A stretch of 64,000 bases of DNA, from positions 38,270 to 102,269 of the forward strand of contig UZAN01039595.1 in NCBI GenBank assembly GCA_900618425.1, written 5' to 3'. The notes below the pieces were generated by a model, which worked only from the letters and a program-made list of their open reading frames with translations, had not been told where the DNA came from and searched no databases. This document shows positions 1 through 64,000 of this stretch, piece by piece (position 1 is the first letter of the stretch; every line of letters begins with the position of its first letter). The DNA is from Echinostoma caproni (Eukaryota; Platyhelminthes; Trematoda; Plagiorchiida; Echinostomatidae). The position numbers and the translations under genes were made by a program.

Positions 1-1355
1 CAGGATCCGTCCAAGGTTGGTCACAGAACTGGTGTTTACTGATTTACCCTTTTCACAGAGCACACGCACGATGTGCCAGTTTTCAAGTTGATAACCACCT
101 CAGAGGTTACGAAACCGATGTAGAATAAAAATGGGGATGCTACAGTACATTGTTGTCAAACGGCCCAAAACGTGCGCCGCGGTTTAGAAAATCAGCTGCT
201 CAAATTTCTTGCACACAAATAACATGATAATTAAATATTTAATGGAGTGTATGTGGTTAAAATTACAATTATTACCATGTGAGTTTTTGAATCTCTATTA
301 GTTATGTAATACAAAAATAATGTCTCACAATAGAATTCAATTCCCCGACTTCGTGACCCTAACCCGAGACAGCTATTCATCTGCTGCTTATAATTCAGTA
401 CCCATTAATACAATCGTTCTTCCACTGAAATGTTTCAACCAATCAGAAGGTGGATAGTGGATAAAGCGCTCCATGGCTGTATCCATCTACGTATAGAACC
501 CATTGATTTCCGGTGTCAATTGCTTGCTCGAGGTTGCTCGGTTTTCCACACGAGCTAGCTAGAAAATATGTAAAATCCATGAAGAAGAAGGACGTGATGT
601 CCATCATTCAATCCACGAACTGAATACTTTATAGACAAACAAAGTAGTCGTTTAACAAAGTCGTCTAAATATTTGGAATTTGATGTCAATAATATCCTTT
701 GCGGTTCTACACTTTGATTCTCAACCGTAACCATACGGCCTGTCGGATGGTGATTCTGGATTATCGAATACCAAAACTGAGGATTCTATAGAACCGTCAC
801 CAGTACATCACAGGAAGATATTTATTTTTATTTTTTTTTGAACGCACAATACACACTACTTGGTACAAAATTAATTTCTCTTAACAACAACGCTGATCAA
901 CGGAAATCCTACCGGTTTGCAAGGCACACATTGAAAACCTCAAAGGAAGTGGAACTCCGGGGATTGGTTGTGAAACGTGGTGAGCTGAATACGAAATTTG
1001 TGCAGTCCGTATATCCTCCTTTGCAACATTCGTGTATTGTCTGATCAAATCCGCAGCAACTTTAAAATTCCAACAGGTCTGATTGGATCCTCATGCAAAC
1101 AGTAAATTGAATTTGATAGTGGAGGCAAGCAGAACCGATATGCTCTCTTCACAGCTGGTTACTCAAGGCAATCAATCATTTATGACAATAAACCAAAACT
1201 TGTTCTGTCTTTTGTTAAATAACACAACAGTGCGAACGAGCACGATTTAATTCCGAAGACAGATTCGCTGCATCTAAGCCTGGACTTAGCGCATAACACC
1301 AAATCGTTTCGGCATCACACTTGTTAATAATATAGCGTAATATCAACTCCATCTT
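1..1355. other. Non-coding stretch, no feature seen
   Basis: AT-rich sequence with only short chance frames. I see no repeat family from elsewhere in the window, no tRNA-like boxes and no conserved protein motif. It is probably intergenic or intronic. Confidence 0.5.
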
Positions 1356-1359
1356 CCGC

Positions 1360-1620
1360 TTACGTGGTTACCAGGGCAATGCCAGACTGATGTGGGCCTC
1401 CTTTTGCTGACAAAACAGGGCTTATGGCGCTTGATTGCTACGGCCTCTGCAAATCTCAGCGGCCGTCCATTCGAGGTTGTGCTTGACTCGGTGACCGGTC
1501 TGCAGCAGATGGCGAGCAATTGAAGATACAAATGTTCTGTGCGGCTGGCTTGATGAACTGGTCGTTTGTGTAGCCCTCACCCTGATCCGCCAACTTGAAC
1601 GGTTCCTAGCTGTTTACGAT
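1360..1620 (-). pseudogene. Penelope-like element, GIY-YIG endonuclease remnant (3' end of ORF)
   Basis: On the minus strand a decayed reading shows the end of a Penelope-like polyprotein. It begins with SIARHLLQTGHRV, continues after a frameshift as RPLRFAEAVAIKRHKPCF, and ends near a SLALPW stretch. These blocks follow the catalytic YIG segment in the endonuclease domain of Penelope-like retroelements, which nicks DNA for target-primed integration. The reading needs at least two frame changes, so it cannot be functional. No reverse transcriptase part was found upstream, so this is a fragment. The second remnant in the window (about 32.9-33.4 kb, plus strand) shows the same blocks (IAKHLMTTGH, NPRILAFSEV), which supports the call. 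Confidence 0.8.
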
Positions 1621-1639
1621 CAAATTATTCGGTTGATCT

Positions 1640-4320
1640 AATAACACTGAAGAACGCGTTATCTGTTAAATAAGACAAGCTTTCTGTGGAAATGGAAATA
1701 ACGCCGGATTGCTTTAATTAATTAGCACATGATCTTTCAAAACGATCCCTATTCTATAGAACCTTTGGTAGTGACGGGTAGCTATTGAAGTGATCTCCAA
1801 ACGGCCATCTAATCCTACTCTTTTAGTATTTTGGAACAAAAAGTGATTATTTCAAACAATATCATTCTGCACATGTGAACTGAAACGTTCTCCAAAGCTA
1901 TGAAATGTGCTGTCGTAAAGTCAAGGAGCACATTTCCCAATAGCATATTGGAACATTTTCATTTAGTGTACTTTAATCTCGCTTGGTGAGAATCATAACA
2001 GCATCAATGACGTAGGTGTTTACATACGTCGTATAGAATATACTTTTATAATAACCCAAGGCTTCCAAACAGTAATTTTAGCCGAATAGCTAAGTGGTAC
2101 CGTTTCCAGCAATATCTGTTAGTTGAATTAATCCAAATCCTTGTTGCCTGTTAACAACAATCGTGGCAAGATGCCAAACAAATCTGATCGGTTGGTAATT
2201 TCGTGTATGCTTCCTGATTAACTGACAGCCATTTTTATGGTTTTCATTGGGCTTCCTAAAGTCTTGGAATCCCTCTAGCATAGTTCAAGCGCGCGACAGA
2301 GGTTGCTGACTCGCAAACACCTTGATACACTCCTGCCATGTTATCGTCGGTAGCACTGACTCTGCTGGGAGAGGTTTTATTCAGTTTATAAGGTTTGAAT
2401 GCTGAGTAGCATCATTAAATGAGGCAATAGTAAGGCGATAGCACTCCAAATCGGAGCAGCAGTGACCGTTAATGGATTGTAGTGATCAATGCTCGTTAGA
2501 GTTGTCGAAGCAAATCGGAGAAGGACAATTTCCTCGACAAACACTCAAGTGGTTGTCTCCTTATGTTTATAGTGAATACAATCATATATTCCTCATAAGT
2601 GAAGAATGCAACAGTGCAACCATTTGGAACTAAAAGTCAGACGAGCACAGTGAAAGGAGTGGGTCTTAGTACAATTGAAAAGATTTCGAATGAAGTGGTC
2701 TGAGTCTGCCTCTACCAAGCGGATCGTGCCGAACATTACGCCCGAAAATGGTAGACCGGTGTGATGAGGTTTTTCTCTGGATCTGGTCACAAATAAAACC
2801 GGACACATTTCGTCTGTGGCCAATGCGGGTAACTATACGTGTGTTTTCTAGACAGTGATCAATGCAAAAGGAACTATAGTTTGTCTGAGCGCTCTAGTCA
2901 GAATAATGCTGCACTTTGTTTGCGGTTGCCAATCTGCCACGAGATATGTGATCTGTGAGGTTCGGCGCTAAGAAGCTACCCCCCCCCTCCCTGGTGACGA
3001 ATCATCCAGAATAACTTTCGATTTGCAGTGTTTTTGTTCGACAGCCACGGACAATCGCCTTGATGCTGATCGGTTCACAAAACCTCGCTCAATATATCCG
3101 GTTTGGCCCCTCAGGGATGACACATGTGTACGAGTTATTCAGGTGCGATTGGAACAGAAAACTTGTTCCGGGCATCAACTTCATTTTGATAAATTACATC
3201 ATACAGAGTAAAGTGACCGTCAGGTGCGTCCGACGACGAAGATCGTTTGTGGATCAAGAATCATAGACATTAATTACGGGTAGTAAAACTAAAAATATCA
3301 TTCATAATAAAATTCGCACAGTTTGCGCGGATTTTGAATAATACACGGTAAACCTTCCGTTGTCAGAATGAAGAATGAAGCATTGAAATGCTCATCTGCA
3401 ATCATTTTCATTGAGGTCTGGGCTTTCACACAGATTCCGATCACACAGCGCGTCACTCGTGGTCGACATGACCCAATTGGTGTGTTTCGTAATACTTCAA
3501 GTGTTTGCTTAACAGTGCGAAAATCCAAGAGAAATTCTAAAAAAATATTTAACCAAATTATTTATTTGCTGTTGTAGTCATTGTAATTCCCCAAAGCCTC
3601 AGTGCGGTCTGGAGTAGGTACCTCAGTTTACCATCGCTCATCGGTTCATTGTACCTCACGAAGTTTATCTGTTCCAACCAGAGTCTTCCGTAGCCCCCCC
3701 ACCCTGAAGGAACCCATCTCGTGAGAAGACATTAAGCTTTCACTCAGCCTTAACCGTACAAACCCCATTTACCTGGTTCTGGCTGCAGTCATCAGCGCGA
3801 TGGGGATTCTTGGAAAAATGAGCTGATCCAAAAGGGTGCATGATCCTAAATATCAAAACCCGGAACTCAATATATTGTCGTTAACACACCTGCGNCACCT
3901 GCGCGCTCTCTAGCGGTTCAGATTTAGGCTTCGTTTGTAAATTCATTAAGGTAGTTCACACACTTTGTCTCGGGTAACCTGGCAGCATTTTACTCGTGAA
4001 CAACTAAGGAACTAATGTATTCGTTGTAAAATTTGACGCATCACGATTCGTTTGGTTCATAGTCATAATCGGAAGAATAGGAAACATTATTTATCATAAA
4101 TTTGGTAATTAGAGCTGAAGAATTTAAGTTACAACGATATCCGAAATCGAGTTTTCAAAATCGAGAACACAGTGAAGCACTGAATCTTTGTCTAATTAAT
4201 AAAGCTGTCGTTCTATACAGTTCAGAATATCTGATATGTTGCCGATTTCTCATCACGGACCGGTAGCGCCCCTATTGAACGAAGACTAAGGTAAGGCGCA
4301 CGATCGTTATCTCTAACTTA
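1640..4320. other. Non-coding stretch, no gene recognised
   Basis: AT-rich sequence with short chance frames only. Around 2,075-2,095 there is a weak match to a tRNA A box without a convincing B box. There is a C-rich run near 2,980 and a single N at 3,895 flanked by a short duplication. Confidence 0.45.
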
Positions 4321-4330
4321 TCAACAATTA

Positions 4331-4640
4331 ATGATGAATTCGTTGTGTAAATAAGGCGTAAGCTGAAAAACTGGGAAGCACTGGACAGCTGTTTTGACCC
4401 GTTTGGGCCACATCAGCATTGCGAATCAATCGACACAACTGGGGATTGAACCCGGGATTTCACAGATAGAACGCAAGCATACTACTCACTCGTTTCTCAT
4501 TCTGAATTTACACAGTATAGCACAACCCATCTATGCGATATTGTTGCAAGTATCGGTCCTCGCTCACCTCAGCCGATAAGACCCAACCAGGTTGAAACAG
4601 CTGTCTAGTGCTTCCCAGCTTTACTCGACGAATTCAATAT
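4331..4640 (-). repeat. tRNA-derived SINE (family A), arranged as an inverted repeat
   Basis: A minus-strand SINE copy carries an RNA polymerase III B-box-like core, read on the plus strand as GGGGATTGAACCC at 4,441-4,453. A body segment, CAGCTGTTTTGACCC, runs into GGGAAGCACTGG. The same body and tail reappear inverted at about 4,580-4,636 (AACAGCTGTCTAGTGCTTCC), so two head-to-head partial copies form a potential hairpin with arms of about 45-60 bp. The better-preserved copy of the family lies at about 60.18-60.32 kb. No protein product is expected. Confidence 0.75.
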
Positions 4641-6530
4641 CACAATTGTTTTCAATTTATACTGTTGTTTATCTCAGATGGACTCCAATAAAAACTTTCG
4701 GACAGAGTGAAATCGTCGACGGGCAATACCTTGATCAAATAGTTATGTTCCAAACTCTATCAGCAATGCGTGATCCTGTTCGTCAGAAGTATATCTTAGA
4801 TCAATCAACCTTTCATTTCAATATAAACTATGCTGTATTAACGAAGAACCATTTACCTCACTTAAAGTTGATAAAAGACTTAAGTATTTTAATAACGTTA
4901 ACTAGATATAGGGCTCGACTGGAGGGAATAGATCACACGTGAACATCACATTAAGTTGAACGAGAAAAGTGATAACCAACGATGATGAAGAGACCTTTTA
5001 CATTTGGTATTAACCAAACTATTACCAGAAGATAATCACGTAGATTTCGCGGTGATTAGGAGCTGCTGTCTGTGAATTTAAAACCGGTGTGTATACTACA
5101 AACTCACCAGATTTCAACCTAGTGGAATATGTACGAGATTGTTCGGATACAAAGAATACGGAAGGCGAGGTTTCTTCTAGTCTACCCAGAGTGAAACGGG
5201 CCCCACGTTGAAAGCGGAACTAGATTCCAGTATTTTTCCTAAATTAACTTTCTCACCAGAGCTATAAAAACCGGTGGAGTAAAAACAGGAAGTCTATGCG
5301 TTGCTTTGCTTATAATAGACCTTCATTAACACAAAGTGCTTCATGTTTATTTTAGTTCTGCATCAAAAAGACTTCATTGCACAGATGCAAGGATAGGAGT
5401 CACCCACCGATGTTAATCGAACTTAGCACAATCGGGGAGATGGCAGATTTGCCCTAGATGGATTGCGATTGGCATTGTGGAACAGCATTTTGTATCAGAT
5501 GGCCCAAACAAGAGGCCGTTTGCACCTGTATTACATATCGAGCAGTCCGGCATTCCTCTTTTGGATTTGCGTACTCAGACGGTGAATACGGTAAACAATT
5601 TTTCCAATGATACAAAAATCTCGCATTTCATGTACAACGTGAGTACATTTTTTCCTACTCTGTGACTGTGCGTTTCGGTTTTCGAAGCACGTGCATGGTA
5701 AACGGCTATTGGCATTTCTCTTCTCTTTTTTACTCGTATTTTCCAACGCGTGTGTTATCCTTACTGGCAACCGAGCGAAGTGTCAGTGATAGCTTGCAAT
5801 AATCAGTCCATTTTGCTTGGCTGATGGACCAGACTGCATATTTATCCATATCATTATTCTGTTTTGGTGTGTTGAAATATGGTGTAGCAACGATGAGGAG
5901 GAGGCTGTCGAAGCCAAGCAACATATTGCTCGTGAATTTCGTCTGAGATTAACGATCAACATTTTAAAAGGCCGACTGGTATTCCGCAAGAAGGAAATGA
6001 AATGATTGGGGCTTTAAGCAAGCAACCTTTTGGTATACACGAACGAAACGAAAGAGGTCTTCGTGGTCCACTACAGTTTACCGGAATGCCATTATCGGCT
6101 GGATGCGGGTTCTTGTGTAATGCACCGGTTAACAATAGTAATGTTGATTACGCGGTTACCGATCGGACCCTGCGTGGTAATGTTTAGATTCAGTGTATCT
6201 GGAAAATAATTTTTATGCCGAAAGAGAACAATCACACGTAGAATACAATTGAGCATGACTCACCATAACCAGTGTCGTAGTCCTCCAAAACCTAATTGAT
6301 ACTTGTCATTAGAAGAGCGATAACATACATGCCAGCGTGAGATAAGCCAAAATTCAGCTAGCTTTAGTGTATTGCATTTGATGAGGAACGCAAACTGACA
6401 TCTTCTCGACAACAAACGTAAATGGTGTAATTTTGTTATTCAGGAGTTTTATATTTTTGGACTTCTAAGATATCTTTGCAAACGGTTGCTTTGGCAAATT
6501 GAAGTTTCATATTGAGATTCTGAAACGTTC
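4641..6530. other. Non-coding stretch, no gene recognised
   Basis: Short open frames of up to 116 codons occur (4,592-4,942 plus is the longest), but none shows a recognisable domain, splice pattern or repeat partner in the window. I treat them as chance frames. Confidence 0.4.
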
Positions 6531-6533
6531 ATT

Positions 6534-6785
6534 AGCCTCGGTGGGATTGAAACCCACGCATGGACGCCTCTCACAGTTATTTGCGTGCATGCGCTATACA
6601 AAAGCGTAGGTGACGTCCATGCGTGGATTTGAATCTCGCCGAGCCTACGGAATTTTTCACAATCTCAGTATAAGATATCTTTTCTTTAAGATCCTCTGAA
6701 GAGCCTTCACTGATGCATCCACATGTGCAAGGCAGTTGAACGAACCGAATTTCATTCACCTCCAGTTATACCGAAGTGAATTCAT
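6534..6785 (+). repeat. tRNA-derived SINE (family B) with palindromic head
   Basis: At 6,538-6,575 a minus-orientation B-box segment (GGGATTGAAACCC) is followed about 60 bp later by its inverted partner ending GGATTTGAATCTCGCCGAG. Together they make a fold-back of about 120 bp. The plus-oriented tail, GGAATTTTTCACAATCTC, matches the family B fragment at about 37.44-37.51 kb. The head sequence with GACGTCCATGC is shared with the copy at about 36.97-37.24 kb. This looks like two copies inserted head to head, or a rearranged one. Confidence 0.7.
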
Positions 6786-9700
6786 CCTGCAACAGCAAGC
6801 TGAATCACTCCCATTGCAAGTTCTGTGACCACATTCACTCTAAGTTACGTAATGCGTTTCTAGCTTATATTGATTAGTTCGGTCTTCGGCAAAAGCTCGC
6901 ACTACGTCATGGTTGCACATTTCAGTAAATGAAGGCGTTTGGGAAACATTTCCAAGGGGAGGTTAGGATCTTTGTTTGAGATAAATCCAATGTCTTTTTG
7001 AGTGCCACGAATGCCAAGCAGTGATCATCATCTCGACATTGGGAGTTTGTCAAAAAATGGACCAAAAGAGTCAAAAATGCATCACTTTTAAACTTGTCAC
7101 GACAAATAGGCTCGGCGGTGGAATTAGTGCGGATCTTGTGGTAGAAAAGCAAAGCAGAATAGCAGTGAGGAAAAGGTGATAAACACGGTCATCTTTAGTG
7201 TGTTTGTAATAGGTACGAAAACGTGTTCAATCAACTATTTCCTATCCAGTTTCCTCACGATTTATCATCTGATTTAAAGTCGTTAACTTCAACTAGTGCA
7301 ATACCAAGTCACTGACGTTATAGAACTCAAGATTTCATTTATAAAAACCGCGTTCGTTGTATATCTAACTCAAACTCCGGTAGTGTCTATTCACTCATCT
7401 CTAAAGGTGTTTTCTGGTGTGTTCATCCTCTGGTCCCGCTAGTTCCAATTGACGCTTGAGGTAAAAAGATAAACTGCGCATCTTTTTAAAAGTTGGTGAC
7501 TGACTTCTAGAAAAAAGATCAATCACCATGAGTTCACTTTTTACTGCTCTTCATTGATTTTCATATACGTAACACTGAGTTACATCGCGCGGAGTCATAT
7601 GTATAAATCTTTTTGTAAATGTCTTACTTTTATTCCTTACATTCTGTCACTCAAAATGCAAATGTCCAAACACAAAAAGTGTTATCCGGATGATATCGGG
7701 ATGTTTGGCAATTATTGATTCTTCCCGTTTCTACAAAACATGATAATTGCTATGGAATTTGGACACCATGCAGTTACTCAACGTAAACCCCAGAGAATTG
7801 TACTCCGCTGAAATACGGTAAGAAGACGCGTTGAATTCTTGGGAGTTGTCATATTCCTGTGAACTTACTGCTGAAACAATCAACGTTTCTACTGTCAAAT
7901 TAGCAAACCTCCTCCGTTTCAGTTGTGATATAAAGGTGCTTTTTGGTTTGGACTAACACAATGCGTTGTTCGAAATTCTCCTTGACGAAAATTACTAAAC
8001 TCGCTAACGATAATACGTGTTTTTGCTATAAGTTGCTTTACAACGTCCTATCGTTTCTCCACTGTATTTGCCGAGAGTAAATAATGTTATCGTTCTCAGT
8101 TTGCAGGGTGGACGTGGCTATCTTGATTGATTGCACTCCTTGGTTAAATTTGCAATATCTACACCCATTGGAAGATATTAATCTTCGCAGTGCGGCTTTC
8201 AATATATTCAAACACAAATTGACCAGATATGCTGATTTCGTCTGATTCAAAGGCCGTGCCCTAATTCGAAACCTTCAAGGATTATATCATATGCCATGTA
8301 AGCACATTTGTGAGTCTACTACTTAGTGTAACACCTCCGAAGCCGTTTTTTATCGAGTGACCCCGGGCATCAAAGAGCAAAATGTTTTCTATTTCGATCG
8401 ATTGATCTACAGTAATTGTAGTGCAAGAGTACGTATGCAAAACTCGTGTTTATGTAAACGGCAAGTGGAAACTGTAAACTGATGCACGTCACCAGTTCTC
8501 GTAGTCACCTTCCGTCAACACGAAACAACTCTAATTGGTTTCCTGGTTGAGGTTTTGAATGTGCCGGCCCATGTCGTCCGAACCGTGTTCAGCCTGCATA
8601 TAGTACGCTTTGTTCTGTTCTAGTGTGACAGTAAATACAACTCTGGGATTACTATCATAGCACTTCTTATCATTGTTCGAAACCAGCAGTCCCCAATATA
8701 TGTTTCAAAAGCAAAACGAGCTTTTATTTTCTTTTCCAGGTCACTTAATCTTCTCTCTCGTTCCAAATGCATTTCAAAGCCCGTTTTGGTTGATTTTATT
8801 GTGTTCAAGCATTCTGATTCATGCAATCGATTTATTAACCAAGCACTGACACTGCCTGCAAGCACAGTTCAGTGAAGCCGTGTCTCATTCCAGTAAATGT
8901 TCCAACTTTAGGATTCTTTGTGCACACACCACCGAAAAACGGCAGCCCTCATTTTGCTCGTATCTTAGTCAAACGAACAAATATCTTAATTGACTTGGAA
9001 AATCATTTGTCACATTAGGATTTTATCATATTCATTTGTTTTTCATTTAGTAAATGTATAATTTTCCTTTTCTAACGATTGACATTTTTCTCAATGTAAC
9101 TTGTTGAAAGTGCAGAAAATCGATCCTATTGGGTGCATAAAGCTTAACTAGGAGAGACCTGACTTGACTAAGACAATCCTGTTAAAATATCACTAATATG
9201 CACTACATTTGTTGCGCTCCTTTTATTCTCATTGACCTGAACAAAATACTTCACTTGTTGACGAATAGTGACACAATGACTACCGGGGTTCACTCAGATC
9301 TTCTTCACGGTCGTCAATTGAGATCGATACTTATCCCAAGCTAAATAGTGTGCGGTTAGAACAGAAACCTTGCGCCTGTTTTGTAGTCATAGAAAATTCT
9401 TGGCGCTTATGGTTACATATGATCAACTGATCCAGAAGTAAAACATTTCCACAAGACCCCCAATGAAGTGGTCATAAATGCGCTGTTGATTTCAGAAATA
9501 GCCAGAATGAAGCTAGTTGTTTTGCTAGGGCAGCCAGGGCAAAATCCCATCCAGACTGTATAGGTACAAATCAGTTCACCGATTGCTCTACTCAGTGCAT
9601 CCTGGTAGAGATGCTCGCATTTAATCAGCAAAAAACAATGGGGACATCTGGCCGCTGTTTTCATAGACAATTGCGTTCTATATAAAGTCATTTGAAGATA

Positions 9701-10540
9701 GCATATAGAAAGAGGAAATCATGATTTTACGGGCAATTTTGATCATTGAGCAAAGGGGAAAAACTTGTATTTTGTACAAAGCTCACCGTTTATCACCAAG
9801 ACATACATCGACAGGTGTCCATACGATTCATTCAACTGATTGTAATGCACCAATCCACAGATGTGATCGTGTAAAACTATGGGGAAAGGGGTGTGTGCAG
9901 AAATTCTCTGGCTGGTTATGAGGAAGTGTCACTTAAAACAACCGGCTTAGCAAACTAGCTGCCAGGTAAACTAAAAATGCACAAAAAAGTTGCCAAACGT
10001 CATTCGTCTGCATAGATTTCATCCGCAACTTCGGGACCACTTAATCTTTTCCAGTTTGGATGCGGTTCCAGCGCTCAAAACAATGAGGGGACATGATTGA
10101 AAGGTGGTGAAACAGAGAGATGAATCAAAATAAACAAGGTCCGAGTCATCAGTTTGCACCTTATGTGCATAACTTACAAACAGGCGATATAAAGATCATG
10201 CAATTTAAAGCCAAACCGGTTTATTGAAGGGTAGAATAAGACTCGGATGGTGATACTAACAGCTGCTCGGGATAGCTGTTAAATTGTTTATCAAATATCT
10301 CATGAAAGGTTTGTTGGAATGAATAAAACGACTGTTGATATGACTGATATAAAAAGCCGAAGAGTTACTGTTGGATTCAGAGCGAATAGTTTTAATTTAG
10401 TTATATATACGAATAAGTATAATTGTATTATGAGAAAAAAATGCTAACATTTTTTCCTAGATAACATGTAATAATCGGAATAGTATTGAATTTAAGAATA
10501 CGAGAATCCGTACTGTACTACTCAGAACTGAATTGGCTCC
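6786..10540. other. Non-coding stretch, no gene recognised
   Basis: AT-rich sequence with frames below 95 codons, no domain match I can make, and no tRNA-like or transposon signature. The minus frame at 9,413-9,691 (92 codons) has no recognisable motif. Confidence 0.4.
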
Positions 10541-10561
10541 AACCCGAACTGCGGACACCAA

Positions 10562-10833
10562 TGAAATACACGAGGAATTGATAGCAGCAAATGCTTATGT
10601 TTATTGATAGAATTAGAGCATGTTTTATAGAAGGTAATAGCTCATATGATTGGTTGAAGGGCTGTCGTCCAATTACGTAGCCGTTTGCGCCGACGCATCA
10701 TATGTACTAACTCGGATGTCACGTTCGCCCAGTGTACCATTGGTCGAGCTTCCTGAACGGTGATTGGATGACATGAAACTGTACCTCGTCGTGCATGGAT
10801 TGCGGTCACGGAGGTGTGGATCACCATATAACA
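10562..10833 (-). repeat. LTR-like unit (gypsy type), possible solo LTR
   Basis: Read on the minus strand, the unit starts TGTTATATGGTGATCCA and ends TATTTCA. It is followed one base later by TGGTGTCCGCAG, which resembles a tRNA primer-binding site. Inside are a CCAAT box, a TATAAAA box (complement at 10,623-10,629) and an AATAAA signal (complement at 10,600-10,605), in the order expected for U3-R-U5. The first part shares GGTGATCCA and GTACAGTTTC with a second LTR-like unit at 25.68-26.03 kb. No gag or pol sequence follows in the window, so this is either a solo LTR or a truncated element. Family assignment is inference. Confidence 0.5.
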
Positions 10834-10849
10834 CTAACGTTATTTGGGT

Positions 10850-12590
10850 TATCCACTTTATAAAACGGAAAACCGCTGATTTGCGATAGTCGTTTGCAGA
10901 CGCAAGGCATTTGTACAGTCAAAACAATTTTACTGAATAATATTATCACGTGATTGACGGGAAAATGTTTCGAAAGCAGTAAGGTTATGAAATAGAGAAC
11001 GGGAATCAGACGGATTTGAACAGGAGTTCTGTAGTAAGATATCATCTCAATATCTAATACGTATGTATGTTTGACTGACAGACAAATTAGCAATTTATGT
11101 AGCTACGGGATAAAGAGAAATGGAGGCATCAGGAGGTACATCTGCTTTTCCCTAATGAACGTGACATATTCTCATCCAAATGAGTACATTGAACTCTGGT
11201 GGTAAAACGATTCCTCATTTATGAAATAAGGGCCAACGGGTAAATGAACACTCCAGTTAGTGAACTAGGAGGAATAGAGGAACCAGAAGAATAAACTTTT
11301 AAAGGCCCCAAATGGGAATGTTCTATTGAAGATATCGCGTCCAACCATGACCTATTTTTTAAGTTTGTAAAATGGAAAAAACATCGACAAAAGTTTTAAA
11401 AATTCAGCATGTTCCACTCCGAATGAAAATAATAGATCCAATGAAATGAGATGAATTTCGATAAAACATCAAAATAGAACGTTTTAGCTTTCGGTAAACG
11501 CGAGTAGCCTCTACGACCTAGATGCCATCTGAGAAGTCTAATCGAAGGATACAGGGGACTCAGTCCGTGTTATCAAAACGTCTTGAGGCCTAAACGTGTG
11601 TTCTATATAGAAAGAAACATTCTAGGAAAGGTTTGGTGGAAAGCAGAATTACAGCCTATTCAGACATAAAATAATGGACGGCACTGGAAAAATTGCGGGG
11701 TCTCCATTGTTCATCTGTGAAATAAACAACCTTGTAAACAACCTTTTCATTGTGACTTTCCCGTTAGCTGTTTGTAAAAGAATCTCATTAACTTCGGCGG
11801 CCCGTATTTGAGAGACGTCGGTACAATCATGTTAACTGTTTTTCTCCCGCTATCTCAAACAGAGAAGAAACAGAGTTTGGGTAAATAGTTCCACCGCAGG
11901 GAGGGTACAGTTCCAGACTGCTTTTTGTTTGTCCTTGAAAATGCCCACAAATTATAGGGGAGAGAAATGATGCAAAGGAGACATTTCAGCTTACGTTAAA
12001 GTTTGTCAAAACAAAGCTCCCAGTTCATGGTTTTGATTTTCGTTCATTGAATAAATTAGCCAACTGCTGCCGGGGAGGAGTAGAGTTAGGTTGTGCTTAG
12101 AAAAAGGTAATGCTGATTAATTGTAACTGGGGACAACAAAATTAGAACCAAGGGATCAGTTTGGTTGATCGTCATGTCAGCTGGAAAAGCATATCCCTTG
12201 GTTCGGATGGATTTGATCAACTGGAATAAAGTGTTTTCACGTGGAATTTGGAAATTTGATTTCCATTTACCAAACGTACAAAATATCAAGACAGGTTTGA
12301 TATTAACGACAAAACGATTGACGAAAACAATCAGGTGGAGAATTTTTTTCCGCAATAAGACAGATGAAGTGAGTGGGGTTAATAAGATTAAAATGATTTG
12401 ATATGAAAATTAAAAAAAAATTAAAAAATGTAAATATAAGAGAAAATACATTTTAGAAAGAGTGAAGATTTGGTCAACAACCTGTCATTGAACGCTCAGT
12501 AGCTTTTACGGGAATAAGTTAAACACACACACACACCATCAGAATTACCAGAGTGTAATGCTTTCTGTAAGAAGCTTTATTGTCTGATTT
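10850..12590. other. Non-coding stretch, no gene recognised
   Basis: AT-rich, purine-biased in 11.1-12.0 kb, with only short chance frames. A short CA run lies at about 12,522-12,537. Confidence 0.4.
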
Positions 12591-12599
12591 TAAATTGTG

Positions 12600-13340
12600 T
12601 ACACCGGACCTAACTTTACTCTGTTAACAACCCGAGAATTCACGTTTGGCCCTAAGCAACTCCCAGTCTGTTGACCTTTGCCAACCGGATCGGAACTGGC
12701 TACGTTCCCCCTCCATGAACTTTTCCGTAACTCCCCTGTGATTACATAACCACCCCACATAGCAACTCCCGGTTTTAATTGTCGCAACCCGTTCTACGTC
12801 CGGCCTGTTATCGCGATACATTATCTACACTCCACGTGAAAACCGTTTGGTACCGATTGTCGTGACCCCTTCCTCGTTCAACTTGTTACTGTAATCTTTC
12901 ATCTCCACCCCACACGGAACCTGTGTCTTGGTAACTGTCGTCCTATTGTCGTATTCTATTATTGCCACCCCTCATGGAACTTTGTCGTAGAAAACTGTCG
13001 CAACTCGTTCTGTGCTTAATTCATTACCGTTTTCAACTATATCGATCCGGCATAGAAACTGCGCTGGTTATTGTGGTCACCGTTCTATCACCCACCCGCT
13101 ATGTTCACTGTGCATTCCTTTTTGCAACCAGTTGTTTCTTGACCCACATGCTACCGCCCGCCCTTGTGTGTTTGACCTTCCCAGACACCCTCCTCGTGTT
13201 CGTTGTCTATTCTCTCAATTACAACGTGATTATGGTTGCTGTCTGTCGCCCTCCCCCAACTTTGCTGTCAATTCGCTTTCCCATCCCTGTGATTGGTCCT
13301 CACCGCCCCTTAAATAGTGCTGTCTCTATATCCTTGTCGC
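12600..13340 (+). repeat. Pyrimidine-rich, degenerate tandem-like tract
   Basis: The plus strand is strongly C/T-rich and repeats a loose block of the form CCACCCCACATRGAAC ... GTCGCAACCCGTTCT at irregular spacings of about 60-80 bp (near 12,752, 12,826, 12,905 and 12,966). It ends in GTGATTGGTCC (inverted CCAAT) followed by CCTTAAATAG, which is promoter-like. Two overlapping plus frames of 101 and 132 codons run through it, but their composition follows from the pyrimidine bias. It may be a decayed minisatellite or an LTR promoter region; I cannot decide. Confidence 0.35.
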
Positions 13341-13360
13341 ATTCCTCCTCTGATTTCTAA

Positions 13361-14799
13361 GAGAGTGGTTTCATGGCACGTATGATCTTATCGAATTGAA
13401 CCGATAGTTCTGTCCTGACTGGGTTGCTTCTAATTTGAGGTACATCGTTGTATTTCTATTGATTCATGATTCATTATGCAGTACACGTAGAGTTCCCAGT
13501 CTTGTGTTCTGACGCAGATTCAGGGGTTCGGTATCTGCAAGTCACTCTATCATCGGACGTCAATCCGGTACACTTCCGGTGCAGATTTAAACATTAGGCT
13601 TCACATCTTCTTCGGACGAGGTTCTCTGCCCCGAAGAACCACAGAAGAGCTTGCAAAAATATTCCTGATTAAGTGATCATGAGAACACATGTTGCCAAGC
13701 ATACTTGTTTCGGTATTACATTAAGTGCCTACATACAGCATAAATTATGATCGACGAAATTATGGGTAAAATGAGACACAATAAATGACTGAACCGGAGT
13801 TTTGCTCGAAGGTACGTCACTAGATGATAAGTGGATGGCCGCGGTAAGACCAGCGTTCTTTATAACTGTTTCTCATGAAGGGTGATCGGAGACGCGCGGT
13901 TGATGAAATCGCTCAGGATTCGGTCAGTGGTCTTGTCAATAAAGCACACTGTTATTGCATTGGATGCGAACATTTACTAATTTATTCCAGTGTGCGCCCC
14001 GCGGTCCGAACAATGATCCAACATTCATGCTGATCGGAAAAATGTGATTTAAAAAAGCTATACAAAGCACGATGCATATGATTCTTTCATTCTGATCTGC
14101 TAGTCAGAACGCATAGCAATCATACAACTTTCCGTTGGTTTGGTTTCTAACAAACATATTTCAAAAGCAACAAAAGAGGTGAGAAATGACCACACATTAA
14201 CCAAATGACTGAGTCTATTACAATTTTACTCTAACTATTCGCCCGAGACGTCCGACTTTTGATCGCTTTTTTCTGTCAGACGTTTTAATAATTATTATTT
14301 ATTACTAATAAAATTCTTTTCATCTTGGGAAATTCTAAACACTCAGCATCCTAAACTGTACCGCCTAAATACAAGTCGTAATGTGACTTGTAAACATGGT
14401 CATTCCGGTAAATGCATTGGTCTGGTGGACACATTCTTGAGCGTAGAAAGGAAGTCAGTCCNCTCTGCTACGTCGATTGCGTTGATTGCGTCAGAAACGT
14501 TTGCGCACAAAATCCAGTGACACAACGTTTATTTTCCTCATATGTCGAAGCAAGTTGGGTTCAGTTGATGCAATTGGCAAATGGAAAATTGGGTCAGTCA
14601 TGAGCCTGGTCAGAATGCGAGGAATCAATAATAACGGTCACGGATTTCATTTATCAACTGATTTTTGAGCTCCTATACGATCACTGGTTTTGATGTCAGT
14701 CTACCAACACCTGAACTATAACCAGCTTTTCCATTCTGCCCAGCTATTAATTGATCTATAGATTGGAAATTAGATTGATCCTAACAGTAGAGTGACCGG
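13361..14799. other. Non-coding stretch, no gene recognised
   Basis: AT-rich with short frames. A single N lies at 14,462. No repeat family shared with the rest of the window was noticed. Confidence 0.4.
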
Positions 14800-15340
14800 C
14801 CGGTTAAGAACGAACTCGAGGTCCAAACACATTACCGAATAATCCCTTCTAACCCTGNNNNNNNNNNNNNNNNNNNNNNNNNNNNNNNNNNNNNNNNNNN
14901 NNNNNNNNNNNNNNNNNNNNNNNNNNNNNNNNNNNNNNNNNNNNNNNNNNNNNNNNNNNNNNNNNNNNNNNNNNNNNNNNNNNNNNNNNNNNNNNNNNNN
15001 NNNNNNNNNNNNNNNNNNNNNNNNNNNNNNNNNNNNNNNNNNNNNNNNNNNNNNNNNNNNNNNNNNNNNNNNNNNNNNNNNNNNNNNNNNNNNNNNNNNN
15101 NNNNNNNNNNNNNNNNNNNNNNNNNNNNNNNNNNNNNNNNNNNNNNNNNNNNNNNNNNNNNNNNNNNNNNNNNNNNNNNNNNNNNNNNNNNNNNNNNNNN
15201 NNNNNNNNNNNNNNNNNNNNNNNNNNNNNNNNNNNNNNNNNNNNNNNNNNNNNNNNNNNNNNNNNNNNNNNNNNNNNNNNNNCCGGTTAAGAACGAACTC
15301 GAGGTCCAAACACATTACCGAATAATCCCTTCTAACCCTG
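14800..15340. other. Assembly gap (425 N) flanked by an exact 58-bp direct duplication
   Basis: The Ns run from 14,858 to 15,282. The 58 bases before the gap (14,800-14,857) are identical to the 58 bases after it (15,283-15,340), beginning CCGGTTAAGAACG and ending TTCTAACCCTG. This is typical of two contig ends that really overlap but were scaffolded with a gap. A true local duplication is the alternative. Frames that cross the gap are meaningless. Confidence 0.95.
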
Positions 15341-15482
15341 TCGCGTTTTGAGCCATCGTGCGGTCAATGGAACACTTCACAGACGATACGGCACGAGAAA
15401 CTTTCATTGTTGTTCCGTTGAACATTGTTAGCACTGAGTGTGGAGCGGTATGAAAACTATATTCTTCATTTCTCTGGTATGA

Positions 15483-15483
<1 letters not shown>

Positions 15484-15517
<34 letters not shown>
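15484..15517. repeat. (TTA)n microsatellite
   Basis: About eleven uninterrupted TTA/ATT units. It accounts for the poly-isoleucine run in the minus-strand frame over this site. Confidence 0.95.
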
Positions 15518-15519
15518 GA

Positions 15520-18500
15520 GTAACAAACAAATTGGATAGCACGAATTCCAAATCAACAATGCACGCAAATCATGACGGATTGCTTGTCTTATTCCAATTT
15601 GTCGTTATTCCGACATTCCGAATAGATCTCAACCTTTTTCGCTACTCCCCAGACCAGCTGGTTCGCTCTCGTGCGCGCTCACCCGCCCGCCTGCCCGCCC
15701 GCATTCTTTCCGGTTGTTCCTTATGCATACTAATCCCCTCGGTGCACAAATACTTATCAATCAAACAGTGTGATAGAAAGAAGCAAGCAGCTGTTTGGAT
15801 AATCAATTGTGACTGATCTGCTTGTTTTCCTTGTCAGAAGTCCTCTCTTTCTGAAAACTTCGTTCATAGTAACCCGGGTAGATTAATGAATCAAATGCGA
15901 TGCAAGACTGAGTCGAATTAGGACGTTTCTTTCATTTCCACACACAAAAGCACACAAAACACAGTCCAAAAAGGGCGTGTCTAGCCATGAATTGCATTCC
16001 ACGAGTATCGATGCTTTTGCAAACAAAAAGGATCAGATCAAGTACATTTGCTAGAGTGACCTGACAGTGTACTGTTTATGCTATTGATATAATAACAAAC
16101 CCCTAATAGTTCGGTATTTAAGGTAGCATTTTATTGGTCAATTTTCTCGCGCGCACATCTGTGAGATATCTCAATTCAGTGGAATCATAATTAACACAGC
16201 TGGTGCTTTCCAGTTGTGTGAATAACAGACAGTGCACATAATAAATGCGTTTCCGAATGCATCTCATTGAACCAGATACCGGAAGTGTATACTCCAAAAT
16301 TGCTTAATTCCTTGGACGATTGATTATTTTGGCCAATTTCTCTCTGTGGAGAGACAACGAGGAGGAGACCATGCCGCCACATTCTCTATTTGCTTTGAGA
16401 ATCTGTCGCACGTGATCAACGAGGAGTGAGAAGAGCTGATGGATTAAATTGCCTTGTGTACCTTCCTTCCCCCTAAGGTCATGCTCCTGAGTGCAAGAAT
16501 CGGTTTTACTGGCAGTACTGTAAATCTGAATTTCAAACATGACTGTTTTGAAAACCTCTCGTTCCCCCGTGCAGATGCAGACTGTTTAGTTTAGCTGGTT
16601 GACAGCCGATGCCTTCGGTGTAGATATCTAACAGAGACACATTAACCCCATTCGGGGACGCTTTCAATTTTCGTAAAAGCAATTTTACACTCATTTGTTT
16701 GGTTATTATTGTTATTTCATTTTTGAGACACACCTCTGATGAGGTTAATGAAATAAAGTCCACTTGCATAGTTCGTGCTTAAATGCAAGGTGATTTATTC
16801 AAGTCCCTTGAATAATAACAATTTCAAATCTTCCACTTGTATTATTCAATGCGGACTTCCAAATGTGATCGAATGCATTTCATAAAATTAGATGTAGAAT
16901 AAATTCTGCCCTATATTGACACTTCACACACACCCAGCACCACCATCCTGTTGTCCATTGTCTTCCCTTTGTTCATGTAATGTTGATTTCATCCCCTCAT
17001 TGATCCGTGCCTATGACTGTTCTCCACGCCGTTTACACATACGCACGCACTATTATGTTTGCCCCATTACGTTGACCTCTGTCGGTCTCACCCGTCCCAT
17101 CGACCCGTACCCATGATCGACTGACTCTGACACTTGTGTCACACACGCACGCACATACCTACACCGATTCATCGCACTGTCCTGTCACGACGGGCCCTAA
17201 TGACACATTTACACCAACTGTGTTGTGATTGGTCCCCTCTAGGTCGCTTCTCACTATTGACCACCACGGATTCATGTGATCCTGTTCGACATTGTTCGGT
17301 GTATTGGTTCTATTGTCATCGCACTGCGCTCCTGGTTGCTCGCAGTTCTTGCTTGTCGAATTACTGGCATCACAGATTCCGGTGTTTTTAACCGGCTAGT
17401 GCCACAGTTTGAGGATTGCATATTTTTCACTATTGTAAACTGCATTTCAGTACCGCATTTGTAGAAGAAACCTATTTGTTGAAAGACACCGTCTTCCGGG
17501 TTTTTTGCGCGTCATTCTACGTGGATCGTTGTAACCTGTGAAGTCAACAGATATACTGTCTTGTACTGTCTTAGTAGAACCCTATGGTCCGTGGTTCAAA
17601 ATATCTATTTCTAATCCAGTCTAAAAGGTTTGGTTTTCTCGCGTGAGATCAGACTTTCAGAAGTTCTTCAACCTCTGACCTCCCAAAGACAGATGCCAAA
17701 CAAAATCAGCCCCTTATTTGTATTCAAGGAGGTACACCTGACGTATATTTCAGGGGGAAAATGCATTCATTACACATATATGATTCGGCCTTGTAAATTA
17801 TCGGAATTTTGCGCGACAACCGATACTGAAACGTTCCGGGGCGAAGGTGATCAGATTGGGGAAACAAGTAACCACTGGTACATTTCAACACATTCCGCAA
17901 AGTCGCCTGAATCTTTGGTGTTTTCCTATTGATTGACCTTGATTTCTCAAGGAAATAAGCGGATTTTCTGACGCTTTTGAGGAGGGAGGTGGAGTGATGT
18001 CTGGCTTATTCCAGCTGATTACATTCGTTTTCATTTTAACGTTGAATCCTCGGTTTGATGCTACCGAACCCAAACGGAGCTACCTCAATCAGAGATCAGA
18101 GATGAATTAGCATAGATGGTTATTATGAGCTGGTTGACACAGTGACAACACAGACACCCATGTAACAGATCCAGTGTTCTCATCTCAAATGGAATTATGC
18201 ACATACGCTGCTGATGAGCTCCAGTTATATTAAATCATATTGTGATGTTTCCCATTAGATGGAGTAAGACGTGTACATGATTAGGACGTTTGTAGAACAA
18301 ACCACCAAAAATTTATTGATATCAAGTTCCATGTTGCTTATGTGGTAGACACTAGCCGCACTCCAATGGCGCTCAATCAGAATACTCAATGTCCTATCAG
18401 ACCACAATAAATGTGTTGGAAGCAGTCAGGACACTGATAACTGCCGAGGTAACTATCATCTAACCACGGATAACCATGACGTACAACTGTTCACATCTGT

Positions 18501-19840
18501 ACATAACTCAACCACAGGTTTTATTTGTCATGTAACTGAAACACCCAAATGTGATCCGTTCGCAAAACGGAATCTACTCTATTCATGTAGATAAATCATC
18601 ATTAGTTTCTTGTTTTAAATGGCAGATGTCCCCCACCATTTTCACTCCCCTCCTCATCTATGTTCTTTTGACGAAGATTTGAAACCAACCTCTTTCATTG
18701 ATTCATCTACTATTTCATGTATGAAACTGTATGTTGCATAAATGCACCCAGATGAGCTGGATGATTAGAGTATTGGTCCTCTACACTGAACCAATCCCGT
18801 GTTTTCGTTTTAACTAATTATAATAAACTGACTAACCAAAATCAAAAATTCACACACACACACACAAACACCGTGTATCACAAAAATGGTTATTGCACTA
18901 TTGATTTCCTGTTTAATCAAACGCATTAACCCGAGGAGAACAGAATGGATGAAAAGATGCATTCACTGTTCATCTTTCGGTCAGAATAACACCAACCAAA
19001 CAATTCGGGATGTGCCTGACGGTGTCATCACAAAATGAGATATTTACCGCATACGAGAGAGTTCCCGATTCTTGAACCGATAGCAATCGTTCTGTGTTCG
19101 GTGGTATTTCGATTTGCGGCTGCAAAACCCTCCATTACCTCGGTGATTTACTTTACTCGACTAGGATTCAACGTATATATTCCTCACACACGAAACAGTC
19201 TGCAAAAAATAGACAACTGATGAATATCATTTGAGAATTTGACCGGTGAACACTCCGCCAAAACTTATGATTCTTCAATGGCTGTATACACAGAAATGAA
19301 TTCCGGTTGAATGTTTTTCACTGGCAAATAAGATGAATACTCCTCGGCGAATGAACGTGGAAGAATCACGTGCCTAATGGATAATTTGGCTGAGTTGCAC
19401 ATTTGCATTCAAACTAATTGATACGTATTATCAGTAAACCCTAACCAAATGTGCATTAAAGTGCTTATTTTGTTCAATCAACAATGTCTTCGATCAGGCA
19501 GAATTTGAAAATCAAGATGAAAAAAGAGTTGTCCATTTTGGACTTTATTTATTCAGCAAGAAAAGCAAGTGAAACGATAATGAATGAAATGTTTAACAAC
19601 ACAAAAATGTTGACAATTATTTTAAGCGTTTTTTGTTACTTTATTTCTAAACAGATGTTTTGTGCACTTCCTCCAATTCTTGTAATTTAAATCCAGTAGT
19701 AGTTCAAATTACACCAACAGAATGGAATTTCCCTGATGAATGATCTTGGTCGATTTAGGGGCAAATAAAGTGCGAGGGTGAGAAAAGCACAACACACGAT
19801 ATTTTTGTCCAACAATCAACAAAATATATTGCATTGATTT
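15520..19840. other. Non-coding stretch with a pyrimidine-rich zone
   Basis: No gene recognised. Between 16,916 and 17,400 the plus strand is again pyrimidine-rich, with ACACACGCACGCAC-type runs and a GTGATTGGTCCCCTC segment similar to the promoter-like end of the 12.6-13.3 kb tract. A short CA run lies near 18,853. The remaining frames (at most 100 codons) show no domain. Confidence 0.4.
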
Positions 19841-19915
19841 CATTTATCGGGAAACGAACCAGGCGCTTTGATCAAGGCAAGTCAATCCTGTGATCATCTA
19901 ACTGAGTCAATCATC
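19840..19915 (-). repeat. Possible tRNA-like SINE head
   Basis: On the minus strand a degenerate A box (TGACTCAGTTAGATG, complement at 19,895-19,909) lies about 35 bp before a degenerate B box (GGTTCGTTTCCCG, complement at 19,848-19,860). The spacing and order fit a tRNA-derived SINE head or a decayed tRNA, but the cloverleaf does not pair well and no second copy was seen here. Confidence 0.35.
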
Positions 19916-22900
19916 AGCTGTAAATGAGTCAGCATGTGAAATCTATCTGAGGTGCATACATGTGAGTCAAAATTGCATAAATCGATATATCAACAGAAAA
20001 CTGTTGGGCATCCAAAAATTGATTCGCCGTTTCCCGAGGATGTAATTTGAATCAAATGAAACAGAAATCAATAGTAACCGGTCCGGAAGGGGTTGTAATC
20101 AATGCCGTCGAGCATCAGACGCAGCGAAAACAGATCCCTTAGTTTACATCGATATGCGGTATTTGTATTAACAAATCGTCTCACACATTTAGGCCCTTAA
20201 GTAGATAAGCATCCAATGCTTACACTGGATAGATAGGTTCCCTCGGTAATTTTGGGTATGACCGCTGAGATCTGCACTTTTGAGGTGGGAAAGTGAGTTA
20301 TTCCACTCATTGGCGCTCTCATTCGATTACCTTGGAGTATTCCCGAAAAGAGCACGTTGCGAGAGTGANATTCTATGAAACACTTTAATGCATTTTAATT
20401 TTTTGTCCCAGCAAACTATCGTCAAGCAGCTCGATGGGTGGTCACCAACCGAGTTTAGCCATTAGCACACAAACGTTTCATCACCGGTGGAGGTAACACT
20501 CTCCGTGAGTCTGGTTGGCCAGGAGATTAGACGATATTTGAATTGTGAAGCACAACGGGCCAGTTGTGGGTCCACGAACCCACACTTTCCCCCTTGACCC
20601 ACGGATTCATTTACATTCGTTATCTTTTATCTTCATAGACCTGAGAATTTTCCAACTGAATGTTTACTCGAATTGAGTCTCCTAGCAGTTGAACATCATA
20701 TTTTGTTGATTGTTCAACCGGCGCTTTTCTTACTTTAGGAAAAATGACATGCCTTTCGCATCCAAAACACAGGAAAACGTTTTTTGAGAAAGCAACAGCC
20801 CAAAAGGGGCTCTGATGGACATGGGATTTAATTTCGGAAAAGTTTTCTTCTTCTCGTAACTAGAACCTGATGAACGTTTTTGATCAATAACAACCGTGAA
20901 AGTGGACAAAGTGGGTTATTTGAACAAAACTCTTTGACATAAGACACCCTCCCTCCCTCTTACAGACACGGATGTTTAATGTTTTTGGACAAAAAGCCAC
21001 CTTCTCACCCCGTTTTATTTCACAATTTTTGCTCGGGTGCTCAATCCATCATCCTCTCCAGGGACATATGTCTTCGCATATCTTTCCCGTTTCGACCTTG
21101 TNTTTGTGTTTCCATTAGGAAACTAATGTAGTTCCCCAAGTAACCATCAGGTGATATAATGGGTTAGTCACGTGGTTCAATCTTTCAATCTGAAATGGTT
21201 GCATATGGCACGGGGGATAGCGAAACTTGTGTGGTCAAGTCGCAGAAATGTGAACGTTTGGAGTGGGGGTTGTAATTTCCCCATGTCAAACTAATGGATA
21301 AAGAATAGTTCGTGATTCCGTGAGTAGATGAGCGATTCCACGTCAAAATCATATGTCGTTTGCGCTAACCAATTAATGAACACGTCCTGCATTTTACCCG
21401 GCATGCCTTGGCAAAAAGAATTTATATCACATAATCCGCAAAAAATGTGAGATTTTGAATAATGGGAATGAGGATTGTATGGACTGCGCATATATATAAG
21501 CATGTTATGGTTTTGTATCGAAAGTTAATCAAAACGTTTGGCTAAAACGGCACCTACGGACCTATGATAGATGCAACGTATAAAGCAGCTAAAATGGTAA
21601 TAATAGTATGCGATATGGTGATGAAGCAGTTCAGAGAGGTGTTACCAATCTGGAACGAGTTAGTGAACAATGTCGTTATTTCGCAGTGGACCACAAACTG
21701 CAACAAGGTCGCTTGATGTAAACTGAACTAGCGAAACAGAAGCATGTGACCGTTTGTGGCTGGTGGAAGTGTAGGAGGTAATTTGTAAATGTCGGAGTTG
21801 AGAAGCTAGACAAAAACCAACAGAGGCCTACATCCGTTTGTTCCGCATCCAAGGTGATGGTTGCTTTCGAACAGCTCATAAAATTAGGGCGGAATAAAGT
21901 TGAATAGCATTTCCACTTGAGGTTGAAACAGCCTGTTCCTGGTTTGAAGAACATGACTTCGATTGCGTGAGACAGAAAATAACACAGGCAGTTTGGTGTA
22001 TAGCCACGTAAAAGTAACTAACAAGTATACTTGATATCACTGCCAATTGAGAGAAATGAGAAAGGCTTTTTATTTTGGCCAATGAATCAGTACATCTATG
22101 CCCAGAAAGGTAGTGGTTCAATATGATGTTAAAAGTTGACGTTGTATGTATGCCTTTGCACGAGATGACTACGATTAAGGAGAAATCAATTGGTTTAGTT
22201 TCCTTAGTGAAATCCTTAAGCTCCACATCATATGAGATAATGTTCTCGCTTGATACTAATAGAACTGTGATTCGCCTTTGGACACCATCTCTCTGTGTCA
22301 AATTGAAGCTCATACAAATCTTTTGGAACATGCTGTCTTTATGCGAATTTTATCTTCATCCAGATTGAACAGTACGCACATAATATTTGACCTAGAGAAG
22401 ACAGATGTTTCTACCTTTTGAGAACATTGGGTACCGCAGAACAGTTTTCTGTTCGCAACGTACGGAAACACATTTGTTAACTGGATTTTAAAAAGGAAAC
22501 ATTATCAACTTGGTACTGTGAGTTCAATGTTACAAATCGATATTTATATGTATATATTGACACTAAGTTGAGGTCAGAGCTAAATGACCTGAACATACCT
22601 AGCTTTGAGCTATTCAAAATCATTCCGGAGGTCTTATCCATGCAAGACACGGTTATACATGTTTTCCTCTACATTTTTGTAACAAGGCTCTGTACGTTTT
22701 CGGTCTTACGATTCACTCTATGAAACAGAGATGAGGTGCACTATTCATCCTTCTTTTGTTTTATACAAAATCCCTTTTTACTGTCAGGTTTGTAGCTAGC
22801 CAGTAAATAAAAACCTCTGTTGCTATTTCTCCTCAGTTTGAGCCTCATTCTAACCGAAATGGAAGAAAATAACAGTCCCGGAACTAACCTTGTTCATTAA

Positions 22901-25680
22901 AAAAAATTGATGACAACAGTTCACGTATTTGCTTCCCTTCTCCTGCGCTTTTAATCACACGTGTCTGTTCGGCAGCATCACTACCAGTTTGTTGGTGCAC
23001 CAATTACTAGGAAATCACTGAAAAAGAGAAAATATTGAATATTAGTTGAAAAACCTTGATAGCTCAATGGATAATTTGGAATGTTGAGTGCAGAGACAAA
23101 CTATTATAATCCGATGACGGTAGCGAGAACTGGATAGTACAAGGTAAGAATTTCATGTTTTGCCTACCAATCAGCTGGCTTGAGCACCCACTGATTTTTC
23201 CCGTGTGTAATTTGTGGGAAAATAAAATGTAAAATATTTAAATACATTGTAAAATATTTTCGATATAATTTGCCATGTTGCTTACGGTGACCATTCGCTC
23301 AAACTGAACAGATCACCAATAAATTTATCATCAATTCGAGTGCTCTTTGATGAGGCTCAAACTGATTTATGCACGTTACGCTGAATCGACTGATCCACAA
23401 ACTGTAAACGAGCCAATCACATTCCAGTACGACATCTAACCAGGATCGCTCAACAAAAGCAACAGCTTTAGTAGACACATAAACGAGTGAGCTCAGTAAA
23501 TCAATGAAAACNGCCCGGTAAGTTTTGCCTTGGTTTTATTTCCGGGCTAACTCACTGGTCCTGCTCGAAAAAAGACCCCGGGACTATGGGGATATTGTGT
23601 GATTAAGCACAAATTTAATTAAATGAACGTATCAGTTTTTAGGTTTATAAAAGCGGCAGCTTTGTAGTCAAACTACACAAATACGACGAATATGACAAAA
23701 GCAAGCAAGTAAAAGTCAGATAACTGGACCGCAAATTTACGTTACTCGTGCACAGGTTTCAAGCAACCAATAACAAGGTAACTGTTAGGGCACATTTGTT
23801 AGTTGCTTTTGTAATGTGAGAGAACGTGTGGTTCGCTCAATCAAAAAATAATAATCACAGAAAGCGATAAAACGATGCAGGGAAAATTAGAACCACATTT
23901 GGACTAAAACCAATCGGTCTAAGCCTGTTAATTTGGCCATTTCTTTATCCTTCTTCAAATATATATTTGCAACAGACAAATGCCCATCGCACGACAATGT
24001 ATGAAGGTCCAATACATTGATTACAAAGTCATATTTACGTGAAAAGCAAAAGGCAAACCGTCCTCTGGTCGACCCGGAAAAAAACACCAACGATAACAAG
24101 TTGTACTTGGAAAAGTGTGAGTGAAATTGGAATGAGTTAAACAGGTAGGAGTGCGACGAAATGAGAAAAGGGTAGCAGCAGTACGGATTTGGCAGATTAG
24201 GCGCACGCTTCGCTCGCCGCGCTGTTGTCGATGATGTCAACAGTAGGCATCGAAACAAGTACCAAGGCCTGAGTGGCCTGGAGTTTTACACCAGTGTCAT
24301 GTAATGGAAAGCTGGCAGTGTCATGTGGGACCCAGTTTGGGGAAATGCATCTACATGCAAACTGTGTGGTCAAATGCAAAGTGGGTTGAGGGTAAACATT
24401 TTTCGAGGACGGAACATCAAAGATCAGGCTAATTGCAATATTTTTAAAAAGTAGTTGGGTTTTAAAGAAATCAGAAAGTCAATTTCAGTGATAATTCAAA
24501 ACCAATTGATCAAACCAAAAACCAAATGAATAGATGAGCCTCGTGAGGTGATAAATGTGACCAAAGAAAGAATGATCTACGAGCCATTCTTGGCATGGAA
24601 GTGAACCGGTAGATGCGTAATGATCATTCGCAACCAGAAATCTGATAACCTTTGGTATATTTTTAGTAAAATTGGCCCAGTGGTACAGTTAAATTGAATT
24701 TGAAATTTCTGTTATATATTCACAATGAAACTGAATGTGAAGGTTCAAGCATCATCAGAATTGGAACACTATGCATGAACAAGAAATGTGGCGAAAAAAG
24801 TCGACAATGTCGCGGCGAGTTGGGTGCCAAATTCCAAAAACACATTACTTCTGTCTGTAACTTGATTAGAGCATTTTCTCGTCATTCGGTGTGATCGAAA
24901 TTCAGTCTCCCCAATGGTGCATCTCTCGAGTGAAATGGTGACTGTTTTCGTCGGTGTTTTTTGTTCTCGACGACGGTACTAAATTCGCGTTTGGAGAGTG
25001 GGTGGTTGGCAAATTGTATTAGGCCCATAAATCACTGGGCAAAATTGAGAATGGAAAAGTTAAATACAAGGAACTGTCACCCGTTATTCTGGAATGCATG
25101 ATTTGATGAATAGTTTTTAATGCACCACAGTTTTCCAAAGCATTCACGAAATACTTTTTAATCCTATTTTCTAAAGCAAACAATAGCCTTTTTACTGATG
25201 TATTCTAATGTCAAATACAACCTAATAACGCTGTTTTCGTCAAGAGGAAAATGTGCTTTGGTCAGGATGTCCTGCACGCATTTTTGTGTTTTTGTTTGAT
25301 TCTGTGCGTCTATTGAGGCTGTGGTTTCTGTTAAACTTCTTTGGTTTTGATGTCGTGCTTCACTCCGATCGATTCGTTTACAGTGTGTGTGTGTACCCGT
25401 TGATTAATAGAAGTATGGCCATCTTTACCGTCAGTCCGGAGTGACCAAACAACCGCGTGGCATTTGGAGCAATGGATTTGAAAATCATTAGAAAGGAAAT
25501 AACCTTTGGTGAAAGAGTGCAGTTTATGAGTTCAATGAGGTGGCTACGTAGACTACATGTAATGATCGAAGTGGTAATAGTAGTACGCACAGAATTCGGA
25601 ATGCAAGCTACACAATAGGAATCACCGGACACGAATCAAGGATTAGCCATCACGGACTGGATTACGGAAGCACTGGACCG
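19916..25680. other. Non-coding stretch, no gene recognised
   Basis: AT-rich sequence with single Ns at 20,370, 21,102 and 23,512. The longest frame (21,876-22,331 minus, 151 codons) shows no motif, and overlapping frames on the other strand are also open, so I do not call it. A lone A-box-like TAGCTCAATGGATAA near 23,060 has no B box partner. Confidence 0.4.
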
Positions 25681-25683
25681 CAA

Positions 25684-26029
25684 TGGCACGAGCTCGCAAT
25701 ATCCCAGCTGGACGAGACGCGAGGAAAAGGACACGGGAATAGTAGTACGTAGTTATTTTATTGGAAGAAATGAAGGCAAATAAATAATATGCGCAAAAGC
25801 AGATTATTGGCTATCTAGGCTTCCACCAATCGGATTGTAATACTGCTTGCATAATCTTGCTTCTGTCTGCATTGCCTCGGATTGGCTGGCACAATCCACC
25901 AATGACGTGCAGTCACAAGCCATGCGCGTGTCACTGAGGTCATTCTTCAAATTTTATTGATCGCAAGTGTCTAGAAACTGTACGCGCCGCTCTAGGGTAG
26001 GTGTCATTACGTAGGGCTGGATCACCACA
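25684..26029 (-). repeat. Second LTR-like unit (gypsy type)
   Basis: On the minus strand it begins TGTGGTGATCCAGCCC and contains GTACAGTTTC, as does the unit at 10.56-10.83 kb. Several CCAAT/ATTGG boxes follow, then a TATTATTTATT TATA-like stretch, then AATAAA (complement at 25,757-25,762) and a GC-richer R-U5-like end near TCGTGCCA. The two units agree mainly in U3, so they are divergent members of one family. I saw no gag or pol next to it. The 3' boundary is uncertain by tens of bases. Confidence 0.45.
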
Positions 26030-26200
26030 CTACTGTTTCGAACAAATAGAGCGGAGGCTGTCTCCAAGTCTGAATGTAATGGCTTTAGCGGTAAAGAGGC
26101 CCAGTTAACTTTTCACAAGGTTATAAGAACGAAATCAACAAAGACATTTACCTTGTACTTGGGTAAGATCAAAACGTTTACTCACGCCAGGATTTTCCAG

Positions 26201-26520
26201 TCAGATTAGAGAGCCAGTTGGTGCAAGCTGACCGCTGCAAAACAACCAGAGTTCTTGATTCCTTCCTCATGAACCAGGAAAATCGGCTATGTAGATACGA
26301 CATTGTGGTGGCGCAAGCGTTCACCGAGCACCCTGTTAAAAGAAGCCTGAGCTGAAAACAGTTTCTCTTTTGACACTGAAGCTCATGTAACTCAGTTACT
26401 TTGACCCAAGGACCTACTATACAGCCTGGAATTCTACTCAGACTACTGATATCATCGATATTTCTGCCGCAGACTCCGGTGTGAATTACACCATGAAAAC
26501 AAAGTTCAATCCTCAAACTG
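26201..26520 (+). pseudogene. Possible decayed immunoglobulin-like coding segment
   Basis: After an acceptor-like TTTTCCAG (ending at 26,200) a plus-strand frame stays open for 50 codons (26,203-26,355) with protein-like composition, including RCKTTRVLDSF and NRLCRYDIVV. About 100 bp on, at 26,457-26,500, another frame reads DISAADSGVNYT, which resembles the conserved end of Ig domains (a D-x-G-x-Y pattern). Stops and frame changes separate the parts. It may be a pseudogene, exons with unseen introns, or chance. Confidence 0.25.
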
Positions 26521-26584
26521 TATCGCAATGTTCGATGTAAACCATATAACCTGGAAACTGAAACTGGTGACAAAGTTATTTTAA

Positions 26585-26684
26585 GATCGGATACTGGGTT
26601 AGTGAAACCGAAACATCATCGGTTTCAACGTGTATGGTACAAAGCAGTACGCACTTCGTATAGTTTCCTACTTTTTCACCCCAG
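26585..26684 (+). other. Candidate exon bounded by canonical splice sites
   Basis: An acceptor-like TTATTTTAAG precedes an open frame rich in basic and aromatic residues (KPKHHRFQRVWYKAVRTSY). It ends at an ideal donor, CCCCAG followed by GTAAGA, at 26,685-26,690. It lies between the two Ig-like segments on the same strand. No protein family is recognised. Confidence 0.2.
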
Positions 26685-26819
26685 GTAAGAATCAACGTGT
26701 CTCCCTCTCTCTTCTACCGTGCGAAATGTTGAAACCAGAAGCAGCTTGGCTGTTTCAAGAGCAGTGGGCGGTGCCGAGTAACTTCCCACTGATGAACCGT
26801 GCACACCTAGGACGCACTT

Positions 26820-27077
26820 ATGGAGAATAAACGCATTTTATTTGTTTCCGATACCATTCTCGTACCACTGACAAACTGTTTTCGAATAAAACTACACAAC
26901 GCTGGAGACAGCTTTTGCGAGGCATATTTACAAAAAGGTCTAGCAGACCAGGTGACTGTTCTGTCTTTCACGAAGAATATGTGTATCGAAATGACTGAAG
27001 TCAAAGGAGCTGACCAACGAAACACGTATCTGGACACCCAATTTGCCAAGAGCCACGAAACATTCTGTGTGCACTGA
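26820..27077 (+). other. Open frame with Ig-like ending, unconfirmed
   Basis: An 85-codon frame includes RIKLHNAGDSFCEAYLQKG followed by LADQVTV. This is reminiscent of the F-strand cysteine region of an Ig domain (A-G-D-S-x-x-C-E-A). The opposite strand is also open over most of this length, which weakens the case. Together with 26,201-26,520 it could mark remnants of an immunoglobulin-superfamily gene. Confidence 0.25.
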
Positions 27078-27100
27078 GTTGCAGTGATCTGACTAAAGAC

Positions 27101-27122
27101 ATATATATATATATATATATAT
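27101..27122. repeat. (TA)n microsatellite, left flank of Tc1/mariner copy 1
   Basis: About eleven AT units directly abut the left end of the transposon copy. Confidence 0.9.
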
Positions 27123-28985
27123 TGGTAATGAACAAACTCCTACAACGTTTTCATCACATTTGTTTCTCTCAATGTTTCGTTTTTCCAGCCTCGTTCACAC
27201 TATTGAATATAGTATTGCCCCACATCGGACTCACAATATATAATTCATAACCCACTCGTGCATTTGCTTTAATTAGTCACATGTCGTTAAAATGTATCAT
27301 TTCGCGATTTTCACCATGGTGCATCAATCGTAAAATAAGAAAGTCACACTAGAAAACGTAAGTATAATTAATTTACTAATATTACTCATAGACTTTATAC
27401 AGGTATTCACTTGCCTCTTGTTCATGTAACATTTGCCCTTCTTCATTTTTGAGCACTGGAGGCAGTCGCTTTAGCATGGAGTCCACCAAGTTGACTGCCC
27501 AACAGAAGTTGCCAATTTCCTCTAATACACCCCACTCCGTAAACACTGACGACCAACGACGAGGCAGCCAACTTATCCCTGGTACTGATACTGGAAACAG
27601 TTTTAAATCAAATTAAAATCCCAGCGGCTGCGCGGTAATCCAATGAATTTGACATTCAACTTGACACCTCCAGGAACTGTGTAAGTGTAAAACAATAATA
27701 TTTCATTAGGTCTACCCATTTTTTCCACCATGCTCAACTATGAAGTTGTACCAACCTTCATGTGTGAACATTAAGCGTTGCGCATATGTATCGATAGAGT
27801 AGTAATTACCGAAAACGTCCCTTATTATTTTAAAAACTGTTTGTGATATCCAGAGTGGTTTGCCAGATCACCAATAACAAGGCATTCGGTATATACTTTC
27901 GTAATAACGCGCCTGGCGGGATGAATATTTACTTCTTTTAACAGGTAAAACGAATTTTATCACAAAACTGAGTAGAACAGCACCCATCACATGCTGAATT
28001 ACTCATTGTCCACCAGTGAGATATACCTATTGCTAAATGGATGGGTGACGCGACTTGAATTTGTTGGTAGAATCGATACTTGTTATGCTTTGTTGGACCT
28101 TCAATAACGGCTTCAAATCACGTGGCCTCAGATGCACTTTAAATTGAGCCCTCTTTTTCCAAACGAAGGCATCCGGAGAAGATGACTAACCAGCCCGGAC
28201 TATCCTTCTTATTGGTTGTGTGCAACTCTTCTCCGCTGCGATCGAATACGACCTTCGTTTTGCTTTGATATGATCGGCATTTCTTTCTCAGTTTATGTCG
28301 TGATGGAGAAATGTCGTTGAATATCTTATAAATTGCACTTATGTTCACATCGGAACAGCTCCCCGAAACACCAAATGAACGATCGGATATATGTGCCTCT
28401 GGATCAAGTCTTCTCCAGGCTTCAATTATATGCCAAACACGTTCGCATGGTTCATACGGTTTGGGTATGATGACAGAAGAACGAACCGCACATCTCGTGG
28501 TCAACTTTCGAAGATCAACTTGGATGATTCTCGGGCCATGTTTTCAGTTCTTCCAGTAGTGTAGATAACGCATGAGCAGTTTATAGCCAAATAATTAATC
28601 AGTTTATTTAAGCCAGAATATTTTCAATAATTTGCTGAATTACTGTCTACTCAATGAAAAGAGATAAGGAATTTATAATGCGTATACTGAACTTAGTAAA
28701 CATTCTAATGGAACAGTAATAATTTATTGAGAATAATGAACTCGCCTGCTAACTTGCTAAAAATATTTTTGAAGCCTCAGCTGTAACTCTTAACATACAA
28801 ATTAGACCGCGACACTCAAAGTTGCTTAAATGCAAACGGTGATAGAAGAGTATTAGGAACCTATGTGAGGGAGATAAGACCAGTAATAAATACACTTTAG
28901 CCCTATCCATCAATATACAAGTNACAAGTGTGATATTGGAGACTGAAATGTAATTCCAAAATGGGAGTGATGATGCAGCTGTTTG

Positions 28986-28988
<3 letters not shown>
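27122..28988 (-). mobile_element. Tc1/mariner transposon, copy 1 (decayed)
   Basis: About 1.87 kb aligned along its length with copies 2 and 3 in this window. Family ends are inverted repeats of about 25 bp (CAGGTRTTGATCAAACYCG inward); here both ends are degraded (left GGTAATGAACAAACTCC, right GCAGCTGTTTGAT) and run straight into TA microsatellites, as expected for an element that targets TA. The minus strand holds transposase traces, described separately. Copy 1 keeps about 195 bp (about 28,033-28,226) that copy 2 lacks. A single N with duplicated flanks sits at 28,923 near the right end. Confidence 0.85.
27376..28560 (-). pseudogene. Tc1/mariner transposase pseudogene (copy 1)
   Basis: Reading 5' to 3' on the minus strand: an open stretch of about 120 codons (28,504-28,139) includes a helix-turn-helix-like part (DRSFGVSGSCSDVNISAIYK). 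A second-helix segment follows in another frame (RPRDLKPLL). Next is a first catalytic block near 27,745 (FTHEGW here, FFTDE-type in other copies). The last catalytic block reads LPRSRWDFNLI followed by a stop where the family has PDLNPIE. The C-terminus has the Tc1 signature NLVDSMLKRLPPVLK and ends KVYE before a stop. Transposase would cut and paste the element at TA sites. The stops, frameshifts and lost catalytic residues show it is inactive. Confidence 0.75.
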
Positions 28989-29016
<28 letters not shown>

Positions 29017-29185
29017 GTAACTGCATTGAGAATGTCACCTCGATTGGTGATGAAACGTTTGCAATACAATTGCCAAGCTCGGCGAACAACTGAACACCAG
29101 GTTATACTACTCGAGCTACAAAAACAACAAGCAACACCGTTGTTTACAAAACTGTCATATATATACATATATATATATATATATA
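28986..29185. repeat. TA microsatellites bracketing a unit of about 140 bp
   Basis: (TA)n runs at 28,986-29,013 and 29,157-29,185 enclose a unit containing TGATGAAACGTTTGCAA and CCAAGCTCGGCGAACAACTG, which I believe resembles a segment common among flatworm dispersed repeats (from memory, not checked). The unit has no second copy in this window. Confidence 0.6.
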
Positions 29186-29189
29186 CTGT

Positions 29190-32100
29190 TGCTTTGCACG
29201 TAGCTTAGCAGATGCTCAACACGTCCGCTCTGCATAACGTCTTTAAGGTAGGGGTGACAATCCGGGGGTGCTGGGGGGAGGCAATATTCAGTCCGTCAAC
29301 TTCGCATACACTCTGCGAATGGGACTGCGACACAAATTATGAAACACCACTCGTATATTGAACGATTTTTTTTTGTCAAAATATAAATGACATTCCGGAT
29401 TTCCTCGCTGTTGTCATTCCATGACAGAACTAGATTATCAGAGTGATTGAGGTAACCATTAGACATGTGCAAAGGATCACTGATTTTTAGGGTCCATTGT
29501 CCGCCTAGTAATTTTTAAAGAGTTATCTAACAAATAGTTTCCAGAGCCTCCCTCCCCCATAAAAACAAGATACATCGCCTGGACAAGCTCAGTAGAGTGT
29601 TTGACCGAACTTAAGGGAACGGGAGTAGTTCCAGTGTGTTAAGGATGGTGTTCACTTTATACGACCCAAGGTCAAATCCGGATGCTTTTCAAAGGCCAAG
29701 ATAAGTAAAACCCATCGCATATGTCAAAAATGGAGCGAATACGAGGGCTTTCCTGATCATTCAAATACATTTTTGTGGCATTATGTTTTGTTGACTTTGA
29801 CTGACTTGTTTGCACTACCACCGTGCTTACAATTTAACTCCCTTCATTCTAATTTCTTCATCTTTACCCCGCAATATTATGCGTCCTCGGAATTAGTCAA
29901 TACAGATCAATAAATCATTGTGTTAAGCAATGCTGTGTGCCGTTTCGTTGATCATCTCAACGAATGTTGCATCTCAGGTGAACACAATGACACAGGGCAA
30001 CAGAAATTATTTTTTTGTGGAACTTCTCAGAAAATTGAAAATCTCTTATTTTAGAGAAAAACGTTACTACAAGGTTGTAGGCTAACGGTGTTCATTTTTG
30101 CTGACCGTAGCACTGATTATACATGTAATTAAAAGCGATGTGCTCTGAAGACCATCCCGTCTTTGATAGCTCAAACATGTGTTACAGGTGACGAGATTAA
30201 TCGCCGGTGGGTAGTTGTGAGGCAACGTCCAAATCAGGCTCAAAAAGGATTTTTGTATGTAAATTCAGCTTAGATGCCAAATATTAGATTTCAGCTCATC
30301 CCATCTCACCTTGAGTGATTGACGGCTGAAAATCACCGTCATCCCAGTGTGATCCAATTTGCCTTGTCACTCACTCCCTCAAACAAACCGAGAAAGTAAG
30401 TTCGTGTCAGTGCTTATGCACTGAAGAGCAATGAACAATGTGTGAGACAATGAACAATTTTCTGTTTTGTTGTCCACTGACCGGATTCTCTACTCCAAAA
30501 AGTTCGAAACTGTGGTGAGAAATGTCAACGAAGCAAACGTCTTGGTATCTGTTACATAAACGGGATTATTTGCATGTGTATAGCGACGATTGAGTGAACT
30601 GAAGCAGATAATCCCATTCGATGCATTCATTCTCTGCATGAACGAACCGGTAAGCAGTGGAGTGTGAAGGCACAGATACATTGCACCCCATAACAAATTG
30701 ATTTCCCTCACACAGCATTGCATACAAAGAGATAGCAACCTTTTTGCAGGCGATGAAAACCGGACCTCAAATCGCTTTCTGTTCCATCTACCACCCTACC
30801 CAACCCGCCAGCGAAACCAAGCCAACTGTGCGGAACTTCAATGTGATTGTTTTTTTACCGGAAAAAATGGATTTATAATGATAACAACATCACCCTTATC
30901 AGTGGTTGGATGATACCACGTGAGTATTATTTTCTCATGTGATTAGTCAACTGTCTGACGGTATCATTAACGTGACTTCTACGGGTAAAGAGAACTGGTA
31001 ATCGGATGATTAGAATCTTTCTCTCACCTGCGTGGGATCTACAACTGTAGAGAAGGTAACGGATAAGACAGGATAGAAAAGTTAATTCCAAATGTGGGTG
31101 CACTCCTCCCCTCCCCCCACTGCCCTCGAATGCCATGTAATTTTTCAGTGGTTAGCAAACGTCACTTTGGATACATTCAATTCACACAGTGCAATAAACG
31201 ACTATATAGATTGACCTATTTTGTGACGGATATTGCGCATTACAAGCGATATGTAACTTGATTTGTTTCCGAATGCTGTATTTACCCACATTTATTCAAG
31301 CTCTATAAACACTCGACATTTGGACCATCGTGAGGCTTATTAAGCATGGTATGTGAGAGGAATGTACCCAAGGAAATGTCATTTCCGTTTATTCCTTGAA
31401 GTGCCCCCAGTGGGCAATATTTGAGATTGTATGTGAGCTCATCCTGACAAGTGGATAGTAATCAAGTCAGGCACTCGATTTGGTAACTGGGAGACGAAGG
31501 TTGGCCTTTAAAACGCGAGATTTGACAAAACGATTCATGCAAGAAACAAAATGAGGGAATGAATAGAATCGTCATACAGTCTTGGATGACAAACAGTGTG
31601 AGTTGCATGTTTACCAAGCGACTGAAACGCATAAAAACCTGTTTGCAACATGGAGTCAAATCCCGATAGGACATTTTTAAACAGTCAGCTGTCCCTACCT
31701 AGAAGGTAAACTAAAATCAGCTCCCCAACATACCTTGTTACCATAGATTCTCTGGAATAAATGATTAAAAATACATGATTCTCACATAAGCATGTTTTGT
31801 TCAGGATTATCCCAATATTTGCCCATGTTTTTGTTTCAGGAATTCTCATCTGGTTTCAGCTTTTAGCTTTCAATTGCGCTATTGAGAGCCATAGCGGGAT
31901 CAAATCTGAGATTCCTTACAGCATGCACCCATCAGTCTAAGTCACCAGTCTGGATGAGAACATTGATTATTGATTTTTCACCGCCTCTGTGCCCGATCCA
32001 ATTCGCAATCTGCATCTATACGCACACTCCGGTATCTGTAGGCCAATTGTGCGTTTCTACAAACAACCTGCGTGACAAGTGAACATATTCAGACGATTCA

Positions 32101-32920
32101 GGTTACACTCCTTCACGGATTGTACCGGCCTTTTCAGAGTACTCTGGTATTTCGAACGATCATGATCGTGAATGACATCCAGACATCGATGACAATGTAA
32201 TAATTCAATACACTGAAAAAGAAACCTATAGACTTGTGATAAGAAAATGAATCAATATCCAATAAACGATCCAATCAAAATAACCACTCGAAAACGAACT
32301 GATCAGGTGCTTGAATTCGGTCATGCTATCAAAGACTTCTCCACAATGGATTACCCTCATCTGTTCAAAATATTTTGTATTGTTTCGCAGAGACAACTGT
32401 GGCTCTACAACTGTATTCAAAATAAGTGTGCTTATTTTGATGACTGTCATGAAATATCCCTCGATCATCGGAAGATCTCCGTATTTCTTAAGCTCCACTC
32501 CGGAAACTGCTGTTATGTAAAGACCGATCTGAAATAATTCTAATAAATATACAGAATCTCACTACGACACCAAAGGAAGAAACTTAGTGTGTGAAAATCA
32601 CTGTTTGTAAAATAAAGGTCTCCCATCTATGCGGTTCTATCAGTAACAAATTCAAATTCCCTTCGCTTCGGGCATATTTTGATGTCCACGATATCATTGG
32701 ATGTGATGAAAACCTCAGGATACTTAGCTGCACAAGGACATATATAACAGAACCTGAGGCTGTGCTGCCTCGTCTACCGTCCAATTTCACCTTTAAGATG
32801 TGTTGGAGCTAGCGCCTCGTATATTAGGGATTCTGTGTACTAACATTCTATGTCCCCTACATCAACGCGTTCAATATTGGATGCAAGCTATAATACTGCA
32901 ACAAATATGGATCATTTTAA
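29190..32920. other. Non-coding stretch, no gene recognised
   Basis: AT-rich with short frames. G-rich runs lie at 29,263-29,281 (plus), and C-rich runs near 31,106-31,126 (G-rich on the minus strand). No transposon or SINE signature was identified. The plus frame at 32,247-32,537 lies before the Penelope remnant but shows no reverse transcriptase motif. Confidence 0.4.
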
Positions 32921-32924
32921 ATAA

Positions 32925-33390
32925 TTGAATGATTGGGTTCCCTTTATCCAGTCCCGTATATCCAATTCTGTATACCCAAGGACTTTGTGTCAACAAGAGA
33001 AAAAAGAACTAGCCGCACAATTTTTCCTTCACATGTCGTCCACTTGCAGTTGCAATGACACTTACATTGGCAGGACAAACCGGTCCCTTTTTCACAACGG
33101 ATATCTGAACGCATTCCCAAGTGGTTGGGATAATCAATGACACAACACTGTCTTAGAAGTCAATCTGATAAGAGAAATACAGGGTAATCAATCGCAAAGC
33201 ATCTCATGACAACTGGACACATGGTTGACCAACATTTGTCGTTCAAGCAGTCATTACATAAAACGAATCCCAGAATATTGGCCTTTAGCGAGGTGATACT
33301 AATCAAGTTATACAGTCTCATCTTGTGTGCAAAAAATGTTCTGACGCAATCGGTCAAACTGCCGTGGAACTAAATCCCAACTCGCGCTAC
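32925..33390 (+). pseudogene. Penelope-like element, GIY-YIG endonuclease remnant
   Basis: A 71-codon open frame ends with STCSCNDTYIGRTNRSLF, the cysteine-rich lead and the YIG catalytic block of the Penelope-type GIY-YIG endonuclease. After its stop the same domain continues in a different frame as IAKHLMTTGHMVDQ, NPRILAFSEV and SVKLPW, ending at a stop near 33,371. The order and spacing match the domain as known in flatworm Penelope-like elements, where this nuclease makes the nick that primes reverse transcription. The reverse transcriptase part was not found upstream, so the copy is 5'-truncated as well as frameshifted. Confidence 0.85.
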
Positions 33391-35430
33391 CCTGACTATT
33401 GCCCGTCGAACCACTGTAGTTATCAAAACATGCTTGTATAAATACCGGATTGTTTTACCATGTGGATACTGAGGATAGGAAAAGAAAATTTAACATTTCG
33501 TGCCGTGCTTGTCTTCTCTCTGTTCGAAATGTCGATCAGTTGTTCTTCCAAATATTTATCCTTCAAACAATTTTCAGTTGCTACCTAACCGTGACGTTTT
33601 TACCCGTTAAGCAAAACCAAATTTCACAGTTGATAATTTCTCTCAGAAAATGTCCAGACTCATTGGTGTAATAGATATTACGGAACCTTTTTGGCGTATC
33701 TCAAAAATGACCAGCACCATTCTGCTTTTAGCCAAATCCAATATCAAACCTACAGATTTCTATCGGAAACACTGAGAAAGTACGCGCACTTGACTCAAGT
33801 TGAAGCTTTTTCCGCTTTCTCTCATACCACTGTCGTCCTTAATATTCACCTAGAACTACGAAATGCAAACGAGGGATCTACTGCACACACACTTCTGATT
33901 GGTCAGTGCAAACGTGTTGATCTTTTATATTCACTATGTAGTCGAAAATCAATCGGGCAACGTACCAGCTAATTTTCTTTAATCACAAACTGCTTATTCT
34001 GAAAGTAGTCAAACAATCGGGCTTGAATCTCAAACATTCCGTCGCTTAGTCTGAGTAGAACGTTATAGATCTTCAGAACTCACAACGCTTCCCCTGTATG
34101 CCATCCACCCTTAATAATTTCTTCACACCTGACAGAAAAGCCCTCCTACGCGCATGCAGTTAACATGACTTTTACCCAGGGTCTCCGAAGTTGACTTGCA
34201 TTCATAATCGATTTACTATAAATGTTCTAGGGATACGATAACACAAAACAGAGTTTCATCGTCGCTTCAAGAAACACGTCATGGTGCTTATCAAGCGTCC
34301 ACATAGATGAACATAGAGTTCAGTGCTTCTAATTGCAGAATCCTGTCTAGAAGCCACTAGAGCAGATTCCCGTATTTTTTTTCACAAATTAACAGCTGCC
34401 ACATACCTGGATTTCGAAGGGCCTAGTCATCACTGCTAAGAAGATGTATGCTGCTCGACCCATTGCGTCGCTATGGTGAAGAATGTCGGTTTGCTTGGGT
34501 GCGGCCCGGTCGGTTTGAATCAGTGCTATTCTCAGGTTTGCTTCCCGTGTGTATTTGGCCGTACACATGCAAGACTGGAGACCTCACCACAAAATGTTCG
34601 TTATTTGCTAGAGCGCCCATGAGGAATGACCACCAAGATAGCAAAGGGGTTGCATTGCCTCACGTCAAATAAGAGGTTGAGATTATGGAGAACTTTGTTC
34701 TACTCAATACCAAAAAATTGGGGACACTTCGTCTTGTTGTTTCAAACATTACAGAACTCAAATCATCTATGTCGTCCGCTGCTCACGTTGTCTGCCAGCT
34801 ACCACCTCACGGGACATGAGTTCAAGTTAATCCTTCCAAAATGATGACTGGAATGTAGAGGAACATCTTATGCTGTCAGCGTGAGCATCACTAAGAACTC
34901 TCTCTAATTCACATTGCCCTAATTGTGCGGCAGCAGCTGAATTTTTCAAGAGAAGACTTTATGAAGCCCTGGAACACAAAATCCCAACACAACTGGAAGT
35001 TGAAAACAACATTATGTGTTTTCTCCTACCCAAAACTACATATGCCGTCGATCACTACAGGAAGAGAAACAGTTCACGTAAATGTCGATGAGATAAAGAA
35101 AGGATGAAATAGTCGTCCAGTCCGTAACATAGATTTAATTTTGAGTGTTACCTCCAAAAGTTGTCGTGCACCTAATCACAGTTCCATTTTTTATCCGTAG
35201 GAAATTTGGTAGTTGAACTTATAAAACATTGCACAAGAAGCAAGCCATGGACTGAAACGGATTTGGATAAATTTGTAAATAATGATGCGATGTTCAAGAA
35301 AACAAAGCGGACTATTCCCAAAACAAAAGTTAACAAATGACAACAACAACCGGAAATAGGTTTATTTGAAAAACAGAGTGAAATTTATCCGCAGGGAGTG
35401 AAACCGAAGCAACACAAACATAAGGAAAGC
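33391..35430. other. Non-coding stretch, no gene recognised
   Basis: Frames of at most 93 codons (33,691-33,972 plus) without recognisable motifs. Some of this may be flank or degraded body of retroelements, but no motif supports that. Confidence 0.4.
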
Positions 35431-35436
35431 GTTTTA

Positions 35437-35860
35437 TCACGATCATAGTAACAGTCACATGTGAAAAAAATCACGTGTATTTCGAAAATGACCCTTTTCA
35501 ATCCACCGTTTCATCTGAGGAGTGGTGTATTCTCTCAGGCAGTCATTCCAACATAAAAATGCTAGGATTTGAAACGATCTCGAGATGAGTGGAAGTTCTG
35601 AATAAATGGGCTGTTAATGACATCGTTTGTACGAGTTTCTCAACCACGGTAAATGTTTTTCTGTTCCACTTATTTATTACGCTCAATGGCGAACTCTTCT
35701 CTACTGCTTTCTGTAGCTCGTGTCTTTCGAGTTTTTCTGTGCGGACAACTGTTCGTCCATCGAATGCGCATTGAGCTCGAAGCAATTTGGCGGACTTGGA
35801 ATGACCGAACCACTTCTGGGTTACAACCGTTCAATTTCTGACACTGTCAAAATGATGTGA
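35437..35860 (-). pseudogene. Unrecognised dispersed protein-coding family, copy A (pseudogene)
   Basis: The minus strand has an open frame of 80 codons (35,785-35,543) whose product aligns over its length with the plus-strand copy B at 38.87-39.2 kb. Examples are FDGRTVVRTEKLERHELQKA here against YDGQPFVRTRHIGYHESQKA there, and FRTSTHLEIVSN against FRTSTYLQIVSN. A frameshift follows, then the shared C-terminus MKRWIEKGHFRNTRDFF and a stop (complement of 35,455-35,457). Protein-level conservation shows both descend from a coding sequence. I do not recognise the family; it may be a mobile-element ORF or a duplicated host gene. Homology ends sharply near 35,437. Confidence 0.6.
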
Positions 35861-36084
35861 TCTACAGAGGGGTGAGAGTTGCGTAAACAATAAGAGTACA
35901 GGACGGTGTACAGTAGCCATTTAGTGGATTAGGAATACAGTGGAACTACAGAAAACATTTATTCGCTTTATTTTAATATGATTGATCGTTCAGCCTCCTT
36001 AATGAGCACCAAATTGGTAAATCTTATGTTCGTGTACATTTTATGGCTCACATCTGTTCAAGCCGACGTTGACTGTGTGGTGGT

Positions 36085-36225
36085 CTCCAAATTATCACTT
36101 TAGAGGACGGGTCTTCAAACTCCACCACCACCGCCTGGCTTTTTATGGCAGCCCGCATATTGGCCGACTTATCCTTCCTGAAAATTGCATCATTATATAT
36201 TCAGTAAAAGGAAGTAAAATAAAAG
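36085..36225 (+). repeat. tRNA-derived SINE (family C), partial copy
   Basis: It shares with the copy at 53.34-53.50 kb the segments TTCAAACTCCACCACCACCG (there TTCGAATCCCACCACCACGG) and GAAAATTGCATCATTATATA near the end. The 5' part with the A box is not recognisable here. Confidence 0.6.
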
Positions 36226-36974
36226 ATAAAGATAAACGTTAAAGCCAAACATACTGGTTTTCAGTTGGCAACCATTAGTATTCTTAGGAGTCAGTCAGTT
36301 GAATGAAGTTTGATGTTACCATTCAGACCAACCGAAAGTCATTTTCCATCTTTATTGAACCATTCAGATCGAGCTTACCATGAACCCATAATGTAGTAAA
36401 TCCCGTTTTGTGTGTCCCCGTACCTTTCACCAATGCAAAAGAAAGGTGTTCACCTTATTTGACCGCAGTCAATCAGTTGACCTTAAGATTTGCTCCCTTT
36501 AGTAGAAAGATCATTCGATTTCTACAATCAAATCATCACAAATCTATCGCATAACTCACGTTTGATGAGCTTATGCCAGAGAAAACTTTACGTTCGCATC
36601 TGAGGTTCAGATGTTGAACAAGTAACCTCATACTGTTTATTCGACCAGGTGTTGCTGGGTAGTATAACGTAGAAAAACCGGTATCCGTTAGGAGATTCCA
36701 TGAGATCGAAATCAACTGGACAAATCGACTCAATAGATATCAATATGCCCTCAGGCCATTAGAAACGGAAAAATGCAGCTTAACCTGGTACTCGGCAGAG
36801 TAGTATGCTATACAGATGCGTTTATAGGTCACGTCACAGCATCTGATTGTTCAGATGTGAGCAAATGTAAGATACTCTAAAATAATGGTCACTTTGGAAC
36901 AGAAGTTCACGGATTATTCCACGTAGTTGGTGTCGCGGTGAGAGACCCTAAATGTTTTCTTTTTTCATTCTATA

Positions 36975-37240
36975 TGAGTAGAATTATCACCATAGTTAGA
37001 AAGATAGCTTAGAACGTGAACAAGGATTTCAGTATGGCCCGGCTGTTTCTCTATTACTAAATACCAAAATGCAATAAGCTGGGCTACTTGGAGGCGGGTG
37101 AGGGATTTGTCCTGTGTGGTGTTGATCGAATCAATACGTATGTGTTCCTCGATGGGATTCGAACCCATGCATGGACGTCACCTAAGCTTTTGTGCAGCGC
37201 ACGATATACCAACTGAGCTACGAGACCTTGCGGATAGCAC
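36975..37240 (-). repeat. tRNA-derived SINE (family B), best-preserved head
   Basis: On the minus strand the A box TAGCTCAGTTGGTA (complement at 37,207-37,220) and B box GGGTTCGAATCCC (complement at 37,154-37,166) have tRNA spacing. The acceptor and D stems do not pair properly, and a non-tRNA body of about 170 bp follows, so this is a SINE and not a tRNA gene. The head shares GACGTCCATGC with the copy at 6.5 kb. Confidence 0.75.
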
Positions 37241-37434
37241 TGATCTTTTCACAGTTAAATCACCCATCCAAGTTACAGAGACATACGGCATCCACTAAAT
37301 AGCATTTAGGCTGATTGCCACCACAGACATCAAACATCAGTTTGAACAATAAACGTAGCCTTAGAAGTTCAATCAGTGTAATCAAGTAGGTTCGAAGGAA
37401 AACTTATTTGGGCTTAGCTGATAGTGTGAGCTGT

Positions 37435-37515
37435 AAAAAAGCGTACTGTTTCATGCGTGGAGTCCAATCCCACGGAGGCTACTGAACTTTTCCCAATCTC
37501 GACAAAAAAACTTCA
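37435..37515 (+). repeat. SINE family B fragment
   Basis: The segment TCATGCGTGGAGTCCAATCC, followed by GAGGCTACTGAACTTTTCCC and AATCTCGAC, matches the B-box and post-head region of the copy at 6.6 kb. Confidence 0.6.
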
Positions 37516-38381
37516 GTTTACCAAACATCAATTTGACCAAAAACGGGTCACACAAACTTCGATGTATCAATCTGTAGATGAATCGCTACGAACATATAGA
37601 TGATGGTATATTTGGACTATGGAAATGTAATGAATCCGGCGGAACTTACCAATTAAAATTACCTAGTAATTATAGAGAAATACCACATTATTTTAGACAG
37701 ACATTGTTAGGAGTTAAGTAGTATTGAAGATCATTATCAATGCGTCGATCTTCCGATGAAAAAATCTGATGGCATCTTGGACCATAAATTCCCATCGGAA
37801 TCGTTTAGTCGACTGCAACATAAATGTTTTTAATCGCCAAAGATGCTCTCCCGTTCCCCTCCCTCTGCTGATAAAACCACTTGTGTTAACCTGGATCGTA
37901 CCCCACTGGCTCTGTGCCTCGTCCACTGATTTTTACTGGTTTATTACAAAAGGATATACGTTGGATGTCTAGATCACACAAACGTATATCCGTGTGTAGT
38001 TTTGAGCCAAAACTCACGTGATTCATCAGACTCCCTCCGAACACATCAAAGCTTACGATAGAATGTTTGTTTGAATGTTTCACAAACTATTACCTGACTC
38101 CTGTCACGCATTTGACTACGCTTTGTCCAAATGTATTTCAATCACTTCTACTGGTTCCTCATGCACAAAAACGTTCCAGCACTCACAAAAGCATTTCACT
38201 CTTTCGTTATTCACACGAGATCCATGGATGGAACGGATCTCACTGAACACCTTGGGCATCGTGCTCATGATTATTGAGGAAATTAGCTTGTCTTAGCCAC
38301 GACGAGTGAAAAACCGAAACACAAGGCGTCAGTGACTCTTCGGTTATCTATATTGCTCGCTTTTTAACCAACTCGAGAGGT

Positions 38382-39233
38382 TTGTTCCAGAATTTGTTCA
38401 CAGCTTTGAGGAGCACCCGTAAATCTAGTGTTTTCATACTTATCGTTATATATCTGGGGTATTTAGCAGACGACCTGCCTTGCACTAGATGGTGTTTTAA
38501 AGGAATTTCAGCAACAGGCTTGGCGTGTTTGTCCTGTTTTATTGTAATACCACGAGCTAACGCAGAAGATCAGGAGAATATCAATATTTTGATAACAGAT
38601 ACCAATGACTCAAAGGTTATGTGGGTAAATGATTCAAAAACAATCCGTGTACTAAAAGAAGACGTTCCCATTGGCACAACTACACGAGGAAAAACGGAAC
38701 GAATGTTCAGTGTAGTTTCGCTGAAAGCAAAATTCACCAAAATGTATCTGACCGACTTCGAAACCCAACTTCCCTTTGTTTACGCAACTATCAGTCCTCT
38801 GGACTTGCCAAAATTTTGATAAATTTGCAAATTTCAAATTCCACCAATACTTGGAATCCTGACACCGTTGCGTCGTTCTAAGTTGGTTGTCAGATTGATA
38901 CGAACACAATGCGTTTACGATGGACAACCATTTGTCCGCACAAGACATATTGGATACCACGAGTCACAGAAAGCAACAGAGAACAATTCAGCATTGAGCA
39001 TTATAAACAACTAGAGCCGGTAAACAACTCTCGTGGTCGAGAAGCTTAGACGAACGGTGGTATCAGCAGTTCACACTTTCAGAACTTCCACTTACCTCCA
39101 GATCGTTTCAAATACTAACATTTTGAATGAATAACTGAATGACTACCTGGGAGATTGCACCACAACGCCCAAGATGGAACGGCGGATTGAAAAGTGCCTT
39201 TTTCGAAATACACGTGAGTCTTTTCACACGTGA
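38382..39233 (+). pseudogene. Unrecognised dispersed protein-coding family, copy B (pseudogene)
   Basis: The first 145 codons (38,382-38,819) are open, starting with a hydrophobic N-terminal region (SSVFILIVIYLGYLAD) that could be a membrane or signal segment. The same frame then continues through paired stops TGA TAA and three further stops (TAG, TAA, TAA) to a final TGA at 39,231-39,233. From about 38,865 it aligns with copy A at 35.4-35.9 kb (YDGQPFVRTRHIGYHESQKA; VVEKLRRTVV; MERRIEKCLFRNTRESF). Remaining in one frame across five stops suggests loss by point mutation. The two copies are inverted and about 3.8 kb apart. Function unknown; no reverse transcriptase or transposase motif seen. 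Confidence 0.6.
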
Positions 39234-39259
39234 CTGTTACTATGATCCTGATACATAGC

Positions 39260-39757
39260 TCTCGTATACTTGCTATACTTCAGTTGTCCTCTCGAATATA
39301 TTGGATGTTTCTCCCACTTAGCAGCTCCTCACTCTCTACAAGACCTATTTCAGTCCAGGGATTGCTTCAGTAACCCCTCGCTATCAAATTTGGCTGCCGA
39401 ATACCCCACAGATGCAAAACATGATGCAATAGGTGGTTGGAATGTACTTACTATTGTGGGTAAATGCCCCCTCGTGAAATCAAATTCGGATCGTAGGCTT
39501 TGTGCATGTTTGGCTTTCGAGAGATATAGCAATGTCTTTCCATAATGCATAGTTGATAGTGTGATACGGGTCGAATACTACCAATAACCAACCCACATAT
39601 TCGAACCCAATTAAGCGACATCTCGTGCAGTTTGTGATCGGACACTCGTTCTGGTTGGATGTTTATACGCTCGCATTCCAAAGTATGTAATTTATGTTTG
39701 GTCTCGTGTGTTCAGCTAGACGTGTACGCGTGAAATGATTTTCGAGACAGTCCAATA
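39260..39757. other. Non-coding stretch, no feature seen
   Basis: Short frames open on both strands, with no motif. It lies between pseudogene copy B and the left end of Tc1/mariner copy 2. Confidence 0.4.
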
Positions 39758-40589
39758 TAAAGGTGTTGATCAAACTCGTGCAACATCACTCTCATTTTGG
39801 AAATACATTTCAGTCTCCAGTATCATACTTTGATGTTGATGCCTATGGTTAAAGTATATTTATTACTGAGTTTATCTCCCACTTTTATGCCTTTAGTTCT
39901 CTTCTATCATCATCTGAATTAGCGTGACTTGAGGCGTTGCGATCAAATTTGTAGTAGTTCGAACGTTACGGCTCAGATTTCGAAAATATTTTAAGCAAAT
40001 CAGCAGGCGAGTTCATTTTTCTCAATAAATTGTTACTGTTCCATTAGAATGTTTACTAAGTTCAGTATGCGTATTATAAATTCCTTATCTCTTTTCATTG
40101 AGTAGACAGTAGTTCAGCAAATTATTGAAAATATTCTGGCTTAAATAAACTGATTAATTATTTGGCTATAAACTGCTCATGCGTTATCTACACTACTGGA
40201 AGAACTGAAAACATGGCCCGAGAATCATCCAAGTTGATCTTCGAAAGTTGACCATGAGGTGTGCGGTTCGTTGAATAAGCGTTTTCTTCTGTCATCATAC
40301 CCAAACCATGCGAACGTGTTTGGCATATAATTGAAGCCTGGAGAAGACTTGATCCAGAGGCACATATATCCGATCGTTCATTTGGTGTTTCGGGGAGCTG
40401 TTCCGATGTGAACATAAGTGCAATTTATAAGATATTCAACGACATTTCTCCATCACGACATAAACTGAGGAAGAAATGCCGATCATATCAAAGCAAAACG
40501 AAGGTCGTATTCGATCGCAGCGGAGAAGGGTTGCATAATAGGTATATCTCACTGGTGGACAATGAGTAATTCAGCATGTGGTGAGAGCT

Positions 40590-42204
40590 CCCAGCCAGAA
40601 AAAAAACGTGAATATGACGCGCGACCTCTCGCGTTCTGCTTCGTTAGACGTTTTGCACAAAAGTTCGCGAATTAGCAACAGGCTTTTTGCACGTTTTTTC
40701 CTGTCGCCCAAGAAACGAACGTCAAGTATCCATTTGTTTCAGTCGCGGTTTTCTCACTCCCCTCTTTACTCGTAAAATACCTACCACGCTTATTTCTGAT
40801 CTACATAAGTCCTATAACTCCAACTTAACTGGTGTGCCTATATTTGAACCTACCTACTGTCGAATAATCGTTCGACTACTCAAGACCTATCCATTTACAA
40901 TATATACGTTTCAGTAAAAGGCCCAATAATATAGTATAGTAAATTTATTATACAGAAGCATAATAAATGTAAAACAATGAAAGTGGCTCTTCATCCATGC
41001 TTGTGAATTAACTTCTTCAACATACGAGTTCCTTCTTGATAATTGCATTCACTGAACTGATGACGATTAATGGCATCTACAAAATGAAAATATAAAAGAA
41101 TATTAGTGTAAATCAGAGAAGTTGTAAAAAATATAAGCGGGAGCTAACATGAAGTTTATGCTCGATTTACATAATGTGTTCATTATAAACAATCCCTTAG
41201 TTATGCACCATAACTACCTTACTTAATAAAGAAAACTACAGAAAACTACCGGGAACACACGACCAACGTTTCATCACGAGATATCTCTACATAAAAGCTA
41301 ATCGGCATTTTAACTTACCCATGACAGCTTCTGTTGTGCAAAATGACGACAATGCGTGTTTCCCGCGGATACCACTACAATTCAATCCACTGTTAATGAA
41401 GACAAAGACATTCACTTATGTTCATTCATAAATGAAATGTGCACTAAAATCACCTTTCATGTTGGATATCAATTGTTGTTGAGTGAGCATAAAAACGACT
41501 TATTTAAGCTGAATATCTCAATAATTGGCTAAATTCTGTAGGCATGAGCATAAAATGTCTCACATTGATGCTTGGCAATGCTTATCAGATGTAATTGGCG
41601 TGTGATCGGAAGAACTGTTTTTATGTAATAGAACGACATTGTCTGAGATGAACCACTTTTGGTGCACTGTGGCATTATCGGCGAATTCAACAATAAAATA
41701 CAACTAAAATAAAGTTAAAGTTACGGGAGGATTCACATTCATCAACGCATAATGACTATTAAAAGGTATTCGTAATAAGTTCTACAAGGATACGTCTATT
41801 TGAATAACTGACACATGTACGTTTTCATTTGTGGTATCTAAATGTTAACCGTTAGCTACATGCATGAATGAATTATAATGAACAATAATGTGGTACGGTA
41901 GCATCTTGAGGCCTTACTTTTCTAAACATATGTAGAGGGCGCCGATGATTAGCCGTACGAAAACCAATATGGTGGACAAAGAAACTGCTCGTCAAAACTA
42001 AGCGTCAATCAAAACAAGGAGGAACATTTTGTCCATGAAATTAAAATTGAAGAAAGCAATTTAACATTTGTAAAAATATATCGATTTATAATATAGTTCT
42101 GCACAGCTAAAATGGAGAAGAGACTAGTTTTGGAAAAAAACGCAAAAATCGGAGCGTATTGAGAGCGAAAAGGCGCGCCGGCATGTTGGCAGGGCTGATC
42201 TAAG
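40590..42204. mobile_element. 1,615-bp insertion in Tc1/mariner copy 2, flanked by GAGCT
   Basis: It is recognised because the flanking sequences are contiguous in copy 1. GAGCT occurs at 40,585-40,589 and again at 42,205-42,209, which would be a 5-bp target-site duplication. The ends (CCCAGCCAG left; GCTGATCTAAG right) show no clear terminal inverted repeat and no poly(A) tail, so its class is unknown. It carries the spliced gene described below. Confidence 0.55.
40944..41929 (-). CDS. Compact four-exon gene, small protein of unknown function (97 codons)
   Basis: Proposed exons on the minus strand: 41,929-41,918 (ATG, MFRK), 41,703-41,564, 41,374-41,319 and 41,076-40,991 (TGA). Introns are 214, 189 and 242 bp. 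All have GT-AG ends with good donors (GTAAGG, GTGAGA, GTAAGT), and the phases (0, 2, 1) fit exactly. Coding length is 294 nt including the stop. An AATAAA signal lies 42 nt after the stop (complement at 40,944-40,949). The protein includes YFIVEFADNATVHQKWF, then IGIRGKHALSSFCTTEAV, then RHQFSECNYQEGTRMLKKL. I do not recognise the family. The N-terminal pattern and the GxRGKxAL segment faintly recall small BEN-domain proteins, but that is speculation. The 12-nt first exon is the least certain; exons 2-4 support each other. It lies in an insertion inside a dead transposon, yet its frame is intact. Confidence 0.5.
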
Positions 42205-43009
42205 GAGCTAGTTTTCTAATGAATTTCGTTTTACCTATTAAGAGAAGTAAATATTCATCCCGCCAGTTTTTACGGAAGTGAATACTGAGTACCTTGCTAT
42301 TGGTCTCCTGTACGCAACAATGCTGCGCATCGCAAAATGTTTTGCACTGATGAGGGAGTTTTTCTGTAATTGTTACTCTCTAAAGGCAATCGCGGAAGTC
42401 GTGTTTTTCAAAGATGAAGGTTGGCATATCATCTCGCTTGGGGTTGATGGATGGGTCAGGTTCAATTTGGAATTCATTCAATTACCGCGCAGACGCTGGG
42501 ATTTTAATTTCATTGCAAACTGTTCCTAGTATCAGACACATGGATAAGTCAGCTGTTTCGACATTGGTCGTCAATTATTATGGAGCGGGTTGTATTAGAG
42601 GAAACTGGAAAATTCTGTTCGGCAGTCAACTTGGTGCACTCCACACTAAAGCGACTACCTCCAGTGCTCAAAAATGAAGAAGGGCAAATGGAGCATGGAC
42701 GAGATAAAAGTGCAATTCGTATACGAAGACTATGAGTGATTTTTATCAATAAATTCTGGTTACGTTTTCTACGGTGACTTTTTTATTTCATAACTTGTGC
42801 ATCAGCAACCATCGTCAAGATTGTGAAATCGTACATTTTACTAGCAAGTGGGAGCAAAAACACAAGTGGATATTATGTCAGATATGTTGTGTCTGATGTG
42901 AGGCAATATAATATTTATGCCCATGAATATGAGCCTTGAACTACGAAGCATTGAGAGGAACAAAGGTGACGAAAATCAGGATGTAGCACGTGTTTCATCA
43001 ACATCTGTA

Positions 43010-43585
43010 GACGGAGTTTGGAACTGTCTAAGGGTATAACAGTTTCTGTGGAAAGGTTTAAATAACATTATGTCAAATTAGGTGAAACACCAGCGTCATC
43101 AGCCCAAAACAGCCATGTAACATAAACGTGATTCTCACCCCAAATGATTGGAAAGTCCCGGACGATGTTGAATTGATTTGACTAAATTTATGGGGTTTTT
43201 TTTCTTCAGAGTTATCAGATGGCCCTGACTTGATCCGACTGTGCACTATGTTTACCAAACGCGCCAGCACAATGTTTGGGAATTCAGATTTCGATGAGCA
43301 TTGTGCCCGACGGGAGAAAAACAAAACAAAACACAGATACACTGAAATCCCACACGCGGTCACTTGTCAATTGTTTTTTTTTTATTTGGTGACGTTCACT
43401 CGGTGTGTGTATTTGTACTCGTATAACTTGTGTAAGCATATATGCTTAAATTTCAGTTAAAATGTACACTGCTCGTCACGCAGGATGAAATAATAATAAT
43501 AAAAACGAAATGTAAAGAATGTTGGTGATATATGTTTCATGTACGAAACTTTTGACGTAGTTCATTTGAGACCTGTTCCTTTTTG
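43010..43585. other. Non-coding stretch, no feature seen
   Basis: AT-rich sequence with frames open on both strands, lying between Tc1/mariner copy 2 and the LINE remnant. No motif recognised. Confidence 0.4.
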
Positions 43586-43589
43586 ATAA

Positions 43590-44690
43590 GTAGTCGGACC
43601 AAGTAGGGTACAGGTATTTTTATAAATGTTAATCCGAGAGGGTAGCTGTCGAGATGAGGAGCGTGTGGACAGATGGGAAAGACAAGACGATAGATCAGGG
43701 TGTAGTGGATGAAGAAGGTGATCTAGAATCGTATGAGCAAATTTGAAACAAAGCTGATGTGACCATCAATGAGATCTATGATTAATAAATCGATTGGGAT
43801 TAATGATGCACGACTGATTACCACCAAACCTCGGTGAATTGAAGTCTTGTTTTAAAAGACCGGGAAACACTACAGGGGAACAACAGAGTAGAATGGGTAA
43901 AACGTATTGATGAACGAAGGATGACAGGACTGACTGGGGGGTTCTGAGTTGCCTGAGTTTGCGTAATTGAAAAGACAAGCGTCTCAGTTTTCCCATACAG
44001 GTGTAAACATGTGCAAACCACTGAATACTGCTGTCGATGGTGATACCTAGGTACTTGACTGAGGTCATTCTGGATACAGGTTTACCGTTCAAGGTAGCAG
44101 AGTTCGTTGGAAATGCGGAGCGGGAAAGACTGAAAATACACTCTACGCGCTTAGATATGTTAAGACTGAGACCAGATTGGTCAGAAAACTGTTGGATGTG
44201 GGAAAGGTTTTGGGTAAAAGAAAGAAATTCTGAAGGAGACGACACTGTCTGACACAAAACAACGTCATCAGCATACTTTTGGACGTGTGCAGGGAGTGGA
44301 ACCGAAAGACCACTAATAAAGGCAGAAGGAGAAGGAACAGCACCTGGAAGAAAACCAGAGTTATTACCAAGAGGTTTTGATGTCCTTTTTCCTGTTTTGA
44401 TGCACTGGACCCTCTGTGTGAAATAGTCAGCAAGCTATGAGAACAGTTTTTTTTGGAGTGCCCAAAGATTCAAGTCTGAAATAAAGGGATGATCGGGAAA
44501 CAGAATGGAATGCAGTTAAGAAAAACACAAGCGACAGACTTGGCCGAATTGTTCAATGACTTGCTAACAAAGTGCATTATGGTGGACACGGTATCCAATG
44601 TAGATCTGTTTGGTTTACATGCACACTGAAGGGGGTCGTCAGGAATTGTGGTAACTGACTGCAACCGACTCAGGATGGCTTTTTCCTTTA
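43590..44690 (-). pseudogene. CR1/Jockey-type LINE reverse transcriptase remnant
   Basis: The minus strand gives consecutive blocks of a non-LTR retrotransposon reverse transcriptase: DPLQCACKPNRSTLDTVSTI (44.6 kb), then a decayed GxPQGAVLSP-like block, then the catalytic YADD (complement at 44,264-44,275, context KYADDVVLCQ). A 163-codon open frame (44,257-43,766) follows with VKYLGITIDSSIQWFAH and LRKLRQL. The C-terminal motif HPLHPDLSSC ... STRSSSRQLPS appears in another frame near 43.65 kb. The enzyme would copy LINE RNA at the target site. At least three frameshifts make it non-functional, and there is no endonuclease or ORF1 upstream, so it is 5'-truncated. Confidence 0.9.
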
Positions 44691-44749
44691 ACACAAAACC
44701 GCTTTTCCTCCCGCATGCACTTCCTATCCACAATCCAGATAGGGCCCAT

Positions 44750-46580
44750 CAACTGATATGTGTGGGAAAGACGTGGAATCGATGACGAAGCTCTCATCAG
44801 TATAGTATTTTTTGCAGTTTTGCGGCAAAAGCATGCATGCATGTGTGCGCAGCGCTGTCAGTTTTTGTAGTCTGCCATATCTCCAATACAGATACATTCG
44901 CTAAACCTCTACTAACACTGCTTGAAACCAGCTTTAACGCTACACTAGAAGATACCCGTAGACTGTATCAATAAGTCAATTTGGTGCGTCATTTAACAGC
45001 CAAATATAACACTTTTTTATAAGTAACTAAATCACATAAGGAAGTGGAAAAAAGTACATCAGGTCTGTGTTTCAATGCGTGTGTATCGATACTATGGATG
45101 ATATAGTAAAGGGTGCGTAAGAGTTCGAATCATTCTGCAGCTGTGATTTCTACTGTCGAAAGAATCATTTGCACGAACGATTTGACACTGATTTGCCAAC
45201 TGGCCTCATGTCACTCGGTTCATGACTGTCCATGGCAAATCGAGAGCTCTGGTTGATGGCGTTTGAACGCATAAAGCACGGAAGAGGACCCGGGGGGGGA
45301 CCGAATCGTGATCGTTTCAGCTTTTGACAGTGAGCAATGCTTGACCCGCCTGAATCTCACAGCGGTGATCGTGGAGATGGACTTGACCAATTCATGCATT
45401 CTGATACGGCGTGTTCGGTTTCGACCAAATGAGCTCCCCCCCCCACCCGGTTCTCCTCAATCCGCGACTAAGCCAGCTACACTAAAGATAGTTTCAAATT
45501 CCCTATTCCGGTTAGGAGCATCTATTCGGAGTCAATCTAACGTTCCCAATGATTCATCTGCTATCTTAGACAGGCCATATATGAACAACTAACATGTTTA
45601 CAGAATAGACTTTCGTACGTAGTTTGCGAGATAAACAATAATGCACTTGTTTCGCGGCATACCGCATCACTACGTGAAATCTCTGTGATTGGTATATAAG
45701 ATGCGATTGATCCCCGAACATGAATGAAATGGACTAATCTCTTGTGTGCACATGGTATGTTTATTTGTGTATGTGTGTGTCAAAAGTGAGCATCGATCTC
45801 TGTTGTAGTGGCTGGGTTGTTGAAGCGCAATTATTTGGATGAACGAGATGGTACCCGATAGACCATTCTGAAAGCTTTCTCAAACTTCGCTTGGTCACGT
45901 GAGTCTGATAAGTGAGGGAGAACAACGATTTATGTGACACCTCTTCCGACGAATTGAAGCTAGCCCAGCGCTATTGTTTGATTCATCGGAAAAATTTACC
46001 TTGTAATTGGTATAGCGTAAACATAAACTCTCTTTTGTGGATATTCCGATTATTGTCAAGTGTGGCAACACAGTCAGTAAACTTGCTTCATCCATGGCTC
46101 CTGTCACCGTCTGGATGACGGTTTCTCTCGTAAGGTTCGATCGATCGTTTGATTCGTTTGTTAATACATTCGACAGCTTTTCTTTAGAGATCTCTCAATG
46201 AACTCTTCTGCTAGCCTTTATTCTATACCACATTTTAGATGCCCGTTTTGTTGGAAATTCATTTTAACAACTGAATCCTTCAGCCACTGGGAAGCACAAT
46301 TTTATGCAAGCGACACGGGATATTGAAATCGGCTTCCACTGTCCCCAATCGGTACACAACCTTATACAGATCCCTATCATCACTTCTCTCCTAGCTCACT
46401 TTACTGGTTATATATATATATAATTACAGGCTTGCGAGCACGGATGTTGTCAACGCAACAACACGAATAAAAGGACGGGGTGTTTGGGTTACGAAGCGGA
46501 GTGCAAGTGGGTCAAACAGTTAAGGTAGATAACAAGATAAAATTTTGTTTATGTCATCATACACTTTTGATATATTTGTG
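44750..46580. other. Non-coding stretch, no gene recognised
   Basis: A plus frame at 45,308-45,592 (94 codons) runs through a poly-C tract and has no known domain. At 45,680-45,700 GTGATTGGTATATAAGATG combines an inverted CCAAT box with a TATA-like element, a possible promoter or LTR fragment with no gene after it. A TA run lies at about 46,410-46,424. Confidence 0.4.
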
Positions 46581-46589
46581 TTTTGGCTT

Positions 46590-47700
46590 CCTGTGTTTCC
46601 TGGGACGTGGGATTTCAACAGCCAGCCGGTAGAGCATTTGCGTCACTGATTTGTATCCTGGGCCATATCTCTCTATTCAACGACAATCTCCACCCCTTGG
46701 GCCTGTCCTGGGAGGTACGCTGCACCAAACACTCTGAACAAACAATGACGAACCTTGTCCTTGCTGGCCCAATGTTTCCACCAGAGACCAGCAATCCTTC
46801 GGAGACATCGGTCATGGAATACAGACAGTGAATTATCATCTTTCGCTCGGAGAGGCCAGGTCTCGTGACCGTAAAGGAGAACACTGTATACCAAGGCGGT
46901 GTACACCTTTTCCTCAATTGACAAGCGGATGCCATGGCAGTGCCATAGGTGTCGCAGGTTGGCGAAATGTGTTCTAGCGTTCGCTATTTTCGATGTGATC
47001 CCGTCCTTTCACCAACGCCCACTGTGATCACGTTCCCGAGGTACTTCAAGCTCCCAGTCACTTCTAGCTGATCACAACAGAGAATGAGGACAGGCACAAG
47101 AACATAATTTATCACCGAGCGGTTAAAAGCCTGCTGTACTGCCTGTTTTTTGTCATCCAGCAAGTCGATTTGAAGGACCCTTTCACTTGGGGATTTTGAG
47201 TTGACTGTTTGTTATAACTGATAAAGTATTTTGTAGAATATCCTCTATGGCAAAGTTGAAAAGGACACCGGATATAGGGCAGCCTTGTCACAATCCACCG
47301 GAGACTACGAATGGTGATGAAAGGTGACCATAGGTTCTAACCCGACCTAAGGTATGACAACAACTCTTTGAGGATCAACAGACACGGTTTACATTTTTTA
47401 TTTCCCAACAAACATTTAATCAGCGCGGTCCTATTGACAGAGTGAATGAAGCATGCATGTCTCAGAACATAATAATCGTGGTCTTTGGTAGGTAGGACAA
47501 TGCCCTGGCAGCTGTCGGAGGGTGAAGATTTATGGGATGCATCCGCGACTGGCGTGAAACGCAGGCTGATCCTCGCGGGTCTGCTCCTCATGTACAGTGT
47601 ATAATCGGCGGAGCACGACGGACGTCAACAGCTTTGACGCCAAAGGGGCAAGGCCTATACCCCTTTGATTGGCGCGGCCACTGTGCGGACACATTTTGAA
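46590..47700 (-). pseudogene. RTE-clade LINE reverse transcriptase remnant
   Basis: On the minus strand, in order: RGIGLAPLASKLLTSVVLRR with HEEQTREDQPAFHASRGCI (about 47.65-47.53 kb), the region around YLRSGRVRTYGHLSS, QGCPISGVLFNFAIEDIL (about 47.26 kb), a degraded thumb region with SLKYLGNVI, and a well-preserved C-terminal frame (46,924-46,673) reading EEKVYTALVYSVLLYGHETW, PLRAKDDNSL, HDRCLRRIAGLWW. These blocks are diagnostic of RTE-type pol proteins common in trematodes. The FADD catalytic block is not recognisable, and several stops and frameshifts are present. No apurinic endonuclease domain lies upstream, so the copy is 5'-truncated. Confidence 0.9.
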
Positions 47701-47709
47701 GTTGGCGAC

Positions 47710-48940
47710 AACAGCTGATACTCCCCTCGAGAATCAGAAAACAAAATCCCGCAATTAAGAACAACAAGAATAACCATTGGTTTTTTTCAAACTATGCTAA
47801 CATTCGGTATAAAAAACATACGAAGGTCAGTTAAATTTCGCATACGGACAGAAACTGAACACCTCGACTAGTATTAATGCGCTTACGCTTTCGGTTAAGA
47901 TAATACCACTTCGTGGCTTTGCATTGTGTCGTGAATTTGGTTGAACTGATACTGCATCGGGGCCAATGAACTAAACCATTTATATGTGCCACAATTGGCT
48001 TATAGCAGTTTAACAAGTGAGAAGCATTATTACGGATTTGTATTGATATTTTGGTCATCGTACCATTTTCTCATTCAGCCTACACAATGAAATGTGCACC
48101 AATCTCTTTTATTCACCAGAGTCAAAATTACGAACAACTCTTGTGCTCCAATTGAACGGTTCATGAATTATTTTACAAGGTCAAAAAATCACGTCTATAA
48201 AGACTCACTAAGGTTTGTTCATTATTATTTAGAAAAAAATACTTCAGTATAAATGCTGATGCCTATACGAACCGACAAGTGTTCCACAGGGACCAGTTTC
48301 GATTAGACCTGTAATTTGGCCTTGATTTTGCAAAACCATTCTCATCTATGCTCCCCATCCCAAACAGATCGTGATCATGTGGTCTAAATTGATATTGTCG
48401 CCGAATGAAGACCACAACCCAGGAGGTCACGTGGCTAAACTTAGGTACTCTCGGTGATTTACCAACGGGCCATTTGTCATGATTAAAACCCCGGGTATTT
48501 CTATATTAGGCAGAGCTAGGGTAACAGATGATACATAGAACAGCCAAGTGGATACGTGGGAAACGCCATGGAAGCGAACAGATTGGAGCAAATGAAAGAA
48601 ATGAAATCTGGTGCTTGTTCTTAGAGAGATCTAATATCACAACCGGGTACAAAGTTTACCGGTTCTCACTGCGTCGTGTTTTATGAACACTGATTCCGTA
48701 TTGCATGGTATAGAATGCCACAACAGCTGCTACATTATATAAAATGTCAGAAGTCCTGATACTACAATTTAGGTGTTCATTTGGAATGCTGTATGTGCTT
48801 TCCGTCGACATAGTCCGCGTCTTTGTGTACACCATGACAAACCGTGCGCATGGTGATTAAGATATTGATCATTTATCACTGGATATTCACCTGATGTACT
48901 ATCTCTTCTCACTTAATTGAGAACGGCTACACGAATGATT
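47710..48940. other. Non-coding stretch, no feature seen
   Basis: AT-rich with frames up to 75 codons; no motif or repeat partner in the window. Confidence 0.4.
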
Positions 48941-48949
48941 CAGGTAAAA

Positions 48950-49058
48950 GTGATGGTTGTGGTTGTTGTTGTTGTTCGTCATGTTGGTGGTGGCAGTGGT
49001 GGTGGTGGTGAAGATGGTAGGAGTGATATTTGTGGATGTGTTGGTGGTGGTGAGGGTT
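48950..49058. repeat. GTT/GGT-rich simple repeat
   Basis: Imperfect tandem TGT, GTT and GGT units, for example TGGTGGTGGTGGTG near 48,998. G/T-rich on the plus strand. Confidence 0.85.
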
Positions 49059-49059
49059 T

Positions 49060-50980
49060 CATTTTCATTTGATTAGTGTTAGCTCTTCAGCGACCACATG
49101 GGCTATTTCTCATCGGCTTGGATCAATGATTGCACGATAAAACAATGTAATGCTCACAAAACGCTCGAACTGAGACAGGACCATTTCATTTTGGAATATC
49201 AATATCGAATTCCGGAACAGTGGTCATCCATTGTTGTTGCTCAAAAGAAACGCTTAGATTTCAATATGTCTTGCAAAAAAAACTTTTCCTGTATCTTTAA
49301 AGGCCGGAGCAGTTATCCGCACACACGCACACATACCGAATGTTTATTTTGACTAATAAGTAAAATGTATAGCATTCATTTCCTTTGTGTCTACTCCAAG
49401 AACAGAAGAAAACATGTCTGTGGACACAACTGATATTGGCCATCAATTTTACATGCTCTCATTCAGCTATAAATGTAGAATTATACAATCAGATCAAAAG
49501 AAGAGAAATATAAATTAAATTTGGTTATCTGAACAAGGTGATGTGCAATTGAGTTGGCTAGCGGTTGAGCTCGACCTAGATGACAAACGTTGATATGGAG
49601 ATGAACTGACTCAAACAATGTGACGAATATGTGTGGCAGAGAGTGGGGTAAGGTAGGTCATGCCACACACACACAATGGTGTTTGGGTGACATCAAGCGT
49701 GACATCATGCCGACCTCGGCAATAGCAATTCCGTTACAAATGTTTTTTTTTCGAATACACTTGCGGTTTCAAGAGATGAGTAACTATGGCTTCCAATAAT
49801 TCCCAAAGTCCACAAACGTCGACATCTCGTAATGACCCGACACATTTCGGGTGCATCTACATGCCGACTGGAGTCTTAAAAATGCAGGACAATTGCACTG
49901 GATGATAGTTTCCGTCAGCAAAGATTAAGGTGTTTCAAACCATATTCACAAATTCTGGTTGGTAAACGAACAGCTGTCCTTCCGATGTACCTCAGACTGT
50001 GGATAAATTGAAATGAATAGATACAATTGGAGGTAACACTAAAGGTTTCTAGATCCAGCTTACTGTGAGGGATACAACGGGACGGTCCGTAGACAATTAT
50101 TATTCCAGCGGCTTTGAACTAAGAATTTTGTTTTTTCCAATTATTTTGTTGTCCAAAGAAACACTTCTTTGAAACGATGCTTACGCATGAATGACTAACG
50201 CCTAGTTTGCAATTTGTAAGCGATGTTGTCAGTATTTTCTCTCAATTGAGGCAAGCCAACTAAAATGTCACTCCCCGATCCCTTTGGGTTGGCTTATTTT
50301 TCTGTATTCCTTGGCTATAGTGACTGTAACCACACACAAAAGAAGTGAGTGCACTTATTTTAATATGTACCTGATTATGTAATCAGTCCCCAAAACTCAC
50401 GGCTGAGTACGAAAATCCAGCAGTGGTTCACGCGCACTTTAATTGGATAAAACTGGGTAAAACCCATTCATCATTCCTGAACTGTCTGACAAGAGATGCG
50501 CTTTCTCCTAGTCTGTCAAGCCATACTTGCAAATCTGATACTTGTGACTTCGTCAAAATTTAGCTATCGAATTTCCCTCCCAAGCTGATGATTCAGGACA
50601 GTGCGTGGTAGTGGTAGGTGAAAGTGTTTGTGAGTTTTTATCATGCTTCGGCTTTTGATCCCAATTCACCGGCTTGGAGAGCAAATGAACTACCGTGGAA
50701 CGTTTTTCTCAGGTGTGATTTTTCAAATCGGTTGAATCACCTGGTGTAATCAGAATGGCCCCATAATTTTTGTGTGATGCTTACTCAAAGAATGTTCCGA
50801 TGTCTTTTGTGCGTTTATTACTTACAAGTAGTGTAAAGTGATCTTCAAAATATCACCTGCATTCTAATGAACCAATTAAATGTATACATATATGTATGGT
50901 ATCATGAAGATGGAAACCATTACCACACGCATAAATAATCCATCTTGTTTCAAATCAGTGCAATGGGAAAGTCATCGAAG
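49060..50980. other. Non-coding stretch, no gene recognised
   Basis: One plus frame of 84 codons (49,098-49,352) without motif. The rest is AT-rich with no feature noticed. Confidence 0.4.
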
Positions 50981-50984
50981 TGAA

Positions 50985-51515
50985 TTCTCCTCGTATTTAT
51001 GCTCCTCGCGGCTTCAATTATATGCCAAATGATCTAGGATGTTTCTTCCTGTTTCAGTGGCACTGCAAACAGCTTATTCGACGAGCAGCTCACCTCAAAG
51101 TCAACTTTTGAATTTCAAATGTTATGTATCTTAGAACAGATACTTGTTTGAAAGAATCTTATTCTTCACTGTGGAACGATGGAAAAGGATAATCTTATTA
51201 AAATACACCTATTGACCAGAATAAACAACCTCAAAAAGCAGTAATCAGTTATCAACAAGAATGAACTTTCCTGCATTTTTGCATAAACTAATTAAGATCA
51301 TGAACTGTACCTCTGGCACTACTTCAAATTTTGTTCGCTTTAAACACTATCGTGCGAACGGTGATACACAAAGACTGAGAATCTTATAGTGGGAGATAAA
51401 TTTCGTAATAAATACTCTTATCTCTCGCTAACTATATTGACATGAAATATTGGAAACTGGAATCCATTTCCAACATGTTGCACGATTACGATCAATCCCT
51501 GGTTATATATATATG
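50985..51515 (-). mobile_element. Tc1/mariner transposon, copy 4 (diverged end fragment)
   Basis: In the same orientation as copy 1 it matches the right half: GGCTTCAATTATATGCCAAA near 51,010, GCGAACGGTGATAC near 51,355 and GGGAGATAAATTTCGTAATA near 51,392. It ends in a degraded terminal repeat (TTGCACGATTACGATCAATC, then CCTGG) followed by a TA run. The left half is missing or unrecognisable. It holds no usable coding sequence. Confidence 0.6.
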
Positions 51516-51519
51516 TATA

Positions 51520-53340
51520 TATCAGAACAAAAACATAGTATTCTCCATGATCGCACAATCGTTTGTTAGATCAGCCGATAGTCCACCGGGGATACGGGGT
51601 GGATTTGGGTCAGGGAGCTTAAGAACCTGCACAAATTATTTCCAGGCGCAAAGAAGCGGGAGGAGAGGGCTGATGTGGGGCAGACGAAGTCCTACAGCTT
51701 CTCATGTGGCAAGCACACGACATCGAGCTTGCCTTAATGGTCGAATTCGAACCTCATACATGCGGTTGAATGCCTCGATTATATTCACAATGTGGTTTAG
51801 TTCAGCTGTGTGCGAAACTATTGCACTAGTGGTTTCTGTATTTGGCCTTGCAGGGTGTTGTTCAAAGATTCGTCCGAACACAAGTTTAACCGTGTGGCCC
51901 AATTAACTCTGTAAAAACAGGAACACCCCAAATTAGACGGCAGAATCTGCCATTTTTGTCCTTTAGTAGTAAGCACATATGATTGGGATGAGAACAAATC
52001 ATCGAACTTTGCTGCTTAGAAGGACCCCACAACAGCCTTCGATAGTCTCCGTTATGTTACGTCTGCTGATTTGTCCCTATGAACGGTATCTCAATGTATA
52101 TCCACTTCCTTCTGACCTCCGTCTTCTTCGCAGTATCCACACTGCACTGATTCATGTTGCCAACCATTCGTTCCCGATACCTATTGTTTGTACGGCGAAT
52201 AAATAAAAGATCAGCTTTTCGATTTTTATTTGAACTCTTAACTGCCCGCCTTTACAGGCCCCGTGATGCAATCTTCAAATGACCGAGGAAGTAGGATAAA
52301 CAAGTTTGAACATACATACCTGTCACAATAGAGATTCACGGACAGAAATGCTCGGAATATATCGCAGAGTTCTTGGATTCCACAGCTACTCCGAATACGG
52401 ACAGCTACGGGATTCGGCTTCAGGTAAATGGCAGATCTCCGCGGCACAGCAAACGACCTGTGCCCTAAGAGTTGCCTTGGAGATACGGAAGAAACGAAGC
52501 AGCAACCTAGCTGGCATCGCCAAGGGATTCGTGTACATCTTTTCCAGTCGCCTGTCGGAATTCAGGCAAAGCATATGGACTGCTAACATTGCTTGCTTGC
52601 ATCCGTGTTGCGAGTCAGATTGTCAGGTACTTTTATCCGGTAGACGGAAAAAGATGGTTTCGATAAATTCATTCCATTCGAGCTTACTACTCACAGGCAT
52701 ACGAGTATTATTAGTAGTCGTAATGTGTGTGATGCAACTCCTCCTACTTGTTCCTACCAGTCTCATCCCCGGTTAGCGGAATTTCTCTCCTTTGTGTAGG
52801 GTTCATTTGACGCCTTCTATAACCATGGACGAAGGCAACGAAAATTGGTGTATTAACTGAACTCACCTTAAGTAGATTACTGAAACGNGGGCAGGGTGAT
52901 TTGGGATGTTGAACTTGAAGGAACTTCTTGAGAGACTGGGCTTGATGCAAATAATGGCTATGCCAAATTTCATGTTACGAGTTATTTGATACTCCCCGCA
53001 CATCCCTGAAAAGGTCAACATCACCAACACCGGTTCACAGACTTACAAAAAGAGGACAATATAAAACGTTTCCAGTGTTTACGATGGCCATTTGCCCCCC
53101 TCNGCACAATAAGACTTTCTTTTTATAAATTTCGATAAGAAACGTACTAATTATCAGTGAAGAATAGGAAATTGAACACGATAGAGTACCGTCTAAATTC
53201 TTAACCATGAGGCAAGATAAAATTAATTTAGTTAAACAAATATATGGAACATTTCAATAATTTGGGTTTTGGTCAGTGTGTAGTAGGCATACATCACACA
53301 TTACATGAGAAATATTTTGGTTATTTAAGAGGTTAGGTAT
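51520..53340. other. Non-coding stretch, no gene recognised
   Basis: Plus frames of 154 codons (51,442-51,906) and 156 codons (52,306-52,776) occur, but neither shows a domain and opposing frames are also open. A lone B-box-like GAATTCGAACCTC near 51,745 lacks an A box. Single Ns lie at 52,887 and 53,103. Confidence 0.35.
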
Positions 53341-53342
53341 TC

Positions 53343-53505
53343 AGTGGTTACGGCTACCATTTTGTCATCCCGGTGGATCCATGTTCGAATCCCACCACCA
53401 CGGTCTGATTGTCCCCATCATCTGTTGCAAGACAGCTCTTTGATAGGCCGCTTCTGGTCATCTTTATGAAAATTGTATTATTCAATATATAGAAAGTAAA
53501 AATCA
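53343..53505 (+). repeat. tRNA-derived SINE (family C)
   Basis: An A-box-like CAGTGGTTACGGCTACC and a B box GTTCGAATCCC (about 53,384-53,394) have tRNA spacing. A body follows (CATCATCTGTTGCAAGACAG), then a tail ending GAAAATTGTATTATTCAATA. The tail and post-B-box region recur at 36.09-36.23 kb. Confidence 0.7.
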
Positions 53506-53509
53506 TTAT

Positions 53510-55190
53510 ATATTTAAAATTTTTAATATATAACCACAATAAAGCTGAGTCTCAAATGAAATCATCATTTTCACCGTAATCCAGGATATATAGAAGAGGG
53601 ATGGATTCAACAGAGATGTATTCACGAATAGCACACCTATAAATTCAGCGATAAATTGGAGTCCATCAGTTGTATCAGTATGCAACCTGTAATACTTTTG
53701 GTTTTGAACTTGAAATGCGCTTTGCGTTAGGTGACACAGTACCAGGAGGGGTGTTTTGACCTCAGATGATCTAATTCATGCAAATGAGTCCGCCTACAAC
53801 TCGGATGCTTCTGGGGCCGTCTCGAGAAAAAGGTCAACTTAACAAACACCCCAGGGTACCGAATCAGTGACGGAGTGAACAGAGAATCCGTTCAACATAT
53901 AACACTATTTCAGTCATTTGTTTATTCACCATTCGGCGATAAGTCCCTAACCAAACACGACAACTTTGGTCACGCATGAATAAATAACGACAGTTCAAAA
54001 TGTGAAATTGACTGGGTTATGTTTTTCCGGACACATGGGTGACTACTTTGAATAATGATCGTTTGTGTCTTTTCGCGTGTGAGTCACCGTCTGTTCAGTA
54101 TTCAGAGTCTTCGGTAAATAAATGAATCGTTTCAAGTAAATCCCCAGCAGCGACATGAGTAACACATTCAACATGTATAGATGAGCAGAAACATGCTCAA
54201 TTTTATTCGATCGATTTGTCCAGCATTCGAATCTCGCCAGTGAAGAAAAATGTCGCACACAAGACACCCTTCCTAGAACAGTACTCAGTCAGTGGTCACT
54301 CGTATTCAGAGCAGGAAAACCGATGTAACTGTGGCCAAATTTCCACAGACAAACAAAATTTATCCATAGGGAAAATAAGCTTTAAACTTTAATGTGAAGT
54401 CACATTACACAGTTAGTTGCACGCTGATCGGTCAGCGGTTTGAAATTACGTTCTCCTTCTTTCGGTTTTGGAACCCGAACTCAGAAAACAGTTTATAGTA
54501 AATATTTGAAACTAAACACACGAGAATTCCATGATCAATGTAACTGTATCCAGCAATCCAGAGACTATTCAATCGCCTTGAGCTGATGTAGGTTTGAAAG
54601 AGTACCTAAACAGTAACATTACGCGTTAGATTTGGTCAAATTGCAACATGGATGTGTCCCTCATAAGTTTTTTTATCGCGCACAATTCGTATTCTATGCC
54701 AGCTAAACTGAGCTCCAAAATCCATAATGATTTTTGTCCATGGTGGAGGAAAATGTGAGCTTATAGCACCAATATGCCCAGTAGTATCTGAGCTTTTGAT
54801 CAAATGTTTATTCAAAACAGCCATCGGGTGGGCATTGTTTGAAAATTGGCACTGCCGATGCGTCGTGTAATACATCCAGTTTGTAGTTTTGTATCATCCA
54901 CCTCCATTGAATACTGGCACCATACAATTACAATCAAACCACATTTGCTACTTCATGCCCCAAAAAGAGACCTCATAAAATCGACATTCATCTATAATCC
55001 CTTCAAAATTGTGTCTTTACTATCCATCAGAAAGCAACAAAAATTGTCAATACACTGCAAATTCTTGGTTCTGATAATCTGGTTTAAAGAAAGCGCAATC
55101 ATTTTCGCACTGGAACATGTTGCCATTGAAAAAGTGTGCCGAACATTCTTCCCTCCAACGTTCGAACGTTTTAGCCTCAGCTGCGCCGTC
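53510..55190. other. Non-coding stretch, no gene recognised
   Basis: AT-rich, with small frames open on both strands. The minus frame at 54,636-54,875 has ordinary composition but no motif. Confidence 0.4.
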
Positions 55191-55196
55191 GAATGT

Positions 55197-55270
55197 CATC
55201 ATAATCATCATCATTATCATCACCATCATCATCATCATCCTCATCCTCGTCATCATCTTCATCATTATCA
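55197..55270. repeat. (ATC)n imperfect simple repeat
   Basis: About 25 ATC-like units. It alone produces the histidine-rich centre of a 178-codon plus frame (54,846-55,382) and the methionine-rich run of the opposite frame. I therefore do not call either as a gene. Confidence 0.9.
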
Positions 55271-55274
55271 GCCT

Positions 55275-58200
55275 CTTTGTCATCTATTTATTAAATATAA
55301 TATGATGGAAACAATCCACAGTAGGGAGATGGTGGCTTTAACGTACGTTGGTGGAGATCAAGTTTTATTAGACAATTTTTGAAGCATTCTAACAGTGATC
55401 CACGCAGCTTGATCAGGAATTCGAAAAAACGTTCAGATCCCCTCGAAAACTTGATTTATCCCCAACGCCATATCCAGTGTTTGTTCTACAATTATCGAAC
55501 ACATATTGTAACGATCAATAACGCGATACATGTTTTTTCCACGTACGTCATTCATGACTGACCATTACCAATTATTACAAATACTGGGTATATTTAAGTA
55601 ATAAAAGTGACTTTCATTCCTTTATTTTTTTCGAATGTTCGTAAAAGAAGCTGGTGCACAAAATCTTTTATTTGATTTGAGGTGAATAAATATGAGCTTT
55701 CATCGCCCTAAATTTTCAGGATATCTATCAAGTTAGTCTTCATAAATTTACAATAAAGGTTTCTTCCACGGAGTGGCATGGACACTAATCTTCCGATGAC
55801 CTTCATCAGTCGCAGCAAGATTATTTTTGTGAAATTTGGAATTCCGAACGAATAGGATTTGATTAAAGATTCATAAATTACCAGATTTTAGCACACATCG
55901 AAAACCGTAGCATACAAGAACATCAGAGAAGAATACCGTTACTGCCAATTTGCGTTCTCACTGCATGAGTAGGCGGATTACCAAATGATCTATTGATCTG
56001 ACTAGGACAAGATGCGCATACGGCAAGGTCCCCGGCGTTCATTATTTTCTCTCTCTCGCTGTGTCAGCTACTCACAGATCGAAGTGCAATCAATAGAGAC
56101 CGCCGAATGAAAACTAGAAGGACAGAAAATAGAAAATATATATCAGCGCGGTATCATAAGCTGGCAAACCCATCACGTTTCATGCGGCGGCATTTTGTAA
56201 AAAAACAAAGAAAACGCGGTTAATAATCATTCGAATGAAGATATTTTTTCTTGATTTGTTTCCCAGTTCCACAGATTTTGTTTACTATGCTTAGTCTGTG
56301 TAAATCCGTGACTTCAGGAAGAGGAAGAGGAGGAGGCGGAGGGCCATGAGCAATTGGGTGATTTCACAAACTGTCTCGGGGTGTTCAAGTTGAGTAAGCA
56401 GACGGACTGCGGCCTACTCTGCGGTGTCTGAGCTGCCGGGTTTTATTATCCTTTGAGCAACGAATCCGAACATGGTGGAGAGAAAGCAACGCACCCTTCA
56501 CTTTCGATGCATGAGTACTGGATTCGACGAGATGCAAAACAATGGCCTATGTAACGGTTTTAGTTTCCTCGGTGTTCAGTCAGGCTCGGTGGTAATTCCA
56601 AGCTCTTGTGGACAGGCCTTCGCTAGTGGAACACGTAAGCCGGTACACACACACGCAAACATCAATCGCCTGCGTAAGCAGTCGGAACAAGTCTTTGATT
56701 TGCAAATATAGAATTGGTCTGAAGGGGAATGCGACATGTAATTTGGCCACAAGTGAGGCGGTCAAAATACACACTGATGAAACCGCGGAACTATTTTTCA
56801 TCCGTGATTTTGTCCCATAAAACGATTATCCAGAACGTTTTGTCTATGCGGGAGAGAATTTCAAATGTACAACAAAAATCAATGTACATATTTCCGCCTT
56901 TAAAAGGTGCTAGAATCACAGAATTGTTTAGCCGTAAAGTGTAACCTGAGAAGGCAGTGTATTTTATGTAGTGACCATCTGGATCGCGTGGACAAAATAA
57001 CCGACAACATTGTTTTCTGTTTCAAAAGCTTTGGTATTGCTCACACTCTATTTATTTTCAGCTCCTACTTGGACACAAAATTTCAAAGTTGATGGGTAGC
57101 ATCTCGGACGAAAACGCTGCTTCGTCGAAATCTTCCACGCATTGAAAGCTTTGTGAATAATTAGTCTTCTATAGAGTGAAACAAGTACACGAACACAATG
57201 TCACCCTGCTCGAGGTCTCAAACCTCACAAACGAGAGGGCCGATAATCCGAAAACACAGCAGTATAGTAGAGGTAGGACAGATTTATCCAGTCCCGTATT
57301 CCTTGCCAATTTTGCAGAACGTACCTTTGTTAAATCAATTTGGAGTATAAGTTCAAGATTGGTGTGAAAACGTACCGAATTTTTGTTAGTAGATTCAACT
57401 TATCATCAACCTCTACCATTACACAAGCTTTAATCCTCCTTGGTTGCCATCGTTCGTGTTTCCAGCTCCCACTAATCCGTGAGCGTCAAAACTTTCCGCT
57501 TCATGAAGGTGATGACGATGCTTAATATGATCAATGAGCACACAGTGAAAAAAAGTCAAATCAGGTATCGTGTGGATTGTCCAATTTTTCTGATCAGACA
57601 GTAAAACATATTTCTTGGCATAGACTGCCTCCGAAATGATGATTGGGGGTGGGTTTCTTGTTTTGTGGTTGGTCACACTTCTCCTGCACCTCGCGATATG
57701 CTTCTATACCATCAGCCGTCTCAACCTACCTTCGTCGAGGAGGCTCCACTCACTGCTTTCAAGTAACGGACATTTTTTCCAACTGAAGTGAGAGGACGAG
57801 AAGCAAAAATACGCGGTTATAACCAGATTAATGAGCCATTGACAGTTAACCAACCAATAAGAGTCGTACGCACCACACATATACACATGCAAACACCTTT
57901 CCTGTTGTGACAGCGGTCATCGGCTTCATTGGGCGTGGAGGTGTATTGGGCACACTGAATGTTTGACCCCGTCCAAAGGGCGTATGATCGGATGAACTGA
58001 ACACCGGCCCCGGGNACTGAACACCGGCCCCGGGCAGGCTGCTGTTCTTGCACACCACCTTGTCAACTTGCGCTTCAGGCACTGGTTAGCTCAAGGCATG
58101 GGCTTGGAACTCCCCAAGATAATTCATCTGTCTGGGTCTAGCCAAACTAGCAATGATCCGTTCACATGAAAATCATCGAACTTTTTTGCTTTTCATAAAG

Positions 58201-59860
58201 ATTCTTGCACGGATAAGTTCGGCAGTCTAGACTAAGACGAATGATACATGAAGATATGGGAATAGAATAACTATGACTGCTTATGAAACCACTCAACAAT
58301 GAGTGAACACCAGTGCTCGTAGCAGTCCCTATGTGTTTTTTTTTTGGATGGGGCACCTTTGGCAAGACAATGGTTTGACATCTTTAGCTCAACGATCAGT
58401 TGCGTGGATAACCCAAACCATTTCTGAAATTTCCGCACATAATCGCTTTGCACCAAGAGAAATGCCACAGGAACCGTATGGCAAATGCTTAACGGAACCT
58501 CGCAAGGTATATGACAAATGGGTGATGTCAGGAATGATATTACTGTCAAATACACTTTGGAGGAAATAAAACTTTCCACGGATAACCAACAGTTTTACGT
58601 TTGTAGTCGATGCTATGGATTCCAAATGTGTAAGGCTACACTCAAGATCCTAATTTTGGTTTAGAAAACGCATCTGGCATTCTCTGCAATTGGACAGTGT
58701 TTGCACATCGGTATCTGTTTTATAGAACACAACTGCAGTTATCCTAACATAGCCGTGGTATGGCTAGTGAAAGTTTGACAGTGTTTTTTTTTCAAATGTT
58801 AACATTGCTGGCTATACTGGATTGTTTTACACCCGATTGAGTTTAAACATGGAAGAGTACGTGTGTAGTTTTTAACTGTGCACTGATCCCGTAAACAATG
58901 TATGACTGTATTGATGTTTTCATTAGTTTATTTTTACTAGTTACATTGCTTTATTCCCTGATCATCGGACACCAAGTTGTATACAGCGCATCCGAGTTTG
59001 TTGTGGAAAACCACCAGGCGAGATACGACTCACGAGGTGTACATGCAATTGCGTTGCATTCCGAGTGCAGAGTATGGCTCAAAACGAAATCTTCAAAATT
59101 GCAAATTTGAGTGGAACTTATGAAATACTTCTATTATTGAATCGTGGAGACTAGCCGTACTTTAAACTACGGTTACTCGGACGATCATTGGTCTACGCAG
59201 TCAGTCTACATACACTTCGAAGTGTTGGATCAGTTCCGAATTGTGAATTGAGTATTCCACAACAAACTTTATCCACGAGACGTCTGCTTTTTTGCAGGAG
59301 TATAGTAAAGCATTTAATATCAAACCGAAGAAATAGGACAAAAAATCTCCAGGGAAAGTTTTGTTTACATGTGGCGAGCCGAATAATGATGAGCAACTTG
59401 ATTCGGTAAAAGAAAACACCTTGCAGAGAGTTGTATACCTGCAGTTGGGATGGATGCAGTGTGGTCAACTGTTGGCGGTTTCTCAAGTGAAAAAACCGAT
59501 TATCTTCGAAGCCCCATGATTCAGGATAAATTAGCACCAATGGTAACAGCGAAACAGGTCCATAGCCCTCTCCAGCTTTCATTTCAATTTTACTTTGTTG
59601 TAGGTTTTTGAAAAATAGAAAACAGACAACGAAATTTAATTGGAATGTGAAATTAACAGATATGGGATATCGTGTGTGAGTTTATTCATGCAACTAACTG
59701 ACTTCAGTGTTCAACTATCCCACGTCGTACACACACATTCTCACACGGGAATGCTTCCATTGCATTCTACTCATTGTGCTAATCACATGGCCTAGTCTCA
59801 CGCGATTTTTTTCTAATCTTTTGGGTGAATTCGCCTGATAAGGTTGCTAGTACATTTAAC
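55275..59860. other. Non-coding stretch, no gene recognised
   Basis: No domain or repeat family recognised. A purine-rich run lies at about 56,318-56,345. At 57,996-58,034 a 19-bp sequence is repeated on both sides of a single N (58,015). The minus frame at 59,193-59,582 (129 codons) overlaps open frames on the other strand and has no motif. Confidence 0.35.
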
Positions 59861-60179
59861 ATGTACAGGTATTGATCAAACCCGTGCAATACCCTGATTT
59901 CCATCACATTTGTTCCTTCCGAGGCCGGTTTCTCTTAGTCTCATTCACAGGGATGGAATATGAAGTTGTCCCGCATCCATCAAACGCTAGATATCTGTAA
60001 GAATATACACTTTGCTTCTTTTAGTCGAATGTCATGAAAATGTACGACTTCTCAATACTGACGATGTTTGCTGACGCATCAGTTGTAAAATAAGAAGTCA
60101 CGGTGACAAACAGAATAAGTATTTCAAATGGGAATTCATCCTGTTTATTACAAATAAAGCGTGAACTAAACAGATCGAA

Positions 60180-60320
60180 AGCAGTGAACAGCTGTTTCGA
60201 CCTGGTTGGGCCTCATCAGAAGTGCGAATCCATCGACCCGATTGGGGTTCGAACCCGGGACTACACAGGTAGATCGAAGGCATTCTATCCACTACGCTAC
60301 CGGTCTGATCAACTGCCAGG
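60180..60320 (-). repeat. tRNA-derived SINE (family A), nested in Tc1/mariner copy 3
   Basis: On the minus strand: A box TAGCGTAGTGGATA (complement at 60,286-60,299), B box GGGTTCGAACCCC (complement at 60,244-60,256), then the body TGATGAGGCCCAACCAGG and CGAAACAGCTGTTC. This is the best copy of family A in the window. Its position interrupts sequence that is contiguous in Tc1/mariner copy 1, so it inserted after the transposon. Confidence 0.85.
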
Positions 60321-60384
60321 TGACAATTATTTATTAATCAAAATGATCCATTGAACTGACACAAAGTTTTTACTTTTATCTCGT

Positions 60385-60960
60385 GCGTTTTGATTTTTCC
60401 TTCTTTATTTTTGAACACTGAAAGCAGTCGCTTTTGCAAGCAGTCCACCAAGTTGACTGCTCAAAACCCTTTGCTAGTTTCCTCTAAGACACCCTAACCA
60501 CTGTCAAGGCAGCTAACCTCTTCTTGTTCCAATTCAGAGAAAAGTGTTCAATTACATTCAGATCCCACCCACCGGAGGGTAAATTCTACCTTGGAATTGA
60601 TTCCTTCAGAACCGGGATAAGTGGGGCAAAATAATGTTTAATGACACATAATAGTATCTACCACAAACCTCAAGGGAGAAGATGTGCTACATTCATCTGT
60701 GAAAAAAACTGACTTCTGCGAATGCATTTTCAGAGTGACAGTTATCGAAAACCTCCCTTATGATTGCAAGATATTTTTGCGACTTCCAGGTTGATGTGTA
60801 CAGGAGACTAACAGCAAGGCACTCGGTATTTACTTCCCTTCCAACACGTTGCACCAAATGCTAACACCACAAGACGACGCATTATCCATCTCCACTATGA
60901 CTTTGGAAGATCAAATTTCATTTTTCCTGTGCAAATATATGTTTCATTTGTTTCAGTACG
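60385..60960 (-). pseudogene. Tc1/mariner transposase pseudogene (copy 3), C-terminal part
   Basis: The minus strand retains, in order, a block aligned with FFTDE-type catalytic block 1 (EVSFFTDEC, near 60,720), the last catalytic block as DLNVIEHFSLNW (near 60,555, with the glutamate kept), and AVNLVDCLQKRL near 60,445. These lie in different frames with stops between. DLNVIEH is the closest match in the window to the PDLNPIEH signature of Tc1 transposases and fixes the superfamily. Confidence 0.75.
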
Positions 60961-61486
60961 AGGGATAATGCAGGTGTAGTTTGTTGCATCCATTTATTGA
61001 AGCTAGAATATTTTTATTAATTTGCTTACTTACTGTGCACTGAATGAATGGAGAAAAGCAATTTAGCATACGTGTACTCAACTTAATAAACAGTCTCATG
61101 AAACAGGAATCACATTTATTAGAAGGAATGCGGTTCCATGCCGCTTGGCATAAAATATTTTCGAAATCTCAGCCTGTAACTGTCGAACTACTCAAGGTCG
61201 AGCAAATTCAAACGGTGACAGAAGAGAACTAGGAACATAGAAATGTGAGATAAAATCAGGACTAAGTACATTTTACCCATAGCCATCAACATACAAGTAT
61301 GATACTGGAGAGTGAAATGTAGTTCCAAAAGGAGAGGGATATTGCACGAGTTTGATCAACACCTGTGGACCATTCAAAGACGGGATTCGGGGTAATTGTT
61401 CAAATGCAAACTTGGTTCAAATTTGCTCGGGCAGGATAACTGCGCCATTTCAAAGGTGTAGATAGAACCACTATCGAACTTGTTTC

Positions 61487-61512
61487 GGGGTGGGTGTGTG
61501 TGGGGGGGAGGG
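61487..61512 (+). other. G-quadruplex-forming motif
   Basis: Four runs of three or more G separated by short loops: GGGG-T-GGG-TGTGTGT-GGGGGGG-A-GGG. This fits the usual G3+N1-7 rule. No gene start is recognisable next to it. Confidence 0.7.
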
Positions 61513-61514
61513 AG

Positions 61515-62260
61515 AGAACTGCACTTGTATTAAATTTTCAGTGTGCAAATCAAACAGCGAATTGTCATAATAAAAGTTGTTTAAACGCTGAATAAAACTC
61601 ATTGAGAATGATAGGAAAGAAATGAATCTCTTAAGATGAAATTTTGAGATGGCATTTTTAACACCCAGCTTTGTACCGTTCCAGCCAGCAATGATAATTG
61701 AAGGTAAATGAAGCTGGATTGAAGCGAGCACTCGTTGATAGGTTACAAGTCGAGTGAAAAAAACCCAAACTACGGCTAAGAGGGATTCTAGTATTCGATT
61801 GTGTTCACTCATTGTTTCTAAAGCCAACATATGTAATTTTCTCATACAAGATTTGTTTGAACTAAAGTCAGTTCGACAGTATATGTGTTTTTCCTTGGTG
61901 TGGGTTGAGGTACTGATATAATACAAGTTCACCAAAATCTGTTAGACCCGATCGAAATACCGGTTAACGTATATTCCCGGAGGGGGGAGGTGATGCTATA
62001 GACTACTCATACCAAAAAAATAGTGATGCATCATCCGACGAGTCCGAATGGTTCTCAAGGCTTTTGCTCAATGTCGTCCCGGCACGCTAGAATATTAGAC
62101 AACGTGATTTAATTCAGTTTAAAGCTCCATCCTTGTTACAATTCGCCTGCTCATGCATGCCAACTGCGCTGCATTTTGTCGATTGTTTTTTTTACACGAA
62201 CAGAGACAATTGTTCGCTATACCCGATTGACGATGCAAAGTGGGAGTGCTGATCTGATTT
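61515..62260. other. Non-coding stretch, no gene recognised
   Basis: A minus frame of 154 codons (61,935-61,471) has no recognisable domain and its C-terminal end is coded by the G-rich tract. No repeat family noticed. Confidence 0.35.
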
Positions 62261-62271
62261 CTTCATTGCAG

Positions 62272-62517
62272 TTTTGTCCACCAACTCCTAATCTCAAGCC
62301 CCGTCTTCCCCCTCCCTCCCAAGTCAGACAGGCTGACCTCAACCCGGGAATTTCAGATCTGCTCGAAGCGCTAGACAACCTCGAGTTCAACTGTGGGGTT
62401 GAAATCAAGTCGGGTACACAAAACGCAGATATCTCGATAAATGAAAATGATCAGCCAAGGCTAAAGTATTTTTCTGAAATAAAACTCATCGCAAGACGTT
62501 ACACGAAATGTGACTGA
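62272..62517 (+). CDS. Candidate terminal exon, proline-rich and LD-like, unknown protein
   Basis: A good acceptor, CTTCATTGCAG, ends at 62,271. From there the frame is open for 81 codons to TGA (62,515-62,517). It begins with a proline-rich stretch (CPPTPNLKPRLPPPSQVRQ), then an acidic amphipathic segment ISDLLEALDNLEF resembling paxillin-type LD motifs, then a polar tail. Composition is more protein-like than the surrounding frames. No upstream exon was identified, and the minus-strand LINE remnant starts immediately after the stop. It could be a last exon of a host gene, or a chance frame. Confidence 0.35.
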   Translation, partial: FCPPTPNLKPRLPPPSQVRQADLNPGISDLLEALDNLEFNCGVEIKSGTQNADISINENDQPRLKYFSEIKLIARRYTKCD

Positions 62518-62539
62518 CTAAATGTCTGAGACGGATTTC

Positions 62540-63600
62540 AATTGTTAGGTTCTGGGTGATTCTGAGGGTAATATATGAAAGTCTCGGGCCAGGCACAGAT
62601 CCCTGTGGAACCCCACGGGTAACGTCAATAAGACTGGAAAGCGAATCAGAAACATGAACCGATACGGTTCGATGTCGAAGAAATGCTTCAATCCAATCAA
62701 GCATGGTGCCCCGTACACCGTAACCAAAGAATGTCCCCTGTAGAATGTCATGGTTCACCCGATCGAATGCTTTTGAGAAGTCTAGATCAATAACGTCTAG
62801 CATATCGCCGTCCGTCATCAACTGTATTTGTTCATTCTTGCCGTGCGATAAGCAAGTTGGTAGCGCAGGATCGCTTCTGTTGGAATCCATATTGATTCGG
62901 TGACAGAAAGATGTACTTCTCTAGGTGTTCCATCAAGGAATCTGTTACTATGGACTCCATGACTTTGAAAAACACTGAAAGGAGGCTTATAGAGCGGTAG
63001 TTAGCGGGAGCGCTACTGCAACCGCCTTTGTAAATGAGTGAAATTACTCCCTTCTTCCACGACGGAGGGATTGCAGTGCGATCGAACATGCTCTGGAATA
63101 GGAGGGCTAGTGGCTCGGATATTTGATTCGCCAAGCAGATAAGGGTTGGGGGATAAATATTGTCCGCACCTGGCGATGAATTCTTCCTCAAAGCCAATAG
63201 CTTTGCTTTAACCTTTTCGGTAGTGAATGATACGGTTGTTAGTTAAGGATGTGGAATATGATGCATCCAGCGAGAGAAGTACAGTCCTTCATTGGTTGAC
63301 GCAGCAAAATCTTGGGCATACTGGTTCTTGAGCATTTCAGCGGCTTCCATTGTATTGGCTGTGGCTCTTCCGGAAAAACTGATCACCGGTATTCCATGTT
63401 TAACTGTTCGAGCTGAGTGAACATGTTCGTACAAAAGCTTGCGGATTGAAATAAATCTCTGTGCTAGAGATAATTGATAGTTTAGTTTATCTTCGTGCAC
63501 AAACCAGGTGCAGTGGTTTGTTTGTACGGCCTCGAATAGGTAATTTCTGGCTGCTGGGTTTGATAACAGATTTAACCTATACTTCTGACGCTAGTAGTTG
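62540..63600 (-). pseudogene. CR1/Jockey-type LINE reverse transcriptase remnant, second copy
   Basis: Reading on the minus strand: a linker region with VQTNHCTWFVHEDKLNYQLS (63.5 kb), a stop at 63,243-63,245, then KVKAKLLALRKNSSPGADN with IPPSWKKGVISLIYKGG, ANYRSISLLSVFFKVMES and QYGFQQKRSCATNLL. After a frameshift come VIDLDFSKAFDRVNHDIL and VTRGVPQGSVPGPRL (62.6 kb). These are the fingers and palm blocks of a CR1/Jockey reverse transcriptase, including the catalytic first aspartate block. It stops before the xADD catalytic block, so both ends are truncated. It differs in sequence from the 43.6-44.7 kb remnant and belongs to another lineage. Confidence 0.92.
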
Positions 63601-64000
63601 TTGCAGACCATCAATAAATTCCTGCCACATGAATAAAGGGTTGTGCCCTACCCTATGAGATATCCATTGAATGAAAGGAGCCAAGCACTGCAAATTTACT
63701 TAGTTTATGAACGTGCAAATTTTGTTTAGCCCAATTAATTTGACAGAAGCGTAACAAATGTATTTGAGCAGCAGTACAGCTGACTAATAGGATCAATATT
63801 TTTTCTTACAGAAGTCTCGCAGATAGATGGTCCGGCAAACAAATTGCGTGCTCGATGTTCATGCATAGACTAGCACCTCATTGAGGCTGATCAATCTCAC
63901 CCTAAAAGGAATTATATCAGTTCAATCATTATCAGTCAAAGCTCAAAGCTGCAATAGTACCGTGAAATTGGTGGACTGTTTCAGAAGAAAAATAAGCAGA
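63601..64000. other. Non-coding stretch at window end
   Basis: AT-rich, no motif. The LINE linker region may extend a little into it, with stops. Confidence 0.4.

Follow-up and report, generated by a model that had tools for sequence, protein, structure and literature searches.

TnpA of the maize Spm/En transposon is a DNA-binding protein, and the Spm tnpA and tnpD genes share exons. In plant CACTA elements, DUF4218 occurs in the transposase open-reading frame, and subterminal repeats are a mark of these elements (PMC8978399). SmTRC1 is a CACTA relative described from Schistosoma mansoni, and animal TRC elements are marked by a terminal inverted repeat (TIR) starting with CCC and a 2-bp target duplication, seen there in 7 of 14 copies, and their transposases by motif I, the eumetazoan box A and CxxC (PMC1636069). 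The same paper describes a 2.3-kb deletion derivative of SmTRC1 and spliced products 3′ of the transposase, and it reports no detectable conservation with CACTA elements outside Transposase_21 (PMC1636069). DUF4806, a domain of unknown function, is described as a BEN subtype (PMC11075544) and is among the domains enriched in Hydra, in a table that also lists transposase domains (PMC7642931). Genes with this domain occur in animal genomes, zebrafish and Hydra providing examples (PMC11075544, PMC7642931).

In a 64,000-nucleotide stretch of the Echinostoma caproni genome (contig UZAN01039595.1; hereafter the window), a first-pass annotation had marked an intact four-exon mini-gene within an insertion in a dead transposon. 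We conclude, with a probability of roughly 90%, that what had been marked is the second gene, now decayed, of a DNA transposon of the TRC (animal CACTA/EnSpm) type. A 1605-bp copy of the element with CCC-starting TIRs entered an older TIR transposon and duplicated a 2-bp target, and the four "exons" are the remains of a spliced gene after loss of a transposase-like gene, an exon-fusing deletion and the loss of an exon-pair unit. Loss of the transposase-like gene is common to the window's subfamily. Coordinates of the features are collected in Table 1.

Table 1 Features of the insertion and its host, in window positions
Feature	Position	Strand	Basis or remark
Dead TIR transposon serving as host (copy B), split by the insertion	about 39760..43007	-	TIRs, sister-copy comparison
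Entire insertion (1605 bp), an internally deleted TRC/CACTA-like DNA transposon	40590..42194	-	both ends match other copies' ends
Target-site duplication AG, left copy	42195..42196	-	single AG in empty site of host copy A
Target-site duplication AG, right copy	40588..40589	-	flank comparison
5′ TIR CCCTGCCA	42187..42194	-	end comparison and genome pattern search
3′ TIR TGGCTGGG (family TGGCAGGG)	40590..40597	-	end comparison
Exons of earlier model	41929-41918, 41703-41564, 41374-41319, 41076-40991	-	12/140/56/86 nt
Junction region; longer relatives have ~2.1 kb with transposase-like gene here	41872..41941	-	comparison with longer relatives
Earlier exon 1, not ancestral	41918..41929	-	ATG and GTAAGG donor private to window copy
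Remnant of ancestral exon e2 (LYFIVEFADNATVHQKWFISDNVVLLH), 6-nt deletion	41621..41703	-	family alignment
What remains of ancestral exon e2d (SSDHTPITSDKHCQAS), joined in frame with e2	41564..41614	-	family alignment
Ancestral exon e3 (GLNCSGIRGKHALSSFCTTEAVM)	41319..41389	-	acceptor at 41390, not 41375
Spot of missing unit (e4a, e5), present in family	41115..41120	-	family alignment
Ancestral last exon e6 (D-AINRHQFSECNYQEGTRMLKKLIHKHG)	40991..41076	-	family alignment
AATAAA	40944..40949	-	kept in 6 of 7 other well-aligned copies (not L012)

The minus-strand model (41929-40991) was checked letter by letter, and the claim of canonical splice sites with phases joining into 97 codons, followed by AATAAA, was borne out. 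The four exons end in TGA, and the introns of 214, 189 and 242 nt are all GT-AG with GTRAG donors. A better acceptor for exon 3 lies before 41389, 15 nt upstream of the earlier choice, where the family sequence is AACAG; it leaves the frame unchanged and gives 102 codons. The model was compared with dinucleotide-shuffled versions of its 1.2-kb sequence and with 336 other real segments. With strict sites and exactly three introns, at least 97 codons were reached in 6/3000 shuffles and 0/336 real segments, and with up to three introns plus AATAAA in 10/3000 and 1/336, the former scaling to ~0.35 such models over 64 kb and two strands. Loose donors raised these counts to 339/3000 and 66/336, and a scored gene model equalled that of the locus in only 2 of 2000 shuffles but in 6 of the 336 real segments. 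The amino-acid score of the joined frame was equalled by 418 of 5000 random stop-free frames. Judged on the locus sequence by itself, the model is only weakly beyond chance; the question was settled by copies elsewhere in the genome, which share four of the six splice sites and the AATAAA.

These copies were found in 426.5 Mb of genome sequence (12,689 contigs), where the 986-nt segment gave 88 DNA matches, the first being itself and the other 87 being 69-88% identical, with several falling at one and the same place. Copies were fetched from twenty places and then from nineteen more. Of the first twenty, 14 show similarity from window 42187-42197 onward and 8 show it down to 40586-40602; the remaining copies are cut or deleted at those ends. 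A search for the ends of the insertion inside the window only did not find them; it was the copies elsewhere that revealed them. Both ends are present in nine of the 16 sequences examined for them, the window copy included, and all nine have a TIR with a CCC core (CCCTGCCA...TGGCTGGG in the window, CCCTGCCA...TGGCAGGG or close variants in the others). Identical 2-bp flanks stand beside these ends in eight of the nine, AG/AG in the window, where an empty site is also available; the flanks of L010 are not identical, though both its ends are present, and those of the long copy L067 do not match. Allowing three mismatches or fewer, the TIR-end pattern was found 46 times in the genome and its reversed control not at all. 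Since the TIR is short, little weight attaches to a simple alignment of the 90-bp ends: depending on the copy, 0-26 of 300 shuffles were as good for the eight copies so aligned. Seven copies (L010, L012, L013, L016, L017, L019 and L020) have element lengths of 2.1-2.3 kb, and L015, which contains an inserted sequence, measures 2.6 kb.

The older host repeat is present in the window as three copies, A (27148-28987), B (about 43009-39761, reversed) and C (59864-61368). Terminal inverted repeats were found for B and C, with 0 of 500 shuffles as good for each, and copy A has no TIR left (277/500 shuffles as good). B has 1.6 kb that is absent from A, its sister copy with the empty site, and the earlier claim of an insertion inside a dead transposon therefore holds; copy C is deleted at that place. 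Copies A and B appear near-identical over several hundred bases (27979-28750 versus 40589-40050) and ~75% identical elsewhere, which looks as if it came from gene conversion or a common younger segment. Inside copy C, at 60152-60318, lies an inserted sequence with a tRNA-like B-box, GGTTCGAACCC, and a similar stretch occurs in L015; judged by eye, this insert is perhaps a tRNA-derived SINE.

An alignment of nine sequences of the family separated what the window copy inherited from what it acquired. Four of the six splice sites of the model (exon 2 acceptor and donor, exon 3 donor, exon 4 acceptor) are family features and hence genuine, but the gene is no longer whole. None of the other aligned copies has the ATG or the GTAAGG of exon 1, reading AAAATGAAG at the donor position, and this exon falls on the scar of the lost transposase-like gene (window 41941-41872). 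Exon 2 is a deletion-fused chimera of e2 and the later exon e2d, whose donor GTGAGA is a family feature; a ~200-nt deletion in the window copy removed the continuation of e2 together with the following exon. The stop of e6 is TGA in the window copy and L019 and TAA in six other well-aligned copies. The word "intact" thus has to be withdrawn, since, relative to the family, this copy lacks the ancestral start region, the central part of exon 2 and an exon-pair unit. The frame is free of stops partly by inheritance and partly by luck, as both the fusion and the lost unit kept phase, and the window copy probably makes no working protein. As to the structure of the relatives, e3/e4a and e5/e6 in L010-L019 are a tandem duplication of the last exon pair in the window's subfamily; in a sister subfamily (L022-L026) the last exon pair seems single and the frame opens with ATG at the e2 acceptor.

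Searched as protein, the genome gave 139 matches at 33-98% identity, the 98% match being the source copy. The window product had no match in Pfam, PDB, a set of 5.8 billion proteins, or viral and prokaryote contigs, and there was no Rfam match. A reverse-transcriptase control query drew just two metagenome proteins from the same protein set, indicating that this set says little about the present animal. Neither the window product nor the peptides of its subfamily reached a Pfam cut-off, the best DUF4806 match in the subfamily (12.2 bits, E 0.24, in one of nine members) being no better than chance matches to other families. In two divergent relatives, L050 and L049, exons joined by eye beforehand score 29.9 and 29.2 bits against DUF4806 (PF16064), whose cut-off is 25. 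A genome scan with PF16064, which is blind across introns, gave no match here or in any control genome. A profile of the nine copies found no homologue in the protein set, its best PDB match to Pumilio-type proteins (best E 0.0088) was taken as spurious, and one divergent relative gave nothing against PDB (best E 1.3). Exon e3 resembles the latter half of e5, and hence the C-terminal part of the DUF4806 domain; the window copy keeps e3 but lacks e5, which holds most of the domain.

These matches support the view that the second gene of the parent lineage encodes a DUF4806 protein, and they bear out the hunch in the first-pass annotation that the product is BEN-type, since DUF4806 is called a BEN subtype (PMC11075544). 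The likeness to animal DUF4806/BEN-type proteins lies in the above-cut-off domain match of the two divergent relatives; unlike those proteins, the gene of the window's family sits inside transposon terminal repeats, and the window copy retains just the last part of the domain. The parent-family protein is a probable DNA binder, its likely role, by analogy with tnpA of Spm, being to bind subterminal repeats.

At the position of the window's junction, three longer relatives (L067, L068 and L069) have ~2.1 kb of sequence with a long open frame, L067 measuring 6626 bp between its ends. This transposase-like gene forms a family itself, with 86 matches on 77 contigs. It had no match above threshold in Pfam, NCBIfam (two pieces) or PDB; an open relative, L070, was closest to DUF4218 (E 0.0069, below cut-off), and the third-position excess among three copies reached only p = 0.06. 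Across copies the motifs of TRC transposases were recovered, motif I in strict form in L070 and as its core in L067, box A in strict form in L036 and with a D-to-E change in L068 and L069, and CxxC in L067 and L069; no one copy has all three. The window copy lacks them, since its transposase-like gene is gone. Pieces of the decayed copies gave no match to Pfam Transposase_21.

Both the transposase-like gene and e5 were found on 18 contigs, and on 17 of them e5 lies downstream on the same strand, at a distance of 0.45-3.8 kb (1.57-2.05 kb on 12 of the 17); on contig C9947 the two are on opposite strands. A relative on C843 spans ~4.5 kb: its 5′ TIR word, at 106826, is perfect, its 3′-end similarity stops at about 111357, and box A, the transposase block, e5 and e6 lie between. 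Of ten divergent relatives checked, six have the 3′ TIR ~500 nt downstream of where e6 starts (at 496-534 nt in L057, L058, L060, L063, L064 and L066, not in L059, L061, L062 or L065). A one-mismatch TIR match anywhere in an 800-nt stretch arises in 27-64 of 300 shuffles, but the six are confined to that narrow range. L051 and L052 have a 3′ TIR at the matching place; upstream of L052 and L051, the short retrieved sequences (L055, L056), perhaps too short, contained no 5′ TIR. For L049 and L050, the 0.9-1.1 kb retrieved beyond the last exon contained no good 3′ TIR, L050 having two TIR matches with 2 mismatches in 10. CGCGAA/TTCGCG occurs 2-6 times in the last 160 bp of eight copies versus 0 or 1 in the middle; shuffles have at most 2, and the three copies with 2 repeats are therefore unremarkable by themselves.

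This family resembles SmTRC1 and other animal TRC elements in its CCC-starting TIR and 2-bp target duplication, in a full length of ~4.5 kb (the C843 relative) with deletion derivatives of ~2.2 kb, in Transposase_21-type motif I, box A and CxxC, in having one or more spliced genes 3′ of the transposase, and in inserting into other repeats (PMC1636069). It differs in its TIR, ~8-11 bp here versus 54 bp in SmTRC1, and in its 3′ gene, which is recognisably DUF4806 in divergent relatives, whereas the SmTRC1 paper, comparing with CACTA elements, saw no conservation beyond Transposase_21 (PMC1636069). As compared here, a second, shorter spliced product beside the transposase and short subterminal repeats also recall tnpA of maize Spm/En, whereas DNA binding by the present protein is so far a prediction.

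Selection was measured on the exons of eight aligned copies against their majority, L020 having been dropped as rearranged. Nonsynonymous, synonymous and stop changes numbered 193:84:13 versus 204:73:12 expected without selection (p = 0.33), and changes by codon position were 84/90/116 (p = 0.05). The window copy has 16 nonsynonymous changes, 7 synonymous changes and no stops, versus 16.2, 5.8 and 1.0 expected, so its ratio is neutral and shows no purifying selection after insertion; its changes by codon position, 2/7/14, include a third-position excess that the N:S ratio does not match. It differs by 11.4% from the majority of the others and is 80-82% identical to each of seven compared. The eight copies are nearly equidistant (80-85% identity), a pattern like that left after an old burst. 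None of the 39 other fetched copies keeps all six exon frames together with the splice dinucleotides; in L010 alone are the six scored exons all open, and there the splice dinucleotides are gone at three sites. Some of the 39 lie only partly within the fetched stretch and the sister subfamily seems by its structure to lack e5, so this count describes these copies, not the genome.

Between families the picture differs. In four separate pairs, e5 differences fall 84/61/141 on codon positions 1, 2 and 3 (p = 2e-8), versus flat distributions in two within-family pairs (9/8/11 and 5/8/9). It is this between-family excess at third positions that marks the ancestor as a selected gene, and the evidence supports a parent-lineage gene under purifying selection between families, on the same strand as the transposase-like gene and downstream of it. 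The comparison of synonymous and nonsynonymous change across copies, proposed in the first-pass annotation as a check, thus came out neutral within the family, and its suggestion of selection or recent arrival fails on the divergence of the window copy, its neutral ratio and its lost parts. Homologues full of stops, which it had named as evidence against the gene, do exist inside the family, but the homologues from divergent families point to a real ancestral gene.

Against this background, a functional spliced gene, recently arrived or selected, is highly improbable at this locus. Its open joined frame, its canonical sites and the 23 changes in its compared codons, none of them a stop and 14 at third positions, would suit such a gene, but a private exon 1, a fused exon 2, a missing unit, neutral substitution and the distance from the family majority do not. 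Equally hard to maintain is the reading that a spliced frame was simply drawable in an AT-rich non-coding stretch. Loose models of this size are common and the coding statistics are weak, as the counts above illustrate, but the exons and sites are common to many copies, and divergent families share the protein and show the third-position excess; chance is accordingly refuted for exons 2-4 and holds for exon 1.

Another reading is that the transposon captured a fragment of a host DUF4806 gene (transduplication), so that the gene would not be the transposon's own. Animal genomes do contain DUF4806 genes, and the two relatives that pass the DUF4806 cut-off show no good 3′ TIR, but the gene is accompanied by the TIR in families with an e5 that shares just 41-67% of residues with the query, and order and strand are kept on nearly all contigs with both genes. 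We regard capture as improbable. A better candidate, and one compatible with a decayed TRC gene, is that these exons belong to the transposase gene as alternative 3′ exons rather than forming a separate gene. The shared strand and the typical spacing of about 1.6-2.0 kb would fit, and SmTRC1 makes such transcripts, represented by clones B1 and B4 (PMC1636069); in the sister subfamily, however, this frame starts with an ATG immediately after the acceptor (MYFIVEF in the majority of 7 copies), and we lean moderately away from this arrangement while considering it quite conceivable.

For the decayed second gene of a TRC transposon, the history might run as follows. Deletion derivatives such as the window's subfamily would have been moved in trans by full-length relatives, and the DUF4806 protein may have been a DNA-binding accessory of transposition or transcription control, similar to TnpA, its target perhaps the CGCGAA/TTCGCG repeats clustered beside the 3′ end. 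A wider proposal, that TRC elements carry DUF4806 as a TnpA equivalent acting on subterminal CGCGAA and that the scattered animal DUF4806 genes are relics or domesticated copies, is speculative, and we offer it as somewhat doubtful. The literature searched, with most subscription journals outside its coverage, contained no description of a DUF4806/BEN gene in a TIR transposon, and the carriage of a conserved DUF4806 accessory gene by a TRC element may be new.

The locus illustrates clearly how a transposon gene that has decayed and been rearranged can pass for an intact spliced one. Of greater importance is the parent family, in which DUF4806 stands next to a CACTA-type transposase, with signs that selection acted over a long time. 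This pairing is a testable source for orphan DUF4806/BEN genes, and it makes the DUF4806 protein a candidate accessory protein for animal CACTA elements.

Three further observations were made elsewhere in the window. A 169-aa open frame without a Pfam match lies on the plus strand at 38310-38819. On the minus strand at 43766-44434, a 222-aa open frame has a reverse-transcriptase match below the Pfam cut-off, its closest match in the protein set being 54% identical. At 6509-6671 there is a 163-bp imperfect palindrome with 72% identity to its own reverse complement.
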